From contig NZ_SCVC01000006.1 of NCBI RefSeq assembly GCF_004297405.1, positions 620,001 to 684,000 on the forward strand: a DNA stretch of 64,000 bases. Reading direction: 5' to 3'. The stretch is from Reyranella sp. (GTDB lineage: Bacteria > Pseudomonadota > Alphaproteobacteria > Reyranellales > Reyranellaceae). Under the pieces are notes generated by a model. The model was not told where the DNA came from. It made no database searches and worked only from the letters and a program-made list of their open reading frames with translations. The stretch's first letter is position 1. Every line of letters starts with the position of its first letter. Positions 1-64,000 of the stretch are shown one piece after another. A program made the translations under genes and the position numbers.

Positions 1-1
1 G

Positions 2-64
2 CTGCGCGCCCTGCTTTACATGTTCCGCCGCGACGACGCCGTGAGGACGTTGCGGGCCGGCTGA
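2..64 (+). CDS. C-terminal end of an upstream gene (partial)
   Basis: An open frame enters from the left edge and stops at a TGA at 62-64, giving only about 20 residues rich in Arg, Leu and Asp. It abuts, tail to tail, the stop codon of the minus-strand DUF4139 gene at 65, the tight packing expected of a real convergent gene end. Nothing about its function can be read from this fragment. Confidence 0.4.
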   Translation: MRALLYMFRRDDAVRTLRAG

Positions 65-2086
65 TCAGCCCAGCGATGCCACGTAGGTCCTGAGTGCCTC
101 GCGTGCCACTTCAACGCCCTTCTCTGCCTCGCCACGACGCTTGGCGATCGCCTCGAGGTCGGTCTCCTGCTTGTCGAGGGTCGCCAGATAGCGCCGTTGC
201 AGGTCGCTGTTTGCCGGCACACGGGCGAGATTGTCGCGCAGCCGCGCCTGCTCCTGCACGATCTGCTGCCGTTCGCCGTCGACCTGCGTCACCTTGCGTT
301 GCGCCTCGGCAGCGGCCTGCTGGAGTTGCAACACTCGGGTCAGCGCGTCGCGTGTCTTCGCATCGAATTCGCGTGCCTGGGCATAGACCCGAATCTGGTC
401 GGCAGCGCTTTCGACCAGCCGCACCTCTTGCTGCTGTGTCTGCTCCTGCACGACTTCGAAGGTCTGTGTCTTGTCGCCGCCCGGAAGCTGGAACGGAATG
501 CGATAATTGCCCTCACTCAACTCGACGCTCTTGGCGTCGGGCTTGGTCAGTGTCCAGCCCGGAAGGCGACGCTGCACCACAATGAGCTGGCGCGGCTCCT
601 TGGCTGGACCACGCACACGATAGACGGTCGTCTGCCGGACGATGCGCGATAGCCGTAGTGCACCCTGGGAGATGGTGCCAGTGGCGAGTTGGTCGGTCTG
701 CGCCACGTCACGTTCAACGACGATCTTCTCGTCGAGCGCATAGGCAAGCAATCGTGTCTCGCCCGTCGGGAAACCGGAGAGTCGGGCATCGCCGACATAG
801 GCGACCGCGTTCGCCTTGTCGCGCTCGTAGATCGTGATGATGCCCGGCGGCAGGCCTGATTCGCCGTCGTTGGTGAGGCGGATCGCGGCCAAAGGATTAC
901 GCGCCGCCGTATCGGCCGTATAGAGCGCGAGCCGCTGGGCTGGCACCTGACGGTCGATGATGGGGATCGACAAGGTGCGGCCGTTCTCGACACTGACGGC
1001 GCGCGGGAATTTGAAGATGACCTGCGTGGCGGCGTCGGTTGCCTCGACCTGTTCGGCCGCCTCAGCGATCGCAACCGGTGGCGGCGGCGGTGCGGCCGTT
1101 GGGGCAACCATGCGTTCCTGCCTGGGATTATACTGCGGCGACGCGGGCATCGGCATCGACTTCGCCCGCTGATCGGCCATCACACCACCACGATCGACAC
1201 CTGGCATCAGGCGACCAGCGACTTCGACCGGCACTTCGGGGCGCGTCACGTAGTAGGCGTTGTACAGCGCTTGCCGGAAAGCCACGGGGCGACCCGATAC
1301 CAGGGTGAGCTCGACGTCCTTCCAGTCCTGGCCGCTCAGGTTCTCGACGACGGCCCAACCCTGTAGCGCCGAGCGCGGCGCGGCCGCATCGGCTGGCAAG
1401 GTCAGGCGATAGGAGGCTTTCCACACGGGCGCTTCGACGATGTAGGCGACGCGTACCGTGCGTTTGCCGTCGCCACGAGTCGCCAGTTCGAGAGTACGGG
1501 CATCCTTGGCGCGGTTGCTCTGGATTGCGAGCAACGCCTGGCCGATCTTGGCGCGCAAACCAGCGTCGGCGAACTGCAGGTTTTCTGCATCCTCCAGGAT
1601 GAACTGCTGCAGGCCGCGATCGGTAAAGAGTGTCACACGCGTGCGCTTGGCGGTGCCCTTGTCGCCCGGCAGGGTGACCGTCTCCTCCTCGACCGAGACG
1701 ACGCGGCCCGAGAGTGTGCGGCCACCACCGACCGTAATCTCGGCCCCTTTCAGAGCGGCCAGCAGCTCGGCGGGAGAGCCCAGTGAATTCTGGTCGAACG
1801 GCAGATCCTTGAAGGCCTGGGTAAGTGGTTCACGTCCCGGCAGGCTGAGACCGCCGACGCCACCTTTGTCGTCATAGACGACGAGGCTCTTCAGCACATC
1901 GTCGACTTGGCCGAGCGAAACCGTGAGCTTCAGGGTGGCATCCCCTTCCACGGTGGCTTCGTACTCGAAGTAGCCAAGGCCACCCGAGGACAGCATGACC
2001 CGCTTGAGGGCAAGTTCTTGAGCGAAGGCGAAAGTCGGGAACGCAATCAGGCCCACGAGGGCCACGACGTTCAAAATGAGGCGCAT
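65..2086 (-). CDS. Exported DUF4139 domain protein
   Basis: The product is about 673 residues. It begins with a clear signal peptide (about residues 1-22, hydrophobic core then AFA before a Gln). The body is beta-rich and matches the DUF4139 layout: 'YIVEAPVWKASYRL' near the middle is typical of that family. A Pro/Ala-rich linker lies around residues 325-338, and an Ala/Gln/Arg-rich coiled coil is predicted by eye from about residue 585 to the end. I chose the ATG at 2086 because GGGAGAG lies just upstream and the signal peptide starts there, although the frame is open further upstream. It lies 72 bp downstream of the SufU-like gene on the same strand and may be cotranscribed. The biochemical role of the family is unknown; localisation in the periplasm or envelope is inferred from the signal peptide. 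Confidence 0.75.
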   Translation of the reverse strand: MRLILNVVALVGLIAFPTFAFAQELALKRVMLSSGGLGYFEYEATVEGDATLKLTVSLGQVDDVLKSLVVYDDKGGVGGLSLPGREPLTQAFKDLPFDQNSLGSPAELLAALKGAEITVGGGRTLSGRVVSVEEETVTLPGDKGTAKRTRVTLFTDRGLQQFILEDAENLQFADAGLRAKIGQALLAIQSNRAKDARTLELATRGDGKRTVRVAYIVEAPVWKASYRLTLPADAAAPRSALQGWAVVENLSGQDWKDVELTLVSGRPVAFRQALYNAYYVTRPEVPVEVAGRLMPGVDRGGVMADQRAKSMPMPASPQYNPRQERMVAPTAAPPPPPVAIAEAAEQVEATDAATQVIFKFPRAVSVENGRTLSIPIIDRQVPAQRLALYTADTAARNPLAAIRLTNDGESGLPPGIITIYERDKANAVAYVGDARLSGFPTGETRLLAYALDEKIVVERDVAQTDQLATGTISQGALRLSRIVRQTTVYRVRGPAKEPRQLIVVQRRLPGWTLTKPDAKSVELSEGNYRIPFQLPGGDKTQTFEVVQEQTQQQEVRLVESAADQIRVYAQAREFDAKTRDALTRVLQLQQAAAEAQRKVTQVDGERQQIVQEQARLRDNLARVPANSDLQRRYLATLDKQETDLEAIAKRRGEAEKGVEVAREALRTYVASLG

Positions 2087-2158
2087 AGTCTCTCCCGGGC
2101 GATGCACGCGCACCGTGAGGGGCGACTGTGACACAACCGCGGCAACCGCGCGACGAAA

Positions 2159-2566
2159 CTACGAGAGCGCGTCCTTCAGGGCTTCGAAGGGAAGCAACAC
2201 GCATTCCTGTCGCGACTTGTGTGCTGCGACCGGCGCGAAGGCCGTGAACGGTTCGCGCGGGTCTCCGGCCTCGCGACCTATTGCGCGCTCGGCATCATGC
2301 CGGATGTCGGAGATACCTGCCGCATCGCGGCCGACCGCCACCGCCGACAGTGCAGCGGCCGAGGCCTGGCACAGGAGACAGCCGCGCACCTGATGCGCGA
2401 TCTCGGTGATACGTCCCTGCCCGTCCAGCTTGATGTCCATCGTAACGCGATCGCCGCACAATGGATTGTCGCGCCGGGCCGACCTGGTCGGCGCATCGAG
2501 CTTGCCGGCACCGGTCTTGGCCTTGGCGAGCGCGACAATGCGGTCCTGATAGAGCTGGTCGTTCAT
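2159..2566 (-). CDS. SufU-like iron-sulfur scaffold / zinc-dependent sulfurtransferase
   Basis: A 135-residue protein of the IscU/SufU/NifU-N fold. The diagnostic residues are Cys37 and Asp39 in NPLCGD, Cys63 (with an extra Cys66) in GCLLCQASA, and Cys122 in ECVLLPFEAL. These correspond to the three Cys and one Asp that bind zinc in Bacillus SufU, where the protein accepts persulfide sulfur from SufS. The ATG overlaps the stop of the cysteine desulfurase gene (ATGA), so the two are translationally coupled. SufU-type proteins are uncommon in Proteobacteria, which normally pair SufS with SufE. Because all other genes in this operon serve molybdenum hydroxylase maturation, the pair may feed sulfur to that process rather than to general Fe-S assembly; that is inference. 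Confidence 0.85.
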   Translation of the reverse strand: MNDQLYQDRIVALAKAKTGAGKLDAPTRSARRDNPLCGDRVTMDIKLDGQGRITEIAHQVRGCLLCQASAAALSAVAVGRDAAGISDIRHDAERAIGREAGDPREPFTAFAPVAAHKSRQECVLLPFEALKDALS

Positions 2567-3783
2567 CTCAAGGTACGAGCGGCATGCGCCACGCCGGCCA
2601 GCAGCGCGTCGATGTCGGTGTTGTCGTTATAGGGTGCCATCGAAACGCGCGTCGTACCGTCGAGATCGAAGCGGTCCATCAAGGGTTGAGCACAGTGGTG
2701 ACCGGCACGGACCGCAACGCCGAAGGAGTCGAGGGTCTGGGCGACGTCATGCGGATGCACACCGTCCAGGGTGAACGACACGACCGGATAACGGTTCTGC
2801 AGGCTTGCCGGGCCGAACAGCCTGGTGCCATCGACCTTCTGCAGCCCGTCCATCAGCCGCTGCACCAAGCCCATCTCGTGATCGTGCGCCGCTGTCCAGT
2901 CTAGTGCTTGCATCCAGGTACAGGCGGCGCCGAGGCCTATCGCGGGACCGATCGCCGGCGTGCCGGCCTCGAAGCGGCGCGGCGATGGTGCCCATGTCGT
3001 CTCGGCGAAGGTCACTCGTCCGATCATCGAACCACCGCCCATGAACGGCGGCATCGCGTCGAGCAGCTCAGGCTTGCCCCACAGCACGCCGATGCCGTTC
3101 GGCCCGTAGGCCTTGTGGCCCGCGAAGGCATAGAAATCGATGCCAAGCGACGGCAGGTCGAGCGGTCCGTGCGGCGCACGTTGTGCGCCATCGAGCATCA
3201 CCTTGGCGCCGACGGCCTTTGCCGCCGTGACAACAGTGCGGATATCGAGCAGCGCACCGGTCACATTCGAGACGTGGGCTAGCGAAACCAGCTTGGTCTT
3301 CGATGTCAGCAGGCGTGGCAATTCGTTGAGATCGATGCGGCCATCTTCCGTCACCGGGATCATGTCGATCTCGATGCCCGAACGGGCGCGCAGGAGCTGC
3401 CAGGGCACGATATTGGAATGATGCTCCAGCTCGGAGAGCAGAATGCGATCCCCGGGCTTCAGCAGAGAGCCGTAGGAATAGGCCACCAGATTGATCGCCG
3501 CCGTGCAGCCACCGGTGAAGATCACTTCCAGCGGCTGAACACCAAGGAACTTCGCCACCTCGGCGCGTGCGTTCTCGTAGGCCTCGGTCGCCCGTTCGGC
3601 GAGGCGATGCACACCACGCAGCACATTGGCACGGCTGGTCGTTTCGTAGTGCCGCACCGCGTCGATCACAGCCAGCGGCGTCTGCGCCGAGGCACCATTG
3701 TCGAGATAGTGAACCGGCCGGCCGTCGATGATCTCGGAGAGAATAGGAAACTGCCGGCGAACAGCGGCGACATCGAAACTCAT
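2563..3783 (-). CDS. SufS-type cysteine desulfurase (class V aminotransferase)
   Basis: A 406-residue PLP enzyme that takes sulfur from cysteine as an enzyme-bound persulfide, leaving alanine. Visible landmarks are the PLP-binding Lys224 in AGHKAYGP, His121 in ELEHHSNIVPW, and the catalytic Cys364 in RAGHHCAQPL, all where SufS/CsdA-family enzymes have them. Length is normal for the family. Start is an ATG whose first bases overlap the stop of the MoeA/MocA-like fusion (ATGA), and its own end overlaps the SufU-like gene, so it sits inside a tightly coupled operon. No sufB, sufC, sufD or sufE is in the window. Its position downstream of xdhC-type genes recalls Rhodobacter capsulatus, where XdhC cooperates with the desulfurase NifS4 to sulfurate Moco; a similar dedicated role here is likely but unproven. 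Confidence 0.93.
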   Translation of the reverse strand: MSFDVAAVRRQFPILSEIIDGRPVHYLDNGASAQTPLAVIDAVRHYETTSRANVLRGVHRLAERATEAYENARAEVAKFLGVQPLEVIFTGGCTAAINLVAYSYGSLLKPGDRILLSELEHHSNIVPWQLLRARSGIEIDMIPVTEDGRIDLNELPRLLTSKTKLVSLAHVSNVTGALLDIRTVVTAAKAVGAKVMLDGAQRAPHGPLDLPSLGIDFYAFAGHKAYGPNGIGVLWGKPELLDAMPPFMGGGSMIGRVTFAETTWAPSPRRFEAGTPAIGPAIGLGAACTWMQALDWTAAHDHEMGLVQRLMDGLQKVDGTRLFGPASLQNRYPVVSFTLDGVHPHDVAQTLDSFGVAVRAGHHCAQPLMDRFDLDGTTRVSMAPYNDNTDIDALLAGVAHAARTLR

Positions 3784-5432
3784 GCCGTACTCCGTTCCCG
3801 CCAGGCTGCCAGCGCTTCCGGCGTGTCGATGTCGGTGATGGCGGCCTCGCCCGTCATCTCGACCTCACAGACCAGATCGGCGTGCTCGCCGATCAGATGC
3901 TTGGCGCCGCTGTCACCTGAGAGCTTGGTCATCTCCGGGAAGAAGCGGCGTGCCCACAGGACGGGATTGCCGCGTTTGCCGCCGACAGTCGGCACGCAGA
4001 TCGCGCGGCCCTCGACCGGACTGAAAGCGGCAGTCAATCGGTCGAGCAACGGCGCACCGACACCCGGCATGTCGCCGAGCTGCACGATGGCCGCGTCGAT
4101 GTTCGCGCCGAGCGCACCGATCCCGGTTTTCACGGAAGTGCTGAGGCCTTCCGCGAAATCTGGATTGGTGACGAAACGCAGCCGCGATTTCGGCGGCACA
4201 GCCTTCTCGATCGCCGGTCGCACCTGGTCTTCCATGTGACCCAGCACGACCACGACCTCGACGGCTTGCGACGCCAGCGCCGCTTTCACCGCATGCACGA
4301 CCAGAGGCTCGCCCTTGGCGTCGGCCAAGAGCTTGTTGGGTCCACCCATGCGCGTCGAGCGGCCGGCGGCCAGGACGAGTGCGGCGACTCGGGGCGCCTG
4401 TTGCGGCCCCTCACCTTCGGCATCGCTGTCGTCGCGCGGCTGCGGACGGCTCGGGATTTCGGCCAGCAGGCCGCCCGATCCCATGCGCACGATCTCGGCA
4501 CGCCCGACCGGCAGCCGCGCGGCGAGACGCTCTAGCACCATGTCGAAGCCGTTATACTTGGGCGACTTCGCACAGCCCGGCAGGCCCAGCACCGGCTTGC
4601 CGTCGAATTCACCCGTCAGCAGCAGGTTGCCCGGATCGACCGGCATGCCGAAGTGAATGACCTTCCCACCCGCGACTTCGATGCCTGACGGCACGACATC
4701 GTGACGGTCGACGATCGCCGATGCGCCGGCAATCAGGAACAGGTCGCATCCTTCGGCCTTCAGTTCGGCCAAGGCGCCGGCGATCTCCTTCGCGTCGTGC
4801 GCGACTCGGCGCTCGCCGTTCAGGGTGCTACCGAGCGATGTCAGGCGCTTGGTGGTCGTGACGACCGCCTTGTCCAAAACCTTGTCACGCGTGCCCGGCA
4901 GTCTCGTCTGAACCAGACCGGCGCGCATCGACTGGAACGGCGCCACCGAAACCAAAGGTCGATTGGCCGACTTGGCAACACCGATGGCACGGGCAACGGC
5001 GGTGCGCGGCGCGGCATAAGGAATGATCTTGACGGTTGCCACCATCTGGCGCGGCTCGACCCTGGCGAACGGCGGCAGGGTCGCCACCGTCACCGATTCA
5101 TCGAGTTCGTTCAGCTCGTCGATGCGCTCACGATCGACGACGGCGAGCCCGGCTTCGCGAGCGAAATGATTGCAGCGGCCGGTAAAGGGCGCCGTGACCT
5201 CTATGCCCCCGCCCGCCAGAACCTTGGCGACGTTGGCTGCCGCTTCGTCTTCGTGAATATCCTCTTCGTCGAGCTTGGCCGCGACGACTGTCGCGACGCC
5301 AACCGCCTTCAGCTTGGCGATATCGTCGGCCGAGAGCACACGGCCCTTGGAGAAGTTCACGCCGTTCGCACGCCAGCTATGCGCCAGGATGGCGCCCGTC
5401 GCCTCGTCGATGGGGGTTTCGCCGAATCTCAC
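3780..5432 (-). CDS. MoeA-like / MocA-like fusion (molybdenum cofactor cytidylyltransferase)
   Basis: A 550-residue two-domain protein. Residues 1 to about 325 resemble the molybdopterin-binding (MoeA/MogA-type) domain, with segments such as LAELKAEGCDLFLIAGASA and VLGLPGCAKSPKYNGFD. A charged, low-complexity linker follows (about 325-348). From about residue 350 a MobA/MocA nucleotidyltransferase begins with the loop LVLAAGRSTRMGG, with the metal-site motif LGDMPG near residue 454. MocA adds CMP to molybdopterin to make the MCD cofactor used by xanthine-dehydrogenase and CO-dehydrogenase type enzymes, so the protein probably couples cofactor binding to cytidylylation. Translation starts at GTG, overlapping the stop of the upstream xdhC gene (GTGA). 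The fused architecture is known from alphaproteobacterial genomes. Confidence 0.88.
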   Translation of the reverse strand: MRFGETPIDEATGAILAHSWRANGVNFSKGRVLSADDIAKLKAVGVATVVAAKLDEEDIHEDEAAANVAKVLAGGGIEVTAPFTGRCNHFAREAGLAVVDRERIDELNELDESVTVATLPPFARVEPRQMVATVKIIPYAAPRTAVARAIGVAKSANRPLVSVAPFQSMRAGLVQTRLPGTRDKVLDKAVVTTTKRLTSLGSTLNGERRVAHDAKEIAGALAELKAEGCDLFLIAGASAIVDRHDVVPSGIEVAGGKVIHFGMPVDPGNLLLTGEFDGKPVLGLPGCAKSPKYNGFDMVLERLAARLPVGRAEIVRMGSGGLLAEIPSRPQPRDDSDAEGEGPQQAPRVAALVLAAGRSTRMGGPNKLLADAKGEPLVVHAVKAALASQAVEVVVVLGHMEDQVRPAIEKAVPPKSRLRFVTNPDFAEGLSTSVKTGIGALGANIDAAIVQLGDMPGVGAPLLDRLTAAFSPVEGRAICVPTVGGKRGNPVLWARRFFPEMTKLSGDSGAKHLIGEHADLVCEVEMTGEAAITDIDTPEALAAWRERSTA

Positions 5433-6157
5433 GCTGCGGCGACCTTCGGCGCGGACAAGGCTTCGAGGCGGCGTGCACGTACTTCGATGATCTGGCCCAG
5501 GATGGAGATGGCGATCTCGGCCGGCGACTTGGCGCCGATGTTGAGTCCGACCGGACCGTGGACGCGCGCGAACTGTTCCTCGGTGATCCCCGCTTCGGCC
5601 AACCGCTCCTTGCGCTTGGCGTGGGTCTTCCGGCTGCCGAGTGCGCCGATATAGAAGACCTCCGACTTCAGCGCGTATTCGAGCGCCGGATCGTCAAGCT
5701 TGGGATCGTGCGTCAGAGTGACGACGGCCGTCGATCGGTCGAGGCCCATCTTTTCGAAGGCCTCGTCGGCCCATTCCTGCATCACCTTTACGCCAGGGAA
5801 GCGGCTGTCGGTCGCGAAGGCGCGGCGTGGATCGACGACGGTGACATCGAAGTCGAGCAGCGACGCCATGGGCGCCAGCGACTGCGCAATGTGGACGGCG
5901 CCGACAATGATCAATCGCGGCGGCGGCACGTAGACGTTCAGGAAAATACGCTGGCCGCCGACATCGACGGTTTCACTGCGACCGATCTCGAGTGCGCGCC
6001 GCGCCGCCGACAGCAACGTCTCGTCACTCGCCTGCGCGCCCAGTGCCTTGTCCGGATAGATCAAGGTTTCGGCGGCATCGCTGAGCCGTGTGGCCAGCGC
6101 CAGGGCGTGCCGTTTGTTGCGCGCTTCCTGGAGCGCGGCCAGGGTCTCGGCCTTCAT
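5429..6157 (-). CDS. XdhC C-terminal-type protein (Rossmann domain), Moco insertion chaperone
   Basis: A 242-residue protein matching the C-terminal Rossmann half of XdhC. The nucleotide-binding turn reads LIIVGAVHIAQSLAPMA (about residues 82-98), followed by a VVDPR acid-loop and, near the end, VHGPVGLNIGAKSPAEIAISI, the classic XdhC C-terminal signature. XdhC binds molybdenum cofactor, protects it during sulfuration and inserts it into xanthine-dehydrogenase family apoenzymes. In many bacteria this half is fused to the XdhC/CoxI N-terminal domain; here that domain is the separate gene 3 bp upstream. The first glycine-rich position carries Val where many XdhC have Gly. ATG start with AAGGTG upstream. 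Confidence 0.88.
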   Translation of the reverse strand: MKAETLAALQEARNKRHALALATRLSDAAETLIYPDKALGAQASDETLLSAARRALEIGRSETVDVGGQRIFLNVYVPPPRLIIVGAVHIAQSLAPMASLLDFDVTVVDPRRAFATDSRFPGVKVMQEWADEAFEKMGLDRSTAVVTLTHDPKLDDPALEYALKSEVFYIGALGSRKTHAKRKERLAEAGITEEQFARVHGPVGLNIGAKSPAEIAISILGQIIEVRARRLEALSAPKVAAA

Positions 6158-6160
6158 GGT

Positions 6161-6481
6161 TCAGTTCACCTTCTCGACGAAGACCTGCACCTTACCGCCG
6201 CACGCCAGCCCGACATCCCAGGCCTGTTCGTCGGAAACGCCGAAATCCAGCAGCCGTGGCTTGCCGTCGGCGATGGCCGCCAACGCTTCCTTTACGACGG
6301 CGCCTTCGATGCAGCCTCCCGAGACGGAGCCCACCATCGCGCCCGTGTCGTCGACGCCGAGCTGGCTGCCGACCGGTCGAGGCGAAGAGCCCCAGGTGGT
6401 GATCACAGTGGCGATGGCGACACCCTTGCCGCCTGCTTTCCACTTGCCGACCTGATCCAGGACATCGAGTGCGTCGCTCAT
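6161..6481 (-). CDS. XdhC/CoxI N-terminal domain protein (stand-alone)
   Basis: Only 106 residues, equal to the XdhC_CoxI N-terminal domain. It carries the family hallmarks TTWGSSPRPVG (about 28-38) and SVSGGCIEGAVV (52-63, with Cys57 in SGGC). Downstream by 3 bp lies the gene for the matching C-terminal Rossmann half, so the pair together represents one XdhC split over two genes. The start is an ATG with GGAG six bases upstream. It follows the VWA gene with almost no gap. In the CO dehydrogenase (cox) gene clusters, CoxF/CoxI members of this family help assemble the molybdenum-copper-sulfur centre; the exact target enzyme here is not encoded in the window. Confidence 0.87.
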   Translation of the reverse strand: MSDALDVLDQVGKWKAGGKGVAIATVITTWGSSPRPVGSQLGVDDTGAMVGSVSGGCIEGAVVKEALAAIADGKPRLLDFGVSDEQAWDVGLACGGKVQVFVEKVN

Positions 6482-6484
6482 GAT

Positions 6485-7735
6485 CTACTCCTTGCGAAGT
6501 TCGGTCTGCCATCCCGCGAGACGTCTGTCGGCCCCGGTGACCTGCTTACCCAGAGCGGCAATCAACCCCGCCAGGCTTTCCAGATTGTGCACCGGACGGA
6601 ACTCGTCGACATGCGGCAACATGGCCTTGTTGCCTTGAGATTTGGGCTCGTAGGCGCCGTATCGCAAGAGCGGGTTGAGCCAGATCAGACGTGAGCAGGA
6701 TTTATGAAGACGTTCCATTTCCTCACCTAAACCTGCGGCACCTTCGCGATCCAGCCCATCGGTGATCAGCAGGACCACGGCGCCCTGCCCTAGGACGCGG
6801 CGCGACCATTTGTTGTTGAACTCATGCAAGGCCAGACCGATGCGGGTACCGCCCGACCAGTCCTCTACCTGCGCCGATGCCTTCTGCAAGGCGATGTCGA
6901 CATCGCGATTGCGCAGCGCACGCGTCACGTTCGAGAGCCGCGTACCGAAGGTGAAGCAATAGACACGGTCGCGGTCGTTGGTGATGGCGTGCATGAAATG
7001 CAGGAACATGCGCGTGTAGCGGGCCATCGACCCTGAGATGTCGCACAGAATGACCAGCGGTGGCGGGCGGCGGCGCGGTTCGCGCTTACGGAGTTCGGTC
7101 AGCCCCTCCGGCCGCAGTGCGCGCCGCAGCGAGGCCCGGAAATCGACCCGCGGCCCGCGTCGGGCCGGCTGATAGCGCCGGGTCTTGCGCTCCGGAACCG
7201 GCAGACGCATCCGCGCGACGGCGCGCAAGGCCTCGTCGATCTCGGCCTGCGACATCTGCTCGAAGTCGCGATGCTGCAGCACTTCGCGGTCCGAGACCGT
7301 GAAGGTCGCCTCGACTTCGACTTCCGGCGGTTCGTCCGCCTGCTCCGGCGCCTCACCCTTGCCGGCCTGCAACGCGTCCTGCAGACGTCGGCTGAGCTGC
7401 TTACGCTGATCCTGCTCGGCCGGCACACCGACCTGTGGCAGGAGCATCTCCATCATCTTTTCGAGGAGACGCGGATTGCGCCAGTAGACATGGAACGCCT
7501 GGTCGAAGATTTCGCGCTGGTCGCGGCGGTTCACGAAAACCGAATGGAGCGTCCAGTAGAAATCGTCGCGCTTTTGCAGGCCCGCCGCTTCCACCGCCTC
7601 GATGGCGCGCAGTATCTGTCCCGGCCCGACCCGCAGCCCGGCCGTGCGCAAGGTCCGCGCGAAGTGAACGATATTGGTGGCGAGCTTGCCGCCGCGCGGT
7701 TGCGGCGACGCCATCGGTTCGGGCAGCGCGTCCAT
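6485..7735 (-). CDS. CoxE-like von Willebrand factor A domain protein
   Basis: A 416-residue protein whose C-terminal half is a VWA domain. The metal-ion-dependent adhesion site reads CDISGSMARYT (DxSxS at about 232-236), with a second conserved Thr in GGTRIGLAL and Asp in LLITDGLDREG. The N-terminal half is Arg/Glu rich and resembles CoxE, including a highly basic stretch before the VWA domain. It is 10 bp downstream of the MoxR-type ATPase gene. AAA-VWA pairs of this kind act as metal-insertion chaperones; CoxD and CoxE assemble the Mo-Cu centre of CO dehydrogenase. The ATG at 7735 lacks a strong ribosome binding site, and an internal ATG at 7714 is possible. Confidence 0.87.
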   Translation of the reverse strand: MDALPEPMASPQPRGGKLATNIVHFARTLRTAGLRVGPGQILRAIEAVEAAGLQKRDDFYWTLHSVFVNRRDQREIFDQAFHVYWRNPRLLEKMMEMLLPQVGVPAEQDQRKQLSRRLQDALQAGKGEAPEQADEPPEVEVEATFTVSDREVLQHRDFEQMSQAEIDEALRAVARMRLPVPERKTRRYQPARRGPRVDFRASLRRALRPEGLTELRKREPRRRPPPLVILCDISGSMARYTRMFLHFMHAITNDRDRVYCFTFGTRLSNVTRALRNRDVDIALQKASAQVEDWSGGTRIGLALHEFNNKWSRRVLGQGAVVLLITDGLDREGAAGLGEEMERLHKSCSRLIWLNPLLRYGAYEPKSQGNKAMLPHVDEFRPVHNLESLAGLIAALGKQVTGADRRLAGWQTELRKE

Positions 7736-7745
7736 CGCGCGGCAC

Positions 7746-8669
7746 TCAGCCCAGTGGCTGAGCGGCGATGTCCGACTTCACCTGGCGCAGGATTTCGGCC
7801 GCTTCCGAGCCCTGCAGGCGCTGGATGTCGTCCTGGTATTTCAGCAGTACGCCCAGTGTGTCGTTGATCGTCTTGGGATCGAGATCGAGGGCGTTCAGCT
7901 CCGACAGCGCCGTGGCCCAGTCGATCGATTCGGCAACACCCGGCGCCTTGAACAGGTCGAGCTTGCGCAACTCCTGGACGAAGCCCACGACCTGGCGCGA
8001 CAGCCGCTCCGAGCTGCCCGGCGCCTTGACCTGTAAAATCTCGAGCTCACGCTTGAGATCGGGATAGTCGACCCAGTGATAGAAGCAGCGGCGCTTCAGC
8101 GCGTCGTGGATTTCGCGCGTCCGATTCGACGTGATGATCACGATCGGTGTCTCCGCCGCCTTCACCGTGCCGAGTTCGGGAATGGTTACCTGGAAGTCAG
8201 ACAGGACTTCGAGCAGGTACGCCTCGAACGGCTCGTCGGTGCGGTCGAGTTCGTCGATCAGCAGGATCGGTGCGCCTTCGGCATGTGGCTGCAGCGCCTC
8301 AAGGAGCGGACGGCGGATCAGAAATTTCTCGTTGAAGATGTCGGCGGCAATCTCGCCGCGGTCATGAACGCCCTGCGCCTCCGCCAGGCGAATCTCGATC
8401 ATCTGCCGCGCATAGTTCCACTCGTACACGGCCGAGGCCACGTCGAGGCCTTCATAGCACTGTAGTCGGATCAGCGGCCGGTTCAGCGTCTTGGCGAGGA
8501 CCTTGGCAATCTCCGTCTTGCCGACGCCCGCCTCACCTTCGCAGAACAGCGGTCGGCCGAGCTTGAGCGCGAGATAGAGGACAGTGGCGAGGCTGCGATC
8601 GGCGATGTAGTCGCCGCCTTTCAGAAGCTCGACGGTGGCGTCAATCGACGCCGGAATGGGCGAAGGCAT
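7746..8669 (-). CDS. MoxR family AAA ATPase (CoxD-like)
   Basis: About 307 residues with a Walker A motif GEAGVGKTE at roughly 45-53 and a Walker B/acidic segment LLIDELDRTDEPF at about 136-148, followed by the sensor stretch IVIITSNRTREIHDAL. This is the standard MoxR pattern. The frame is open upstream to 8759, but I start at the ATG at 8669 because AGGAG sits four bases before it and the family homology begins there. It is the first gene of the minus-strand maturation operon and probably provides the ATP-driven remodelling step together with the VWA protein. A divergent SDR gene begins 107 bp away, so the promoter must lie in 8670-8776. Confidence 0.9.
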   Translation of the reverse strand: MPSPIPASIDATVELLKGGDYIADRSLATVLYLALKLGRPLFCEGEAGVGKTEIAKVLAKTLNRPLIRLQCYEGLDVASAVYEWNYARQMIEIRLAEAQGVHDRGEIAADIFNEKFLIRRPLLEALQPHAEGAPILLIDELDRTDEPFEAYLLEVLSDFQVTIPELGTVKAAETPIVIITSNRTREIHDALKRRCFYHWVDYPDLKRELEILQVKAPGSSERLSRQVVGFVQELRKLDLFKAPGVAESIDWATALSELNALDLDPKTINDTLGVLLKYQDDIQRLQGSEAAEILRQVKSDIAAQPLG

Positions 8670-8776
8670 GAAACTCCTGAAAACTCGGAGGGATGCTGAA
8701 GCGTCAGTGTAGCGGATGGAGCGGTGCCCCGATATGGTAGGAATAGCAAGATAATTCAAGCATTTGGAGGAAGCGC

Positions 8777-9520
8777 ATGGGGCCTGAGTTATTCAAGGGA
8801 CGCACTGCGATCGTCACCGGCGGTGCGCGGGGAATCGGGCTGGCTTGCGCTGCGAAAATTGCTGCCGGTGGCGGCCGGGTGGCGCTGTGGGATCGCGACC
8901 TCGAACGCGCCAAGCAATCGGTTGCTGCGCTCAAGGGAGCGATTGCCGTCTCGGTCGACGTCACCAGCGAGGAGTCGATCGCCAAAGCGCTCGCCGCCAC
9001 CGAGAAGGACCTTGCCGCCCCCGACATTCTGGTCGCCAGCGCCGGCATCACCGGGCCCAACACGACGGTCGTGAACTATCCTGTCGACGCCTGGAGACAG
9101 GTGATCGACATCAACCTCACCGGCGTCTTCCTCTGCAATCGTGCCGTCGCAAGCGGCATGTCCAAGCGTGGCTGGGGTCGCATCGTCAACATCGCCTCGG
9201 TCGCCGGCAAGGAAGGCAACCCGAACGCCTCCGCCTACTCCGCGTCCAAGGCCGGCGTCATTGGCCTCACCAAGTCTCTTGGCAAGGAGCTTGCGACGAC
9301 GGGCGTGCTGGTGAACTGCGTGGCGCCGGCGGTCGTGAAGACGGAGTTGTTCAGCCAGATGACCGAGCAGCATATCCAGTACATGCTTTCCAAGATTCCT
9401 ATGAACCGCTTCGGCGAAGTCGAGGAAGTGGCCGAGATGGTGGCCTGGCTCGCGTCCCCGCTCTGCACCTTTGCGACGGGTTCGACCTTCGATCTCTCCG
9501 GCGGTCGGGCGACTTACTAA
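8777..9520 (+). CDS. Short-chain dehydrogenase/reductase (FabG-like)
   Basis: A 247-residue classical SDR. It has the cofactor-binding loop TGGARGIG (about 14-21), the structural motif ASAGITG, the catalytic Ser in NIASVAG, and YSASK near 154-158. The C-terminal part with FATGSTFDLSGGRATY is typical of 3-oxoacyl-ACP-reductase-like enzymes. A strong GGAGGA ribosome binding site precedes the ATG. Its stop codon overlaps the ATG of the amidase by one base (TAATG), so the two form an operon. Substrate cannot be assigned; the pairing with an amidase suggests a small catabolic unit acting on an amide and its hydroxy/keto product. Confidence 0.9.
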   Translation: MGPELFKGRTAIVTGGARGIGLACAAKIAAGGGRVALWDRDLERAKQSVAALKGAIAVSVDVTSEESIAKALAATEKDLAAPDILVASAGITGPNTTVVNYPVDAWRQVIDINLTGVFLCNRAVASGMSKRGWGRIVNIASVAGKEGNPNASAYSASKAGVIGLTKSLGKELATTGVLVNCVAPAVVKTELFSQMTEQHIQYMLSKIPMNRFGEVEEVAEMVAWLASPLCTFATGSTFDLSGGRATY

Positions 9521-10929
9521 TGAGCAACCTTCACGACCTCACCCTCACCGAGCTCTCCGCGGGCCTCGCGGCGAAGCGCTTCTCCTCCCGCGAGATCGTC
9601 GACGCGCTTCTCGCTCGCATTGCCAAGGCCAATGGCAAGCTGCATGCCTTCACAGAAATCTACGCCAAAGAAGCCTGCGCTCTGGCCGATGCCGCCGATA
9701 CGGCGCGGACATCCGGCTTTCCACTTGGCCCGCTGCACGGACTGCCGATTGCCTACAAGGATCTCTGCGATATCGCCGGGCGCGTCGGTACCGGCGGTTC
9801 CAAGATGTTCGAGGACCGCATCGCCAATATGACCTCCAACACCGTCGAGCGATTGACGGCCGCCGGCATGGTGCCGCTCGGCAAGCTGCACATGGTCGAG
9901 TTCGCCTTCGGCGGTTGGGGTACCAATCCGCTGATGGGCGCGCCGTGGAACCCGTGGGACCTTGGAACCCATCGCGTGCCCGGCGGTTCATCGAGTGGCA
10001 CTGGCGTCGCGGTCGCCGCTCGTCTGACGCCGGCCGGTATCGGTAGCGACACGGGCGGCTCGGTGCGCATTCCTTCTGCCTTCAACGGTCTCGTAGGCCT
10101 CAAGGTCACTTTCGGTCGTATCGGCCTCTCGGGCACGATGCTGCTAAGCTGGTCATTCGACTCGATCGGCCCGATGGCCCGCTCGGTCGAGGATTGCGCG
10201 CTGATGCTGAACGCCCTTGCCGCGCCTGATCCACGCGACCCGACGACCCTTGGTCAGCCGCTCGAAGATTTCACCGAAGCGGTACGGCCCGGCTCGATCG
10301 AAGGCATGCGCATCGCCATGCCCGACACCAAGCAGTTGCCGAATTTCATGCATGTCGATGTGGCCAAGGCCTGGCAGGCCGCTGCCCGCACCTTCGAGAG
10401 CCTTGGCGCTACAGTCGAGGCCGTGCGTCTGCCCGACTGGTTTTTCGACCTGTCGCGGCCCGCCGGCACGCTGATCGCCTCGGAGGCCTACTCCCTGCAT
10501 CGCGACTATATCGAGGACATGTCGAAGGCAATCGGCCCCGGCGTGCGGGCGCGGGCACAGGCAGCCAAAACCCTGTCGCCCGGCGCCTATGCCGAGGAGC
10601 TGCGCGCCCTGGAGGGCCGCCGCCGTGCTTTCGGCGAATGGTTCGCCCCGCACGATGCGATCCTGCTGCCGACGATGGCGATCCCGGCAATTCCGCTCTC
10701 GGAGGTCGACGAGACATCGCCAATCCCAGGCTTCCTGACCCGGCCCGCCAACTATCTCGGCCTGTGCAGCCTCGCCATGCCGTCGGGGCTTTCCGGCGGC
10801 CTGCCGGTTGGTATCCAGATCGTCGGCAAGCCATTCGCAGAACGTGACGTGCTGCGCCTGGGTAAAGCCTTCCAGGACGCGACGGACTTCCACCGCCGCG
10901 CGCCTGACCTGTCCGCTCTGGGGCTCTAG
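9520..10929 (+). CDS. Amidase (amidase signature family)
   Basis: A 469-residue member of the amidase signature family related to GatA. The Ser-cisSer-Lys triad is visible: Lys near residue 78 in LPIAYKDLCDIAG, the glycine/serine-rich GGSSSGTG near 155, and the nucleophile Ser in GSDTGGSVRIPSAFNG near 178. Length and C-terminal layout are those of free-standing amidases rather than the tRNA amidotransferase, and no gatB or gatC is nearby. The ATG overlaps the upstream SDR stop. Family members hydrolyse amides to carboxylates and ammonia, but the physiological substrate cannot be told from the sequence. Confidence 0.92.
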   Translation: MSNLHDLTLTELSAGLAAKRFSSREIVDALLARIAKANGKLHAFTEIYAKEACALADAADTARTSGFPLGPLHGLPIAYKDLCDIAGRVGTGGSKMFEDRIANMTSNTVERLTAAGMVPLGKLHMVEFAFGGWGTNPLMGAPWNPWDLGTHRVPGGSSSGTGVAVAARLTPAGIGSDTGGSVRIPSAFNGLVGLKVTFGRIGLSGTMLLSWSFDSIGPMARSVEDCALMLNALAAPDPRDPTTLGQPLEDFTEAVRPGSIEGMRIAMPDTKQLPNFMHVDVAKAWQAAARTFESLGATVEAVRLPDWFFDLSRPAGTLIASEAYSLHRDYIEDMSKAIGPGVRARAQAAKTLSPGAYAEELRALEGRRRAFGEWFAPHDAILLPTMAIPAIPLSEVDETSPIPGFLTRPANYLGLCSLAMPSGLSGGLPVGIQIVGKPFAERDVLRLGKAFQDATDFHRRAPDLSALGL

Positions 10930-10941
10930 CCGCCAGAGCCC
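10915..10941. terminator. Possible inverted-repeat terminator between convergent genes
   Basis: Two overlapping inverted repeats sit at the end of the amidase gene, one pairing GGGCTCT (10921-10927) with AGAGCCC (10935-10941) around a 7-base loop. There is no clear T run after it. It lies where the amidase and the convergent Bug gene end, so a bidirectional terminator role is plausible but weakly supported. Confidence 0.3.
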
Positions 10942-10947
10942 GGACGT

Positions 10948-11907
10948 CTATTGCCCCTTGCTCACCTCGGCCACGATCCGCTCCCAGCGTTGCCGGTCGC
11001 GCACGAGAAACGCCTCGAAGTCGCGCGTATCGAGGAAAGCAGTCTCCCCGCCAGCCTTAAGCGCGATAGCCTGTGCCTTCGGATCGGCTGTCGCTACCCG
11101 GGCAGCCTCCGCGACAGCTTGAACGATGGCAGGTGGCGTGCCGGCTGGGGCGTGCAGCCCGTACCAGCTCTCCGCGATCACGTCAGGATAGCCCGCTTCG
11201 CCTGTCGTCTGGACATCGGGAAGAAGCTGCGAGCGCTGCTCGCTGGCAACGGCCAGCGCCTTCAACTTTCCGCTTTCCAGCATACCCAGCACCGCGGCTA
11301 ATGGCGCGACACCCATGGCAAGCGTGCCATTGCCAAGATCCACCAGGAGCGGCGGTGTGCCACGATAGGGAATCTCGGTGAACTGCAGGCCGGTACGAAC
11401 TCGCAACATCCGATGCGCCATCGACTGAGGCGATCCCGTGCCGCCGGGAGCGATAGCCAGCCCCGGCTGAGCACGGGCCGCGGTGACGAAGTCGCCGAGA
11501 TTCTTCCAGGGCGACGTGCCATTCGCCATGAAAAGATTGTAGGTGCGAGTTAGGCCTGCAACCGGCGTGAACTCCGACGGCTTCCAGGCCAGCCCCGTCT
11601 CGATGAGCGGGTTGACCGTGAGGTACGTCGCGCTGGCCAGGAGCGTGTAGCCGTCTGGCTTCGCAGTGCCGACAATTGCCGTGCCGATGTTGGCGTTCGC
11701 GCCTGCGCGATTGTCGATTATCACCGGCTGCCCGAGCCGCTCGCTCATTATCGGCGCCAGCACACGCATCATGACGTCGACGCCACCGCCGGCCGGATAG
11801 GGCACGACGATGCGGATCGGCTGCTCGGGCCATTTGGCAAGAGCCGGATTTCCAAGAGCGGCAAGCGCGACGCACAGGGTCGCGAGAAGAAGAGAAGGAA
11901 GCCTCAT
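10948..11907 (-). CDS. Bug-family tripartite tricarboxylate transporter substrate-binding protein
   Basis: A 319-residue periplasmic binding protein. A signal peptide occupies about residues 1-24 (core LLLATLCVALAAL, then ALA). The mature start WPEQPIRIVVPYPAGGGVDVMMR and the segment IDNRAGANANIGT are diagnostic of the Bug/TctC family, which captures carboxylates and related small molecules in the periplasm. AAGGA precedes the ATG. It lies 8 bp downstream of the TauD-type dioxygenase gene, so the two are probably co-transcribed and its ligand may be the dioxygenase substrate. No TctA or TctB permease gene is in the window, as is usual for the many orphan Bug proteins. Confidence 0.93.
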   Translation of the reverse strand: MRLPSLLLATLCVALAALGNPALAKWPEQPIRIVVPYPAGGGVDVMMRVLAPIMSERLGQPVIIDNRAGANANIGTAIVGTAKPDGYTLLASATYLTVNPLIETGLAWKPSEFTPVAGLTRTYNLFMANGTSPWKNLGDFVTAARAQPGLAIAPGGTGSPQSMAHRMLRVRTGLQFTEIPYRGTPPLLVDLGNGTLAMGVAPLAAVLGMLESGKLKALAVASEQRSQLLPDVQTTGEAGYPDVIAESWYGLHAPAGTPPAIVQAVAEAARVATADPKAQAIALKAGGETAFLDTRDFEAFLVRDRQRWERIVAEVSKGQ

Positions 11908-11915
11908 TGCGTCCT

Positions 11916-12989
11916 TCAGCAGGGCTCGAGTGGAGCGGAGAGCGGTACGCCCGGTACTTCGATTCCGCCCGGACGGCCGCTGCGCGTCGCGCCGCGCACG
12001 TTGCTCGTGAAGCTGTCAGGCAGAGCCGGTCCATCCTCGCAGGCGAGCCACAGCCGCAACAGGTGACGCCGCCTCTCGGGCTCCGGCCAGTCCACGTAGG
12101 AGGTTCGCGAATGCAGAATCCAATGGTTGCATAGCATCTGGATGTCGCCGGGACGGAACTCCATCGAGAGATGGATCGTCGGGTCGTTGGTCAGGCCGTC
12201 GAAGAAGTCGAGCGCCTCCTCCTGGAGCGGAGTCAGTCGCGGCACTTCCGGCATGAGCTGTGCCTTGCGAATGGAGCTGCGCACATAGCGGGTGACCATG
12301 TGACCGTCGCAGGCCGAGAAGACCGGAACGCCGTAGTACGGCTTCAAGCCGCTGCCGATCTCGCCCCAGCGCGTGTAGTAGACGGGATCGAGGAGTGCCT
12401 GCGCGAGATCGGGGCGCCGGCGAAGCATCTCATTCCACACTGTCGTCGAACTCGCGATGCTCGACAGGCCTCCGGACTGCGGCGTCTGCAGGCAGAGCAA
12501 TCCCACCAGGTCCGAAGAATCCGTGTGAAAGTTCAGCCTGGCACTGGTCTGGTAGCCGCGCACCTCGGGATCGGCATAGTCCAGACCGAGATTGGCAACG
12601 TGGCCCAGAACATGGCCCTTGCCGTTCTGCGAGACCGCTTCGCCGAGATACAGCCCGATCCCCCAGAAGGCGGCGGCGCTTTCCCAGGGCGAGTATTCGG
12701 CCACCGGCAGGCCGCGCAGCAGAAAGAACCCCCGCCCGTCGAGAGTTTCGCGGCGCAGGCGGGCGAGCCGGCCTGCCAACCCGATGAGCGGAAACTGTTC
12801 TCGGCCCAGCTCCTGCAACGGCAGCCCGCTCTTGCGCGCCACGTCGAGTGCCGCCCGCAGCTCCTGACGGTCGGAGTCGGTCAGCTCATGGCGCCAGTCA
12901 GTAAGCTTCGCCTGCTCCGGACCGTACCAAGCCTGCGGCGTGTGAATCTCCGAAACGGCATCCTGCACAACGGCAGCAGTCTGGGGCAT
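11916..12989 (-). CDS. TauD/TfdA-family Fe(II)/2-oxoglutarate dioxygenase
   Basis: About 357 residues. The Fe(II) facial triad is visible as His-x-Asp in FHTDSSD (about residue 155) and a distal His in NHWILHSRTSY (about 291), followed by an Arg-rich segment for 2-oxoglutarate. An N-terminal region before the core is typical of the longer TauD-related branch. I placed the start at the ATG at 12989 because GGAG lies 7 bases upstream; an ATG at 13001 and an open frame to 13079 are alternatives. Such enzymes hydroxylate amines, sulfonates or phenoxy acids. It shares a transcript with the Bug protein downstream and has a 15-bp palindrome about 114 bp upstream of its start. Confidence 0.88.
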   Translation of the reverse strand: MPQTAAVVQDAVSEIHTPQAWYGPEQAKLTDWRHELTDSDRQELRAALDVARKSGLPLQELGREQFPLIGLAGRLARLRRETLDGRGFFLLRGLPVAEYSPWESAAAFWGIGLYLGEAVSQNGKGHVLGHVANLGLDYADPEVRGYQTSARLNFHTDSSDLVGLLCLQTPQSGGLSSIASSTTVWNEMLRRRPDLAQALLDPVYYTRWGEIGSGLKPYYGVPVFSACDGHMVTRYVRSSIRKAQLMPEVPRLTPLQEEALDFFDGLTNDPTIHLSMEFRPGDIQMLCNHWILHSRTSYVDWPEPERRRHLLRLWLACEDGPALPDSFTSNVRGATRSGRPGGIEVPGVPLSAPLEPC

Positions 12990-13102
12990 TTCAGTCTCCA
13001 TCCCTTGCTTGCTGAATTCTTCTTTATCCAGCCAAGGCTGCCATGGCTGACCACGACAGCTAATGGGCTGCAACTTCATCGGAACAGCAATGAGATGTAG
13101 AA

Positions 13103-13117
13103 GTCCGTATTACGGAC
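13103..13117. promoter_or_regulatory. Perfect 7-1-7 palindrome, candidate operator
   Basis: The sequence GTCCGTATTACGGAC has two perfect 7-base arms around a central T. It lies in the gap between the TauD-type gene (start 12989) and the end of the lyase pseudogene (13146), where the dioxygenase promoter should be. The size and symmetry are those of a dimeric regulator site, for example of the IclR or GntR families, but no such regulator is encoded nearby. Confidence 0.5.
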
Positions 13118-13145
13118 CTTTCTTGTTCTCCCAGCGATACGCTGT

Positions 13146-14068
13146 CTAATCTCGCTGTGGCATGCCTTGCGGCACGACCGTCTTCACGATCGAGGCATCC
13201 AGTGCCTCGTACTCGTGGTAGCCGATCGTGTCGTAAAGCTCCTGGCGGGTCTGCATCTGGTCCACGACCTTCTGCGTGCCACCATCCTTCTGGAGTGCAG
13301 CGAACACCCGCTCCTGAGCCTTGTTGGCGGCCCGCAACGCCGAGACCGGCCAGATCACCATGCGATATCCCATCGCCTCGAACTCACTCGCCGTAAAGAA
13401 CGGCGTGCGCCCGAACTCGGTCATGTTGGCCAGGAGCTTCACGCCGGGCATGGCCTTGGCGAAGGCGCGGAACATGTCGGCGTTGGTCAACGCCTCGGGA
13501 AAGATCGCATCGGCACCGGCCTGCAGGTAGAGCCGCGCCCGGGCCACCGCGCCGTCGATCCCTTCGCTGGCCGCTGCATCGGTGCGGGCAATGACCACCA
13601 GGTTGCGTCGCGCCTTGGCGGCGGCTGCGATCTTGGCAGCCATGTCATGCGCGTCCGCCAGCTTCTTGTTGTTCAGGTGGCCACATTTCTTGGGAAGAAT
13701 CTGATCCTCGATATGGACGGCGCCCGCCCCCGCCTCCTCGAAAGACCGCACCATGTGCATGACGTTAGCGCTTCGCCATAGCCGGTATCGCCATCGACCA
13801 GCACAGGCAGGCCCGAGGCACGCGCGACCTGACGGATGAAAAAGCAGACTTCGTCGATCGTGATCACGCCGAGATCGGGCAAGCCCATCGACGACGACAT
13901 GGCGGCACCGGAGAGGTAGAGCGCCTCGAAGCCGGCCCGTGCCGCCTGGAGGGCCGCGATGCCGTTGTGCGTGCCGGGCATGCGCAGGATCTGCGGTCGG
14001 TCCAGGAGTGCGCGGAAACGGACGCCGGCAGGCTCGCTCGGAAGATCGGCGGCGACGAGATACGGCAT
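13146..14068 (-). pseudogene. Isocitrate lyase / methylisocitrate lyase superfamily gene with a one-base frameshift
   Basis: Read continuously, the product would be about 307 residues of the ICL/PEP-mutase superfamily. The first frame (from ATG 14068, with GGAGGAGAC before it) gives a normal N-terminus with LSGAAMSSSMGLPDLG and VLVDGDTGYGEA. The frame is then lost around 13764-13768, and the rest of the barrel (NVMHMVRSFEEAGAGAVHIE, PKKCGH, and the C-terminal half) continues in the neighbouring frame. Inserting one base between GCT and AACG restores the expected GYGEALNVMH. The KKCGH motif is the lyase signature rather than that of PEP mutase. It is the last gene of the thioesterase-DUF1007-NicO-EamA run. 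It is either a recent pseudogene or a sequencing error. Confidence 0.85.
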
Positions 14069-14098
14069 GTCTCCTCCTCGGGTGTTTTTCAGGATTGT

Positions 14099-14989
14099 TC
14101 AGGACCTCTGAGGCCTGCGACTTTGCCAGCCGACCATAAGGCCCGCCCCGATGATCACAGCCGTTCCCAGCCAGGTGTAGAAATCGGGAACTTCGGAAAA
14201 CATGAGGTAGCCGACGATCACCGAGCCGATCATCTGTGTGTAGTTGAACGGCGCCACGAAATTCGCCGAAGCGTAGGTCATGGCCTTGGCCACGCAGTAG
14301 TGCCCCAGCGCGCCGAAGACGCCTAGCGAGCAGAGCAGCGCCCAATCATTCCACGACAGCGGCATCTTCCAGACGAAGGGCAGCCAGATCGACATGATGA
14401 TGGCGCCCAGCAGCACGCTGTAGAAGATCGACGTCGCAGGATGGTCGGTGCCGGCCAGTCGCCGGATGAGGATCTGGTAGACCGCATAGCAAATGGCGCT
14501 GCACAGCAGCAGCAACGAGGCCCATTGAAAGACGGCACTTCCTGGCCGGATGACGATCAGCACGCCGCTGAACCCCACGATGACGGCAGCCAGTCGGAAC
14601 AGCGTGATCCGCTCGCCCAGCATTGGCCAGGCCAGCAGGACCACGGCCAGTGGCGCCACGAAGGTGACGGAGATCGCCTCGGCAACCGGAATCGACTTCA
14701 CCGCCGAGAAGAAGAACAGGGTCGAGAGCAGCATCATGATCGAGCTCACAAACTGTGTGCCGATCCGCCGTGTGCGCAACAGTCCTAGCCCCATACGCGG
14801 CATGAAGACCGCCGCGACGAGCACGAGATGCGAGACGATGCGGAACCAGACGATCTGCTGCGGCTCGTAGGTGGCGGCGAGCAGCTTCACCAGCCCGTTC
14901 ATGATCGGAAACAGGGCGCAGGCGGTGCACATGAAGAGCACGCCGAGTAGCGGCCGCGACGATCGGCTGGGCGCCCCGCTGGTGGCCAC
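14099..14989 (-). CDS. EamA family (DMT) transporter
   Basis: A roughly 296-residue integral membrane protein with about ten hydrophobic segments arranged as two EamA repeats. Examples are IVSHLVLVAAVFM early, FVAPLAVVLLAWPMLGERI at the end of repeat one, and FNYTQMIGSVIVGYLMFSE near the end of repeat two, each with the helix-Glu pattern of drug/metabolite transporters. The start is uncertain: I use the GTG at 14989, nine bases past the stop of the nickel exporter gene; the frame is open further upstream. Substrate is unknown. It shares a strand and tight spacing with nickel/cobalt export genes upstream and the broken lyase gene downstream. Confidence 0.85.
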   Translation of the reverse strand: MATSGAPSRSSRPLLGVLFMCTACALFPIMNGLVKLLAATYEPQQIVWFRIVSHLVLVAAVFMPRMGLGLLRTRRIGTQFVSSIMMLLSTLFFFSAVKSIPVAEAISVTFVAPLAVVLLAWPMLGERITLFRLAAVIVGFSGVLIVIRPGSAVFQWASLLLLCSAICYAVYQILIRRLAGTDHPATSIFYSVLLGAIIMSIWLPFVWKMPLSWNDWALLCSLGVFGALGHYCVAKAMTYASANFVAPFNYTQMIGSVIVGYLMFSEVPDFYTWLGTAVIIGAGLMVGWQSRRPQRS

Positions 14990-14997
14990 CTTGGGCC

Positions 14998-15948
14998 TCA
15001 GCGCAGGAAGCGTTCGAGAGAACCCAGAAGCAACGTGCCCGCCGTCGCGATCACGATCAGGGAAGCCGCAATCGCCGTGAAGCGGCCGATTTCCTGGGAA
15101 CGGCCGTCGGCGATGATCAGCCGATGCGCGACCATCGACGCCATACCGATGCCGGCCAGGGTGATGGCCATGCCGAGCGCGATGGCAATCACGCCGACCA
15201 CGCCGGCCCAAATCACGTCGAGGGCGATCGACAGCAGGATCACCACCAGCGCACCGGCGCAGGGCGCGATGCCCGCCGCCGTCAGCAGCAGCCAGCCGGC
15301 AATTGTTCGCTGCGGCGCTTCGTGACCATGATTATGGTGGTGGTCGTGGCCGCCGTGATCGTGATGATGGTGATGTCCATGATCATGGCCGTGCCCGTGA
15401 TCATGCCCATGGTCGTGATCTCCATGTGCGTGTTCATGCAGCCGGCCGGTGATGCCGGCCCATAGACGCCAGATGCCGATCAGCAGGATCAGCACATAAG
15501 ACACGGTCTCGACGTTGCGCACTTCCCGCAGGGCACTGAGAAGTCCGACGGTCGAGGAGAGCTTGAGCGCGCCGGCCAGGAGCAATGCCGCCAGCGTATG
15601 CGTGAAGGCAATCCAGGCGCCGGCAAAAATGCCCTCGATCCAGGCACGCGGCTTGCTGCTGTCCAGGAAGTAGGCCACCACGACGGCCTTGCCATGGCCC
15701 GGTCCCAGCGTGTGCACCACGCCGTAGCCGAAGCAGACCGTCACCAGGGTCCAAAGGGCGAAGGAGCTGCTACCCGACTTGATGTCGCGCAACGAGCCAG
15801 AGAGCACCTGCTGGATGCGACGCTGATACTCCGCCGAATAACGCGCCAGGTCCGCGACACTGTCGCTGAACACCAGGGCGCCGATCAGGGCGGCGAGCAA
15901 CAGCAGGCCGACCCAGAGGAACGGCGAGCGCAAAGCGGCGGTCTTCAT
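14998..15948 (-). CDS. NicO/RcnA-type nickel/cobalt exporter
   Basis: About 316 residues of the NicO family. The signature HTLGPGHGKAVVVAYFLD lies in an early membrane segment, and GIAPCAGALVVILLS marks the later one. About six membrane helices are evident, split by a cytoplasmic loop (about 168-207) with more than 20 His alternating with Gly and Asp, a metal-binding feature of RcnA-like exporters. The ATG at 15948 overlaps the stop of the DUF1007 gene (ATGA); an ATG at 15960 is possible. DUF1007 proteins are the usual periplasmic partners of NicO transporters, supporting a metal efflux (or, less likely, uptake) role at the inner membrane. Confidence 0.92.
   Translation of the reverse strand: MKTAALRSPFLWVGLLLLAALIGALVFSDSVADLARYSAEYQRRIQQVLSGSLRDIKSGSSSFALWTLVTVCFGYGVVHTLGPGHGKAVVVAYFLDSSKPRAWIEGIFAGAWIAFTHTLAALLLAGALKLSSTVGLLSALREVRNVETVSYVLILLIGIWRLWAGITGRLHEHAHGDHDHGHDHGHGHDHGHHHHHDHGGHDHHHNHGHEAPQRTIAGWLLLTAAGIAPCAGALVVILLSIALDVIWAGVVGVIAIALGMAITLAGIGMASMVAHRLIIADGRSQEIGRFTAIAASLIVIATAGTLLLGSLERFLR
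15326..15445. repeat. His-codon-rich low-complexity tract inside the nickel exporter gene
   Basis: The plus strand shows a run of ATG/GTG/CATGATC-like units, which on the coding strand is a chain of His, Gly and Asp codons. It encodes the metal-binding loop of the NicO protein. Repeats of this type can slip, so loop length may vary between strains. Confidence 0.7.
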
Positions 15949-16619
15949 GGGAGCTGGCATGTCACGAGATCGGCAAACACGGGATAGCCTCTTATGAACT
16001 CGGCCTTGTAGGTCGGGTGCTTGGCCAGCATGCAGCCGGCCGGGATCGAAGCCTTGTCGACCTCGATGCGGATAAAGTCATCGGGATCGAAGGTCGCAAT
16101 CGACACGGTCTTGCTGGGCTCGGGCAAAGCAAACCGCATGACGTAGACGAGATTACGTGCCCCCTGCTTGCGTGGCGGCTCGGGCTTGTTGGCCTGTTTG
16201 TTGGGCGGCATCGCCATGCCGGCATTGTCCCCTGCCGAGCGGTCCCAATCCGGCAAGGTGAAGCTCGCCGGATCGTCCACGCGGGCTGAGAATTGCGACA
16301 CCTTGGACGGACGGAAATCCTTGCCGCCGGTACTGACCCAGCTCATGAACCCGACCTTCTTCAGTTCCGGCATCATGTCGTCCGACAGGAGCTTGATCTC
16401 GCGGGCGGAGAACTTGCCATCCTTGTCCTCGTCGATCAGCGGGATTTCGACCTCGCTCGAGAAGGGATCGAACCGCCATTCGATCTCGACGTGCGTATAC
16501 TTGCCGTCCTTGGCGACCACGCGCACGAGCTGCTGCACCCAGAGGTGTGGATGCGCCATCGCGGCAGCCGGCAGCAGCACGGCAACAAGCGGAAGGATCA
16601 GGGCGAGCAGCCGCCTCAC
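15945..16619 (-). CDS. DUF1007 family exported protein (NicO partner)
   Basis: A 224-residue secreted protein. The signal peptide (RRLLALILPLVAVLLPAAAMA) is followed at once by HPHLWVQQ, the conserved mature N-terminus of DUF1007 proteins, which places two His near the processed end. A short acidic loop DEDKDGKFS (about 60-70) resembles an EF-hand calcium or metal loop. The start is a GTG that overlaps the stop of the thioesterase gene (GTGA), and its stop overlaps the nickel exporter start, so all three are translationally coupled. DUF1007 genes occur almost always beside NicO exporters, where a periplasmic metal-handling role is suspected; the mechanism is not established. Confidence 0.88.
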   Translation of the reverse strand: MRRLLALILPLVAVLLPAAAMAHPHLWVQQLVRVVAKDGKYTHVEIEWRFDPFSSEVEIPLIDEDKDGKFSAREIKLLSDDMMPELKKVGFMSWVSTGGKDFRPSKVSQFSARVDDPASFTLPDWDRSAGDNAGMAMPPNKQANKPEPPRKQGARNLVYVMRFALPEPSKTVSIATFDPDDFIRIEVDKASIPAGCMLAKHPTYKAEFIRGYPVFADLVTCQLP

Positions 16620-17002
16620 GCCGTCACGTCCTGCGGCACCGGGCGTGGCTTGCCGTCGTTGTCGATCGCCACGAACACGAAGGTGCCGTGGGTGACGCGC
16701 AGGTCGGTTTCGTCGTGGCGGCGATGCACGACCGTTTCCAGTGTGATGGTGATCGAGGTCCGGCCGACCTTCACGACATCCCCATAGATCGACACCATAT
16801 CTCCCACTTTGATGGGCTGGACGAAGGTCATGGCGGTGATCGCCACCGTCGCCACCCTGCCCTTGGCCCTGCGAGCTGCCAGCGCGCCGCCTGCAATATC
16901 CATCTGCGACAGCACCCAGCCGCCGAAAATATCGCCATTCCCGTTCATATCGGCGGGCTGTGGCACGGTCCTTACAATCGGATCGCGGCGACTTTCGGAC
17001 AT
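16616..17002 (-). CDS. Acyl-CoA thioesterase, hotdog fold (YciA-like)
   Basis: A 128-residue hotdog-fold protein. The segment NGNGDIFGGWVLSQMDIAGG is the YciA/BFIT-type active-site region, with Asn and Asp at the usual positions, followed by the central strand VATVAITAMTFVQPIKVGD. Family members hydrolyse acyl-CoA thioesters to free acids and CoA in the cytoplasm. ATG at 17002 has GGGG upstream; a TTG directly before it is ignored. It is the first gene of the minus-strand run leading to the DUF1007/NicO pair and is divergent from parE across a gap of about 107 bp. Confidence 0.9.
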   Translation of the reverse strand: MSESRRDPIVRTVPQPADMNGNGDIFGGWVLSQMDIAGGALAARRAKGRVATVAITAMTFVQPIKVGDMVSIYGDVVKVGRTSITITLETVVHRRHDETDLRVTHGTFVFVAIDNDGKPRPVPQDVTA

Positions 17003-17109
17003 CAAATCCCCACCGGATATGGTTGATTTCAGGTGATTTTGCTACCATACCCATGCGCTACCGGCCATCAAGCGATCCCCTCGCGCGGCCGCGAAACAAA
17101 GAAGCAGGC

Positions 17110-19128
17110 ATGGCAAAGAACGGCGATCTGTTCGATCGGTCGGGGGGCGGCAAGCGTGCCGCCGCGGCCAAGGACAATTCCTACACCGCCCGCGATATCG
17201 AGGTGCTGGAGGGGCTCGAACCTGTCCGCAAGCGCCCCGGCATGTATATCGGCGGCACCGATGAACGGGCCATGCACCACCTCGTCGCGGAGGTGCTCGA
17301 CAACTCGATGGACGAAGCTGTCGCGGGCCATGCCGACACGATCTGGCTGGAGGTCCTTGCCGGCAACCGCATCCTGGTTCGCGACAATGGCCGCGGCATT
17401 CCGACCGACCCGCACCCGAAGTTCAAGAACAAGTCGGCGCTCGAGGTGATCCTCACCACGCTGCACTCCGGCGGCAAGTTCAACAACAAGGTCTATGCCA
17501 CCTCGGGCGGTCTGCATGGCGTCGGCGTCTCGGTCGTCAACGCGCTGTCCGACGAGCTGATCGTCGAGGTCGCACGCGACCGGCAGGCGTGGGTGCAGAC
17601 TTTCTCGCGCGGTCTGCCGACGACCAAGCTCAAGTCGGCGGGCCCCGCCCCCAACCGGCGCGGCACGACGGTCACCTTCCATCCCGATCCCGAGATCTTC
17701 GGCAAGCAAGCGTTCGTGCCGGAGCGGCTCTACCGCATGGTGCGCTCCAAGGCGTACCTGTTCCGTGGGGTCGAGATCCGCTGGAAATGCGACAAGTCCC
17801 TGCTGCCCAAGAGCGGCGAGATTCCCGAGGAAGAAACCTTCCACTTTCCCGGTGGCCTTAAAGACTATGTGACCTCCGAGATTGGCGCGCGCGCTACCGT
17901 GGTGCCGCAGCCCTTCGCTGGCGAAGCCAAGAGCGAGAACAACGGCACGGCTGGCGGCAAGGTCGAATGGGCCGTGTGGTGGCCGAGCGACGAAGAAGGC
18001 TTCGTCCGCTCCTACTGCAACACGGTGCCGACGGCCGAAGGCGGCACGCATGAATCGGGCTTCCGCAGCGCCCTGGTGCGTGGCCTCAAGCGTTACGCAG
18101 AGTTGACCGGCAATCGCAAGGGCTCTGTCATCACGGCCGACGACGTGCTGGATGGTGCCGCCGGTCTGGTTTCGGTGTTCATCGAGCAGCCGCAGTTCCA
18201 GGGCCAGACCAAGGAAAAGCTGGTCAGCGTCGAAGCGACCAAGCTGGTCGAGACCATCGTCGGCGACAATTTCGAGCATTGGCTGACCGGCGACAAGGAA
18301 GCCGGCAACGTCCTGCTCGAGCATGTGGTCGCCAAGGCCGAGGAGCGGCTGCGTCGCAAGCAGGATCGCGAACAGCAGCGCAAGACCGCGACGCGCAAGC
18401 TCCGGCTTCCCGGCAAGCTCGCGGACTGCAGCAGCTCGGCCTCGGTCGGCACCGAAATTTTCCTGGTCGAAGGCGATTCGGCCGGCGGTTCGGCCAAGGC
18501 CGCGCGCAACCGCGAGACTCAGGCGATCCTGCCGCTGCGCGGCAAGATCCTGAACGTGGCCAGCGCCAGCGCCGACAAGCTGCGCGAGAACCAGGAAGTG
18601 CAGGATTTGATCCAGGCGCTGGGCTGTGGCACCGGCGCCCACTACAACGACGACCGCCTGCGCTACGAGCGGGTCATCATCATGACCGACGCCGACGTCG
18701 ACGGCGCGCACATCGCCTCGCTGCTGATGACGTTCTTCTATCGCGAGATGCCGAAGCTGATCGAGAACGGCCATCTCTTCCTGGCGCAACCTCCGCTCTT
18801 CCGCATCAGCAAGGGCGGCAAGACCGAGTATGCCCAGGACGACACGCAGAAGGACGAGCTGGTCCGCACGCAGTTCGGCGGCAAGGCCGACATCACGCGC
18901 TTCAAGGGTCTAGGCGAGATGCAGTCGGTCCACCTGCGCGAGACGACCATGGACCCGACCAAGCGCGTTCTCCTGAAGGTGGACGTGCCGACAGCCGCCA
19001 GCTCCGACGATCGCCGCGAGGAGATGCGCACACGCACCCTGGTCGAAGATCTGATGGGCCGGAAGCCCGAGAAGCGCTACGCCTTCATCCAGGAAAACGC
19101 CAAGTTTGCCAGAGACTTGGACGTCTGA
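17110..19128 (+). CDS. parE: DNA topoisomerase IV subunit B
   Basis: A 672-residue type IIA topoisomerase ATPase subunit. The GHKL ATPase site is visible in VLDNSMDEA, DNGRGIPTD and the lid motif TSGGLHGVGVSVVNALS. The TOPRIM domain shows EGDSAGGSAK (about 453) and the metal site TDADVDGAHI (about 527). The C-terminal TOPRIM-linked part has RFKGLGEM. Length and the absence of the long insert found in many GyrB point to ParE, which with ParC decatenates daughter chromosomes. The ATG at 17110 fits the family start; earlier ATGs (for example 17053) are open in frame. The gene stands alone, with parC not in the window. Confidence 0.95.
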   Translation: MAKNGDLFDRSGGGKRAAAAKDNSYTARDIEVLEGLEPVRKRPGMYIGGTDERAMHHLVAEVLDNSMDEAVAGHADTIWLEVLAGNRILVRDNGRGIPTDPHPKFKNKSALEVILTTLHSGGKFNNKVYATSGGLHGVGVSVVNALSDELIVEVARDRQAWVQTFSRGLPTTKLKSAGPAPNRRGTTVTFHPDPEIFGKQAFVPERLYRMVRSKAYLFRGVEIRWKCDKSLLPKSGEIPEEETFHFPGGLKDYVTSEIGARATVVPQPFAGEAKSENNGTAGGKVEWAVWWPSDEEGFVRSYCNTVPTAEGGTHESGFRSALVRGLKRYAELTGNRKGSVITADDVLDGAAGLVSVFIEQPQFQGQTKEKLVSVEATKLVETIVGDNFEHWLTGDKEAGNVLLEHVVAKAEERLRRKQDREQQRKTATRKLRLPGKLADCSSSASVGTEIFLVEGDSAGGSAKAARNRETQAILPLRGKILNVASASADKLRENQEVQDLIQALGCGTGAHYNDDRLRYERVIIMTDADVDGAHIASLLMTFFYREMPKLIENGHLFLAQPPLFRISKGGKTEYAQDDTQKDELVRTQFGGKADITRFKGLGEMQSVHLRETTMDPTKRVLLKVDVPTAASSDDRREEMRTRTLVEDLMGRKPEKRYAFIQENAKFARDLDV

Positions 19129-19209
19129 CCTCTGCGCGCAATAATGTGACTGAGCAGGATCGCGCGGCGGGCGTAGTATCTGCCAACGTTGTGCGTCAAG
19201 GAGACCGTC

Positions 19210-19773
19210 ATGCGCCTTAGGAAGAAGATCGCTGCCGCCTTGCTCGCGATCGCGGCCATCCCGGGTGCGGTCTACGCCGCGGCGATCAACGACACCTGGT
19301 ACGCGGTGCAGTACGATTACAGCGAGTTCTTCGCCGCGACCGATCACAAGAACTTCCAGGTCATCCTGGCTGGCGACCTGTTTCCCGGCGTCGACCCGAC
19401 AACAGTTGCGCGAGATCTTTTGCCTGTGATGCAGGCCGCAAAGCCGAGGCCTGCCCTCACCTTCACTTACGACAAGCCGCCAGAGCCGCCCCGGCCCGAT
19501 TACAGGCTTTATCTGGTCGCGAACCCGGCGAACGATCTCGGCGGCGACAGCATTTGTCGAGGCACGACCCGCTTCAAGCCGGCTCAGACGGGCATCTTTA
19601 GTGTCTTTGCCGTCTACTGCCGCAATGACATGACCATGTCCCAAGCGTCCGTCCGGACACCCGCGACCGGCCCGACAGATCCTCGGATTGCCGAGGCGTT
19701 TCGCGAGCTGTTCATGGTCGTGTTCTCTGACTCTCCGGCACTCAGGCCGTATGGTGGGACGGACCGACGCTAG
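19210..19773 (+). CDS. Small exported hypothetical protein
   Basis: A 187-residue protein I do not recognise. It starts at an ATG six bases after a good AAGGAG and has a signal peptide of about 23 residues (basic RLRKK, hydrophobic core, then AVYA). The mature part has two Cys (in SICRG and VYCRN) that could form a disulfide, a Pro-rich stretch KPPEPPRPD, and otherwise ordinary composition. A periplasmic location is inferred. It lies between parE and pyrD on the same strand, with 81 bp before it, and may be transcribed alone. No function can be assigned from sequence. Confidence 0.7.
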   Translation: MRLRKKIAAALLAIAAIPGAVYAAAINDTWYAVQYDYSEFFAATDHKNFQVILAGDLFPGVDPTTVARDLLPVMQAAKPRPALTFTYDKPPEPPRPDYRLYLVANPANDLGGDSICRGTTRFKPAQTGIFSVFAVYCRNDMTMSQASVRTPATGPTDPRIAEAFRELFMVVFSDSPALRPYGGTDRR

Positions 19774-19827
19774 GCGAGCCGCGCTCTTTCAAGCGCTCCA
19801 CAGGACATCTCTGCTACCCAGACGGAA

Positions 19828-20874
19828 ATGGCCGTCTGGTACTCCCTGATCGATCTCGTCCTTTCGCGCATCGACGCGGAAGCCGCACATGGGCTCGCCT
19901 TGCGGGCACTGAAGAGCGGGCTGACACCCGGCGATAGCCGCGACGATCCACCGTCGCTCAGCGTCAGCGTCTGGGGCCGCCACCTGCCGAACCCGATCGG
20001 TCTCGCCGCCGGCTTCGACAAGAACGCCGAAGTCGCCGATGCGATGCTGAACCTGGGCTTCGGCCTGGTCGAGATCGGAAGCGTGACACCGCGGCCGCAG
20101 GCGGGAAATCCGCGGCCCCGCCTCTTCCGGCTGGCCGAGGATCGTGGCGTGATCAATCGTATGGGATTTCCCGGCCAAGGGCTCGACGCCGCGCGGTCGC
20201 GGCTAGCCACCCGTCCACGCCGTGGCTTTGTCGGGGTCAATGTCGGGGCCAATAAGGACAGCACCGACCGCGCCGCCGACTATGTCACCGGCTGCGTAGC
20301 GCTGGCCCCCTATGCCGACTATCTCGTGTGCAACGTCTCCTCGCCCAACACGCCGGGGCTGCGTAACTTGCAGGGCCGCACCGAGCTGGCCGGACTCCTG
20401 AAGCGCGTCCAGGACGCGATCGCGGCCAAGCCGGTGCCGCTCGTGGTCAAGATCGCGCCCGATGCTACCGATGACGATCTCGACGATATCGTCGCGGTTT
20501 GCCGCGAACTTCGTCTCGACGGCATGATCGTCGGCAACACGACTCTGTCACGCCCGGCTTTCCTGCAGTCGCCTCGGCGCGACGAGACGGGTGGTCTCTC
20601 CGGCGCCCCTCTCACGGCCTTGTCGACCGAAGTCCTGCGCAAGACGGCGCGGCGAGTCGAGAAGCAGTTTCCCCTGATTGGCTGCGGCGGTGTCGGCTCG
20701 GGCGCCGACGCCTACGCGAAGATCCGTGCCGGTGCGACCCTGGTGCAGCTCTACTCGGCTATGGTCTTCGAAGGACCACCGATCATCCGACGCATCAAGG
20801 ACGAGCTTGCTGCCCTTTTGGCGCGCGATGGCTTCTCATCCGTCGATGCTGCCATAGGCGCCGATCTACGCTGA
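19828..20874 (+). CDS. pyrD: Dihydroorotate dehydrogenase (quinone), class 2
   Basis: A 348-residue FMN enzyme of pyrimidine synthesis that oxidises dihydroorotate to orotate and passes electrons to quinone. Class 2 features are seen: an N-terminal membrane-associating helix region before the barrel, FMN-binding LAAGFDKNAE, the catalytic-base serine in NVSSPNTPGLR (about 169), and the C-terminal GCGGVGSGADAYAKIRAGA phosphate loop. Length is normal. ATG start. Its 3' end overlaps, tail to tail by 9 bp, the Rieske oxygenase gene on the other strand. Confidence 0.95.
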   Translation: MAVWYSLIDLVLSRIDAEAAHGLALRALKSGLTPGDSRDDPPSLSVSVWGRHLPNPIGLAAGFDKNAEVADAMLNLGFGLVEIGSVTPRPQAGNPRPRLFRLAEDRGVINRMGFPGQGLDAARSRLATRPRRGFVGVNVGANKDSTDRAADYVTGCVALAPYADYLVCNVSSPNTPGLRNLQGRTELAGLLKRVQDAIAAKPVPLVVKIAPDATDDDLDDIVAVCRELRLDGMIVGNTTLSRPAFLQSPRRDETGGLSGAPLTALSTEVLRKTARRVEKQFPLIGCGGVGSGADAYAKIRAGATLVQLYSAMVFEGPPIIRRIKDELAALLARDGFSSVDAAIGADLR

Positions 20875-22056
20875 CGCCTCATCGAGATACTGGCCTGCAT
20901 CGAACCTGACATAGGCCTCGGCCTCGTCGAAGGTGACGCCCAGTGGATCGCCGCCGCTCGCCACGATGTCGATCTGCTTCTGCAGCAAGATGCGCAGCAT
21001 CGAGACGCCCTGGTCGGACGACATCAGATGTTCCTCGGAATGAAAAGTGATAGGCCCCTGCCCGACCTGGGCTTCGACATCGCCGGGAAACTTCTGGTGC
21101 TCGGCGGCCGTCAGCTCGGCCCAAGCCTTGCCGTTATAGCGTGACTTGAACTTGGCGAGTTCGCCCTTCTCGCGCACTCGGCCAGCCACATAGATGCGGT
21201 AGTGCGTATCGTCGATCGGCAGGGTCCAGCCGATCGACTCGACCATGCCGTATTGCGCCACTCTCGGGTTCGGCACCACGCGCAAGGTCGGCACGACTGC
21301 CTCTGTGACTCGGCGAAAGCGCTTGCCGTCCGGCCCTGGCCGGATCGAGGTCGATTTAACACCCTGGCCGCCATACTCGAACTTCACCTTGGGGAATGCC
21401 GCCATCTGCTCCACGAACTGCGGGCCGCTGAAGGTCCCATGCAGGATTGGCACATGGTAGGGATCGACGACGTTCTCGAAATGCTGCAACCAATTGCACG
21501 GAGCGATCACGATGCCGCCGCTGCCGATGCTCGAATCGTCGGCTTCGACGAACTCACCCGGCTCCATGACTTCGAGGCATTCGTAGCGCGGCAGTACCGG
21601 CTTCCTTTCCGGCGGTCCGAGATAGGCGAAGACCAGACCGTAGCGTTCCTCCACCGGATACCAGGGTTGCCGTACCCGCTGGCACTGCGGGCCGGTCGGA
21701 TTAGGCTCGCATGGCATTTCGAGGCAATGGCCTTCGACGTCGAACAGCCAACCATGGTAGCAGCAGCGGATGCCGCGCTCCTCCACTTTGCCGTAATAGA
21801 GCGTCGTGCCGCGATGGCAACAGCGCGGATAGACCAACCCGGCGCGACCTTGCCCATCGCGGAAGAGGATCAGTTCCTCGCCCAGGATCTTTACGGGCCG
21901 TGGCGTATCGACCGCATCGCTGCTCAAGCCCACTGGATGCCAGTAGCGCCGCAGCAATTCGCCCATCGGCGTACCGCGGCCGACTTCGGTGAGCCTAGCA
22001 TTGTGGCTCGGCGACTTCAGCGTGTAGGCGGAGCGGATGTCGGCGGTCGTACTCAT
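20866..22056 (-). CDS. Rieske-type aromatic ring-hydroxylating dioxygenase, alpha subunit
   Basis: A 396-residue oxygenase component. The Rieske [2Fe-2S] ligands are in CCHRG (about 78-82) and CCYHGW (about 99-104), and the mononuclear iron site is HFENVVDPYHVPILHG (about 190-206). This layout fits the single-component oxygenase branch related to vanillate demethylase and phthalate oxygenases, which takes electrons from a separate reductase not found in this window. GAGAGGAAG precedes the ATG. A Bug solute-binding protein gene follows 14 bp downstream of it in the reverse order of transcription, so uptake and oxidation of an aromatic or similar acid may be linked. Confidence 0.92.
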   Translation of the reverse strand: MSTTADIRSAYTLKSPSHNARLTEVGRGTPMGELLRRYWHPVGLSSDAVDTPRPVKILGEELILFRDGQGRAGLVYPRCCHRGTTLYYGKVEERGIRCCYHGWLFDVEGHCLEMPCEPNPTGPQCQRVRQPWYPVEERYGLVFAYLGPPERKPVLPRYECLEVMEPGEFVEADDSSIGSGGIVIAPCNWLQHFENVVDPYHVPILHGTFSGPQFVEQMAAFPKVKFEYGGQGVKSTSIRPGPDGKRFRRVTEAVVPTLRVVPNPRVAQYGMVESIGWTLPIDDTHYRIYVAGRVREKGELAKFKSRYNGKAWAELTAAEHQKFPGDVEAQVGQGPITFHSEEHLMSSDQGVSMLRILLQKQIDIVASGGDPLGVTFDEAEAYVRFDAGQYLDEASA

Positions 22057-22069
22057 GCGGCTTCCTCTC

Positions 22070-23056
22070 CTATTCGACCTTGGCGCCGGACTGCTGGATC
22101 AGCTCCGCCCAGATCGGCGTCTCGCGCTTCAGCACCGCAGTGAGTTCGGCTGGTGTCGATCCGATGGGCGTCTGCCCCTGCTCGATCATCTTCTGGGCGA
22201 CAGCAGGTTCGTCGATCACGGCTTTAATCGCCTGCTGCATCCGGTCGACGATATCGATGGGGGTGCCGGCCGGTGCGTAAGCCGCGACGAACAGGCTGAG
22301 ATCGAAACCCGCGACGAGCTGTTCGGCGAAGGTGCTGACTTCAGGAACCGACGCCGAGCGCTTGGCGCCGGCGACCGCGAGCGGTTTCACGCGGCCCGCC
22401 GCTATCTGTGGCTTGGCGCTGGTCGGGCTCGCCCAGGTGATATCGAGGCCACCGTTGGCCACGTCCTGGAGCGCTGGGACATCGCCACGATACGGAACGT
22501 GGCTATAGGCGCCGCCCAAAGCACGCTCGAACATCAGGCCATAGAGATGCCCGCTCGACCCGATGCCCCAGCTTCCGTAGGTCGCCGGTCGGCCGAGCGC
22601 CTTCACCCAGGCGCCCATGCTGCGCAGATCGTCGAACGGTGCATCGGCCTTCACCAGGACAAGGATAGTGCCGAGCGACACCAGCGATACCGGCACCAGA
22701 TCCTTGGCCGGATCGAACGGCAGCCTGGCGTAGAGCGACGGATTGTTGGTGTGTGTGGAGTTGGTCGTGATCAGGAAGGTGTAGCCATCGGGCGCGGCCT
22801 TCGCGACGATCTCCGAACCGACGATGGTGTTGGCGCCGGGCTTCGGGTCGACCAGCACCTGCTGCCCGAGCTTCGCGGAGAGTCCGTCGGCGATGACCCG
22901 GACCAGCGCATCGATGGCGCCACCGGGATTGAACGGAACGACGATCCGGATGGGCTTGGTGGGCCAGGTCGGTTGCGCCCGGCCCGGTGTTCCCAGGAAG
23001 GGAGCGGAAAGCGCCGCTCCGACGATGGCTCGCCGACCGACTGCTTTCCGCTGCAT
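22070..23056 (-). CDS. Bug-family tripartite tricarboxylate transporter substrate-binding protein
   Basis: A 328-residue periplasmic binding protein. It starts with an Arg-containing signal (RRAIVGAALSAPFLGTPGRA) that could be read as Tat-like, then WPTKPIRIVVPFNPGGAIDALVR and DPKPGANTIVGSEIVA, the Bug hallmarks. A strong GGGAGG site precedes the ATG. It sits between ilvD (10 bp upstream) and the Rieske oxygenase gene, so the three form one minus-strand unit. It has no membrane partner here. The ligand is unknown; co-location with an oxygenase suggests an aromatic or branched carboxylate. Confidence 0.93.
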   Translation of the reverse strand: MQRKAVGRRAIVGAALSAPFLGTPGRAQPTWPTKPIRIVVPFNPGGAIDALVRVIADGLSAKLGQQVLVDPKPGANTIVGSEIVAKAAPDGYTFLITTNSTHTNNPSLYARLPFDPAKDLVPVSLVSLGTILVLVKADAPFDDLRSMGAWVKALGRPATYGSWGIGSSGHLYGLMFERALGGAYSHVPYRGDVPALQDVANGGLDITWASPTSAKPQIAAGRVKPLAVAGAKRSASVPEVSTFAEQLVAGFDLSLFVAAYAPAGTPIDIVDRMQQAIKAVIDEPAVAQKMIEQGQTPIGSTPAELTAVLKRETPIWAELIQQSGAKVE

Positions 23057-23066
23057 CCTCGCCTCC

Positions 23067-24818
23067 CTAGATGTCGACGAAGGTGTGGCTTTCCTTCTTC
23101 GCGCCCGGATGGGTCACAGCACCGTCGACCGCCGGGCCGACGAGCTGTGCGTACTTCCAGAGCGCGCCCGCCGTGTAGCCATTCTTTTTGGGCTTCCACG
23201 TCTTGGCGCGTTTCTTCAGTTCCTTCTCCGAGAGATCGACCGAAAGCCTGCCCTTCACGGCATCGATGGTGATCATATCGCCGTTCTTGAGCAAGCCGAT
23301 CGGGCCACCGATCTGAGCCTCGGGGCCGACATGGCCGACGCAGAAGCCGCGCGTGGCGCCGGAGAAGCGCCCGTCGGTGATCAGGGCAACCTTCTCGCCG
23401 GCACCGAGTCCGTAGAGCGCAGCCGTCGTCGACAGCATTTCGCGCATGCCCGGGCCACCTTTGGGGCCTTCGTAGCGGATGACGATCACGTCGCCTTCCT
23501 TGAACTTGCCCTTCACGACGGCGTTGAAGGCTGCCTCTTCGCTGTCGAAACAACGCGCCGGACCGGTGAAGACCAGACGCTGCATGCCGGCAACCTTCAC
23601 GATCGCACCGTCGGGCGCTAGGTTGCCCTTGAGACCGACGACACCGCCGGTCGGCGTGATGCAATCCTTCACGCGATAGACGACGTCCTGGTTCTCCGGG
23701 AACTTGATGCCCTTATGGTTCTCGGCCAGCGTCTTGCCGGTCGCCGTTAGCGTATCGCCGTGCAACAGGCCGGCATCGAGCAGCTCCTTGATGACGACCG
23801 GGATACCGCCGATCCCATAGAGATCGAAGGCGACGTACTTTCCGCCAGGCTTCAGGTCGGCGATGTACGGCGTCTTCTTGAAGATGCGCGCAACGTCGTG
23901 CAGGTCGAACTTGATGCCACATTCATGCGCCATCGCCGGCAGATGCAGGCCGGCATTCGTCGAGCCACCAGTCGCGGCGACGACGACCGCGGCGTTTTCG
24001 AAGGCTTCCCGGCTGCAGATGTCGCGTGGACGGATGCCGAGACGAAGCAGATTCATCGCCGCCTCACCCGAAGCTTCGGCGTACTGATCGCGCGTCTCGT
24101 AGGGCGCCGGCGCGCCGGCCGAGCCCGGCAGCGCAAGGCCGATCGCTTCGGAAACGCAGGCCATGGTGTTGGCGGTGAACTGGCCGCCGCACGAGCCGGC
24201 CGATGGACAGGCGGCGCACTCCAACTCGTGCAGGTCGGCATCGGAGAACTTACCGGCCGCATGCATGCCGACGCCTTCGAACACATCGACGACCGTAACG
24301 TCCTTGCCGCGGAACTTACCCGGCAGGATCGAGCCGCCATACATGAACACCGACGGCACGTTGAGTCGCAGCATGGCCATCATCATTCCGGGCAGCGACT
24401 TGTCGCAACCCGCCAGCGTCACCATCGCGTCGTAGCAATGGCCACGCATGGTGAGTTCGACGGAGTCGGCGATCAGGTCTCGGCTGGCCAGCGAAGACTT
24501 CATGCCTTGGTGGCCCATGGCGATGCCGTCGGTCACGGTAATGGTGGTGAACTCGCGAGGCGTTCCACCGCCACGATCCACGCCGATCTTCACGGCCTGG
24601 GCTTGGCGGTTCAGGGCAATGTTGCAAGGCGCCGCCTCGTTCCAGCAGGTCGCGACGCCGACGATCGGCTGGGCGATCTGCTTCTCGGTAAGGCCCATGG
24701 CATAGAGGTACGACCGGTGCGGCGCCCGCTCGGGGCCGACCGTCGTGTGCCGGCTCGGCATCTTCGCCTTGTCGAGGGTGGGGTTCGGATGGAGCCTGGG
24801 TTGCTTCTTCTTGGCCAT
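23067..24818 (-). CDS. ilvD: Dihydroxy-acid dehydratase
   Basis: A 583-residue Fe-S dehydratase that converts 2,3-dihydroxy acids to 2-keto acids in valine and isoleucine synthesis. The cluster-binding Cys are in [10 protein letters not shown] (about 57-64), [10 protein letters not shown] (about 139) and [17 protein letters not shown] (about 205), and the C-terminal [19 protein letters not shown] is diagnostic. The size and spacing fit the IlvD/Edd family; closely related sugar-acid dehydratases share these motifs, so the substrate is inferred. AAGG precedes the ATG. It is followed at 10 bp by a Bug protein gene and a Rieske oxygenase, an unusual setting for a purely biosynthetic enzyme. Confidence 0.88.
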
Positions 24819-24885
24819 TTTACCTTGTCTCCGCCTGATCTTTGAACGGGCGGGACTTTAGCGACGACGGCGGCCAATGCCTAGC

Positions 24886-25764
24886 TCAGCTCCGCGGCCG
24901 TGTCTTGCCCTTGAGTGAGCAGAACACCAGCGCCACCGCCCCTGACTCACGGACCTGAGCCCCATGCTGGGCATAGTCTCTGGAGGTGATGGTCGTCCCA
25001 CCGGCCGTGACGTAGGGGACTTGGGTCGGCAGGAGTTCCTTCGCCCTTTGGGTCGGGGTCGTCGTCACGCGGCCGGCACGCTCCGAGTGCAAGACGGTGA
25101 TGCCCTGGACCGCGCCAGTACGATCGACCTGAGGACCACCCGAGATGCCCCCCAGCGATCCCGTCGAAGACGGGGACCGAGCTTGCTCGGCCCAGACCCA
25201 GCCACGCACGATCGGTGTACCGGGACGACCCGGCCGGATGCGCGCCATACCGACGAAGCGAGTGTAGAGCGACGACGGGATGCCCTGAGGGAAGCCATAG
25301 TGGAAGCCGTCCTGATCCATCACCGGCAGACGGTCGGTCAGATCGATCCGCGAGGCACCATCAGGCAGCGGTGACACGATCATGGCCACGTCCGCCGCGT
25401 CGTGCATCTTAACGCTCTGAACCTCCTGCCATTTACCCTGCACTCGGATGTAGGAGCGGTTGCAAGTCTCGACGACATGACGGGCCGTTACCCAGGTCCG
25501 CGGTGCGACCTGGAAGGCGGTGCCGATCGAGTCGCCCTGTACTGCCGACTCGCGAACACTAATATCGAAAATGGGTTGCTCCGGCGTCCGCCCGGCCGGT
25601 GGTGTTGCCGGTGTCGGGTTCGACCAGGCCGGCGGTTGCGCTGGAGACGGCGGCAACGGTCGCCGCGGACCGTCGAGGTCCTCGACCTCCGCGACCTTCG
25701 CAATCGTATAGAGCGCGGCAACGATTGCGATCCAGAGCAGCAGCCGCTTTAGCGTATCGTTCAT
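24886..25764 (-). CDS. Membrane-anchored trypsin-like serine protease
   Basis: A 292-residue protein with a single N-terminal hydrophobic helix (LLLWIAIVAALYTIA, about 8-22), a Pro-rich spacer (about 32-62) and a chymotrypsin-fold domain. The catalytic triad appears as His in VTARHVVETC (about 98), Asp in HDAADVAMIV (about 124) and Ser in GGISGGPQV (about 204). The domain lies on the periplasmic side if the helix is an uncleaved anchor. There is no PDZ domain, unlike DegP/DegS. It follows the DUF350 gene by 9 bp, so the two are almost certainly cotranscribed. Target unknown. Confidence 0.8.
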   Translation of the reverse strand: MNDTLKRLLLWIAIVAALYTIAKVAEVEDLDGPRRPLPPSPAQPPAWSNPTPATPPAGRTPEQPIFDISVRESAVQGDSIGTAFQVAPRTWVTARHVVETCNRSYIRVQGKWQEVQSVKMHDAADVAMIVSPLPDGASRIDLTDRLPVMDQDGFHYGFPQGIPSSLYTRFVGMARIRPGRPGTPIVRGWVWAEQARSPSSTGSLGGISGGPQVDRTGAVQGITVLHSERAGRVTTTPTQRAKELLPTQVPYVTAGGTTITSRDYAQHGAQVRESGAVALVFCSLKGKTRPRS

Positions 25765-25773
25765 CGCGTCTGG

Positions 25774-26190
25774 TCAGCCGGCGATGGCCGCGGCATTGAT
25801 GATGGCCACCGAGAGATGCGTCGCGCCCAATGCTGCAGCCGAAGCCATTTCTCCCCGTTCGATACGCGCTACCAATTCGTGGAAAATCAGGCGCGCCACG
25901 AAGAAAGTTCCGAGCTGGACGATCAACGCGACGATCCCCCAGACGATGATGTCGGGAATGCTCACGCTGCGCGCCAGGCACATGCCGAGCGGCAAGGCGA
26001 GCGACAGGATGGCTGCGCCGAAAGCGACGCCGGCCGCGGCGTTGTTCTCGCGGATCAGGCGGCTTTCCTTCTGGGGTGTCAGGGCTTGGTAAATCAGCAC
26101 GCCTGCAACCAGGATAAGCAGGGTCACGGCGAGGTGGGCCGCGAAAACTGGCAACGCTCTGATCGCGCTGGTCAGGATTGCGTCGAACAT
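25774..26190 (-). CDS. DUF350 family inner-membrane protein
   Basis: A 138-residue membrane protein with four hydrophobic helices in two similar pairs: AHLAVTLLILVAGVLIYQAL, VAFGAAILSLALPLGMCLA, DIIVWGIVALIVQLGTFFVA and a shorter C-terminal one. The pattern, with a polar KESRLIRENNAAAG loop, matches DUF350 (YjfL-like). I start at the ATG at 26190, which has GAGGGA just before it; the frame is open to 26232. It precedes a membrane-anchored serine protease gene by 9 bp. The family has no established biochemical function. Confidence 0.8.
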   Translation of the reverse strand: MFDAILTSAIRALPVFAAHLAVTLLILVAGVLIYQALTPQKESRLIRENNAAAGVAFGAAILSLALPLGMCLARSVSIPDIIVWGIVALIVQLGTFFVARLIFHELVARIERGEMASAAALGATHLSVAIINAAAIAG

Positions 26191-26299
26191 TCCCTCGTCT
26201 CTCCCAACTCCGGCGGCCACTGCTTGCCGCATCGCGGAAAACTATGCCGCAGACGCGGCGTGAACGACACCATACACTCGCCCGATAAGGGGGAACGCC

Positions 26300-27205
26300 G
26301 TGCCGCTCTGGATACCGATCACGATCGCTGCAGCTTTGTTTCAGAATATCCGGACGACGATGCAGCAGAAGATTCGTGGTGTGCTGAGCGTCGATGGTGC
26401 GAACTTCATTCGCTATCTCTACGGAGCCCCGCTTGCCCTCGGCATGCTCGCTTTTCTGGTCTGGGGCACGGGCCGGGAAATGCCGCCGCTGTCCTTCGCC
26501 TTCCTGGGCCTGGTCACGATCGCGGGCCTCGCCCAGATCATCGCGACCTCGCTGATGATCCACGCTTTCTCCTTGCGCAACTATGCGGTCGGGACGGTCT
26601 ATTCGAAGACCGAGACCGTGTTCGTGGCGCTGTTCGCGACCTTCATCGCGTCCGAGCCGCTGCATTTCTGGTCGTGGATCGGCATCCTGATCTGCCTCGC
26701 TGGCGTGGCGATCCTGAGTGTGCGTGGCTCCTTCACGAACATCCGCAACGTGCTTGCTGACCTCACCCACAAGGGGGCGCTCTACGGCATCCTGTCCGGC
26801 CTGTTCTTTGCCATCGCTGCCGGCACCATCCGCGAAGCCTCGAAGTCCCTGCCCAGCGGCGACTTCATGACTCGCGGCATCACGGTGCTGGCCTGCATGA
26901 ACACCATCCAGATCATCCTGATGGCCGTCTATCTCAGCCGCCGCGATCCCGGCCAGTTCCGCAAGATCGGCGTCAACTGGAAGTCCTCGATCTGGGTCGG
27001 CGTCTTCAGCGTGCTCGGCTCAGCCGGCTGGGCACTCGCCATGACTTTGGAGAACGCAGCTCTCGTGCGGGCCGTCGGCCAGATCGAGCTCGTCTTCACC
27101 TTCATCGCCTCGCATCTCGTCCTCAAGGAGCGTCCGTCCATCGGTGAATGGTTCGGCAGCATCCTCGTGGTGGGAGGCGTCGTTCTCATCCTTGTAGCCA
27201 GGTGA
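26300..27205 (+). CDS. EamA family (DMT) transporter
   Basis: A 301-residue membrane protein with about ten hydrophobic helices in two EamA repeats. The helix ending GTVYSKTETVFVALFATFIASEPL and the last one ending LKERPSIGEWFGSILVVGGVVLILVAR carry the usual Glu signature at the close of each repeat. The start is a GTG with GGGGGAA eight bases before it. It lies 5 bp before the CoA-transferase gene and heads the catabolic run that follows, so it may import or export a compound of that pathway; substrate unknown. Confidence 0.87.
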   Translation: MPLWIPITIAAALFQNIRTTMQQKIRGVLSVDGANFIRYLYGAPLALGMLAFLVWGTGREMPPLSFAFLGLVTIAGLAQIIATSLMIHAFSLRNYAVGTVYSKTETVFVALFATFIASEPLHFWSWIGILICLAGVAILSVRGSFTNIRNVLADLTHKGALYGILSGLFFAIAAGTIREASKSLPSGDFMTRGITVLACMNTIQIILMAVYLSRRDPGQFRKIGVNWKSSIWVGVFSVLGSAGWALAMTLENAALVRAVGQIELVFTFIASHLVLKERPSIGEWFGSILVVGGVVLILVAR

Positions 27206-27210
27206 CACAA

Positions 27211-28371
27211 ATGAAAGAGAGTTCACGGCCGCTCGAAGGCCTGCGTATCCTCGACTTCTCGACGACGATTGCCGGTCCGCATTGCAGTCGGTTGCTGGCC
27301 GACATGGGCGCCGACGTCATCAAGGTCGAATCGCCGGAGGGCGATTTGATGCGCAGCCGCCCCGTTCAGCGCGACGGTGCCAGCACGATGTTCGGCCAGC
27401 TCAACGCCGGCAAGAAGTCGATCGTGCTCGATCTCAAGCGGCCAGAGTCCATTGCGGCAGTCAAGAAGCTGGTCGCCAAGGTCGACATCCTGGTGGAGAA
27501 CTATCGGCCGGGCGTCATGAAGCGGCTGGGACTCGATTATCCCGTGCTCGCAGCCCTCAATCCCAAGCTCATCTATTGCGCGATCTCAGGCTATGGCCAG
27601 ACCGGCCCCGGCGCCGGCCGGCCTGCCTATGCGCCGGTGATCCACGCCGCCACGGGTTACGACATGGCCCATCTCTTCTACCAGCAGGGTCGCGAGCGGC
27701 CGGACAATTGCGGCATCTTCGTTGCCGACTATGCCAGTGGCGCCTATGCGATGGGTGCCATCCTGGCGGCGCTGCATCAGCGCCACACGACCGGCAAGGG
27801 CCAGATGGTCGACGTTTCCATGTTCGAGACCCTGGTCGGCATGCTGTTGGGCGAGGTCAATCGTGCGCAGTTCGATTTCGAGATGCCGTCGCGGCCGATG
27901 TACGGCCCGATCGAAGCCGGCGATGGTTACGTCATGCTGGCGACGGCAAGCGAGCGCACCTTCCAAGACATGGCGACGGCTGCTGGACGGCGCGATTGGT
28001 TGACCGATCCGCGCTTCGAGAAGTATGCCGACCGGCGCATGAACTGGGGCCTGCTGATCGACGAGCTGGAGCAGTGGTCGAAGAAGATGACCGTCAAGGA
28101 GGTCGTGGCAGCGCTGGAGAAGCATGGCGTGCCCTGCTCGCCCTACCTCACGGTCACCGAGGCGCTTCAAGATCCGCAGGTCGAGCATCGCGGATCGCTC
28201 TGCACCATCGAGGACAGCGCCGGGTCCTATAAGTCCCCGGCCCCGCCGTTCCGCTTTTCCGGTTCTCCCCTGCAGAGCGGCCCCAAGGTCGCGAGCCTGG
28301 GCGCCGACACCAAGAGGGTCCTGGCGGAAGCCGGTCTTAGCTCATCCGAAATCGAGGTCCTGTTGAAATGA
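27211..28371 (+). CDS. CaiB/BaiF-type (class III) CoA-transferase
   Basis: A 386-residue family III CoA-transferase. Early motifs GLRILDFSTTIAGPHCSRLLA and GADVIKVE are characteristic, and the catalytic Asp is Asp173 in FVADYASGAY. Members move CoA between acids such as carnitine, oxalate, bile acids or succinate through an aspartyl-CoA anhydride. Its stop overlaps the start of the thiolase-like gene (ATGA), showing translational coupling, and the EamA gene ends 5 bp upstream. The acid acceptor is unknown. The neighbours (thiolase-like and PhyH dioxygenase) fit activation and degradation of a branched or aromatic acid. Confidence 0.92.
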   Translation: MKESSRPLEGLRILDFSTTIAGPHCSRLLADMGADVIKVESPEGDLMRSRPVQRDGASTMFGQLNAGKKSIVLDLKRPESIAAVKKLVAKVDILVENYRPGVMKRLGLDYPVLAALNPKLIYCAISGYGQTGPGAGRPAYAPVIHAATGYDMAHLFYQQGRERPDNCGIFVADYASGAYAMGAILAALHQRHTTGKGQMVDVSMFETLVGMLLGEVNRAQFDFEMPSRPMYGPIEAGDGYVMLATASERTFQDMATAAGRRDWLTDPRFEKYADRRMNWGLLIDELEQWSKKMTVKEVVAALEKHGVPCSPYLTVTEALQDPQVEHRGSLCTIEDSAGSYKSPAPPFRFSGSPLQSGPKVASLGADTKRVLAEAGLSSSEIEVLLK

Positions 28372-29915
28372 TTGATCCGCGTACCCCCATCCTGGTCGGC
28401 GCCGGCCAGCTCACTGACACTGCCGGCAAGCCGTCGAGCGAGCGTTCCCGTGTCGCTTTCTCTGCCGAAGCGGCCAAGGCAGCTCTCACCGACACCGGCG
28501 CGTCGATCGGTGCCGACGCGCTCGGCCGCAAGGTCGATGCCCTGGCCGTAATGGAGTTCTTTTCTGACATCAGCCCGCGCTTCGCCTCGCCCTACGGCCG
28601 ATCGAGCAATCCGCCGAAGAGCGTCGCCAACCGGCTGGGGGCCAACCCGCGACAGCTTCTCTACAGCCATTCCGGGGGCAATATGCCCCAGTACCTCGTC
28701 AACCGCTTTGCCGAGGAAGTCTCGCGCGGGGAAACAGAGCTGGCTCTGATCTGCGGCGCCGAGCTGCTGCGCAGCACCCAGAATGCCCGCCGTGCCGGCA
28801 TGAAAATCGACTGGAACGAAGATCCAGGCGGTGGCGATCCTACCCGTGTCGGCGATTCACGCTTCGGTTTCAGCGAGGAAGAAGCGCGCCATGAGCTTCG
28901 GGCTGCCATCCACTTCTATCCGCTGCTGGAGAATGCCATCCGCGGCGGACTGAAGCGCGATGTCGACAGCCACATGAAAGCGATGGGCCGCCTGTTCGAG
29001 CGGCTCGCTGCCGTGGCCAAGGCCAATCCGCTGGCGACACGTCGCGAGGGCTATAGCGCCGAAGCCCTGTCGACGATCTCCGACGACAATCGCTGGATTT
29101 GCTTCCCCTATCCACGTCTGATGAATGCCAACGCCATCATCGATCAAGCAGCTGCCGTGCTGGTCACCTCGGTGGAAAAGGTGCGCGAATGGGGCATCCC
29201 GCAGGACCGCTGGGTGTTCCTGCATGGCTGCGCCGACGGCACCGATACCTGGGTGGTCTCGGAACGCGACAAGCTCGACGCCTCGCCCGCGATCCGCGGC
29301 TGTGCCCGCATCGCCCTCGATATGGCCGGCAAGAAGGTGGCCGATATCGACGCGTTCGACCTCTATAGCTGCTTCCCCTCAGCCGTCGAGGTGGCGATGA
29401 AGGAGATCGGCATTCCCGAGGACGACAAGCGGCCGATCAGCGTCACCGGCGGCCTCCCCTTCTTCGGCGGTCCCGGCAACAACTACGTCACGCACTCGAT
29501 CGCCGAAATGATGAACGTCGTGCGCCGCAAACCCGGTTCCTTTGGCATGGTAACGGCCAACGGCAACTACCTGACCAAGCATTCGGCGGGCCTCTATTCG
29601 ACCGAGCCGACGAAGGGTTCGTGGCAGCGCCAGGATCCGAAGAAGTTCCAGGCGGAGCTCGACGCCGGCCCGAAGCGGAGGGTCGACACCAAGCCGGCGG
29701 GCACCGGCACCATCGAGACCTACTGCGTCAGCTACGGCAAGGAAGCGCCGGAGCGCGGCTACATTCTGGGGCGCCTTGACGCTTCGGGAGACCGCTTCGT
29801 CGCCATGACGCCGGACGAGCCGGCCATCGTTGCCGACATGCTGACGAAGGAGCAGCTTGGGCGTAAAGTCACCCTCAGTGAATCAGGCGGTCGCAACGTC
29901 TTCCGCCCGTTGTGA
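28368..29915 (+). CDS. Thiolase-superfamily protein (acetyl-CoA acetyltransferase/SCP-x type)
   Basis: A 515-residue member of the thiolase superfamily with N-terminal RTPILVGAGQ and an extended C-terminal domain of the kind seen in SCP-x-like acyltransferases. At the position where classical thiolases have their nucleophilic Cys, this protein reads YSHSGGNMPQ (about 99-108), with no Cys; the C-terminal half has DLYSCFPSAVEVA and NNYVTHSIAEM. Related annotated acetyl-CoA acetyltransferases share this GGN variant, so the chemistry may differ from thiolysis. It overlaps the CoA-transferase gene and is followed after 7 bp by a PhyH dioxygenase. Likely role: carbon-carbon bond formation or cleavage on a CoA ester. 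Confidence 0.82.
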   Translation: MIDPRTPILVGAGQLTDTAGKPSSERSRVAFSAEAAKAALTDTGASIGADALGRKVDALAVMEFFSDISPRFASPYGRSSNPPKSVANRLGANPRQLLYSHSGGNMPQYLVNRFAEEVSRGETELALICGAELLRSTQNARRAGMKIDWNEDPGGGDPTRVGDSRFGFSEEEARHELRAAIHFYPLLENAIRGGLKRDVDSHMKAMGRLFERLAAVAKANPLATRREGYSAEALSTISDDNRWICFPYPRLMNANAIIDQAAAVLVTSVEKVREWGIPQDRWVFLHGCADGTDTWVVSERDKLDASPAIRGCARIALDMAGKKVADIDAFDLYSCFPSAVEVAMKEIGIPEDDKRPISVTGGLPFFGGPGNNYVTHSIAEMMNVVRRKPGSFGMVTANGNYLTKHSAGLYSTEPTKGSWQRQDPKKFQAELDAGPKRRVDTKPAGTGTIETYCVSYGKEAPERGYILGRLDASGDRFVAMTPDEPAIVADMLTKEQLGRKVTLSESGGRNVFRPL

Positions 29916-29922
29916 GGAAACC

Positions 29923-30756
29923 ATGCCGAACGTCCTGAACGCGGCGCAGCTCGCCGAGTATAATGAGAAAGGCTTCACCTATGCGCGCGGCCTGTTCGCG
30001 CCGGACGAGGTGAAGCTGCTGACGCGCGCGATGGAAGAAGATCCTGCCGTGCGCGACAGCATCCTCGACCGCCGCGACAGCGAGGGTCGTTCGACACGCA
30101 TTGCGTTGTGGAACCGGGCCGGCGACAGCGTCTATGGCCTCGCCGCCCGCGTCCACCGCATGGTCGATACGTCGGCCGCCCTGTTGGGCGGCCCCGTTTA
30201 TCACTTCCAGTCGAAGCTCACGGCCAAGGAGCCGGAAGTCGGCGGCGCCTGGGAATGGCACCAGGATTACGGCTACTGGTACTACAATGGCTGCCTCAGG
30301 CCCGACATGCTCTCGATCATGATCGGGCTCGATCGGACCAACCGTGAGAACGGCTGCCTGCAGATCGCCACCGGCTCACACAAGCTCGGCCGCATCGACC
30401 ATACGCCCCTCTCGCCGACCCAGAACGAGGTCGATCCCAAGCGCATGCCGCATATCCTCGAAAAGTGTCCGATCGAGTATTGCGAGCTGGAAGCCGGCGA
30501 CGCGCTGATTTTCCACTGCAACGCGATCCATCGTTCGGATGCCAACCGCTCTGCTAACCGGCGCTGGACCCTGCTCATCTGCTACAACAGGGTCGACAAC
30601 GACACGATCACCCAGAGCGACGATCGCTACTTCGTACCGCTCGACGCGGTTGACGACGAAGCCATTCGCCGCGCTGGCCTGCGCTTTGCCCGTGGCGACG
30701 GCCAGGAGCACTTCACCAGCAAACCGTACGTGCCGGACCTCCGGAAAGCGTCATAA
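29923..30756 (+). CDS. Phytanoyl-CoA dioxygenase (PhyH) family protein
   Basis: A 277-residue Fe(II)/2-oxoglutarate oxygenase. The iron ligands are His-x-Asp in WEWHQDYGYW (about 113-115) and a distal His in FHCNAIHRSDANRS (about 203), with an Arg after it for 2-oxoglutarate. The family hydroxylates CoA-bound branched acids, ectoine-like compounds and others. The ATG at 29923 has GAGGAAA before it. It is the last tightly spaced member of the EamA-CoA-transferase-thiolase run (7 bp gap), which supports alpha-hydroxylation of a CoA ester as part of the same pathway; the substrate is unknown. Confidence 0.9.
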   Translation: MPNVLNAAQLAEYNEKGFTYARGLFAPDEVKLLTRAMEEDPAVRDSILDRRDSEGRSTRIALWNRAGDSVYGLAARVHRMVDTSAALLGGPVYHFQSKLTAKEPEVGGAWEWHQDYGYWYYNGCLRPDMLSIMIGLDRTNRENGCLQIATGSHKLGRIDHTPLSPTQNEVDPKRMPHILEKCPIEYCELEAGDALIFHCNAIHRSDANRSANRRWTLLICYNRVDNDTITQSDDRYFVPLDAVDDEAIRRAGLRFARGDGQEHFTSKPYVPDLRKAS

Positions 30757-31001
30757 CCTATCGAATGGCTGCATTGGACATCAGCAAGTTGTTGGTCCGA
30801 CATTGCGGCCAAGTTGCTGACCGAACCGATCGTCTTCTTTCCTCGTCACTACTGAAGGCAATCGGCAGCTTGGTGTTGAGTCGCACCTTCGTCTGCTGGC
30901 CACCCATTGGTCACGCGGTGAAGGTTCACAGCGTCGACGGACTCGTGGTGTGTTGGCTGGATTAGCCCCCCTTCAATTCCAGCCACGAAGCGAGCAGCGA
31001 A
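30757..31001. other. Intergenic gap, 245 bp, no clear feature
   Basis: This is the longest stretch without a convincing gene. A short open frame (30765-30965) has no ribosome binding site and no family likeness. There is a loose tandem resemblance (AAGTTGTTGGTCCGAC and AAGTTGCTGACCGAAC near 30783-30825). No good hairpin, tRNA or riboswitch was seen. It should contain the end of the PhyH transcript and the promoter for the FkbM gene. Confidence 0.5.
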
Positions 31002-31760
31002 ATGACCGACGCGTCGAACCTCATGCGCGCGAAGAAGGCCGGCCTGATCTCACGGCTCAAGGACTTCCTGCGCCCCTACAACGTCTATCTTCCGGGGCGC
31101 GCCACGGTGCCGTCGTGGCAACAGTCCTTCCGCGTTCTCGCGCATTACGGGTTTCGTCCCAATACAGTGTTCGACATCGGCGTCGCCTACGGAACATACG
31201 ATCTCTATCGCGCCTTTCCTGACGCCTACTATCACCTGATCGATCCGACGCGAGAGTCGCTCCACTATATGCGGCTGCTCGAACAGCAGCTCCGGTGCAA
31301 GGTTCATCACATGGCGCTGGGCCATCACGACGGCAACGTCGACATCGAGATCCGGCCGGACATCCAGGGAGCCACCCTGCTGGAGGATGTCAGCGAGCGC
31401 GAAGTCCTGCGCTACGACCGTGTGCCGATGCGGCGCTTCGATTCATTGATCGACGAGATCGACCGGCCATCGCTGTGCAAGATCGACGTCCAGGGGGCCG
31501 AGCTGATGGTGCTCGAGGGGATGACCGGGCGGCTCGACAGCATCGATGCTCTCATTGTCGAGACCAGCACCATCGCGAGCCTCAAGGGCGGACCGGAAGT
31601 CCACGACATCGTGCACTTCATGCACGGCCACGGCTTTGCAGTGGCCGATGTCGTCGGCATGGCGCGACGGCCACTCGACGGCGCAACCGCTCAGCTCGAT
31701 CTGCTGTTTCTGCCAGAAGGCTCGCCATTGCGTCGCGACAGGCGGTGGGCGGCAGCCTGA
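31002..31760 (+). CDS. FkbM family SAM-dependent methyltransferase
   Basis: A 252-residue protein with the FkbM-type Rossmann methyltransferase core. SAM motif I is VFDIGVAYGTYD (about 56-67), an acidic residue follows in YHLIDPT, and the motif LCKIDVQGAELMVLEGM (about 159-175) is the FkbM hallmark (usual IDVEG). Family members O-methylate sugars or polyketides. It stands alone between the catabolic run and the convergent valS, with no glycosyltransferase beside it, so the acceptor is unknown. Confidence 0.88.
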   Translation: MTDASNLMRAKKAGLISRLKDFLRPYNVYLPGRATVPSWQQSFRVLAHYGFRPNTVFDIGVAYGTYDLYRAFPDAYYHLIDPTRESLHYMRLLEQQLRCKVHHMALGHHDGNVDIEIRPDIQGATLLEDVSEREVLRYDRVPMRRFDSLIDEIDRPSLCKIDVQGAELMVLEGMTGRLDSIDALIVETSTIASLKGGPEVHDIVHFMHGHGFAVADVVGMARRPLDGATAQLDLLFLPEGSPLRRDRRWAAA

Positions 31761-31792
31761 GCCGCCCTCCCCTATGGCAACGCTGGCTTCCC

Positions 31793-34471
31793 TCAGCCGC
31801 CCAGCCGCTCAAGCGCGGTGCTGAGGCGCACCTTCGTCTGCTCGGCCTGACTGCGCCGCTCGCGCTGCTCCTCGACGACCTCCTCCGGCGCACGCGACAC
31901 GAAGGCTGCGTTACCGAGTTTGGAGTCGATCTTGCCGATCTCGTCGGCCAGCTTCTTGATTTCCTTCTGAAGCCGGGCGCTTTCGGCCTTGAGGTCGATC
32001 ACCTCCCCGACCGGCAAGGCATAAGTCGCCTCGCCGATGACGAGCTGCAGCGAGGCCTTGGGTGCCGACGTAGCGGCCTCGACGCCTTCGATCCGCGCCA
32101 GGCGCTCAATGGCGGCGCGATGCGTCTCCAGCCGTCCCTTGGTCGTGTCGTTGCCGCCGATCACCAGCAACTTGAGCTTGGCGCCGGCCGGCACATTGAG
32201 CTCGGCTCGCGCCGAACGGATGTCCTGGATCAGCTTCACCAGCCAACCCATCTCGGCATCGGCAGCCGCATCGACGGCTGTCGGCACGGGCCAGGGCTGG
32301 CCGATTAGTGCGCCGTGATGGGCACGATGGCCGAGCTTATCCCACAGCTCTTCCGTGATGAAGGGCATCACGGGATGCAGCAGCTTCACCGTTTCGCGCA
32401 GCACGAAGGCCGTGACCGCCCGGGTCTCGTCCTTCTCGGGCCCATCGGCGCCCTGCAGGATCGGCTTAGTCAGCTCGACGTACCAATCGCAGACAACGCC
32501 CCAGATGAACTCGTAGAGCGTATTGGCCGCTTCGTTCAGCCGGAACTCCGTCAGGGCCTTGTCGATCGCTAGATTGGCGCGCGCCAATTCGCCCAGCATC
32601 CACTTGTTGACGGTGAGCTTTGCCGACGCCGGATCGAAGCCCTCCGGCAATGCCGCGCCGTTCATTTCGGCAAAGCGCGTGGCGTTCCAGAGCTTGGTCG
32701 CGAAGTTGCGTGAGCCCTCGACCTTGGACGTAGCCAGCCGCAGGCGACCTGCCTGTGGAGCGGCGAGCGACGTCATGGTGAAGCGCAGCGCATCGGCGCC
32801 GTATTTGTCGATCAGCTCCAGGGGATCGATCACGTTCCCCTTGGACTTCGACATCTTCTGGCCCTTCTCGTCCGTCACCAGGCCATGCAGGTAGACGGTG
32901 CGGAACGGAACATCGCCCATGAACTGCATACCCATCATCATCATGCGGGCGACCCAGAAGAACAGGATGTCCGGGGCGGTCACCAGCACACTGGTCGGAT
33001 AGTATTTGGCGAGTTCCGGCGTCTTGTCCGGCCAACCCAGGGTCGAGAACGGCCACAGCGCCGAACTGAACCAGGTGTCGAGCACGTCGGGATCGCGCTC
33101 CAGGGCGACGTCCTTGCCGTAGTGAGCACGAGCCTCGGCCTTGGCCTCCTCCTCCGACAGCGCCACGAACACTTTCTTGTCCGGGCCGTACCAGGCCGGG
33201 ATCTGGTGTCCCCACCAAAGCTGGCGAGACACACACCACGGCTCGATACTCTCCATCCACCGAAAGAAGTCGTCACGCCCGCGCTCGGGGACGAACTTCA
33301 CGCGGCCGTCGCGCGCCGCTGCGATCGGCGCTTCAGCGAGTTTCTTGGCATCGGCGTACCATTGCTCGGTGAGATAGGGTTCGACCGGCACGCCACCACG
33401 ATCGCCATAAGGCACGGCGTGCGCGTGCGGCTCGATCTTCTCGACCAGCCCCAGTTCCTCCATCTCCGCCACGATCTTCTTGCGGGCGTCGAAGCGGTCG
33501 AGGCCGCGATATTTCTCCGGCGCGTTCTCGTTAACGCGCGCGAACTTATCGAAGATGTTGATGGCATCGAGCTGATGGCGGCGGCCGACCTCGAAATCGT
33601 TGAAGTCGTGCGCAGGCGTGATCTTCACCGCACCCGAGCCCTTCTCCGGGTCGGAATACTCATCGGCCACGATGGCGATACGCCGTCCGACCAGCGGCAG
33701 GATTGCGTGTTTGCCGATCAGGTGCTTCCACTTGGGATCGTCGGGATGCACGGCAATGCCGGTATCGCCCAGCATCGTCTCGGGCCGGGTCGTGGCCACG
33801 ATGATGTGCTCGTCGCTGCCGTCGATCGGATACTTGAAGTACCAGAGGTGGCCTTTGACCTCGCGCGACTCGACCTCGAGGTCGGAGATCGCCGTCAGCA
33901 TCTTGGGATCCCAATTGACCAGACGGTTGTCCTTGTAGATCAGGCCGGCCTTGTAGAGATCGACGAACACCTTGAGGACGGAGCGCGACAGGCCTTCGTC
34001 CATGGTGAAGCGTTCACGGCTCCAGTCGCATGACGCACCGAGCCGCCGGAGCTGGCTCGTGATCGTGCCGCCGGAATAAGCCTTCCACTCCCAGACCTTG
34101 GCCAGGAATTCCTCGCGATTGAGCAGCTTCTTGTTGGCATCGCCTTTCACCGCGCCTTCGACGGCAAGGCCGATACCCTCTTGCTCGAGATTGCGGACCA
34201 CGACCATCTGGGTTGCGATGCCGGCATGGTCGGTGCCGGGCTGCCACAGCACGTCGTCGCCCTTCATGCGGCGCCAGCGGATCAGCACGTCCTGCAAGGT
34301 GTTATCGAGCGCATGCCCCATATGCAGGCTGCCCGTCACGTTCGGTGGCGGGATGACGATGCAATAGGGCTGCTTCGGTGACTCCGGATGGGCGCGGAAG
34401 GCCCCAGCCTTCTCCCATTCGGGGTAACGGCGGGCTTCGATCTCCTTGGGGTCGTAAGTCTTGTCGAGCAT
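31793..34471 (-). CDS. valS: Valine--tRNA ligase
   Basis: An 892-residue class I aminoacyl-tRNA synthetase. The HIGH motif appears as PPPNVTGSLHMGHAL (about 41-55) and KMSKS as KMSKSKGN (about 537). The large editing domain with TTRPETMLGDTGIAVHP, the Trp-rich VSRQLWWGHQIPAWY region, the anticodon-binding helical domain and a C-terminal coiled coil (from about 835) are all present. This is the full set for ValRS. It charges tRNA-Val with valine in the cytoplasm. It lies downstream of tolC and popZ on the same strand but a terminator (34487-34519) separates it from popZ. Confidence 0.97.
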   Translation of the reverse strand: MLDKTYDPKEIEARRYPEWEKAGAFRAHPESPKQPYCIVIPPPNVTGSLHMGHALDNTLQDVLIRWRRMKGDDVLWQPGTDHAGIATQMVVVRNLEQEGIGLAVEGAVKGDANKKLLNREEFLAKVWEWKAYSGGTITSQLRRLGASCDWSRERFTMDEGLSRSVLKVFVDLYKAGLIYKDNRLVNWDPKMLTAISDLEVESREVKGHLWYFKYPIDGSDEHIIVATTRPETMLGDTGIAVHPDDPKWKHLIGKHAILPLVGRRIAIVADEYSDPEKGSGAVKITPAHDFNDFEVGRRHQLDAINIFDKFARVNENAPEKYRGLDRFDARKKIVAEMEELGLVEKIEPHAHAVPYGDRGGVPVEPYLTEQWYADAKKLAEAPIAAARDGRVKFVPERGRDDFFRWMESIEPWCVSRQLWWGHQIPAWYGPDKKVFVALSEEEAKAEARAHYGKDVALERDPDVLDTWFSSALWPFSTLGWPDKTPELAKYYPTSVLVTAPDILFFWVARMMMMGMQFMGDVPFRTVYLHGLVTDEKGQKMSKSKGNVIDPLELIDKYGADALRFTMTSLAAPQAGRLRLATSKVEGSRNFATKLWNATRFAEMNGAALPEGFDPASAKLTVNKWMLGELARANLAIDKALTEFRLNEAANTLYEFIWGVVCDWYVELTKPILQGADGPEKDETRAVTAFVLRETVKLLHPVMPFITEELWDKLGHRAHHGALIGQPWPVPTAVDAAADAEMGWLVKLIQDIRSARAELNVPAGAKLKLLVIGGNDTTKGRLETHRAAIERLARIEGVEAATSAPKASLQLVIGEATYALPVGEVIDLKAESARLQKEIKKLADEIGKIDSKLGNAAFVSRAPEEVVEEQRERRSQAEQTKVRLSTALERLGG

Positions 34472-34486
34472 CTCTTTGCCTTATAA

Positions 34487-34519
34487 CGAAAAACGCCACG
34501 GTTGCGGCGCCGTGGCGTT
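34487..34519 (-). terminator. Rho-independent terminator after popZ
   Basis: On the minus strand a perfect 10-bp stem (AACGCCACGG with CCGTGGCGTT, arms at 34492-34501 and 34510-34519, 8-base loop) is followed by a run of five T. It lies 24 bp after the popZ stop codon and before valS, so it should end the pcm/tolC/popZ transcript. Confidence 0.8.
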
Positions 34520-34542
34520 CAATGACGGAGGGCGCCTGGGGG

Positions 34543-35115
34543 TCAGCGGCGTGTCAGCCGGGAAATCTCGCGTTCAACATAGCGCTCGACCATCGGCGGC
34601 AGGTTCTTGTCGAGCCATTCCTTCAGCATCGGCCGCAGCATTTCCTTGACCAGATCCTCGATGGTCTTGCCGCCATTGCCGATCGCCGGGCCAGGGTCCG
34701 GTGCTGCGGGCGGCGGAACGCTATCCTGCACCGCCTGGTTCAGACGGGCAAAAGCGGTGCTCGCGACGCCGACAACGCTCGGTCCCACAAGAGAGCCGTC
34801 AGCAGGTCCATCAACAGACGGCTGCGGCATCTCGGCGGCCTTGATCGGGTCGATCCGCGGCTGGCCTGGCTGGGTATTGGATGACATTCCCGGCCCCTTG
34901 GTGGGTTCCTCGACGAGATCCGTCAGCAGCAACACGTCGTCGCTCGGCGGTGATTGGCGCGGTGACGGCGAAATCCCGGGCGGATGGCTCAATGGTGCTC
35001 CCGGCTTCTGGCCGGTGATCTGAGCGCGGGCTTCGTCGTCGGAAATGATCTTGCGAATGGACGCCAGGATATCGTCCATCGAGGGGTCGTTGTTGGGATC
35101 TTTGGCGGCGCTCAT
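34543..35115 (-). CDS. popZ: Pole-organising protein PopZ (DUF2497)
   Basis: A 190-residue protein with the three-part PopZ layout. The N-terminal helix SMDDILASIRKIISDDEA (about 12-29) is the binding segment for partner proteins, the middle is a Pro-rich disordered linker (about 36-140), and the C-terminal helices EDLVKEMLRPMLKEWLDKNLPP and VERYVEREISRL drive oligomerisation. In Caulobacter PopZ builds a polar microdomain that anchors parS/ParB and signalling proteins. Its ATG overlaps the tolC stop (ATGA). The tolC-popZ-valS order is a known alphaproteobacterial neighbourhood and is the clearest taxonomic marker in this window. Confidence 0.92.
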   Translation of the reverse strand: MSAAKDPNNDPSMDDILASIRKIISDDEARAQITGQKPGAPLSHPPGISPSPRQSPPSDDVLLLTDLVEEPTKGPGMSSNTQPGQPRIDPIKAAEMPQPSVDGPADGSLVGPSVVGVASTAFARLNQAVQDSVPPPAAPDPGPAIGNGGKTIEDLVKEMLRPMLKEWLDKNLPPMVERYVEREISRLTRR

Positions 35116-36599
35116 CGCGGCGTACTTGAGGCCGGCGTTGAGCCCGCCGGCGGCGCGCTCCCAGCCACGCCAGCCGGGTTGGCCGACGGCAGGATGTTGC
35201 CTGTGCCTGATTCGCCGCTGCTACCCCAGCCGATCCAGCGCGAGCCAACATCCTTGTAGTAGCGCTCCTCGTCGTAATACTCGACCGGCAGCGCCAGGGT
35301 ACGGGCGGTCAGGCGGCCAATACCGGCGAGGACGCCGTAGTAGGACACTTGCGTGTCTCGGCGAGCCTGGATCAGGTTCACCTGAGCGTTCAGCAGTTCC
35401 TGTTCGGCGTTCAACACGTCAAGGGTCGTGCGTGAGCCGACCAGCGCTTCCTGTCGCACGCCGTTCAATGCCACTTCGTTGGCACGAACCTGCGATTCGT
35501 AGGACGTCACGCGGGAACGTGCGGAGTCGAGCTGACGCCAGGCGCGGATGACATTCTCCGCCACCGTGCGGCGGGCGCTGTCGAGTTCGTTGCGGCGCTG
35601 GGCGACAAGTTCCCGCGCCGAACGGATGCGCGACCATTCGCTGCCGTTCTGGAAGATCGGAATGGTCGCCTGCAGGCGCAGGGCGTAGGTGTAGTACCTG
35701 TCGTTCGGGACCTGCAGATCGAACTGCTGTTGTAGCGCGCCGACGAGATTGACCTGGGGCAGCAGGTCGCCGACCGCATTGTTCACGCCATAATTCGCGG
35801 ACGTGATGCGGTGCGCTGCCGAAACGGCGCGCGGACCGGCGTCCATTGCGAGCCCGACGGCTTCTTCTTCCGATGAAGGCAGTCCACCGATCAGAGGGAT
35901 TTCGCCGAGCTTGCCCGGCCGCTTGCCAACCGTGCGCTGGAAAGATGCCTCTGAAATGCGGACGTTGGTTTCCGCCGCGACGAGATCGGCTTTGGCCGCC
36001 TCGAGGCGTGCCTCGGACTGTGACACGTCGGTAATCGTGAGTTCGCCAACTCGGAAACGCTCGCGGGTCGCGTCGAGCTGCTGGACCAACACGCGGACGT
36101 TGTTGCGACGTGCATCGGCGATACCGATGTTCTGGACGAGATCGGCATAGGACGTCACGGCCGACAGGAGCGTCGTCTGCTCGGTATCGGCCAGGGCCGC
36201 CCGCTGCGCCTGGATGTTGGCCTGAGCCTGCTTGGTTTCCGCGACTGTCTTGCCACCGCGAAAGATCGGCTGAACGACCTGGAGGGTCGTGAACTTGCCG
36301 TTCAGTTCGTAGAACGTCGGGGCCACGCCCGGCCGGTTTGTGTAGGAATCTTGCTGGGTCCTGTTGAATTCGACGTTCAGCGTCACGCGTGGGCGCCAGT
36401 TGGCGACCGCCTGCGACAGCGTTTCGTCGGTCTGGCGCAGGATTGCCCGGCTGGCCAGCAGGTCTGGGTTGCTGTTGTACGTCGTCGACAGCGCCTCGAT
36501 TAGGCTCTGCGACCATGCATTGGATGCACCACCGAGCCCAACGGCTAGGGCGCACGCAACCGCGCTGCGGACGTGCCTCAACCTGGGCCGGATACGCAT
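35112..36599 (-). CDS. tolC: TolC family outer-membrane efflux channel
   Basis: A 495-residue outer-membrane protein. A signal peptide of about 30 residues (RIRPRLRHV then a hydrophobic core) leads into SLIEALSTTYNSNPDLLASRA, the typical TolC start, and two OEP repeats of long heptad-rich helices separated by beta segments (for example NGKFTTLQVVQPIFRGG). It forms the trimeric exit duct for type I secretion and RND pumps. The start at ATG 36599 has GAGGG seven bases upstream. It is translationally coupled to popZ and follows a pcm-like gene at 89 bp. Confidence 0.93.
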   Translation of the reverse strand: MRIRPRLRHVRSAVACALAVGLGGASNAWSQSLIEALSTTYNSNPDLLASRAILRQTDETLSQAVANWRPRVTLNVEFNRTQQDSYTNRPGVAPTFYELNGKFTTLQVVQPIFRGGKTVAETKQAQANIQAQRAALADTEQTTLLSAVTSYADLVQNIGIADARRNNVRVLVQQLDATRERFRVGELTITDVSQSEARLEAAKADLVAAETNVRISEASFQRTVGKRPGKLGEIPLIGGLPSSEEEAVGLAMDAGPRAVSAAHRITSANYGVNNAVGDLLPQVNLVGALQQQFDLQVPNDRYYTYALRLQATIPIFQNGSEWSRIRSARELVAQRRNELDSARRTVAENVIRAWRQLDSARSRVTSYESQVRANEVALNGVRQEALVGSRTTLDVLNAEQELLNAQVNLIQARRDTQVSYYGVLAGIGRLTARTLALPVEYYDEERYYKDVGSRWIGWGSSGESGTGNILPSANPAGVAGSAPPAGSTPASSTPR

Positions 36600-36688
36600 C
36601 GTTCTACCCTCATATGTGGCTCGCACCCTAGCATCGGCCCGAAGAGTTTTGATAGCCCCGTTCGACACGGGAAAACCGCCGGGATTGC

Positions 36689-37348
36689 CTAGAAGGTGAA
36701 CTTGGGAGGCGGCGTGAATCCCGGCAGTGACGGCGTGCCGGCATCGAAGAGTGGACGCCCCGAGGTGACCCCACCCTGCTTCACAAAGAGATGGGCCACG
36801 CCCAGTGCCCCACTCGGATCGGCCACGACGGTCGCCAGTCGGCCGCCTTCAGCCAATTGATCGATAATGGCGCGTGAAACTTCTTGCACGGCGCCCTCGA
36901 TCAGAATGACGTCATACGGACCCGAAGCGGCTGCGCCCTGATCAGGCTGGCCCGCCGTTAGCTGAACGTTAGTTACCCCCAGCTCACGCAAAGTCTGCTG
37001 GCCAGTGGCGGCCAGACTGCCGTCGTTCTCGACAGCGACCACTGATTTTACCAGACGTGCCAGGATCGCCGCGCCGTAACCCCGCCCCGAGGCCGCAACC
37101 AGGGCCTTGTCGTCGGGCTGTGGCTGCAGGTTCTGGATCAGCCGGGCGAGCACCATCGGCTCCATCATGAAGCGACCATTGCCCAGCGGCACATCGTCAT
37201 CGGCGTAAGCGACCGACTTTAGACCCTCGGGCAGAAAGCGCTCTCGCGGCAGCTCCCCGATTGCCGCCAGGAGGGCAGCGTTGGTGACCCGATTGGGCCG
37301 GAGCTGGCCATCGACCATATTGCGTCGCGCGAGCGCGAAATCCGTCAT
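36689..37348 (-). CDS. Protein-L-isoaspartate methyltransferase-like protein
   Basis: A 219-residue protein with the PCMT-type Rossmann fold: ARRNMVDGQLRPNRVTNAALL and PRERFLPEGLKSVAYADDDVPL resemble the PIMT N-terminus, and a SAM-binding region follows. Motif I, usually GTGSGYQ, reads SGRGYGAA (about 86-93), so true repair activity towards isoaspartyl residues is uncertain. Alphaproteobacteria commonly carry this divergent copy just upstream of tolC. ATG start with GAGGCAG before it. A -35/-10 pair (TTGCGC, 17 bp, TATATA) lies at 37374-37402. Confidence 0.85.
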   Translation of the reverse strand: MTDFALARRNMVDGQLRPNRVTNAALLAAIGELPRERFLPEGLKSVAYADDDVPLGNGRFMMEPMVLARLIQNLQPQPDDKALVAASGRGYGAAILARLVKSVVAVENDGSLAATGQQTLRELGVTNVQLTAGQPDQGAAASGPYDVILIEGAVQEVSRAIIDQLAEGGRLATVVADPSGALGVAHLFVKQGGVTSGRPLFDAGTPSLPGFTPPPKFTF

Positions 37349-37373
37349 GGGCTGCCTCTATATGTAGCGGTCC

Positions 37374-37402
37374 TATATAGGCAAGGGCCGGTGGCAGCGC
37401 AA
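37374..37402 (-). promoter_or_regulatory. Candidate sigma-70 promoter for the pcm-tolC-popZ transcript
   Basis: On the minus strand TTGCGC (37402-37397) is followed after 17 bp by TATATA (37379-37374), itself inside the 10-bp palindrome CCTATATAGG. It lies 26 bp before the pcm-like start codon, consistent with a short leader. Confidence 0.45.
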
Positions 37403-37472
37403 AGGGCGGCGAGTCGCGGCTGGCTTGACCGCTCTGTCACCGCACGCGTATAGCACCGGCCGCAACTCGTGC

Positions 37473-37546
37473 GGCCTGGTGGCAGAGTGGCTATGTAGCG
37501 GACTGCAAATCCGTCAATGCCGGTTCGATTCCGGCCCAGGCCTCCA
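37473..37546 (+). tRNA. tRNA-Cys (GCA)
   Basis: A 74-base tRNA with encoded CCA. The acceptor arms GGCCTGG and CCAGGCC pair perfectly, the anticodon stem GCGGA/TCCGT encloses GCA (37505-37507), the T arm carries GGTTCGATTCC, and the discriminator base is T (U73), the cysteine identity element. It is 94 bases upstream of tRNA-Asn. Confidence 0.95.
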
Positions 37547-37640
37547 CAATTCTGCGGTCGAAGGGCCTTGCGTGGTTAAACATGCTCTGCCAAAACACCG
37601 CGCCTTCGCGGGACCTTGCCGCCACCGCGACGAAGTTTAT

Positions 37641-37715
37641 TCCGGAGTAGCTCAGCGGCAGAGCAGGCGACTGTTAATCGCCGGGTCGCAGGTTCGATCC
37701 CTGCCTCCGGAGCCA
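37641..37715 (+). tRNA. tRNA-Asn (GTT)
   Basis: A 75-base tRNA with encoded CCA. Acceptor arms TCCGGAG and CTCCGGA pair perfectly, the anticodon loop CTGTTAA gives GTT (37673-37675) within the stem GGCGA/TCGCC, and the T arm has GGTTCGATCCC. The discriminator base is G. A strong terminator follows six bases later. Confidence 0.95.
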
Positions 37716-37720
37716 ATTTA

Positions 37721-37751
37721 GGGCCGCTCTCTCTAAGGGAGCGGCCCTTTT
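37721..37751 (+). terminator. Rho-independent terminator after tRNA-Asn
   Basis: A perfect 9-bp stem (GGGCCGCTC at 37721-37729 with GAGCGGCCC at 37739-37747) is followed by TTTT. It directly follows the tRNA-Asn CCA end and precedes the Nudix gene by 17 bp, so that gene needs a promoter that reads through or lies inside this region. Confidence 0.85.
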
Positions 37752-37768
37752 CGCTTGCAGGGTGCATC

Positions 37769-38383
37769 ATGGCTGCTGTCCCCCCGCCCACCGAAAAGGT
37801 CGAGCTCATCGAGCGCACTGTCGCGTTCCAGGGCTATTTTCGTGTCGCCCGCTACCTCTTTCGCCACACGCTGTACCAGGGTGGCCTGAGCGGCGAGGTG
37901 AAGCGCGAGGTCTTCGAGCGCGGCCAGGCAGCGGCGGTGCTGCCTTACGATCCGGTCCGCGACGAGGTGGTGCTCATCCGCCAATTCCGCGCCGGCTCCT
38001 ATGCCGCCGGTCGTCATCCCTGGGGCTGGGAGACCGTGGCGGGCATCATCGAAGACGGCGAGACACCCGAAGATGTGGCGCGCCGGGAGGCGGTCGAAGA
38101 AGCGGCGGTGACGATCACTGATCTGCTTCCCATGAGCAGCGTCGTGCTGAGCCCCGGCGCCTGCTCCGAAACCTGCACAAGCTTTCTCGGCCGGACCGAC
38201 ACCACGGGCGTCGGTGGGATTTTCGGCCTCGAAGCGGAGAACGAGAACATTCTCGTGAAAGTCGTGCCCTTTGCCGAGGCACGCGCCATGCTCGACCGCA
38301 ACGAATGCGACAATGCCGTTGCGGTCATGGCGCTGCAGTGGCTCGCCCTTCATCGCGACGACGTGCGGAACTGCTGGTGTTGA
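37769..38383 (+). CDS. Nudix hydrolase, ADP-ribose pyrophosphatase type
   Basis: A 204-residue Nudix enzyme. The Nudix box runs GIIEDGETPEDVARREAVEE (about 93-112) with the expected Gly, Arg, Glu-Glu residues. The N-terminal dimerisation strand and the segment VVLIRQFRAGSYA match the ADP-ribose pyrophosphatase (NudF) branch, which splits ADP-ribose to AMP and ribose 5-phosphate. The C-terminus CSETCTSFLGRTD is typical as well. The ATG at 37769 is the first after the tRNA-Asn terminator. It leads the plus-strand run that continues into cysteine synthase and ribokinase; a ribose link with ribokinase is possible. Confidence 0.9.
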   Translation: MAAVPPPTEKVELIERTVAFQGYFRVARYLFRHTLYQGGLSGEVKREVFERGQAAAVLPYDPVRDEVVLIRQFRAGSYAAGRHPWGWETVAGIIEDGETPEDVARREAVEEAAVTITDLLPMSSVVLSPGACSETCTSFLGRTDTTGVGGIFGLEAENENILVKVVPFAEARAMLDRNECDNAVAVMALQWLALHRDDVRNCWC

Positions 38384-38469
38384 TCCGACGCAAGCTGGTT
38401 GCGTGTCCCCCCGCTCCCTGTCTACCGTCCGCCCGGGAGCGAGCGCAGGGTTATGAGAGCGAGCAGGTC

Positions 38470-39471
38470 ATGAACGTCCGTACGGGTTTTATCGATAGCA
38501 TCGGCAACACGCCGTTGATCAAACTGCGCGCGGCCTCCGCGGCGACAGGCTGCGACATCTACGGCAAGGCCGAATTCCTCAATCCCGGTGGCTCGATCAA
38601 GGATCGCGCAGCCTTGGCGATCATCGAGGATGCCGAGAAGAGCGGTAAGCTCAGGCCGGGCGGCGTGATCGTTGAGGGCACCGCCGGCAATACCGGCATC
38701 GGCATCGCGCTGGTGGCAAACGCTTGCGGCTATCGCTCGGTCATCGTGATGCCCGAGACGCAGAGCCAGGAGAAGAAAGACATGCTGCGCCTCTGTGGCG
38801 CCGATCTTCGCTTGGTTCCCGCCGTGCCCTACGCCAACCCAAACAATTACGTCCGCTACTCCGGTACGCTCGCCGAGGAGATCGCCGCCAAAGAACCAGC
38901 CGGCGCGATCTGGGCCAATCAGTTCGACAACACGGCCAACCGCGACGGCCACTACCGCACGACGGGTCCTGAGATCTGGGATCAGACCGATGGCAAAGTC
39001 GACGGCTTCACCTGTTCCGTCGGCAGCGGCGGCACCCTGGGCGGCGTGGCGCGGGCGCTGAAGGAGCGCAATCCCAACATCAAGATCGCGCTCAGCGATC
39101 CCATGGGGTCGGCGCTCTACAACTGGCATGCCAAAGGCGAACTGAAAGCCGAGGGCAATTCAGTCACCGAGGGCATCGGCCAGGGCCGCGTCACGGCGAA
39201 CATCGAAGGCACGCCGATCGACCTCGCCTACCAGATCACCGACGAGGAAGCGCTGCCCATCCTGTTCGACTTGATCGAGCACGAAGGCCTCGTTCTGGGC
39301 GGCTCGACAGCTATCAACATCGTGGGCGCCATGCGGCTCGCGCGCGACCTCGGTCCGGGCAAGACGATCGTGACCATCCTGGCCGACGGCGGTCAGCGCT
39401 ATCAGTCTAAGCTCTTCAATCCGGTTTTCCTGCGCGAGAAGAACCTGCCATTGCCACCCTGGATGAAGTGA
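38470..39471 (+). CDS. Cysteine synthase A-type PLP enzyme
   Basis: A 333-residue beta-family PLP enzyme. The PLP Lys is Lys44 in NPGGSIKDRAAL, the substrate loop reads EGTAGNTGIGIA (about 75-86), and the phosphate-binding glycine loop is GSGGTLGGVARAL. It joins O-acetylserine and sulfide to make cysteine, though the longer central region with RDGHYRTTGPEIWDQ resembles the branch that also includes cystathionine beta-synthase-like proteins. GAGCAGG precedes the ATG. It sits in a set of sulfur genes (sulfurtransferase and cystathionine beta-lyase follow). No serine acetyltransferase gene is nearby. Confidence 0.9.
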   Translation: MNVRTGFIDSIGNTPLIKLRAASAATGCDIYGKAEFLNPGGSIKDRAALAIIEDAEKSGKLRPGGVIVEGTAGNTGIGIALVANACGYRSVIVMPETQSQEKKDMLRLCGADLRLVPAVPYANPNNYVRYSGTLAEEIAAKEPAGAIWANQFDNTANRDGHYRTTGPEIWDQTDGKVDGFTCSVGSGGTLGGVARALKERNPNIKIALSDPMGSALYNWHAKGELKAEGNSVTEGIGQGRVTANIEGTPIDLAYQITDEEALPILFDLIEHEGLVLGGSTAINIVGAMRLARDLGPGKTIVTILADGGQRYQSKLFNPVFLREKNLPLPPWMK

Positions 39472-39481
39472 GCGCACCCGC

Positions 39482-40396
39482 ATGAGCCGGGTGGTCGTCT
39501 GCGGAAGCCTCAACATGGACGTCGTCGTGCAGAGCACGCGCCTGCCGGCGGCTGGCGAGACACTGCTCGGTGCCGAAGTCTCGTTCCTGCCCGGTGGCAA
39601 GGGATTGAACCAGGCCATTGCCTCGGCCCGACTCGGCGTGCCCACCGCCATGGTGGGGGCCGTCGGCAACGACTCCTTCGCCAACAGCCTTCGCGGATTC
39701 CTGGCGGACAACGATGTCGACAGTTCCGGAGTCAAAGAAGTCGACGGGCCGGCAACCGGTGTAGCGCTCATCCAGGTCGCCGATGGAGACAATTCGATCA
39801 CCGTCGCGTCCGGCGCCAACATGCACTTCAAGGCGGCAATGCTGCGTCACGCGCCGCGCCGCGACGAAGTCTGGGTAGCTCAGTTCGAGACCCCCCTTGC
39901 GGCCACGGGCGAAATTCTCGCTCGAGCGCATAAGGCAGGCGCACGCACGGTGCTGAACCTTGCGCCCTTCACGCGCCACCCTGCCCGGCTGCTGAAGTCG
40001 GTCGATGTCGCAGTGCTGAACGAGATCGAACTCGGCCAGGCTGCGGGAGTGAAGCTCACGTCGAACAGTTCACAACGCAGCCTCGCCGCGGCCTGCGAAG
40101 CCTTGCGCAAACGTGGAGCTCGCGCCGTGATTGCCACCCTGGGCCCGCGTGGTGCACTCGTGGTGAGCGCCAACGGCGTCGAGGCAGTTCCCGCCATAAA
40201 GTCCAAGGTCGTCGATACGACCGGCGCCGGCGACTGTTTCGTCGGCGCATTGGCAGCTCGCATGGCGGCTGGCGCGTCACCGACCGAGGCCGCTCGTTAC
40301 GCCAGCGCTGCGGCATCCTGTGCTGTCGAGTGGCTTGGTGCCGCACCGTCGATGCCGACCGCCCGCCAAGTTGCGGCACGGCTGGCGAAAGCCTAA
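39482..40396 (+). CDS. Ribokinase (PfkB family)
   Basis: A 304-residue PfkB-family sugar kinase. The first signature PGGKGLNQAIASARLG (about 37-52) and the second DTTGAGDCFVGAL (about 245-257, catalytic base Asp251) are both present, along with the N-terminal GSLNMDVVV typical of ribokinases. It phosphorylates ribose at O5 with ATP. It starts 10 bp after cysteine synthase and is followed after 9 bp by an AlaX gene, so it is part of the operon although no ribose transporter is present. Related kinases act on other sugars or nucleosides. Confidence 0.88.
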   Translation: MSRVVVCGSLNMDVVVQSTRLPAAGETLLGAEVSFLPGGKGLNQAIASARLGVPTAMVGAVGNDSFANSLRGFLADNDVDSSGVKEVDGPATGVALIQVADGDNSITVASGANMHFKAAMLRHAPRRDEVWVAQFETPLAATGEILARAHKAGARTVLNLAPFTRHPARLLKSVDVAVLNEIELGQAAGVKLTSNSSQRSLAAACEALRKRGARAVIATLGPRGALVVSANGVEAVPAIKSKVVDTTGAGDCFVGALAARMAAGASPTEAARYASAAASCAVEWLGAAPSMPTARQVAARLAKA

Positions 40397-40405
40397 ATCC
40401 GGTCC

Positions 40406-41107
40406 ATGGTCGAAGAACTCTTCAGGCAGAACGCCTATCTCAAGGAAGCAGACGCCACCGTGACCGCCGTCGAGGAGCGCGGCGTGCGGCTGGACCGTTC
40501 GATCTTCTATCCTACCGGTGGCGGACAGCCCGGCGATACCGGCGTGCTGCGCTGGGATGGTGGCGAGGCCAAGGTCGTGGACGCCCTCAAGGCCGAAGGT
40601 GGTGACGTGCTCCTTGTGTTGGCGCCCGATGCAACGCGGCCGGACGTCGGTACCTCGGTGCAATCCGCACTCGATTGGGAACGCCGCCATTTGCACATGC
40701 GCATGCACACGGCGCTGCATGTCATGTCGGCCGTTATCAAGGGCAATGTCACCGGTGGTCAGGTCGGCATCGACAAGAGCCGGCTCGATTTCAATCTCGA
40801 TGGTGATGTCCCCGCCAAGGAATGGGTGACCGACGAGATCAACAAGCTGATCGCCCTGGATCGCCCTGTCACACCGCAGTGGGTTACTGACGAGGAACTG
40901 ACAGCACGGCCCGAGCTAGTGAAGACGATGAGCGTGCGCCCACCGATGGGCGCGGGCCGCGTTCGACTGCTGTCGATCGAAGGGATCGACCTGCAAGCCT
41001 GCGGTGGCACGCACGTCGCGCGGACTGGCGAGATCGGCCGCATCGAATGCATCAAGATCGAGAACAAGGGAAAGATGAACCGGCGCTTCATCATCGCGCT
41101 GGCCTAG
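40406..41107 (+). CDS. alaX: Alanyl-tRNA editing protein AlaX
   Basis: A 233-residue free-standing editing domain related to the AlaRS editing region. Zinc ligands are seen in MHTALHVM (HxxxH, about 100-106) and CGGTH (CxxxH, about 200-204). An N-terminal RSIFYPTGGGQPGDTG (glycine-rich motif) shows it is the longer AlaX-M/II type. It deacylates mischarged Ser-tRNA-Ala or Gly-tRNA-Ala. It lies 9 bp after ribokinase and 12 bp before the sulfurtransferase gene. Confidence 0.92.
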   Translation: MVEELFRQNAYLKEADATVTAVEERGVRLDRSIFYPTGGGQPGDTGVLRWDGGEAKVVDALKAEGGDVLLVLAPDATRPDVGTSVQSALDWERRHLHMRMHTALHVMSAVIKGNVTGGQVGIDKSRLDFNLDGDVPAKEWVTDEINKLIALDRPVTPQWVTDEELTARPELVKTMSVRPPMGAGRVRLLSIEGIDLQACGGTHVARTGEIGRIECIKIENKGKMNRRFIIALA

Positions 41108-41119
41108 AGGAAACGGACT

Positions 41120-41977
41120 ATGGATTACGCAAGACCCGATGCCCTTGTCAGCACCGAATGGCTGGCTGCCCGCCTCACTGCGCCTGACGTGCGCATCGTT
41201 GATGGCTCGTTTTACCTGCCGGCGCAGAAGCGCAATCCTAAGGCCGAGTTCGCCGAGCAGCACATTCCCGGCGCCGTGTTCTTTGACATCGACGAGATTG
41301 CCGATACCGAGAATCCCCTTCCTCATATGCTGCCCTCGCCGGAGAAATTCTCTTCGCGCGTCCGCAAGCTTGGCCTCGGCGACGGTTCCAAGATCGTCAT
41401 CTACGATACGACGCCGATGACCGGTGCCTGCCGCGTCTGGTGGATGTTTCGCGCCATGGGATACAAGGATGTGTCGATCCTGAATGGCGGTTTGCCGAAG
41501 TGGCTGGCCGAAGGCCGCCCGGTGACAGACGATCCGACGCCGCCGCGTGATCGGCACTTCACGGCGCGCCTCGACAATACGCTGGTGCGCTCGATCGACG
41601 ATGTACGCGGCCTGATCGAGAGCAAGCGTGAGCAGATCGTAGACGCCCGCGCCGCCGGCCGCTTCCGCGGCGAGACGCCGGAGCCGCGTGCAGGCTTGCG
41701 TGGTGGTCATATGCCGGGTGCCTTCAACCTGCCCTACAACGAGCTGCTCGATCCCAACACCGGCACCGTGCTGCCCGCAGACAAGCTGGTCGCTCGTATC
41801 GCGGCCTCGGGGATCGATCCGGCGAAGAAGGTCACGGCGAGCTGCGGTTCGGGCGTAACCGCCTGCGTGATCGGTCTTGCCCTTTACCTTACAGGCTCGC
41901 CGGAAGCGGCGATCTACGACGGCTCGTGGACCGAATGGGGTGGCCGTGCCGACACACCGATCGTCACCGGCGCCTGA
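41120..41977 (+). CDS. sseA: 3-mercaptopyruvate sulfurtransferase (tandem rhodanese)
   Basis: A 285-residue protein with two rhodanese domains. The catalytic loop in the second is CGSGVTAC (Cys near 241), the exact signature of mercaptopyruvate sulfurtransferases; true thiosulfate rhodaneses have CRKGVT-like loops. The first domain retains VIYDTTPMTGACRVWWMFR but no active Cys. It moves sulfur from mercaptopyruvate to thiols or cyanide. ATG start with GAGGAAACG upstream. It is bracketed by AlaX and GNAT genes in the sulfur-related run. Confidence 0.93.
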   Translation: MDYARPDALVSTEWLAARLTAPDVRIVDGSFYLPAQKRNPKAEFAEQHIPGAVFFDIDEIADTENPLPHMLPSPEKFSSRVRKLGLGDGSKIVIYDTTPMTGACRVWWMFRAMGYKDVSILNGGLPKWLAEGRPVTDDPTPPRDRHFTARLDNTLVRSIDDVRGLIESKREQIVDARAAGRFRGETPEPRAGLRGGHMPGAFNLPYNELLDPNTGTVLPADKLVARIAASGIDPAKKVTASCGSGVTACVIGLALYLTGSPEAAIYDGSWTEWGGRADTPIVTGA

Positions 41978-42545
41978 CCTGTTCGCCCATCAGCCGCCGC
42001 CGCGTGCGGACGGTCGCCTGCCGGTCACGATCACTCATCTCGAGATGGCGCCGTCCGACTGGACGCGACGGGGCCTGCCGTCGGGGATTGCCGTTACGAT
42101 CGAACATGTGACGGATCCCACAGCCGCACTCTATCGCGAACTCTATGATCGAGTGGGCCGACCATGGCTCTGGTACGAGCGCCGGCTGCTGTCCGACGAG
42201 GCGCTGCAGACGCTGCTGAACCGGCCGGGGCATGAACTTCACATCGCACGCGATGACGGTGAGCTTGTCGGCTTCTTCGAGCTGGGTGACGAAGAACTCG
42301 TCTTTTTCGGCCTGACGCTCGACTACATCGGCCAGCGCATCGGCCCCTGGCTGCTCGATCGTGCCATCGAGCGCGCGTTCGCTCTCGGATGGTCGCGGCT
42401 GCTGCTCAACACCAACACGCTCGACCATCCGCGTGCGCTCGCCACATATCGCAAGGCGGGCTTTCGTCCGGTGCGAACCGAGGCGAAAGAGCTGCAAGAC
42501 CCGCGCGTGCTGTGGCCCCAAGTCTATCGCTGGCCGCCGGCTTGA
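41946..42545 (+). CDS. GNAT family N-acetyltransferase
   Basis: About 199 residues with GNAT features: a beta strand with the acetyl-CoA loop region LTLDYIGQRIGPWLLDRAIERAFALG (Q/R-x-x-G-x-G/A type) and RALATYRKAGFRPVR near the C-terminus. The start is ambiguous. I use the GTG at 41946, preceded by GGGG, which overlaps the end of the sulfurtransferase gene by 32 bp; in-frame starts further up (GTG 41940) are possible. The acceptor is unknown. A cystathionine beta-lyase gene follows 22 bp later. Confidence 0.8.
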   Translation: MPTHRSSPAPDLFAHQPPPRADGRLPVTITHLEMAPSDWTRRGLPSGIAVTIEHVTDPTAALYRELYDRVGRPWLWYERRLLSDEALQTLLNRPGHELHIARDDGELVGFFELGDEELVFFGLTLDYIGQRIGPWLLDRAIERAFALGWSRLLLNTNTLDHPRALATYRKAGFRPVRTEAKELQDPRVLWPQVYRWPPA

Positions 42546-42567
42546 GGCCTGTGCCATAGTCGGATTC

Positions 42568-43761
42568 ATGACCGCTAAGAAAACTTATACCCGCCCCGAC
42601 ACCGTTTTGGCCGTGTCAGGCCGCGATCCCGATAGCAACTTCGGCATCGTTAATCCGCCCGTCTACCACGCCTCGACGATCCTCTCTCCGACCATGGAGA
42701 AGTTCGAGAACCGCATTCCCTTCGAGGGCTTCGGCTACGGCCGCAACGGCACGCCGACGCAGAAGGCACTCGAGGATGCCGTTGCCGCCATCGAAGGCGC
42801 GCATCGCTCCATCGCCGTACAGTCCGGTCTCGGCGCGGTCACCGGCGCCATCGTGGGTTTCCTCAAGGCCGGCGACCACATGCTGCTGACCGACAACGCC
42901 TACGGTCCGGCGCGGCGCTTCGCCAACACGACACTGAAGAACTTCGGCGTCGAGACGACCTACTTCGATCCCATGATCGGCGCGGGCATCGAGAAGTTGA
43001 TGCGACCCAACACCAAGGTCGTCTATCTCGAAGCCCCCGGCTCGCAGACGTTCGAAGTGCAAGACGTCGATGCCATCGCCGCCGTCGCCAAGAAGGCCGG
43101 CGCCACGGTGATGATCGACAATACCTGGGCGACGCCGCTCTACTTCAAGCCGTTCGAGCACGGCTGCGACATCTCCATCCATGCCGGCACCAAGTACATC
43201 GTCGGTCATTCCGATGCGATGATGGGCATCATCTCCTGCGCCACGCGGCCGCTGTTCGAGGTCGCGAAGACGGCATGCCAGTCCTTAGGTTTCCATGCGG
43301 CGCCGGACGATTGCTATCTCGCGCTACGTGGCCTGCGCACCATGGGCGTGCGACTGCGCCATCACGAGAAGAGCGGCATCGAGATCGCCCATTGGCTGAA
43401 GGCACGGCCCGAGGTCGACAAGGTGCTGCATCCCGCCCTCCCCGACTGTCCGGGCCACGAGAACTGGAAGAAGCAGTTCAAGGGCGCGTCGGGCCTGTTC
43501 TCGTTCACGCTGCGCGACGGCTATAGCAAGAACGCGCTGGCGGCGATGCTCGACGGCATGGACATCTTCGGTATGGGCGCAAGCTGGGGCGGCTACGAGA
43601 GCCTGATGATCCCGGCCCATCCCGACCAGTACCGCACCGCCGTGCCGTGGCCGCAGGGCAAGCAGCTCCTGCGCGTCCATATTGGTCTCGAGGATGTCGA
43701 GGACCTGAAGACGGATCTCGCCGAGGGCTTCGAGCGTCTGAACCGGGCTCACAACGCCTAA
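42568..43761 (+). CDS. metC: Cystathionine beta-lyase
   Basis: A 397-residue Cys/Met metabolism PLP enzyme. The PLP Lys is in HAGTKYIVGHSDAMMG (about 208), the PLP Asp in VMIDNTWATPLYFKP, and the family N-terminal TPTQKALEDAVAAIEGA is present. The sequence WGGYESLMIP near the end is typical of MetC-type beta-lyases, which split cystathionine to homocysteine, pyruvate and ammonia. The ATG at 42568 fits the family start. It is the last gene of the sulfur-related run and ends tail to tail with zur (4 bp overlap). Confidence 0.9.
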   Translation: MTAKKTYTRPDTVLAVSGRDPDSNFGIVNPPVYHASTILSPTMEKFENRIPFEGFGYGRNGTPTQKALEDAVAAIEGAHRSIAVQSGLGAVTGAIVGFLKAGDHMLLTDNAYGPARRFANTTLKNFGVETTYFDPMIGAGIEKLMRPNTKVVYLEAPGSQTFEVQDVDAIAAVAKKAGATVMIDNTWATPLYFKPFEHGCDISIHAGTKYIVGHSDAMMGIISCATRPLFEVAKTACQSLGFHAAPDDCYLALRGLRTMGVRLRHHEKSGIEIAHWLKARPEVDKVLHPALPDCPGHENWKKQFKGASGLFSFTLRDGYSKNALAAMLDGMDIFGMGASWGGYESLMIPAHPDQYRTAVPWPQGKQLLRVHIGLEDVEDLKTDLAEGFERLNRAHNA

Positions 43762-44264
43762 GCTGGGGTCTTCCGACAGTCGGCGCAGAGGCCGGTTACT
43801 TCCAAAGTCATGTCGCGCGCGGCGAAGCCGCGGCGCTGGGCGTCGGCGGTGATGGCCTCGGAGAGGCCGTCGCCGTCCAATTCTTCCGCATTGCCGCAGT
43901 CGCCGCAGATCAGGAAGAAGCCGCGATGCGCCTCGCCCGGGTGGCTGCAGCCGATAAAGGCATTCATGCGCTCGATGCGGTGAATCAGGCCGTTCTCGAT
44001 CAGAAAGTCGAGGGCGCGGTAGATCGTGGGCGGCGCCGAGCCGAGATCTTCGTTACGCAGCTTGTCCAGCAGTGCATAGGCACCGACCGGCTTGTGGCTC
44101 GACCAGACAAGTTCGAGCACGCGCCGGCGCAGCGGCGTGAACCGCAGGTCCTTGGCGGCGCAAAGCCTCTCTGCGGCGGCTAGCGCATCCTCGACGCAGT
44201 GCTTGTGATCGTGGGCATGTGCAGGGGCCTGCCCTGCGGGGGCAGCTTTGGCCGGTTTCTTCAC
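43758..44264 (-). CDS. zur: Fur family regulator, Zur-like
   Basis: About 168 residues. The winged-helix part has LRFTPLRRRVLELVWSSHKPVGAYALLDKL and APPTIYRALDFLIENGLIHRI, matching Fur/Zur. The C-terminal domain holds CGDCGNAEEL and CADCRK, the two CxxC pairs of the structural zinc site, and HPGEAHRGFFLICGDC typical of Zur. A His-rich HAHDHKHC segment sits near the N-terminus. I chose the GTG at 44264 (GGGAA upstream) because no ATG is available and the first codon further up would be TTG. It represses zinc-uptake genes when zinc is bound. It is divergent from hisI across about 71 bp. Confidence 0.87.
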   Translation of the reverse strand: MKKPAKAAPAGQAPAHAHDHKHCVEDALAAAERLCAAKDLRFTPLRRRVLELVWSSHKPVGAYALLDKLRNEDLGSAPPTIYRALDFLIENGLIHRIERMNAFIGCSHPGEAHRGFFLICGDCGNAEELDGDGLSEAITADAQRRGFAARDMTLEVTGLCADCRKTPA

Positions 44265-44335
44265 GAGGTTCCCGATTTGCCAAGCGAGGTCGTCGCGATT
44301 ATACGCGCCGTTCCCTTCGAAGGCCAAGGCTCGCC

Positions 44336-44746
44336 ATGCCCACCACCTACGAACAATCCGAGATCGACGCGGCGCTCGCCGCCATCAAATTCGATGCACA
44401 GGGCCTCGTGCCTGCCATCGCCCAGCAGCACGATACCGGTGAAGTGCTGATGATGGCCTGGATGGACCGTGACGCCGTGGCGGAAACCATGCGCACGGGC
44501 CGTGCCTGTTATTGGTCGCGCTCGCGCCGCGCGCCCTGGCGCAAGGGCGATACGTCGGGGCATATCCAGACGCTGGTCGACTTGCGTGTCGATTGCGATG
44601 GCGACACGCTTCTCGTGCTGGTCGAGCAGACCGGCGTCGCCTGCCACACCGGACGGCACAATTGCTTCTTCCGGGCGATCCGCGGCGGTGCGCTCGAGGA
44701 GATCGCGCCCGTCATCGTCGACATGGACAAGATCGGGAAGGATTGA
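44336..44746 (+). CDS. hisI: Phosphoribosyl-AMP cyclohydrolase
   Basis: A 136-residue enzyme of histidine synthesis. The zinc-binding signature VACHTGRHNCFF (Cys near 102 and 109) and DCDGDTLLVLVEQTG are diagnostic, and the N-terminal GEVLMMAWMDRDAV is conserved. It opens the purine ring of phosphoribosyl-AMP. The fused HisIE form is absent; this is the cyclohydrolase alone. AAGG precedes the ATG. It is divergent from zur and separate from other his genes. HisI is itself a zinc enzyme, so control by Zur is worth testing. Confidence 0.93.
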   Translation: MPTTYEQSEIDAALAAIKFDAQGLVPAIAQQHDTGEVLMMAWMDRDAVAETMRTGRACYWSRSRRAPWRKGDTSGHIQTLVDLRVDCDGDTLLVLVEQTGVACHTGRHNCFFRAIRGGALEEIAPVIVDMDKIGKD

Positions 44747-44748
44747 GT

Positions 44749-45237
44749 TTGACCTGTAGCGTTGGTTTTTCGCGGCGTGCTCTTCTCGGTGCTGGCCTGC
44801 TCCTTCCGCTCGGCGCCTGCGACCAGAACCTCTTCGGCAAGCGCAAGACGACCACCACCCTGTCGCCACGTGGTGACCGACTGGTGCGGATGATCCAGAA
44901 CACCGGCACCGACAATATGATGGCACCCGAGGCGCTGGCGCTGATGGGCATCACCAACGAAGGCCGTGACGTTCCGGTGCGCCAGCTTGCTGCCGACGGC
45001 CGAGACGGACGCTACGTCGTCAGCTTGGTGAACATCCGCAAGATCCACGAATTCATCTTCCACCGCCGCCAAGGCGACGTGCTGATCCTGCACCTCAGCG
45101 ATACGCGCTTTGCTCGATTGCAGAGCGTGCGCTATCCGCGCAACGGCAAGCCTTCGATCATCACTGACACCGCTTACGCCGAAGACGACTTTCAACAGCA
45201 AGTCGCCTTTTGGTTCGACCGCATCCCGGGGCGCTAG
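44749..45237 (+). CDS. Tat-signal lipoprotein of unknown function
   Basis: A 162-residue protein beginning at a TTG, supported by GGAAGGA 7 bases upstream. The N-terminus FSRRALLGAGLLLPLGAC combines a twin-arginine motif with a lipobox (LGAC), so it is likely a Tat-exported lipoprotein. The mature part is of mixed alpha/beta composition with no motif I recognise (RLVRMIQNTGTDNMMAPEAL near its start). It starts 2 bp after the hisI stop, so both may be translated from one mRNA. Function unknown. Confidence 0.72.
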   Translation: MTCSVGFSRRALLGAGLLLPLGACDQNLFGKRKTTTTLSPRGDRLVRMIQNTGTDNMMAPEALALMGITNEGRDVPVRQLAADGRDGRYVVSLVNIRKIHEFIFHRRQGDVLILHLSDTRFARLQSVRYPRNGKPSIITDTAYAEDDFQQQVAFWFDRIPGR

Positions 45238-45252
45238 TATTGTGACGGCGAG

Positions 45253-46425
45253 ATGACAGTCGCCGTCTCTTCCTCGCCGACCGCCCGCAGGACGCTCACC
45301 GTCTGCGGTGGAGCGCATGCTCTCCATGACGGTTTCACCGACCTTCTGAACGTCCTCTATCCGCTGCTACAGGCCCAGTTCGGCCTGAGCTATGCCGCCA
45401 TCGGCGCGCTGAAGACGGTTTATTCCGGCGCCATGGCGAGCGGGCAAATCCCCTCGGGCATGCTGGCAGAACGCTTCGGCGGCGTGCGCGTCCTGGCACT
45501 CGGGACAGTGCTGGTTGCTGTCGGTTACGGTTTCGCGGGCCTCTCCGGCTCGCTCTATGGCGTGATCGCGGGGTTGCTGCTGGCAGGCCTGGGCGGCAGC
45601 ACGCAGCATCCGATCGCGTCGAGCCTGGTTGCCGCCATGTATCACGGCCAGCAGTCGCGCACGGCGCTCGGCACTTACAATTTCACCGGGGATGTCGGCA
45701 AGGTCCTGCTCCCGGCACTGTTCGCCCTGGTTGCCGCGTCGCTCGGTTGGCAGCAGGCGATGGTCGTGATGGCAGCGCTGGCCGTCCTTGGCGCCGGCGT
45801 GATCATCGCCTCGCTGAAGCCGATCGTCCTGCACGGGAAGGCCGAGCCCTCCAGGGTGATTGCTGGCCAGGATCGGCCGTGGGCCTACTGGCTCCTGTTC
45901 TCGATCCACATCGCCGACGATCTGGTGCGCACAGGCTTCCTGATCTTCCTGCCCTTCCTGTTACGCGACAAAGGCGCCGACCTGCCGACGATCGGCCTCG
46001 GCCTGTCGCTGCTCTTCGCCGGTGGCGCGGCCGGCAAGCTGGTGATGGGCTGGGTCGGGCAACGGCTGGGCGTCGTGCCGTCGGTCGTGCTCACGGAAGT
46101 GGCGACCACGCTTCTGGTCCTCGCCCTCCTGCCGCTGTCGCTGGATTTCGCGCTGGTGCTGCTGCCCGTCGTTGGCCTGATGCTGAACGGCACGTCTTCG
46201 GTTCTGTACGGCACCGTCCCGGAATTCGTGAGCCCCGAAAAACGCACGCGCGCCTTTGCGATCTTCTACACCGGCGGTTCGGTGGCGGGCGCCACCGGTC
46301 CACTGCTGTTCGGCCTGCTGGGCGACGTGGTGGGCCTGGCAACGGCCCTTGTTGCCGTCGCCTGCGTGGCCCTCACCACCGTGCCGATGGTGTGGGCCCT
46401 GCGGCCCGCCTTCCGCGATGGCTAG
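45253..46425 (+). CDS. MFS transporter, fosmidomycin-resistance (Fsr) type
   Basis: A 390-residue, 12-helix major facilitator. The N-terminus HALHDGFTDLLNVLYPLLQ and the loop GMLAERFGGVRVLALG (MFS motif A position) match the Fsr group of efflux pumps, as does GDVGKVLLPALFAL. The middle loop contains a run of basic residues between helices 6 and 7. Likely an inner-membrane drug or metabolite exporter. Start ATG at 45253, weak ribosome site. It ends 4 bp inside the tail of the convergent M81 gene. Confidence 0.88.
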   Translation: MTVAVSSSPTARRTLTVCGGAHALHDGFTDLLNVLYPLLQAQFGLSYAAIGALKTVYSGAMASGQIPSGMLAERFGGVRVLALGTVLVAVGYGFAGLSGSLYGVIAGLLLAGLGGSTQHPIASSLVAAMYHGQQSRTALGTYNFTGDVGKVLLPALFALVAASLGWQQAMVVMAALAVLGAGVIIASLKPIVLHGKAEPSRVIAGQDRPWAYWLLFSIHIADDLVRTGFLIFLPFLLRDKGADLPTIGLGLSLLFAGGAAGKLVMGWVGQRLGVVPSVVLTEVATTLLVLALLPLSLDFALVLLPVVGLMLNGTSSVLYGTVPEFVSPEKRTRAFAIFYTGGSVAGATGPLLFGLLGDVVGLATALVAVACVALTTVPMVWALRPAFRDG

Positions 46426-47948
46426 GCGCCGTTCCAGACCGGCCCCATCGGCCGGAGCTTGATGCCCTTGCGCAAGTGCTTATAGGGCATGTCGACGGGA
46501 TCGGTGATGTGCGCACCGGTCGACCTCACCACCAGGATGGTCTCGGCAATCGGTTGGAAGTCGGCCCGGAAATGGACCGTCGACTTGAGGCCGAGGATCG
46601 GCGCCTCCGCGGGCTCGACGCCGACATGGCGGAACATCTCCTGGTCGGCCGCCTGCACGCGCTTGGCTGCCAGCACGGCTGAGACACCACTCGCCTCATC
46701 CGTGACCAGGGCCATCGGCCCGATCTGGAACTTGGCGCCACCATAGAACGGACCCGTGCCGGTGAACTTGCCGTCGCCGACCTTGACCACGCGCCAGTCG
46801 GCCTCGACCGGCGTTTCGCCGCCATAACCCACGACGGCGCCAATGCCGCGCCGCATGATGTTGCCCTCGCCGACTTCAGCGGCGGCCTTGGCGGCCTCCT
46901 CATCAACGATCATGCCGATCACGGCACCCTTGGCCTTGTGGCGCATCAGGGCCGCCAGCAAGCCAACGGTGTCCGACGTTCCACCAGCGCCAGGATTGTC
47001 CTGCACGTCGGCCAGCACGATGGGTTTCTTCGCCCCCTTCGACAGCTCGATCGCCCGCAAGGCGGCCTGGTCCGGATCCAGCAGCTCGCCGTCGAAGGCC
47101 TTCTCGTGTGCTTTCACGGTTGCCGCGAGCTTGTCAGCCGCCGCTTCGACCGCTTCCTTGTCATGGCCGTAGACCACGAGCGCCGGGCCGCACTGCGCGA
47201 TGTCGGCGGGCGGGAAACCGGGAGTATGAGTAACACTGACGATGCCTTGGTTGTGGCTCTTCTCGCCGGCTTCAAGCTCGCCCACGAGATCGAAGATGCC
47301 CTTGGCCGGCTCGATGAACGTGCACTGCCAGACCAGCGGGATCAGGAAATCAAGCTGGCGATAGGCACGATAGACTGGGCGCTTCTCCCTGAGGAGCTTG
47401 TCGAGCAGCTCGATGGCGCGCTTACCGGTCACGGCCATGTCGATGTGCGGATAGGTGCGGTAGCCGACCAGAGCGGTGGCGAGCTGCGCCATCTCCGGCG
47501 TCAGGTTGGCATGATAATCGAGGCTCGCCACGATCGGCAGGTCGTTGCCGACGATGCCACGGATGCGCCGCAGCAACTCGCCCTCGCCATCCTCCGTGTT
47601 CTCCGCGACCATCGCGCCGTGCAGGTCGAGATAGACCGCGTCGAACGGACCAAATTTGCGCAGATCCTCGTCGAACAGCTTCCACATCCGCTCGTAGGCG
47701 TCCTCGGTCACGTAAGAGGCTGGCGCCGCGGCCGCCCAGGCGAGCGGCACGATCTCGTGGCCGAGCTCGGCGAGCTTCTTCACCGCGCCGGCGATCGGGA
47801 TGTTGTAGCCTTCGACACCTGCGATCATCTCCTGCCCGCGCAACAGCGGCGGCCAGGCGTCGGCCCTGACGAACTCCTCCCAGGTGGCCTGCTGCGGCGC
47901 GAACGTATTGGTCTCGTGCTGAAAACCACCCACTGCAATCCGCGCCAT
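46422..47948 (-). CDS. M81 family metallopeptidase (MlrC-like)
   Basis: A 508-residue protein with the M81 layout: N-terminal RIAVGGFQHETNTF, a metal-site segment LHGAMVAENTEDGEGELL (about 109-126), and SLDYHANLTPEM (about 142-153) that supplies further His/Asp ligands. The C-terminal DUF1485-type half is complete. The founder MlrC opens linearised microcystin peptides; most members have unknown substrates and are common in soil proteobacteria. The ATG has GAGGAGAAG before it. It stands alone between the MFS gene and a small lipoprotein. Confidence 0.88.
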   Translation of the reverse strand: MARIAVGGFQHETNTFAPQQATWEEFVRADAWPPLLRGQEMIAGVEGYNIPIAGAVKKLAELGHEIVPLAWAAAAPASYVTEDAYERMWKLFDEDLRKFGPFDAVYLDLHGAMVAENTEDGEGELLRRIRGIVGNDLPIVASLDYHANLTPEMAQLATALVGYRTYPHIDMAVTGKRAIELLDKLLREKRPVYRAYRQLDFLIPLVWQCTFIEPAKGIFDLVGELEAGEKSHNQGIVSVTHTPGFPPADIAQCGPALVVYGHDKEAVEAAADKLAATVKAHEKAFDGELLDPDQAALRAIELSKGAKKPIVLADVQDNPGAGGTSDTVGLLAALMRHKAKGAVIGMIVDEEAAKAAAEVGEGNIMRRGIGAVVGYGGETPVEADWRVVKVGDGKFTGTGPFYGGAKFQIGPMALVTDEASGVSAVLAAKRVQAADQEMFRHVGVEPAEAPILGLKSTVHFRADFQPIAETILVVRSTGAHITDPVDMPYKHLRKGIKLRPMGPVWNGA

Positions 47949-48027
47949 TGCGCTCTTCTCCTCTTCACATGAACTCCGTCCAGTCGGACCATAGCATCAG
48001 CAACCGAGCCAAGGAGCGTGCCAAAAT

Positions 48028-48348
48028 TTGCATCTCGCCCGAGCAACATTGTGCCTCGTGATGATCCTGGGCGCCGCGGCGTGCGGGCCGCCCGGTTCAT
48101 GGCAAAGAGCTGACACTGGAAGTGCCGCGACCGCTGCCGATTGGACGCAGTGCAAGCAAGCGGCCAAGGAGGAAGCGGACCGGCTTTACGTCTTCAGCTT
48201 CCCCTTCCCTTATCCGCCGAGTTGGGCCGGACGCCAGCCGAGCTACCTCGAATGGCAACAGCGGTTCGCGGCATTCAAGTCGCAGGAAGAAAGCCGCCTC
48301 GCCGACACTTGCATGCGCGAGAAAGGTTATGCGCGCACCGCCTCCTGA
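48028..48348 (+). CDS. Small lipoprotein of unknown function
   Basis: A 106-residue protein starting at TTG (AAGGAG 11 bases upstream). The N-terminus is a lipoprotein signal with the lipobox LGAAAC (Cys19). The mature part has two more Cys (TQCKQ and DTCMREKGY), a Pro/aromatic stretch FPFPYPPSW, and a C-terminal MREKGY that resembles other small envelope lipoproteins ending in a Cys-containing MREKGY motif. No defined function. Its last 22 bp overlap, tail to tail, the bdcR gene. Confidence 0.62.
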   Translation: MHLARATLCLVMILGAAACGPPGSWQRADTGSAATAADWTQCKQAAKEEADRLYVFSFPFPYPPSWAGRQPSYLEWQQRFAAFKSQEESRLADTCMREKGYARTAS

Positions 48349-48926
48349 CGAAAAGCCCGACCGGCCGCCTCTGCGAAGGCTTTGAGTGTCGAGGCCTTGG
48401 CGCCGTCGCGCGCGGCCGATGACATGCCCGCCAGAGCAATCGTCACCAAGCTGGCAAGCTCGTCGGCGCGCTCAGGAAACTCCGTCGCGATGAAGTCGCG
48501 GATGCTGGCGCGACCAGCCTCTTTCAGGGCCGCCGCCAGGGCACGCGCCTCGGGATCGATGCTGTTGCGCGTGCCATCGATCACCAGACAGCCCGCCGCG
48601 CCGTCCCGCTCAGGATAGATTCGGGCTGCCTCGAGTAACGTCCGTTCGATCACTTCGGTCACGGATCCGCCCTTGGCGCGAGCGTTGCCAAAAACGCTGG
48701 CCTTGCTCGCGGTGTAGCGCTCGAGAGCACGCTGGAACAATCCGGCCTTGTTCCCAAACGCGGCATAGAAGCTCGGTGGTTTGATGCCGAGCTCACTGCC
48801 CAGCTCGGCGACACCGACCGCGTCGTAACCGCGCTGGTGGAACAGCTTCACGGCTTTGTCGACCGCCTCTTCCACATCGAAAGAGCGGGGTCGACCGCGC
48901 GGGGCGGAGTTTTTTATAGCGATCAC
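48327..48926 (-). CDS. bdcR: TetR family repressor, BdcR-like
   Basis: About 199 residues. The N-terminal region RGRPRSFDVEEAVDKAVKLFHQRGYDAVGVAELGSELG leads into a helix-turn-helix, and KPPSFYAAFGNKAGLFQRAL is the recognition part. It is divergent from a bdcA-like gene, as BdcR is in Escherichia. The start is probably the GTG at 48926 (AAGGA nine bases upstream); a GTG at 48974 would add 16 unlikely residues. Two near-identical palindromes (48917-48928 and 48965-48976) cover this start and the shared promoter region, so it very likely represses itself and bdcA. Confidence 0.88.
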   Translation of the reverse strand: MIAIKNSAPRGRPRSFDVEEAVDKAVKLFHQRGYDAVGVAELGSELGIKPPSFYAAFGNKAGLFQRALERYTASKASVFGNARAKGGSVTEVIERTLLEAARIYPERDGAAGCLVIDGTRNSIDPEARALAAALKEAGRASIRDFIATEFPERADELASLVTIALAGMSSAARDGAKASTLKAFAEAAGRAFRQEAVRA

Positions 48927-48928
48927 TA
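48917..48928. promoter_or_regulatory. Operator 1 for the TetR repressor
   Basis: TAGCGATCACTA is an almost perfect palindrome. It covers the GTG start codon of bdcR and has a twin at 48965-48976, 48 bp away centre to centre. Confidence 0.65.
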
Positions 48929-48964
48929 AAAATAGTCCTTGTGCTTCGCTTGAGCCTTCATATA

Positions 48965-48976
48965 TAGCGACCACTA
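48965..48976. promoter_or_regulatory. Operator 2 for the TetR repressor, in the bdcA/bdcR promoter region
   Basis: TAGCGACCACTA differs from operator 1 at one base. It overlaps a possible bdcA -10 (TATATA at 48961-48966, with TTGTGC 16 bp before it) and sits in the spacer of a possible bdcR promoter on the minus strand (TTGATA at 48987-48982, TATATA at 48966-48961). Binding here would shut both genes. Confidence 0.65.
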
Positions 48977-48997
48977 CACAATATCAAGGAGGCCGAC

Positions 48998-49711
48998 ATG
49001 GCCGATTTCTCTGGCAAGAACATTCTGATCCTGGGCGGCAGCCGCGGCATTGGCGCAGCGATCGTCCGCCGTTTCGCGGCGGGTGGCGGCAAGGTCGCCT
49101 TTACCTATGCCGGTTCCAAAGACGCCGCCGAGGCGCTGGCTAAGGCCACAGGGGCAGAGGCCATCCAGACCGACAGCGGCGACCGTAAGGCGCTGACCGC
49201 CACCGTCGCTGGTCGCGGCGCCCTCGATGTGCTGGTCGTCAATGCTGGCATAGGCATTTTGGGTGATCCCCTCACCATCGAGCCGGACGCGGTCGACCGC
49301 ATGATCGACGTCAACGTCCGGGCGCCCTATCACGCCGCGGTCGAAGCCGCGCGCAAGATGAACCGCGACGGCCGCATCATCGTGATCGGCTCGGTCAATG
49401 GCGATCGCATGCCTTTCGCAGGTGGTGCTGCCTATGCCCTCACCAAGTCGGCTGTCCAGGGCATGGTGCGCGGCCTCGCCCGCGACTTCGGCGAACGCGG
49501 CATCACGGTCAACAGCGTTCAGCCAGGCCCGACCGACAGCGACATGAACCCAGCAAACGGACCGATGGCAGGTCTCATGCACAGCTTCATGGCGGTGAAG
49601 CGCCACATCCGCGCCGATGAGGTCGCAGAACTGACGGCCTATCTCGCCGGCCCGCACAGTGCGATGATCACCGGCTCGATGCAGACGATCGACGGCGGCT
49701 TCGGCGCTTAG
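48998..49711 (+). CDS. bdcA: SDR protein, BdcA-like (c-di-GMP-binding biofilm dispersal mediator)
   Basis: A 237-residue SDR with close likeness to Escherichia BdcA: the same length, ILGGSRGIGAAIVRRF (about 11-26), FTYAGSKDAAE, ALDVLVVNAGIG, and IIVIGSVNGDRMPFAG. The catalytic Tyr and Lys are in YALTKSA (about 146-150). In E. coli BdcA has been reported to bind cyclic di-GMP and promote biofilm dispersal; whether it also acts as a reductase is open. A strong AGGAGG site precedes the ATG. It is divergent from a BdcR-like repressor with two operators between. Confidence 0.88.
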   Translation: MADFSGKNILILGGSRGIGAAIVRRFAAGGGKVAFTYAGSKDAAEALAKATGAEAIQTDSGDRKALTATVAGRGALDVLVVNAGIGILGDPLTIEPDAVDRMIDVNVRAPYHAAVEAARKMNRDGRIIVIGSVNGDRMPFAGGAAYALTKSAVQGMVRGLARDFGERGITVNSVQPGPTDSDMNPANGPMAGLMHSFMAVKRHIRADEVAELTAYLAGPHSAMITGSMQTIDGGFGA

Positions 49712-50595
49712 TCTTTGTTGGCAGCGTCTTCGATGGAGCGCAGCAGCACGGGCCAATATTCTTCGCCATGGCCCAGTTCTACGGCGCGCTCCATCAATTC
49801 GCGCGCCACATCGGCACCCAACGCCGGTACGCCGGTCTCATCCGCCATCTCGATGGCGTAGCTCAGGTCCTTGAGCGCGTACTTCGTCGAGAAGGCGCGC
49901 TCGGGGAACACCCCCGGCAGCATCGCCTTCATGCCGTGATTGCGCAGCGCGAAGGAATCAGCCGATCCCTTGGTCAAGGTCTCGAACAGGATCTTGCCGT
50001 CCACATCGTTGGCCCGCGCGATCGACAGGGCTTCGCCCAGTGCCACGACGGTCTGGAACAGGATCATGTTGTTCAGGATTTTGACGGTCTGGCCCGCCCC
50101 CGCCTCGCCGCAATGGGTGACCTCACTCGCCATGTGGCGCAGCAACGGCTCGATGCGTTCAAAGGTCGGCGACGTTGCGCCCACCATGATCGACAACGTG
50201 CCATCGATCGCGGCCTGGCGCGTGCGGGCCACGGGCGCATCGGCGAAGGCCGTAGCCCTGCCCTCGAACTCGGCGTAGAGCCGGCGTGCCAAACGCGGCG
50301 GCGCCGTACTGAGGTCGACAACGGTCCAGCCGAGCTTCGCCTTGCTGGTGAGCCCGTTCGGGCCGAGGCAAATCTCCTCCACTTCCTTGCCGCCCGGCAG
50401 CGACAGGAAGATCGTGCGGCAGCTCTCGGCGATCTCGTCGACCGACGCAGCCTTCACGCCGTCGGCAGCCAGCCGCTTCAGAGGCGCCTCGTCGCGATCG
50501 GCCGCCAGGACCGTCATGCCGCTCTTGCGTGCCAGGTTGCGGCACATCGGCTCTCCCATGGTGCCGACGCCGATAAAGCCGATCATGTCCGTCAT
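49708..50595 (-). CDS. NAD(P)-dependent beta-hydroxyacid dehydrogenase (HIBADH family)
   Basis: A 295-residue oxidoreductase. The dinucleotide loop GFIGVGTMGEPMCRNL (about 5-20), the catalytic Lys in GAGQTVKILNNM (about 171) and SLPGGKEVEEI are typical of 3-hydroxyisobutyrate, tartronate semialdehyde and GLYR-type reductases. The substrate loop usually reading DAPVSGG is changed to DAPVARTRQ, so the substrate is likely different from 3-hydroxyisobutyrate. ATG start; the cupin gene ends 1 bp before the start region, showing a cupin-dehydrogenase operon. It overlaps the end of bdcA by 4 bp, tail to tail. Confidence 0.88.
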   Translation of the reverse strand: MTDMIGFIGVGTMGEPMCRNLARKSGMTVLAADRDEAPLKRLAADGVKAASVDEIAESCRTIFLSLPGGKEVEEICLGPNGLTSKAKLGWTVVDLSTAPPRLARRLYAEFEGRATAFADAPVARTRQAAIDGTLSIMVGATSPTFERIEPLLRHMASEVTHCGEAGAGQTVKILNNMILFQTVVALGEALSIARANDVDGKILFETLTKGSADSFALRNHGMKAMLPGVFPERAFSTKYALKDLSYAIEMADETGVPALGADVARELMERAVELGHGEEYWPVLLRSIEDAANKD

Positions 50596-50596
50596 G

Positions 50597-50926
50597 TCAG
50601 TCCACTATGAAAAGTTTGGCGCCCTTGTCGGTGCGCGAACGGTGGGCGAGCGTGCCATCGGCCACCTGGTAGCTCTGGCCGGATTTCAGCACGACGGTGC
50701 GGCCATCGGCCAGTTCGGTCGACAGTTCGCCCTCGAGCACCAGCAGGACATGGCCCTTCTGGCACCAATGGTCAGCGAGATAGCCGGGCGTGTACTCGAC
50801 CATGCGCACACGGATGTTGTTGAAGTTTCGCGTGCGCCAGAACGCCTTGCCGGTTTCGCCGGGGTGTTCCGTACGCTCCACACCGTCCCATTCGGTCGTG
50901 CCGAAGGGTATGTCGAACATCAGCAT
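50597..50926 (-). CDS. Small cupin protein with a DHWC motif
   Basis: About 109 residues forming one cupin barrel. The motif LADHWCQKGHVLLVLEGEL (about 50-68) holds the His, Cys and His expected to bind a metal, matching the group annotated as 'DHCW motif cupin fold' proteins. The ATG at 50926 has AGAGG upstream; the frame is open further. It is translationally adjacent to the hydroxyacid dehydrogenase and 28 bp after the HAD gene. Enzymatic role not established; a small-molecule isomerase or dioxygenase-like activity is possible. Confidence 0.78.
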   Translation of the reverse strand: MLMFDIPFGTTEWDGVERTEHPGETGKAFWRTRNFNNIRVRMVEYTPGYLADHWCQKGHVLLVLEGELSTELADGRTVVLKSGQSYQVADGTLAHRSRTDKGAKLFIVD

Positions 50927-50954
50927 GACCAAGCCTCTAGCATGGAATCGATGA

Positions 50955-51572
50955 TCAGCCCCAGCCCGCCAAAGCCTGTTTGAGGCTTTCGGGGCCGCGA
51001 TAGAGCATGGCCCGCCAGCCACAGGCGCGGGCAGCGTCGACGTTGGCCGCCGAATCGTCGACGAACAGGATCGACTGGGCCACGGTCACGCCCATACGGG
51101 CCTGCGCATTGGTGAAGAACACCCGTTCCGGCTTGGTGACCCCCAGGGCAGCCGAATAGATGATCTCGTCGAAATGGGGACCGAGCCCGGCCTGGTCGCG
51201 CAGGTAAGCAACGCGATGATGCTCCTGGTTGGAGGCGGCGAAGCAGCGCCCGCCGGTGCGTTGCCGCCAGGCATCGGCCTGGGCCAGCACATCACGGTCG
51301 ATGATGGAGTCCTTCTCGAACCAATAGGCAACGAACTCCTCCAGCCGATCCGCAAGGCCCTTCGGTTCAAGGTACTCGTGGAGAGCGACGTAGAGATCCA
51401 ACCGGCCGCGCATGACTTCCCGGAAATCGCGATGGAAGAAATCCCGTGCCATTTCATCGTGATCGAAACCCCAGTCAGCCTTCATGGTCGCGTACCAGGG
51501 ATGGGGCGCCCCCGGGTAACCGAGCGAGATAACGCCATCGATATCGAGGGCGAGGACGGGACTGGAACTCAT
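50955..51572 (-). CDS. HAD-superfamily hydrolase
   Basis: A 205-residue HAD-fold protein. Motif I is LALDIDGVISLG (nucleophile Asp about residue 10), motif II is FAASNQEH, motif III is GVTKPERVFF, and motif IV is LFVDDSAANVDAA. The alpha-helical cap is inserted after motif I. It would hydrolyse phosphate esters or act as a haloacid-type dehalogenase; the substrate is not evident. It is the first gene of the HAD-cupin-dehydrogenase run and is divergent from a GNAT gene. Confidence 0.85.
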   Translation of the reverse strand: MSSSPVLALDIDGVISLGYPGAPHPWYATMKADWGFDHDEMARDFFHRDFREVMRGRLDLYVALHEYLEPKGLADRLEEFVAYWFEKDSIIDRDVLAQADAWRQRTGGRCFAASNQEHHRVAYLRDQAGLGPHFDEIIYSAALGVTKPERVFFTNAQARMGVTVAQSILFVDDSAANVDAARACGWRAMLYRGPESLKQALAGWG

Positions 51573-51616
51573 GGGCGAGCATGCTACAGCAAGGCTCCGG
51601 TCCGAAGGAAAGTCCT

Positions 51617-52183
51617 TTGCAGCTCGTTGTCCCTGCCCTGGCCTATCTCGACGAATATGCCGCCGCTCTGAAGCGCGGCTGGTCGCCCGACAATATCAAT
51701 CCCGAGGAAACGGCACGGGACGAGCTGGCACTCATTGAGGAAGGCGCTGAGGCGTTCGTCGCGCTGCTCGACGATCGCGAGGCCAAGGCCGGACCGATCG
51801 CCTTACCGGACGGTACGTTCGTCGCCAGGCTTCCGGGCTATCGGCGCTGGATGTGGGACGGCGGCTTCTGCGGCTCGATCAGTTTCCGCTGGCAGCCCGG
51901 GACGCCTGACCTCCCCGCGCATTGTCTCGGCCATATCGGCTATGCCGTTCCGGCCTGGAAGCGCCGTCACGGTTACGCCACCAAAGCACTCGGAATGCTA
52001 CTGCCGGAGGTCGCCAAGGAAGGTCTGCCGTATGTCGAGTTGACGACGGATCCGGACAATCTGCCGTCGCAACGGGTCATCACGGCCAATGGCGGCCACC
52101 TGGTGAAACGCTTCACAAAGATCGCGGCCTATGGCGACAACGTCGAGGCGCTGCTGTTCCGGATCCCGTTAACGGCCACCTGA
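51617..52183 (+). CDS. GNAT family N-acetyltransferase
   Basis: About 188 residues. The core LGHIGYAVPAWKRRHGYATKALGMLLPEV (about 105-133) is the acetyl-CoA loop motif (R-x-x-G-x-A) of GNAT proteins, and the N-terminus LVVPALAYLDEYAAALKRGWSPDN matches a recognised subgroup whose start I use: TTG at 51617 with AAGGAAAG before it. An ATG at 51581 is in frame but has poor support. Divergent from the HAD gene. Target unknown. Confidence 0.82.
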   Translation: MQLVVPALAYLDEYAAALKRGWSPDNINPEETARDELALIEEGAEAFVALLDDREAKAGPIALPDGTFVARLPGYRRWMWDGGFCGSISFRWQPGTPDLPAHCLGHIGYAVPAWKRRHGYATKALGMLLPEVAKEGLPYVELTTDPDNLPSQRVITANGGHLVKRFTKIAAYGDNVEALLFRIPLTAT

Positions 52184-52789
52184 ACGCACGACCGTTTCGG
52201 CCATCGCCGCGAGAGCCGCGAGGCCGCGTGCCTTCAGGCCACGCGACGAATCCCGGCCGCCAATTTCACCCTCCAGCACCAACGTGATGAAGCCATGCAT
52301 CGTGGCCCAGGCGAAATCCGTCATGCGCTGACGGACCTCCCCTGAAACCTGCGTATCGGCAGATTGAAGGGCGGCATCGACGGCAGCGGCCTGCAGGCGG
52401 CGGATCTCGGCGGCTCCCTCAGCCACTTCGAGACGATTGGCCTCGCGGCTAAACATGAGCTGAAAGAGGACGGGATTGGCAGCAGCAAAGGCCATATAGC
52501 CCACCCCCAGCCCGACGAGCTGGGCGGCGGCCCCGCCATCGGCCCGTTCGGCTTCGGCGGTCATGGAGGCGCTCAGCTCCTTGAAGCCTCGCTGCGCGAG
52601 TTCTGCGAGAAGGTCGTCCATAGAGGCGAAGTGATGCGCCGGTGCAGCATGGGATACCTCCGCACGTCGAGCACATTCCCGCAGGGTGAAGCCGCGAACG
52701 CCCTTCTCCTCCAGGAGCTTGCGGCCAGACGCTACCAGCGCTTCGCGCAGGTCGCCGTGATGGTAGCCTCGGGTCTTGGGACGGTTCAT
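52169..52789 (-). CDS. TetR family transcriptional regulator
   Basis: About 206 residues. The helix-turn-helix RGFTLRECARRAEVSHAAPAHHFASMDDLLAEL (about 34-66) is of TetR type, with a YHHGDLREALVASG lead-in seen in this subgroup and a TetR_C-type ligand domain. The ATG at 52789 has GGAGG four bases upstream. The frame runs on upstream but without a ribosome site. It is divergent from a LysE exporter gene across about 114 bp, with an inverted repeat at 52799-52826 in between, so it likely controls that exporter. The effector is unknown. Confidence 0.88.
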   Translation of the reverse strand: MNRPKTRGYHHGDLREALVASGRKLLEEKGVRGFTLRECARRAEVSHAAPAHHFASMDDLLAELAQRGFKELSASMTAEAERADGGAAAQLVGLGVGYMAFAAANPVLFQLMFSREANRLEVAEGAAEIRRLQAAAVDAALQSADTQVSGEVRQRMTDFAWATMHGFITLVLEGEIGGRDSSRGLKARGLAALAAMAETVVRSGGR

Positions 52790-52798
52790 TCGGCCTCC

Positions 52799-52826
52799 GA
52801 CAAGATCGTACGCCGATAATCTTGAC
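52799..52826. promoter_or_regulatory. Inverted repeat between TetR and LysE genes, possible operator
   Basis: GACAAGAT (52799-52806) and ATCTTGAC (52819-52826) match in 7 of 8 positions as inverted arms with a 12-base centre. It lies in the divergent promoter region close to the TetR start, where an operator would be expected. Confidence 0.4.
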
Positions 52827-52903
52827 GATGGAAAGAGGCCAAATTCCGGCTGACGCCCCAATCTATACATGGCTTGATCGGCGAAATCTGTGGAGCATTG
52901 CCC

Positions 52904-53530
52904 ATGAGTTTCGAGAGTTGGGCGGCCTTTGCCGCCGCATCGAGCATCCTGCTGATCATTCCGGGACCAACCGTGCTTCTGGTCGTGTCCTACGCTCTGG
53001 GACAGGGCTGGCGAACGGCGTTTCCCATGGCGGTCGGCGTGGCCCTGGGCGACTTCACGGCCATGACGCTCTCGATGCTGGGACTGGGCGCCCTGCTCGC
53101 CACCTCGGCGACGCTGTTCACCATCCTGAAATGGGTCGGCGCTGCCTATCTCGTCTACCTGGGCATCAAGCTCTGGCGAGCCGGCGGTACGCTGGATGCC
53201 CAGCCACGGACAGATGCCGTATCGGCAGCAAAGATGCTGGGCCATGCCTGGCTGGTGACGGCGCTCAATCCCAAGAGCATCACCTTCTTCGTGGCCTTCC
53301 TACCCGCCTTCCTCGACCCGGCGGGCGACTTCCTGACCCAGATGCTGGTGTTCGAAACCACCTTCCTGGTCTTGGCCTTCGCCAATGCCTTCGGCTATGC
53401 GCTGGTCGCCTCGCGCGCACGCCGCTTTGCATCGAATCCGCGGGCGATCGGTGTCGTCAACAAGGTCGGTGGCGGCCTGCTGGTCGGCGCCGGTGTCGCC
53501 ACCGTGAGCTTCGCTGGTTCGCGCACTTAG
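52904..53530 (+). CDS. LysE family amino-acid exporter
   Basis: A 208-residue, six-helix LysE/RhtB-type exporter. The first loop has LLIIPGPTVLLVVSYALGQGWR with the conserved PGP, and NPKSITFFVAFLPAFL is the second signature region. It would export amino acids or derivatives. The ATG at 52904 has GGAG nine bases before it; the frame is open to 52874. It is divergent from a TetR regulator. Confidence 0.88.
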   Translation: MSFESWAAFAAASSILLIIPGPTVLLVVSYALGQGWRTAFPMAVGVALGDFTAMTLSMLGLGALLATSATLFTILKWVGAAYLVYLGIKLWRAGGTLDAQPRTDAVSAAKMLGHAWLVTALNPKSITFFVAFLPAFLDPAGDFLTQMLVFETTFLVLAFANAFGYALVASRARRFASNPRAIGVVNKVGGGLLVGAGVATVSFAGSRT

Positions 53531-53548
53531 TCCCTCTCTCCATCGACG

Positions 53549-54232
53549 CTACTTGCGCCGATAGAGAACCATGCCGCCGTGATGGAGAACACCGTCGACG
53601 AAATCCCCGTCGGCGGTGAAGCCGGTGTCGTCGACATAGTCGATGTGATTGCCCTTGATGGTGTAGCGCCCCTGATAGGCCTTCTCGCGCGTCCCGCGTG
53701 CTTCGACATAGCGTCCATTCGCCAACAGCTCATGGCGAATGTTGCCGTCGGCAGTCACCCACATACCGACATAGGGATGGGCAGCCATCGCCTTGCTCCT
53801 TTCTTCCAATACTTCGCTCAAAGCCTGGGCCGCCTCGATGGCGCGGGGGAAGCCCGCGGGAACTGTCGTCAGATAGACGACTTCCTTCAGCTCATCGGCA
53901 GTGACACCGTGATTGAGCGCGTAACCCGCATGGATCTTGAAAAAGGGCTTGAGCCCGAGGGCCGCAAAGGCCGCCACGGCAGCGATCTGGCGTGTGCGAT
54001 GATCGAGCCCCGGCCGCGCCCACACCTCGCCGAGCGCGTAGCCGGCAATGGCGTCGGCGAGGAACGGAAAATCACGGCGAAGACCTTCAAGCGTGGGCTG
54101 CGCCTGACCACCGTTGAGAGTCCGCACGACCGCCTCGCCCCGCGCGATGCGGTCGTCCTGAGCCACGACGGGTCCCGCGGCCATCAAGGCGCCAGCCGCG
54201 GCGCTCATGGTTTTGATTGCAAGGCTTTTCAT
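53549..54232 (-). CDS. Secreted carboxymuconolactone decarboxylase-like / Atu4866 fusion
   Basis: A 227-residue protein with a signal peptide (about 1-25), then a CMD-like helical domain with RTRQIAAVAAFAALGLKPFFKIHAGYALNHGVTADELKEVVYLTT cut in two here as a typical CMD core (about 77-122), but lacking the CxxC redox pair of AhpD. From about residue 150 it continues as an Atu4866-type beta domain, with YVGMWVTADGNIRHEL and YVDDTGFTADGDFVDGVL (named after an Agrobacterium protein). It lies 11 bp downstream of an SDR gene and is probably in its operon under the divergent AraC regulator. The joint function of the two domains is unknown. Confidence 0.85.
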   Translation of the reverse strand: MKSLAIKTMSAAAGALMAAGPVVAQDDRIARGEAVVRTLNGGQAQPTLEGLRRDFPFLADAIAGYALGEVWARPGLDHRTRQIAAVAAFAALGLKPFFKIHAGYALNHGVTADELKEVVYLTTVPAGFPRAIEAAQALSEVLEERSKAMAAHPYVGMWVTADGNIRHELLANGRYVEARGTREKAYQGRYTIKGNHIDYVDDTGFTADGDFVDGVLHHGGMVLYRRK

Positions 54233-54243
54233 GGTTATGGCTC

Positions 54244-54978
54244 CTAGTTCGGGCTGGCGGTGGGGCGGACGATGATCTCGCTGACATCGACGTCGGCCGG
54301 TTGCTCGATCGCATAGGCAATGGCCCGCGCGATGGCGTCTGGCCCGATCGCAATCTGCCGGTAGGTCGCCATTGCCTGCGCTGCGCCGGCATCGGTGATC
54401 GTGTTTGCGAGCTCACTCTCGACCACTCCCGGCGACACGACAGTGACGCGGAGGTCGGTATTCTCCTGCCGCAGCCCATCCGAGATTGCCCACACTGCAT
54501 ACTTCGTGGCGCAATAGACCGCTGCCGTTGGCACCACGATGTGGGCTCCGATCGAGGCGACGTTGATGATCTGGCCGCTGCCCTGCGCCTTCATGCCGGG
54601 CAACACGGCGGCGATGCCGTTCAGGACGCCGCGAATGTTCACGTCGATCATTCGGTCCCATTCGTCGACCTTGAGCGCGCTGAGGGGCGACAGCGGCATC
54701 AGGCCGGCATTGTTGATCAGCACGTCGACCCGCCCGAACTCGGCGACGGCATGGGCGGCAAAGGCTTTCATCTCCTCGCGATCGGTGACATCGAGTGGCC
54801 GAAAGCGCGCTTCACCGCCCGCGGCCGAGATGGCTGCAGCCAGCGCTTCCAACCGATCCGTGCGGCGCGCGCCCATCACGACGCGAGCGCCGCGGGCCGC
54901 GAGCAGCCTGGCCGTCGCCTCGCCGATACCGCTGCTGGCGCCCGTAATAGCGACAACTTTACCTTCGATGTTGGACAC
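54244..54978 (-). CDS. Short-chain dehydrogenase/reductase
   Basis: A 244-residue classical SDR. It starts at a GTG with GGAGGG four bases upstream. Motifs: TGASSGIGEATARLLA (about 11-26), INNAGL, catalytic Ser in NVASIGAH, and YCATKYAVW (Tyr about 153, Lys about 157). The C-terminus DVDVSEIIVRPT fits NADP-dependent oxidoreductases of the YdfG-like group. It is divergent from an AraC regulator and followed by the CMD/Atu4866 gene, so the pair is likely AraC-controlled. Confidence 0.9.
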   Translation of the reverse strand: MSNIEGKVVAITGASSGIGEATARLLAARGARVVMGARRTDRLEALAAAISAAGGEARFRPLDVTDREEMKAFAAHAVAEFGRVDVLINNAGLMPLSPLSALKVDEWDRMIDVNIRGVLNGIAAVLPGMKAQGSGQIINVASIGAHIVVPTAAVYCATKYAVWAISDGLRQENTDLRVTVVSPGVVESELANTITDAGAAQAMATYRQIAIGPDAIARAIAYAIEQPADVDVSEIIVRPTASPN

Positions 54979-55110
54979 CGATCCCTCCAAGAAATCGCCG
55001 GCAAACCACGGCCGGCCATGGCGGGAAGATGGGAGATCGACGGTCGATACAGGTAGACCGGAACTCCCGGCTTCTTGCACAATCCTCCAGATCGAAAGGA
55101 TCGGCTCGGG

Positions 55111-56034
55111 ATGACGGAGACCAGGCAATCCAGTGCGGTGGTCCACGAACTCGCCACCCTCATCGACGGCAGTGTCTCAGAGGATGGCGTTCATCCCACC
55201 GCAATTCCGCGCGTCTCGCTTATACGTTCATCGCAGCCCACCGAGCCACTGCATGTCGTTCATCAGCCAGCGGTCTGCTTCGTGGCGCAGGGGCGCAAGC
55301 AGGTGATGGTGGGCGATGCCATCCACGTCTACGACGCCGCCAAATACCTCGTCGTCTCGGTTGAGGTGCCGATCGTCGGCCAGATTCTCGAAGCCCGTCC
55401 GAGCCGACCCTACCTCTGTCTGCGCCTCGACCTCGATCCAGTCGCCATCGGCGCCCTGATGCTCGATGCCGGCGTCGCACCTGCCCGTGACAGCGCCCCG
55501 GTATCGGCGCTGTCGCTCAGCCCCCTCTCCGCGGAGCTGCTGGATGCAGTGGTCCGCCTGATCAGGCTGCTGGGGGTCCCACAGGAAATCCCGATCATGG
55601 CGCCGCTGATCGAGCGCGAGATCCTTTACCGGCTCCTGCTGGGCGATCAGATCTCCCATCTTCGGCAGATCGCCCTGACCGAAAGCCGCATGCAGCAGGT
55701 CAGCCGGGCGATTTCCTGGATCAAGGAGAACTTCCGCGAGCCCTTCAGCGTCGATGCCGTCGCGGGAGAGGCGCGGATGAGCCCCTCCGCATTCCATCAG
55801 CATTTCAAGGCCGTGACGTCGATGAGCCCGTTGCAGTACCAGAAGCAGCTCAGGCTTCAGGAGGCGCGACGTCTGATCCTGACGCAGACTCTCGACGCCG
55901 CGGCGTCCGGACATGCCGTCGGCTATGACAGCCCCTCGCAGTTCAGTCGCGAGTACAAGCGGCTGTTCGGAGCGCCCCCGGCCCGCGACGCGGCGAAGCT
56001 GCGGAGTTCGCCGCGTTGGATGCAGATGCTCTAA
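55111..56034 (+). CDS. AraC family transcriptional regulator
   Basis: A 307-residue protein with an N-terminal cupin-type sensor domain (AraC_N) beginning HVVHQPAVCFVAQGRKQVMVGD and two C-terminal helix-turn-helix units: FSVDAVAGEARMSPSAFHQHFKAVTS and AAASGHAVGYDSPSQFSREYKRLFG (about 217-287). The ATG at 55111 is used; the frame opens at 55075. It is divergent from the SDR-CMD pair and lies where an activator of those genes would. Similar regulators respond to aldehydes or aromatic compounds; the effector is unknown. Confidence 0.9.
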   Translation: MTETRQSSAVVHELATLIDGSVSEDGVHPTAIPRVSLIRSSQPTEPLHVVHQPAVCFVAQGRKQVMVGDAIHVYDAAKYLVVSVEVPIVGQILEARPSRPYLCLRLDLDPVAIGALMLDAGVAPARDSAPVSALSLSPLSAELLDAVVRLIRLLGVPQEIPIMAPLIEREILYRLLLGDQISHLRQIALTESRMQQVSRAISWIKENFREPFSVDAVAGEARMSPSAFHQHFKAVTSMSPLQYQKQLRLQEARRLILTQTLDAAASGHAVGYDSPSQFSREYKRLFGAPPARDAAKLRSSPRWMQML

Positions 56035-56037
56035 GGA

Positions 56038-56454
56038 TTAGCGCTCGGGTTCGCTGACGAACGCCACCTTCGACAGGCCGCCCTTGGAGGCATCGGCCAA
56101 GGTCTGGGCAACGTAGCGATACGGGACGGTCTGATCGGCCCTCAGATAAACCTCGGGCTGCGGCCGCTTCTGACCGGCCTCGATGAAGCGTGCGATTGCG
56201 TCCTCGCGCGTCAGCCGCTCGCCGTTCCAGAACAATCCACCCTGAGCATCGATGGCGAACTCGATCTTCTCCGGCTTCTGGAGTTCGGCGTTCGCTGTCG
56301 CACGTGGCAGGTCCAGCTTCACGACATTGGTGAGAAGCGGCGCCGTCACAATGAAGATCACCAGCAGCACCAGCACAACGTCGATCAACGGCACCATGTT
56401 GATCTCAGCCATGGGCTGAGAGGACGATTTACGTTCGAAGCTTCCGAAAGCCAT
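56038..56454 (-). CDS. exbD: ExbD/TolR biopolymer transport protein
   Basis: A 138-residue inner-membrane protein. The N-terminus AEINMVPLIDVVLVLLVIFIVTAPLL (about 16-41) contains the ExbD/TolR helix with the essential Asp (in LIDVV). The periplasmic part is short and ends SKVAFVSEPER. It couples the proton gradient to TonB. ExbB ends 12 bp upstream with GGAGG in between. It is the last gene of the receptor-PiuC-PepSY-TonB-ExbB-ExbD operon. Confidence 0.93.
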   Translation of the reverse strand: MAFGSFERKSSSQPMAEINMVPLIDVVLVLLVIFIVTAPLLTNVVKLDLPRATANAELQKPEKIEFAIDAQGGLFWNGERLTREDAIARFIEAGQKRPQPEVYLRADQTVPYRYVAQTLADASKGGLSKVAFVSEPER

Positions 56455-56466
56455 GGTCGCCTCCGC

Positions 56467-57201
56467 CTAGTTCACAGCCGCGAGCGGCGTACCGGTCGTT
56501 CGGGCACGACCGGCCTGCAGGGCGCGGCCCATCGACAGGAAGGTCAGCAGCTCGAAGGCGAAGGCATCGAGCTTGGCCGTCAGCACGCGATTGGAGCGGG
56601 TGAGCCAGTTGTAGCCCATGACCGCCGGCAACGCGACGGCAAGGCCAATGCCAGTCATGATCAGCGCCTCGCCGACCGGGCCCGCGACCTTGTCGAGCAT
56701 GCCCGAGCCGCTCATGCCGATGGCGACCAGCGCGTGATAGACGCCCCACACCGTGCCGAACAGGCCGACGAACGGCGCCGTGGCACCGATCGTAGCGAGC
56801 ATGGTCAGGCCGTTCTCGAGTGCCGTGGTCTCCTCGTCGAGCACCTTCTTGATGGTGCGCGTCAGGAACTCCTGTTCGCTGCCCGCCTCCTCTAGCTTAG
56901 CAGCGCCGAACTTGGCGTGATGCGCTTGAGCATGCAGCGAGTGCGCCGTCAGGTGACCAAACGGCTCGCGCACGCCATGAACCGTCAGTTCGTTCTGTAC
57001 GGCCTCGAGCGAGGTGGCGCTCCAGAAGAAGGTGAGGAATTTCCTGCTGCGCCCCTGGCGCACGACCTGGCTGATCCCCTTGTAGATGATCAGATACCAG
57101 GAGATTGCGGACATCACCACGAGTACGCCCAGCAGGACCTTCGCGACGATATCCGCCTGCGCGATGAAATGGCCGAAGCCCAAACTCGATGCATCGCCCA
57201 T
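56467..57201 (-). CDS. exbB: ExbB/MotA/TolQ-type proton channel protein
   Basis: A 244-residue inner-membrane protein with three membrane helices. The first is IVAKVLLGVLVVMSAISWYLIIYKGI (about 15-40); the others include TMLATIGATAPFVGLFGTVWGVYHALVAIG and AGPVGEALIMTGIGLAVALPAVMGYN, classic ExbB/TolQ segments with Pro and Thr on the proton path. ATG at 57201 has GGAGA upstream. It lies 11 bp after tonB and before exbD. Confidence 0.93.
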   Translation of the reverse strand: MGDASSLGFGHFIAQADIVAKVLLGVLVVMSAISWYLIIYKGISQVVRQGRSRKFLTFFWSATSLEAVQNELTVHGVREPFGHLTAHSLHAQAHHAKFGAAKLEEAGSEQEFLTRTIKKVLDEETTALENGLTMLATIGATAPFVGLFGTVWGVYHALVAIGMSGSGMLDKVAGPVGEALIMTGIGLAVALPAVMGYNWLTRSNRVLTAKLDAFAFELLTFLSMGRALQAGRARTTGTPLAAVN

Positions 57202-57212
57202 GAGATACTCTC

Positions 57213-57971
57213 CTACTGCAACACGAATCTGATCGGAACGAGAACCCATACGGCCTGCGCCAGCCCGCCTTCTGAATAGGGGCGGAACTGCGCGGCGCGT
57301 ACGGCGCTGATGGCTGCCTCGTCGAGGGCCGAATGACCGGACGACGATTGCAACGAAACCTGGCTCGGCCGGCCGGTGATATCGACCAGTACGCGGACCG
57401 TGGCCGTCCCCTGCTCGCCCGCACGACGCGAGCGCGCCGGATAGACCGGATTGGGCGGCACGAGATAACCGAGCTGCGAAGCCTGGACGGTACGCGGCGC
57501 AGCGGGCGCCTTCGGGGCGGCCTGCTGCGGCGTCGTGTCGACAGGCGCCTTTGGCTGGGGCGGCCGTTGCACCGGTTTGGGCGGCGGCGGCTTGGGCTTC
57601 TCGGGAGGCTTCGGCGGCTCGGGCGGCTTTGCCTCGACCGGAAACTCAGGTGGCGGCAGGTCGGGCGGCGGCGGCTCGATCGCCGTCGCCAGCTCCGGTA
57701 TCGGGATTTCGGGCGGCGGTGGCTCTTCGGCCAGCGGGATGTCCAGTGGTGCGGGCTCGGCTGCGGGCACCATGCGCACTTCCATGGGTGCAATATCCCC
57801 CACGATCAGTTTGACCGGCTCGACCTGGGTCAACGCCCAGCCGCCGCCAACATGGAAGAAGACGACGAAGGCCAACAGGCCGCCACGCGCCCAGGGCGAC
57901 AGCGGCTCGCGCGAAGGCCCAGGCTGGCCGCCAGCCAATGGAGGAATCGAGGGTGTGGGCAATGCAGTCAT
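57213..57971 (-). CDS. tonB: TonB energy-transducing protein
   Basis: A 252-residue protein with an N-terminal membrane helix GLLAFVVFFHVGGGWAL (about 32-48), a long Pro/Lys/Glu-rich spacer (about 72-155) that spans the periplasm, and a C-terminal TonB domain with NPVYPARSRRAGEQGTATVRVLVDITG and AAISAVRAAQFRPY. It carries energy from ExbB/ExbD to the TonB-dependent receptor. ATG at 57971, 8 bp after the PepSY gene. It is probably dedicated to the receptor in this operon. Confidence 0.92.
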   Translation of the reverse strand: MTALPTPSIPPLAGGQPGPSREPLSPWARGGLLAFVVFFHVGGGWALTQVEPVKLIVGDIAPMEVRMVPAAEPAPLDIPLAEEPPPPEIPIPELATAIEPPPPDLPPPEFPVEAKPPEPPKPPEKPKPPPPKPVQRPPQPKAPVDTTPQQAAPKAPAAPRTVQASQLGYLVPPNPVYPARSRRAGEQGTATVRVLVDITGRPSQVSLQSSSGHSALDEAAISAVRAAQFRPYSEGGLAQAVWVLVPIRFVLQ

Positions 57972-57979
57972 GACATGCC

Positions 57980-58672
57980 CTAGAGCTGCAGTGGGCCGAC
58001 GGCGAGCACCACCGTGACGACAACGGCCACACCGAAGATCGCAATCCCGACTGTCCGGCGGCGATGCGTCTCCCACCACAGGATGGCGCCGCTGATCGAC
58101 AGGAAGATCATGCTGCCGGCCAACGTGTCGATCAGCAGGATCCAGGGCACGGGCATGGTCGTGCCCTTGTGCAGATTGGTGAGCGTGGCGACGACGCCGT
58201 TATCCGTCGTGCGCACGCTCGCGGACTTGTTGCCGACCCAGTACTCGACCTGCACAACCTTGTTGGGCCCGCCGAAGTTCAGCGTCCAGCGCTCGGGCTG
58301 CATCGGCGGCCGCGTCTCACCGCCCTGCCCCGATCCCCGCTCGGCCCACGGCACCGGGCGGGCGCGTTCGACGCGCGTACTGTTGGCCGGCCGATCGAGC
58401 TTGAGCGTTTTCTGGAGCCACGAATTCAGAGCGTCGATCGTCTCCGGACGCGGATCGGGCAGCGCGAGCAAGCTGTGAATCTGCTGCTGATCGGGAAGCG
58501 GCATCTTCAGGGTGGCGCGATGGTTCAGCCAGATGCCGCTGAAGCCGAACATGAGCCCGAGCAGTGCACCCCACAGGCCGAACCAGCCGTGCGTACGCCT
58601 GACCCAGCGTACGAAGGTCAGCCGGCGATTGACTTTGTTGCTTCCCAGGGCAGTAGCGGCGGCGGTGCCCAT
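57980..58672 (-). CDS. PepSY-associated membrane protein
   Basis: A 230-residue protein with an N-terminal helix FGLWGALLGLMFGFSGIWLNHRATL (about 38-62), a periplasmic PepSY-like domain of about 110 residues, and C-terminal helices ending LLIDTLAGSMIFLSISGAILWWETHRRR and a last hydrophobic segment. This is the PepSY_TM layout found beside TonB-dependent siderophore receptors, where members (PiuB-like) may reduce or release ferric iron. ATG at 58672 has GGAG nine bases upstream and overlaps the PiuC stop (TGATG). Confidence 0.83.
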   Translation of the reverse strand: MGTAAATALGSNKVNRRLTFVRWVRRTHGWFGLWGALLGLMFGFSGIWLNHRATLKMPLPDQQQIHSLLALPDPRPETIDALNSWLQKTLKLDRPANSTRVERARPVPWAERGSGQGGETRPPMQPERWTLNFGGPNKVVQVEYWVGNKSASVRTTDNGVVATLTNLHKGTTMPVPWILLIDTLAGSMIFLSISGAILWWETHRRRTVGIAIFGVAVVVTVVLAVGPLQL

Positions 58673-59355
58673 CAGGTCTCGCTCCATTGCCTGACTAGAT
58701 TGTGATAGCAGCCGATCAATGATCGTCGCGCGATCTCGTCGGCCTCGGTCTGGTTGAGACGCTGGATGGCGTTGTCCATGTCGTGGAGCAGAGCGCGCTG
58801 GCTGTCCTCGCGGATCAGACTCTGCACCCAGAAGAAGCAGGCCGTACGAGTCCCTCGCGTGATCGGCGCGACCTGGTGCAGGCTGGTCGCCGGATAGACG
58901 ACCATGTCGCCGGCGCCGAGCTTGATGCTGTGGCGGCCGAACGTGTCCTCGATCTGCAGCTCACCGCCGTCATAATCGTCGGGATTGGTGAGGAAGAGCG
59001 TCGCCGACACGTCCGTACGCAGCTTGGCCCCGGTCTGCGGGTTGATGCGCACGCTGCCGTCGACATGCGCCCCGAACTTCATGCCCTCGCCGTAGCGGTT
59101 GAACATCGGCGGATAGATGGCGTTCGGCAGCACGGCGCTGATGAACGTCGGATGACGTTCGAGCGCCGAGACGACGATGTGCTGGCAGGCCAGCGATACG
59201 TCGGAGAGCTCGTCGATCTGCTGGTTGAACTTTACCGGTGCGCCCTGGTAGCCCGCGGTGACGCGCCCATCCACCCACGAATTGGCACGGTCCAGCCGCT
59301 CGCGCAGACTGACGATCTGCGCGGCGTCGAGCACATTGGGAATGCAGACCAGCAT
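58672..59355 (-). CDS. Fe(II)-dependent PKHD-type hydroxylase (PiuC/YbiX-like)
   Basis: A 227-residue 2-oxoglutarate/Fe(II) oxygenase of the PKHD-type family. The iron ligands are His97 and Asp99 in GAHVDGS and His160 in TSLHQVAP, and an Arg in RGTRTACFFWVQSLI follows. Start LVCIPNVLDAAQI is the family N-terminus. It shares a transcript with the TonB-dependent receptor (stop 19 bp upstream) and the PepSY protein. PiuC-like genes beside iron receptors are a known arrangement; the substrate has not been shown. Confidence 0.92.
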   Translation of the reverse strand: MLVCIPNVLDAAQIVSLRERLDRANSWVDGRVTAGYQGAPVKFNQQIDELSDVSLACQHIVVSALERHPTFISAVLPNAIYPPMFNRYGEGMKFGAHVDGSVRINPQTGAKLRTDVSATLFLTNPDDYDGGELQIEDTFGRHSIKLGAGDMVVYPATSLHQVAPITRGTRTACFFWVQSLIREDSQRALLHDMDNAIQRLNQTEADEIARRSLIGCYHNLVRQWSET

Positions 59356-59374
59356 GATCGAGCGGTCGCCTCCC

Positions 59375-61657
59375 TCACAGTCGATAGTTGAGAGTGAGCA
59401 TCGCCGTGGTGCCTGCACCTGGCACCGCACGGCCACCATCCGACGCGATGACACCTTCGTAGTACATCGTGTTGAACAGGTTGTAGACGTTGAGGCGTAT
59501 GTCGTACCTCGGCTGCTTGTAGGCTGCCGTCAGGTCGAAGCGCGTGTAGGCCGGAACCGTCACGGTGTTCTGGTTGTTGGCGTAGCGCGCGCCCATATAG
59601 AACATGCCGCCACCGATCTCGTAGGTGTCCTTGATCGTATAGGTCGTCCAGATGTTGCCCGAATCTCTCGGCGTATTGAGCGGTACGTTACCCGTGGTGT
59701 TGGCTGCGGTGCCGTTCAGGATGCGGCCGTCGAGATAGGCATAGCCGCCGAACACCTGCCATTCAGGCAGAATGCGTCCGGCGAAGCCGATGCGCGCACC
59801 TTGCACCTGGATCTGGCCGGTGGGCGAGAACGTGCCGTCGGGATTGGTGGTGCGGGCATTGTTCTTGATGATCCGGAACAGTGCGCCGTTGAGCGAAAGG
59901 TTACCCTTCAGCAGCTCGTACTTGGCGCCGATCTCGAAGCCTGCGTTCGTTTCAGGCGGCAACGCCGTCGTGCCGGTCGTCGAGGTGAGCTGCTCGAGCG
60001 ATGGATTGAACGAGGTGCTGTAGGAGAAGTAGTAGGACTGCTCCGGTGTCGGCTCGATGATCACGCCGGTGCGCACGCTCGTGTACGTATCCGTCTGCGT
60101 ATAGTACGGAACGGCCGTATTGCCGGGCGTGTTCGCCGAATTGATCGAGTTGCCGATCTGCGCCGTGTAGACGTCCCAGCGCACACCGCCGACCAGCTTC
60201 AGCCAGGGCATGACCTGGATCGTGTCGTTGGCGTAGATACCCGCTCCCCAGGCTTGCGAGGACGCGTAGTTGCCCGGAACCGATGGCGTAGTCGATGGAG
60301 AATCGCCGCCAGTCGTAAAGCCGGCCGGCACGCACCCTGGTGAACCGGTGGGCAGTGCGGTGCCATTGCAGGTGCCGGTACGAGAGAAAGCCTTGTTGGT
60401 GTAGGACTCGTAGTTGAGATCGACGCCAGCCAGCAGCGTGTGACCGACGGGGCCCGTATCGAACTTGGCCGTCAACTCGGTCTGGTTCTCCAGCGTGATG
60501 TCGTTGACGTTTCGGTCACGGCTCAACTGGCGGACGTAGAGCGAGCTGAGCGGCAGGCCGCTCTGGACTGGTCCGCCTGGCCAGGCGGCCGGTGCCGCCA
60601 CGAAAGCGCCATTTGCTGCAAGTGAGCCCACGAAGCCGCCCGAGGTCTCGCGGACGTTCGTATTCACCCACACGAATTCGGTCTGATTGCGCAGGCTCAG
60701 GTTCTGATTGAACTTGTGATCGACAGTGGCGTTGAGCGCGATGACGTCCTGGGCCGTATAGTCGTTGTTGAAGCCGTAGGCTGTGTTGCGCGGAACGTTG
60801 ATCGGGAATCCGTTCAGGTTTGGCACGCCGTAGGCCACCTGATCCTTCTTGTGCTGCAGGATCGCCGACAGGGTGATCTCGGTCGGCGTGCCGATGCCCA
60901 GCTTCACCGACGGCGCGATGCCGAAGTCGAGGACGTTCGTCTGGTCCAGGGTCGAGGCCTTGCCGGCCTGAAACATCATCGAGACGCGGGCTGCGTTGGT
61001 TTCCTCGAACGGGACGTTGACGTCGGCTGTCGTGCGCACGAGGCCATTCGTCGTGGCCGAGAGGCTGAGCTCCGTCGCCTGCTTGAGGAAGGGCTTCTTC
61101 ATCACCTGGTTGATGACGCCGCCGGTCGAACCACGACCGAACAGCATCGACGACGGCCCCATCAGGACCTCGACCTGCTCCAGTGCGAAGACATCACGGT
61201 AGTACTGGCCACGGTCGCGCATGCCGTCGAGGTAGATGTCGGTGCGTGCGGAGAAGCCGTTCAGGTTGATGTTGGTGCCGATGTTGCCGCCTTCGGCCGA
61301 GCCGATGGTGACACCCGGTGCGTTGCGCACCGCCTGCTCGAGCGTCGTGACGCCCTGGGACTGCATCAGTGCTCTGTTGATGACGACGACTGACTGCGGA
61401 ACGTCCATCAGGTTCCCGGCCCCCATGCGGTTGATCGAACCGCGCGTGACCTGGAAGTCCTCGCTGGGGCGACTACCGGAGACCGTGATGGTCTGCATGG
61501 TCGCGGGCGCGCTGGTCGGGTCGCCCGGCTTGTTTTCCGTCGGCGGTGGCGCCGCAGGATCTGATGGCGTCGTGTTGGCCGGCGGCTGCTGGGCCATGGC
61601 GGTTGGAGCTACGAGCAGTCCAAGGAGGGCCGTCGTCGCTGGCATACGCTTCGCCAT
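59375..61657 (-). CDS. TonB-dependent siderophore receptor (Fiu/PiuA-like)
   Basis: A 760-residue outer-membrane receptor. A signal peptide (about 1-22) is followed by a Pro-rich linker and a TonB box QTITVSG (about 55-61). The plug domain runs from MDVPQSVVVINRALMQSQG to VEVLMGPSSMLFGRGSTGGVIN, and a 22-strand barrel follows. The plug features (NLNGFSARTDIYLDGMRD) match catecholate-type receptors such as Fiu and PiuA. No STN signalling domain is seen. The last residues read LTLNYRL, ending in Leu instead of the usual Phe or Trp. It starts at an ATG with GGGGAG four bases upstream and heads the iron operon. Two Fur-box-like sites and a terminator-like hairpin precede it. Confidence 0.93.
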   Translation of the reverse strand: MAKRMPATTALLGLLVAPTAMAQQPPANTTPSDPAAPPPTENKPGDPTSAPATMQTITVSGSRPSEDFQVTRGSINRMGAGNLMDVPQSVVVINRALMQSQGVTTLEQAVRNAPGVTIGSAEGGNIGTNINLNGFSARTDIYLDGMRDRGQYYRDVFALEQVEVLMGPSSMLFGRGSTGGVINQVMKKPFLKQATELSLSATTNGLVRTTADVNVPFEETNAARVSMMFQAGKASTLDQTNVLDFGIAPSVKLGIGTPTEITLSAILQHKKDQVAYGVPNLNGFPINVPRNTAYGFNNDYTAQDVIALNATVDHKFNQNLSLRNQTEFVWVNTNVRETSGGFVGSLAANGAFVAAPAAWPGGPVQSGLPLSSLYVRQLSRDRNVNDITLENQTELTAKFDTGPVGHTLLAGVDLNYESYTNKAFSRTGTCNGTALPTGSPGCVPAGFTTGGDSPSTTPSVPGNYASSQAWGAGIYANDTIQVMPWLKLVGGVRWDVYTAQIGNSINSANTPGNTAVPYYTQTDTYTSVRTGVIIEPTPEQSYYFSYSTSFNPSLEQLTSTTGTTALPPETNAGFEIGAKYELLKGNLSLNGALFRIIKNNARTTNPDGTFSPTGQIQVQGARIGFAGRILPEWQVFGGYAYLDGRILNGTAANTTGNVPLNTPRDSGNIWTTYTIKDTYEIGGGMFYMGARYANNQNTVTVPAYTRFDLTAAYKQPRYDIRLNVYNLFNTMYYEGVIASDGGRAVPGAGTTAMLTLNYRL

Positions 61658-61672
61658 GAAATCTCCCCTGAC

Positions 61673-61708
61673 AAAAAAACGCATTCCCCCGTCGATTGGG
61701 GCGAATGC
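61673..61708 (-). terminator. Terminator-like hairpin in the leader of the siderophore receptor
   Basis: On the minus strand GCATTC-G-CCCC pairs with GGGGG-AATGC (six plus four base pairs with one bulged G, loop AATCGAC), followed by GTTTTTTT. This is the form of a Rho-independent terminator, yet it sits only 16-51 bases before the receptor start codon, between the Fur-box-like sites and the ribosome site. It could be an attenuator, a 5' stabilising hairpin, or the terminator of the upstream smvR-like gene. Confidence 0.6.
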
Positions 61709-61720
61709 AAGTCATTATCA
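61706..61720. promoter_or_regulatory. Fur-box-like site 1 upstream of the receptor
   Basis: TGCAAGTCATTATCA matches 12 of 15 positions of the Fur consensus TGATAATCATTATCA. It overlaps a good minus-strand -10 (GATAAT at 61719-61714), so Fur binding would block the receptor promoter under iron-replete conditions. Confidence 0.5.
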
Positions 61721-61737
61721 TGGAAGGGAAACGACAT

Positions 61738-61752
61738 TGAGAATGAATCTCA
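61738..61752. promoter_or_regulatory. Fur-box-like site 2 upstream of the receptor
   Basis: TGAGAATGAATCTCA is a near-palindrome matching 12 of 14 defined positions of the Fur 7-1-7 consensus on the minus strand. It is centred 32 bp upstream of site 1 and is flanked by CAT and TG that extend the symmetry. Two such sites suggest tight iron control of the whole operon. Confidence 0.6.
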
Positions 61753-61844
61753 TGCAAATAGCGAAGGCAGCTTTGCATGCGAGCGACACAGTCAGTGCAA
61801 CGAATGCCCTTTGGCTACTCAGGACATAGCGTGGTTGCTGACGA

Positions 61845-62453
61845 TCAGTGCTTCCTGCTCGAACCTCGCGGCGGCGACAGTGGTTCGCCGACCAGCGCCT
61901 GAATATCTTTGAACATATCGAGCCATTCAGTCTGATCGATATCCATCAGACCGAAGAAGCGCAGCATGAAGGCCCCTTCGGTAGCAAGAAATGCGAGCCT
62001 CGCGCGGCGGTCTTCGCTCTTGGACATGTCGAGGCCCGCGGTGCGGCTGGAATACCAGGCGCGTGTCGAGGCAAGATCCTCTGGGGAGCGAATCAACGCG
62101 GCAAGTAAACTTGCCGCCTTGGCTTGTGTCGCCTCGTCCGACCGATGCGTCGCCTCGACATGCGCGCGGATGGCAGTAACGGGTGCGGGATTGGCCCCGG
62201 CGATCGCGCGAAACAGCTCGTCGTAGGAACTGCCCCACCGCTCGAACATCGCCACGATAAGGCCCTCCTTCGTGCCGAACGCGTACTGAACGCCCCCTTT
62301 CGTGATCCCTGTCGCTTTCGCCACTGCGTCGATCGTCAGGGCCGCCGCGCCGTGTTTGGTGACGATTTCCTCGGCAGCATCGAGCAAGTGCTCGCGATCG
62401 ATCGTCCGAGGGCGACCTGGCGATCTGCCTTGTTCATCCACTTTATTTTTCAT
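61845..62453 (-). CDS. TetR family repressor, SmvR-like
   Basis: A 202-residue TetR protein. GRPRTIDREHLLDAAEEIVTKHGAAALTIDAVAKATGITKGGVQYAFGTKEGLI (about 13-66, quoted here only by its parts) is a standard HTH with recognition helix KGGVQYAFG. The ligand domain is all-helical. The ATG lies within a perfect 10-bp palindrome (62451-62460), so it should repress itself. It is divergent from a 14-helix MFS pump as SmvR is from SmvA in enterobacteria, suggesting a role in biocide or quaternary-amine response. Confidence 0.88.
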   Translation of the reverse strand: MKNKVDEQGRSPGRPRTIDREHLLDAAEEIVTKHGAAALTIDAVAKATGITKGGVQYAFGTKEGLIVAMFERWGSSYDELFRAIAGANPAPVTAIRAHVEATHRSDEATQAKAASLLAALIRSPEDLASTRAWYSSRTAGLDMSKSEDRRARLAFLATEGAFMLRFFGLMDIDQTEWLDMFKDIQALVGEPLSPPRGSSRKH

Positions 62454-62460
62454 ACGTATG
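62451..62460. promoter_or_regulatory. Palindromic operator at the TetR start codon
   Basis: CATACGTATG is a perfect 10-bp palindrome that contains the ATG of the TetR gene and lies 80 bp before the divergent MFS gene. The surrounding TTTCATACGTATGTATTTATATT is AT-rich, unlike most of the window, as expected for promoter DNA. Confidence 0.55.
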
Positions 62461-62540
62461 TATTTATATTAGAACGATTGGCCGTACAAGCGCGGCCCAA
62501 TGCGATTCCTCTTGGACTAGTGCGCTTTCATGGTGAGTAG

Positions 62541-64000
62541 ATGACCATCAAGAACCGTTGGCTCGTGCTGACGATCCTATCCAGTGCCCTCTTCTTGATC
62601 GTCATCGACATGACAGTGCTCTACACGGCGCTGCCGCGTTTGACGCACGATCTAGCGGCCACGGCGTCGGAGAAGCTCTGGATCATCAACGCCTATCCGC
62701 TCGTGGTGGCCGGCCTCCTGCCAGGCCTTGGCACGCTCGGCGACAGGTTTGGCCATAAGCCGCTCTTCATCTACGGCCTCGGCGTGTTCGGCGCCGCGTC
62801 CCTGCTCGCCGCCTATGCGCCCGTTCCTGCGGTGCTGGTTGGCGCGCGCGTACTGCTCGCAGTCGGCGCAGCAATGATGATGCCGGCGACGCTCTCCATC
62901 ATCCGGCTTACCTTCGAGGACGAACGGGAGCGCTCTTTCGCCATCGGCATCTGGGCGGCAATCGCGTCAGGTGGTGCTGCAATCGGACCGGTGCTCGGCG
63001 GTTTCCTGCTCGAATATTTCTGGTGGGGTTCGGTCTTCCTCATCAACGTTCCCGTCGTTCTGATCGCCTTGGCGCTTGCCGTCAGGGTCATTCCGGATCG
63101 ACCGGCCAACACAGAACGTCCCTGGGACCTTATCGGCTCCGTACAGATTCTCGTTGGTCTGATTGGCATCGCCTATGCGATCAAGGAAGCAAGCAAACGC
63201 GCGCCATCATGGGAAGCCGTCGCCCTTGCCGCGATCATCGGCATCATCGCGTTGACGCTGTTCGTGCACCGCCAAAACCGACTGCCTCACAAGCTGATCG
63301 ACTTTTCGCTGTTCCGAGACACCCGCTTCTCGTCGGGCGTGGCGACAGCGTTGATTGCCTCGCTCGCGCTAATCGGGCTCGAACTCGCAATCTCGCAGAG
63401 GCTTCAGCTAGTGCTCGGCCTGTCACCGCTTGAGGCTGGGCTATTCATCATACCAATCCCGCTCGCCGCTTTCCTTGCCGGGCCACTCACCGGGCTCCTC
63501 ATGCCGCGCATCGGCGGGATCAACATCCTGTGGAGCTCCATGCTGGTTGCAGGAGCCGGCCTCGCGTTTTACCTGACCGTCCATAACGCTTCTCTCGGCG
63601 CACAGATCGCCGGCTTCGTCATACTGGGGTTCGGCATCGGTGCCGGGATGACCGCAGCATCGAGTGTCATCATGTTGAGCGCACCGGCCGATCGCGCCGG
63701 CATGGCCGCGTCGATCGAGGAGGTCTCCTATGAGCTCGGCGGCGCGATCGGCATCGCCATTCTCGGCAGCATCATGTCGGCGGTCTATTCGTTGTCGCTC
63801 GTACTGCCCGAAAGCATGGCTGTGTCGGAGATGGCCTATGACAGTCTCGACGAGGCCTTGATCATCGCTGAGAAAATGACCGGAGAGGCTGCGGCACTCC
63901 TCCGTCATCAGACTCACCAAGCCTTCGACCGGGCTTTTATTGTCGTTTCGGTCATAGCCAGCGCGCTGCTGCTTCTAACGGGCATCGCCGTCTGGCTCGG
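62541..64000 (+). CDS. MFS multidrug efflux pump, SmvA/QacA-like (partial, runs off the window)
   Basis: The frame starts at ATG 62541 (GGTGAG just before) and stays open for 486 codons to the right edge, so the C-terminus is missing. It is a 14-helix-type pump: motif A region GTLGDRFGHKPLFIYGLG (about 62-79), the early LFLIVIDMTVLYTALPRL with the Asp of motif D1, and GPVLGGFLLEYFWWGSVFLINVP (motif C region, about 150-172). These match the SmvA/QacA group that exports quaternary ammonium compounds and dyes by proton antiport. It is divergent from a SmvR-like repressor. Confidence 0.9.
   Translation, partial: MTIKNRWLVLTILSSALFLIVIDMTVLYTALPRLTHDLAATASEKLWIINAYPLVVAGLLPGLGTLGDRFGHKPLFIYGLGVFGAASLLAAYAPVPAVLVGARVLLAVGAAMMMPATLSIIRLTFEDERERSFAIGIWAAIASGGAAIGPVLGGFLLEYFWWGSVFLINVPVVLIALALAVRVIPDRPANTERPWDLIGSVQILVGLIGIAYAIKEASKRAPSWEAVALAAIIGIIALTLFVHRQNRLPHKLIDFSLFRDTRFSSGVATALIASLALIGLELAISQRLQLVLGLSPLEAGLFIIPIPLAAFLAGPLTGLLMPRIGGINILWSSMLVAGAGLAFYLTVHNASLGAQIAGFVILGFGIGAGMTAASSVIMLSAPADRAGMAASIEEVSYELGGAIGIAILGSIMSAVYSLSLVLPESMAVSEMAYDSLDEALIIAEKMTGEAAALLRHQTHQAFDRAFIVVSVIASALLLLTGIAVWL

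Follow-up and report, generated by a model that had tools for sequence, protein, structure and literature searches.

The window, that is, the whole stretch of 64,000 nucleotides that was analysed, exhibits seven closely spaced open reading frames on the minus strand between positions 2159 and 8669, which encode a MoxR-type ATPase, a CoxE-type VWA protein, a split XdhC, a fusion of a MoeA-like and a MocA-type domain (MoeMocA), a SufS and a SufU-like protein (Table 1). The junctions comprise three overlaps of 4 bp, two gaps of 3 bp and one gap of 10 bp. The original prediction of seven minus-strand genes, with overlaps or gaps of no more than about 10 bp, is thus borne out by the reading frames and their family matches. 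With regard to the gene names, MoxR, CoxE-like VWA, split XdhC, MocA and SufS could be retained, whereas the "MoeA" half is weak and "SufU" had to be changed to a SufU-like paralogue.

Table 1. Genes of the operon, with predicted functions and family matches
Feature	Positions	Strand	Family match
SufU-like zinc sulfurtransferase paralogue (predicted), 135 aa	2159..2566	-	PF01592 NifU_N 39.7 bits; TIGR01994 72.6 bits
SufS-type cysteine desulfurase, 406 aa	2563..3783	-	TIGR01979 510.7 bits, cut-off 475.1
MoeA-like molybdopterin-binding domain + MocA-type cofactor cytidylyltransferase fusion, 550 aa	3780..5432	-	PF12804 NTP_transf_3 118.4 bits
XdhC Rossmann (C-terminal) domain protein, 242 aa	5429..6157	-	PF13478 XdhC_C 158.3 bits
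XdhC/CoxI N-terminal domain protein, 106 aa	6161..6481	-	PF02625 XdhC_CoxI 87.2 bits
CoxE-type VWA protein, 416 aa	6485..7735	-	PF05762 VWA_CoxE 232.9 bits
MoxR/CoxD-type AAA+ ATPase, 307 aa	7746..8669	-	PF07728 AAA_5 40.1 bits; NF047784 MadB 270.2 (cut-off 475)

MoxR, VWA_CoxE, XdhC and a cofactor nucleotidyltransferase occur together, which is the composition by which we recognise an XdhC/CoxDEF-type maturation operon. The fusion protein scores 148.4 bits with the MocA model TIGR03310, below the cut-off of 186.45, and its MoeA half reaches 20.5 bits with PF00994 for a cut-off of 26.6, the best solved relative being the MoeA 1uz5 (E 2.4e-5). Several plasmid homologues of this fusion are labelled molybdopterin-binding/glycosyltransferase family 2 protein. 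For the MoxR-type ATPase, the ATG start was taken; translation from TTG at 8759, which would lengthen the protein, is also possible. In the order of the source organism, itself a close relation of Reyranella, the seven genes are found in identical order in 14 of the 20 stretches examined, and this recurrence indicates that the arrangement is not due to chance. Among the other six stretches, L056, L058 and L067 are cut by contig ends, L064 is a contig carrying a SUF operon, L066 contains a lone SufS-like gene, and L069, which surrounds the best SufS-model match of an operon-less genome, contains none of the seven genes. A DUF4139 gene at 65-2134 was rejected as an eighth member of the operon, though it lies 3' of SufU in most loci of the order; no copy was seen in L052, L054, L057, L242 and L243 within the 2-10 kb that follow SufU, nor in any locus examined outside the order.

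The SufS scores above the cut-off of its family and exhibits the catalytic residues Lys224 and Cys364 (codon 2692-2694). In a pairwise alignment, its His345 (codon 2749-2751) corresponds to His354 of Mycobacterium tuberculosis SufS, which is the zinc-ligand-swap histidine according to excerpts of PMC10216065. This histidine is kept in all 43 operon SufS read, including that of the window, as expected of a SufU-dependent SufS, and the operon SufS form a clade of their own (SH-aLRT 100). The zinc-swap histidine is not a mark of the operon sulfur system. Among 13 further genomes, in which the SufU-like gene, if any, lies outside the operon, the SUF SufS exhibits a histidine at the same position in seven (G327, G098, G376, G212, G343, G087 and G096) and lacks it in the remaining six (G081, G107, G112, G115, G105 and G100).

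The SufU-like protein exhibits Cys37 (codon 2456-2458), Asp39, Cys63, Arg119 and Cys122, together with an extra Cys66 (codon 2369-2371); the roles of the SufU residues (zinc ligands, acceptor cysteine and arginine) are described in the same excerpts of PMC10216065. The alignments therefore place all the SufS and SufU residues that had been predicted to be intact, namely Cys364 and Lys224 in the former and Cys37, Asp39, Cys63 and Cys122 in the latter. C37, D39, C63, R119 and C122 are kept in 60/60 operon rows of the alignment, window included, and the near-invariant Cys66 is present in 56 of these rows against 0/14 SUF rows. In a tree comprising the 14 SUF rows, the SufU-like proteins form a clade apart from the SUF-operon SufU, with a support of 100/100 and a stem of 2.49 changes per column. 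The NCBI SufU model, TIGR01994, is their best match among the NCBI models, yet the protein of the window falls under its equivalog cut-off of 92.5 bits, compared with 144.3 bits for the SUF-operon SufU of G025. The predicted structure (pLDDT 96.2) matches IscU/SufU structures in Foldseek. Judged from its sequence, the "SufU-type" protein of the original prediction thus keeps the zinc-ligand and acceptor residues but belongs to a paralogue clade and is not a canonical SufU. A plasmid origin of the gene was considered and rejected; there was one weak plasmid match, which is not in any molybdenum operon.

No match to PF01458 SUFBD_core (SufB/SufD) was observed in the source genome, whereas 14/14 control genomes match, and SufE also gave 0 matches. 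The SufS-SufU pair is therefore left without a SUF scaffold to feed. An ISC operon is present, in which IscS, IscU, HscB and HscA score over cut-off; the IscR and IscA models were missed and related models passed. With an ISC operon and no match to SufB, SufD or SufE, the genome has separate machinery for general Fe-S assembly, and we rejected the pair as the Fe-S system of the cell. A single SufS/SufU pair in the genome had been named as the case dangerous to a dedicated role; the pair is indeed the only one found, the operon copy being the sole SufS over cut-off, but the genome also has this ISC machinery. The operon also contains the only XdhC_C over cut-off, and a second XdhC candidate, at C18:82594, was rejected as a D-2-hydroxyacid dehydrogenase. 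With regard to possible clients, MoCoBD_1 has 17 matches in the genome, and AYRGAG[RK] is present in 6/17 of these loci. The pattern AYRCSFR, which we take to be the motif of the form I CO dehydrogenase large subunit, was not found in the ORFs of the 17 loci, so that Mo-S-Cu centres, one of the sulfur destinations originally proposed, are unlikely here.

In the source's order, the SufU-like gene is present in 69/76 genomes and is adjoined by SufS in 68 of them, the remaining one being at a contig break, and SUFBD is present in one of the 76. Outside the order, within the same class, the SufU-like gene closes the operon in 52 of the 58 genomes examined: it directly follows MoeMocA in 25 and its own SufS in 27 (two of them with broken contigs), the other six showing other contexts. 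Counted by loci, mostly within the order, linkage to the operon is observed in 78/80, and the other two are cut by contig ends beside SufS. The SufU-like protein is thus the constant part of the operon and SufS the optional part. Genes of the SufU-like clade are also seen outside a visible operon in L141, L149 and L150 and, by motif, in L305, L314 and L316. Four relatives of the operon that lie on plasmids do not contain this SufU type: Azospirillum sp. B510 and Paroceanicella profunda have the MoxR-VWA-XdhC-MoeMocA core with no SufU, and the Shinella and Microvirga plasmids exhibit XdhC-MoeMocA with no SufU of this type. The principle can therefore work in the absence of such a SufU.

The presence of the operon SufS and that of another His-type SufS are largely complementary. 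All 25 genomes without an operon SufS contain another His-bearing SufS (20 beside SufD, 5 lone), and no other His-type SufS was found in the 27 genomes with one; six of these 27 carry SUF, with a tyrosine (3) or a glutamine (3) at the His position, plus SufE. The first-pass tree requires nine changes, and 7/7 supported independent pairs go in opposite directions (p 0.0156). In a second test set, of 20 loci, an operon SufS coexists with a SUF SufS of the His type in G339, and G443 lacks the operon SufS as well as the histidine in its SUF SufS, the only other SufS read there; G383 is also without the predicted operon SufS. When the testable loci of this set are added, 4-5 supported pairs are opposite, 1-2 show no difference and none goes the same way (p 0.06-0.125). 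Inside the order, G025 combines its operon SufS with a His-type SUF SufS located on a different contig. A strict rule, by which the operon has its own SufS exactly when there is no other His-type SufS, holds for 52/52 first-pass genomes outside the order and is broken by G339, G443 and G025. The genome search suggested with the original prediction, for SufS-SufU pairs beside xdhC/coxDEF and other SufS copies, therefore gives both linkage and complementarity, with exceptions. Many alphaproteobacteria thus carry, within the hydroxylase maturation gene set, a distinct version of SufU, a sulfur carrier otherwise known from Fe-S cluster assembly, and add a matching SufS chiefly where the cell lacks another that fits.

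Based on these observations, we consider it probable that sulfur passes from SufS to the SufU-like protein and then to the XdhC-bound molybdenum cofactor, within a stand-alone maturation set for the many molybdenum hydroxylases of the xanthine oxidase family in the cell. SufS would move sulfur from L-cysteine to its Cys364, and the SufU-like protein would dock on SufS, its zinc exchanging one ligand for His345. This swap would free Cys37 to take the persulfide, and the sulfur would then be handed to the cofactor on the split XdhC, converting Mo=O to Mo=S, perhaps with the help of Cys66 (C63-x-L-C66). The cytidylated cofactor would come from the fusion protein, and remodelling of the apo-enzyme for cofactor insertion would fall to the MoxR/VWA pair. 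We infer every sulfur-transfer step, as well as XdhC as the acceptor, the role of Cys66 and the clients, which would be hydroxylases encoded elsewhere in the genome. The dedicated role in molybdo-hydroxylase maturation, as originally predicted, is itself well supported by the genome context, with the SufU-like gene closing the operon in 52/58 genomes examined outside the order and ISC present in the source genome.

In the literature examined, the best-worked sulfur supply to bacterial molybdenum hydroxylases is that of Rhodobacter, in which NifS4 works with XdhC directly and sulfurates the XdhC-bound cofactor (excerpts of PMC2997495 and PMC10609526). The window shares with Rhodobacter capsulatus an XdhC-family chaperone, a cysteine desulfurase and, as proposed here, sulfuration before insertion. 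In R. capsulatus, however, the desulfurase lies outside xdhABC and SufU is not mentioned in the excerpts, whereas the window operon has SufS, a split XdhC, MoxR/VWA/MoeMocA and the proposed SufU-like relay. It is conceivable, though unlikely, that SufS feeds XdhC in the same direct way and that the role of the SufU-like protein is limited to activating or docking SufS, as the NifS4-XdhC interaction (excerpts of PMC2997495) and the related operons without this SufU type would suggest. This would sit poorly with a constant SufU-like gene and an optional SufS (25 versus 27 genomes), with the conserved acceptor Cys37, and with a His-type SufS read in almost every operon genome of the first pass and, where readable, in all second-set operons but that of G443.

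As proposed for the SufU-like protein, FdhD of formate dehydrogenases is a sulfurtransferase that links a cysteine desulfurase to a molybdenum cofactor, with an implicated CXXC motif (excerpts of PMC10609526 and PMC12140954), to which C63-x-L-C66 may be analogous; FdhD nevertheless belongs to a different protein family, and its cofactor is bis-MGD. The coxDEF genes of the aerobic CO dehydrogenase of Oligotropha carboxidovorans encode, like the window operon, a MoxR-type CoxD, a VWA-type CoxE and an XdhC-type CoxF, and CoxD is needed for a sulfuration whose actual sulfur source is not known (excerpts of PMC4240915). That paper does not mention SufS, which the window operon has; in further contrast, it has no structural genes, and its genome gave no form I motif in the MoCoBD_1 loci.

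Molybdenum hydroxylases contain [2Fe-2S] clusters, and the pair could be a small dedicated Fe-S builder, with the SufU-like protein as scaffold for the two clusters of the hydroxylase small subunits and SufS as sulfur source. The predicted structure, which resembles SufU and IscU alike, and the M. tuberculosis SufU solved with a [2Fe-2S] cluster (title of entry 9dcl) would agree with this. We regard it as improbable, since the genome has ISC without detected SufB, SufD or SufE, the gene adjoins the cofactor handlers XdhC and MoeMocA, the histidine of all operon SufS fits a zinc sulfurtransferase, and a section heading of PMC10216065 excludes M. tuberculosis Zn-SufU as an intermediate of Fe-S formation. 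The SUF SufS-SufU of Bacillus and Mycobacterium shares with the window the zinc-swap histidine in SufS and the acceptor cysteine, aspartate and two more cysteines in SufU (excerpts of PMC10216065), but differs in clade, in TIGR01994 score, in lacking Cys66 and in the SufB/SufD unmatched in our genome. A supply of sulfur or selenium elsewhere (tRNA, MoaD or another thio-cofactor), with the operon seat a chance of history, is very improbable given the linkage inside and outside the order and the overlaps between start and stop codons seen in the window, even though some such genes are found away from any visible operon (L141, L305, L314 and L316) and selenium-dependent molybdenum hydroxylases exist (listing of PMC2276186).

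Extending the relay to the whole clade, we lean slightly towards a SufU-derived family that left Fe-S assembly to become a molybdenum cofactor sulfurtransferase across alphaproteobacteria, which would pass sulfur from a CxxC-like site to the XdhC-bound cofactor, use any His-type SufS and bring its own where there is none. In the open-access PMC literature, no paper was found on SufU together with XdhC or a molybdenum hydroxylase, and no title on a SufS-SufU pair in this role was found among the matches listed. Candidate donor, carrier and acceptor lie in one operon of a genome in which SufB, SufD and SufE were not found, so that a Mo=S phenotype should be separable from Fe-S effects by gene removal, and the findings point to a directly testable sulfur route for the molybdenum cofactor. 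With regard to annotation, these proteins match the NCBI SufU model best and nevertheless occur in genomes that lack a SUF scaffold. A sequence rule for which desulfurase can feed which acceptor may be read from a single SufS residue, histidine as opposed to tyrosine or glutamine, although exceptions to it are known.

The tight run of seven minus-strand genes described in the original prediction is observed in the window: seven ORFs, with family assignments as claimed (MoxR, a CoxE-type VWA protein, an XdhC split in two, the MoeA-like/MocA fusion MoeMocA, SufS, and a SufU-like protein), are separated by six junctions of -4, -4, -4, +3, +3, and +10 bp. The SufS exhibits the expected catalytic residues, Lys224 and Cys364, together with His345, and the Cys37, Asp39, Cys63, and Cys122 set attributed to SufU is complete in its partner. 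The name SufU holds only in part. Against NifU_N the protein scores 39.7 bits, above the cut-off of 22, but against the NCBI SufU equivalog it scores 72.6 bits, which is below the cut-off of 92.5; it is therefore SufU-like, and not a curated SufU. Its predicted structure, a confident model (pLDDT 96.2), has IscU/SufU structures as matches. A DUF4139/MuiA-like gene on the same strand, 24 bp past the SufU-like gene, follows the latter in most loci of the order Reyranellales; no such neighbour of the operon was detected in loci outside the order. Upstream of MoxR, a divergent short-chain dehydrogenase gene keeps its position in those order loci that are long enough to reach it.

Coordinates of the operon, its neighbours, and SufU-like genes in other contexts
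Feature	Sequence	Coordinates	Strand
Seven-gene molybdenum operon	window	2159-8669	minus
DUF4139/MuiA-like gene	window	65-2134	minus
Short-chain dehydrogenase gene	window	8777-9520	plus
Molybdenum-clade SufU-like gene	L150 (G212)	11042-11458	
Orphan-type SufU-like gene	L283	6334-6795	
Orphan-type SufU-like gene	L284	5001-5438	

The assembly of the window (6.46 Mb, 50 contigs, 98.8% complete), whose closest named isolate record is Reyranella massiliensis (95% identity for the SufU-like protein), contains a single SufS above cut-off, within the molybdenum operon. No SufE match and no match to the SufB/SufD core family (SUFBD) were found in this genome, all 14 control genomes being positive in the same SUFBD search. 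Besides the SufU-like protein, the only NifU_N match is IscU, in an operon comprising IscR-like, NifS-like, IscS, IscA-like, HscB, and HscA genes; IscS, IscU, HscB, and HscA are above their cut-offs, and the IscR and IscA models are below theirs, with the broader Rrf2 and TIGR00049 models above. A small ferredoxin-like ORF was seen by sight after this operon.

XdhC_C is likewise present in a single copy above cut-off, within the molybdenum operon; a candidate second XdhC was rejected, its weak match being a 2-hydroxyacid dehydrogenase. The molybdenum hydroxylase marker domain MoCoBD_1 gives 17 matches, the nearest approximately 21 kb left of the window. Mo-S-Cu centres had been proposed among the clients, but the motif pattern of form I CO dehydrogenase has no match in the ORFs of the 17 loci, and the hydroxylases look not to be of this type. 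A pattern scan of the ORFs found AYRGAG[RK] in 6 of the 17. The operon thus appears to be the sole XdhC-type maturation set of this genome, shared by many hydroxylases, none of them Mo-S-Cu.

The SufU-like protein is present in 69 of the 76 order genomes and in 50 of the 51 of high quality. The seven genomes without it are G004, G009, G017, G021, G045, G059, and G068, the contig of the last stopping within the operon SufS. SufS adjoins SufU in 68 of the 69, the remaining one (G074) lying at a contig break, and the full set of seven genes is in order in 14 of 20 order-level stretches. SufE was not found in the ten order genomes tested, and SUFBD occurs in 1 of 76 (G025). Besides its own molybdenum operon, G025 carries a SUF operon (SufB, SufD, SufS, SufU; locus L064 on the 13.8-kb contig C101), which is either contamination or foreign DNA, or recently acquired.

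At the class level, the SufU-like query matched 244 of 387 alphaproteobacterial genomes at E 1e-6 or better, a total that includes SUF-type SufU, and SUFBD is present in 271 of 387. Outside the order, 60 loci from 58 genomes were sampled, mostly best-ranked SufU-like matches. The SufU-like gene is the last gene of the molybdenum operon in 52 of these 58 genomes, directly after MoeMocA in 25 and after the operon's own SufS in 27, including G356 and G146, whose broken contigs leave the placement partly inferred. Other contexts are found in six: a SufS-SufU-like pair on a stretch without other operon genes (G296), a gene of the molybdenum clade, with a CxLC motif, that closes a SUF operon just after its SufS (G212), a gene in neither of these settings (G343), and the degenerate orphan type (G327, G098, and G376). 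The pair on a stretch without other molybdenum operon genes is a feature of family f36 (L141, L305, L314); by eye, the G296 pair lies near a sulfite-reductase-like gene. A genome_contigs scan yielded 499 confirmed loci encoding a relative. The best 80 come largely from the same order; a MoeMocA or XdhC gene shares the stretch in 78 of them, and in the remaining 2 the contig runs out beside SufS. One of these 80, L256, carries the label Ectothiorhodospiraceae, so alphaproteobacteria may not be the only bacteria with this arrangement.

The SufU-like clade, comprising 60 operon, 5 unplaced, and 4 orphan proteins, is separate from 14 SUF SufU (support 100/100, stem 2.49), in a tree of few columns that does not resolve the branching order deep within the clade. 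Of the 60 operon rows, 56 have Cys and 4 have Thr at position 66, versus Ser in 14 of 14 SUF rows. Asp39 and Cys122 are both lost in 4 of 4 orphan proteins, to which Brucella 5uft looks close in the alignment. Orphan-type genes, with Ser for Asp39 and Cys122 lost, were noted at L146, L152, L153, L154, L283, and L284, and G411 has one beside SufE. In a quick tree search without bootstrap, 36 operon SufS and 3 others form a clade (SH-aLRT 100, stem 0.66) to which the SUF SufS of these genomes do not belong, so that families f68 and f113 seem to hold an old dedicated copy and no recent SUF SufS duplicate. Two divergent paralogues in this clade, L066 (G017) and L279 (G146), are not beside SufU and exhibit Thr or Asp where His345 stands, the second SufS of G146 having Asp.

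According to passages of a study of M. tuberculosis SufS (PMC10216065), His354, which aligns with His345, takes the place of the acceptor Cys as zinc ligand and is conserved where SUF includes SufU; E. coli SufS, with Tyr at this position, failed to serve M. tuberculosis SufU. All 43 operon SufS read exhibit His here (L067 is cut before that residue). For the 25 operons without SufS, another His-type SufS is found elsewhere in all 25 genomes, adjoining SufD in 20 and as a lone copy in 5 (family f31, without SUFBD). These five f31 genomes (L272-L276) have no SUFBD or SufE match, and their lone SufS lies away from the molybdenum operon. Conversely, no second His-type SufS above 300 bits was found in the 27 genomes with their own SufS, a fragment on contig C131 of G146 being taken as the remainder of its operon SufS. 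Neither SUFBD nor SufE is present in 21 of the 27; the SUF SufS exhibits Tyr in f68 and Gln in f113 (three genomes each), with SufE in all six. SufE is present in 13 and absent in 12 of the 25 without their own SufS. Fisher's test of the 25 versus the 27 gives 2e-15, ignoring kinship. On a tree of the other five operon proteins, the own-SufS state requires a minimum of 9 changes, and all 7 of the independent pairs with support run in the predicted direction (p 0.0156).

His alone is no sign of the SufU-like molybdenum system, since it is widespread: among 13 control genomes with the SufU-like gene, if any, outside the operon, the SUF SufS exhibits His in 7 (G327, G098, G376, G212, G343, G087, G096) and Leu, Gln, or Asn in 6 (G081, G107, G112, G115, G105, G100).

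For a second set of 20 further SufU loci, predictions were set down ahead of analysis. Whether SufU would have an own SufS next to it was predicted correctly for 10 of the 12 genomes to which the question applied (G443 and G383 were missed), including G109 and G216, where the pair stands on a stretch without other operon genes; in G275 and G194, SufU is not in a molybdenum operon. In G424 (L312), also among the ten, the operon SufS is matched as two separate segments, suggestive of a break or frameshift in that assembly. The SUF SufS residue was right in 3 of 4 read, G339 having His despite an operon SufS. G339 and G443 are the two exceptions in this set to the rule itself, and G117, for which no prediction was made, fits it (SufS-SufU pair with His, SUF SufS with Ser). 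With the testable second-set genomes, 35 + 26 are as predicted and 1 + 1 against, counting G152 and G181 as predicted without a search of their other SufS. Among the combined supported pairs, 4-5 are opposite, 1-2 show no difference, and 0 go the same way (p 0.06-0.125). The complementarity between an own SufS and another His-type SufS is a strong trend, not a law.

As SufS is lost where another His-type SufS exists and the SufU-like gene is kept, the pattern suggests that carrying sulfur is the dedicated task of the SufU-like protein, and that SufS, as donor, can be replaced. Sulfur would pass from SufS Cys364 to Cys37 by a zinc-ligand swap at His345, and then to the XdhC-bound cofactor, perhaps via Cys66. 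Less probably, the SufU-like protein acts as a scaffold. The arrangement can be filed as a variant of the known cofactor sulfuration by XdhC plus a desulfurase, the variant itself not being found described in open-access literature: no paper there was found on SufU with XdhC or with a molybdenum hydroxylase, and no title among the matches listed concerned a SufS-SufU-like pair in molybdenum maturation.

In Rhodobacter, as passages of two papers describe, NifS4 sulfurates the cofactor on XdhC, with insertion afterwards (PMC2997495, PMC10609526); CO dehydrogenase sulfuration requires CoxD, its sulfur source being given as not known in part of another (PMC4240915). The window operon unites XdhC-type and CoxD-type sets, to which it adds the zinc-type relay. 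In PLSDB gene tables, which are incomplete, Azospirillum sp. B510 and Paroceanicella profunda exhibit the MoxR-VWA-XdhC-MoeMocA core without SufU, Shinella exhibits XdhC-MoeMocA without SufU, and the only SufU-like gene next to the XdhC genes of Microvirga ossetica is of the orphan type. A tblastn search with the window SufU gave one plasmid record, the same search missing the Microvirga orphan type. Given these related operons without it and the single plasmid record, a SufU-like protein of this type is a lineage-bound solution. On the Microvirga ossetica plasmid, the orphan-type gene also lies beside coxG and CO-dehydrogenase-like genes.
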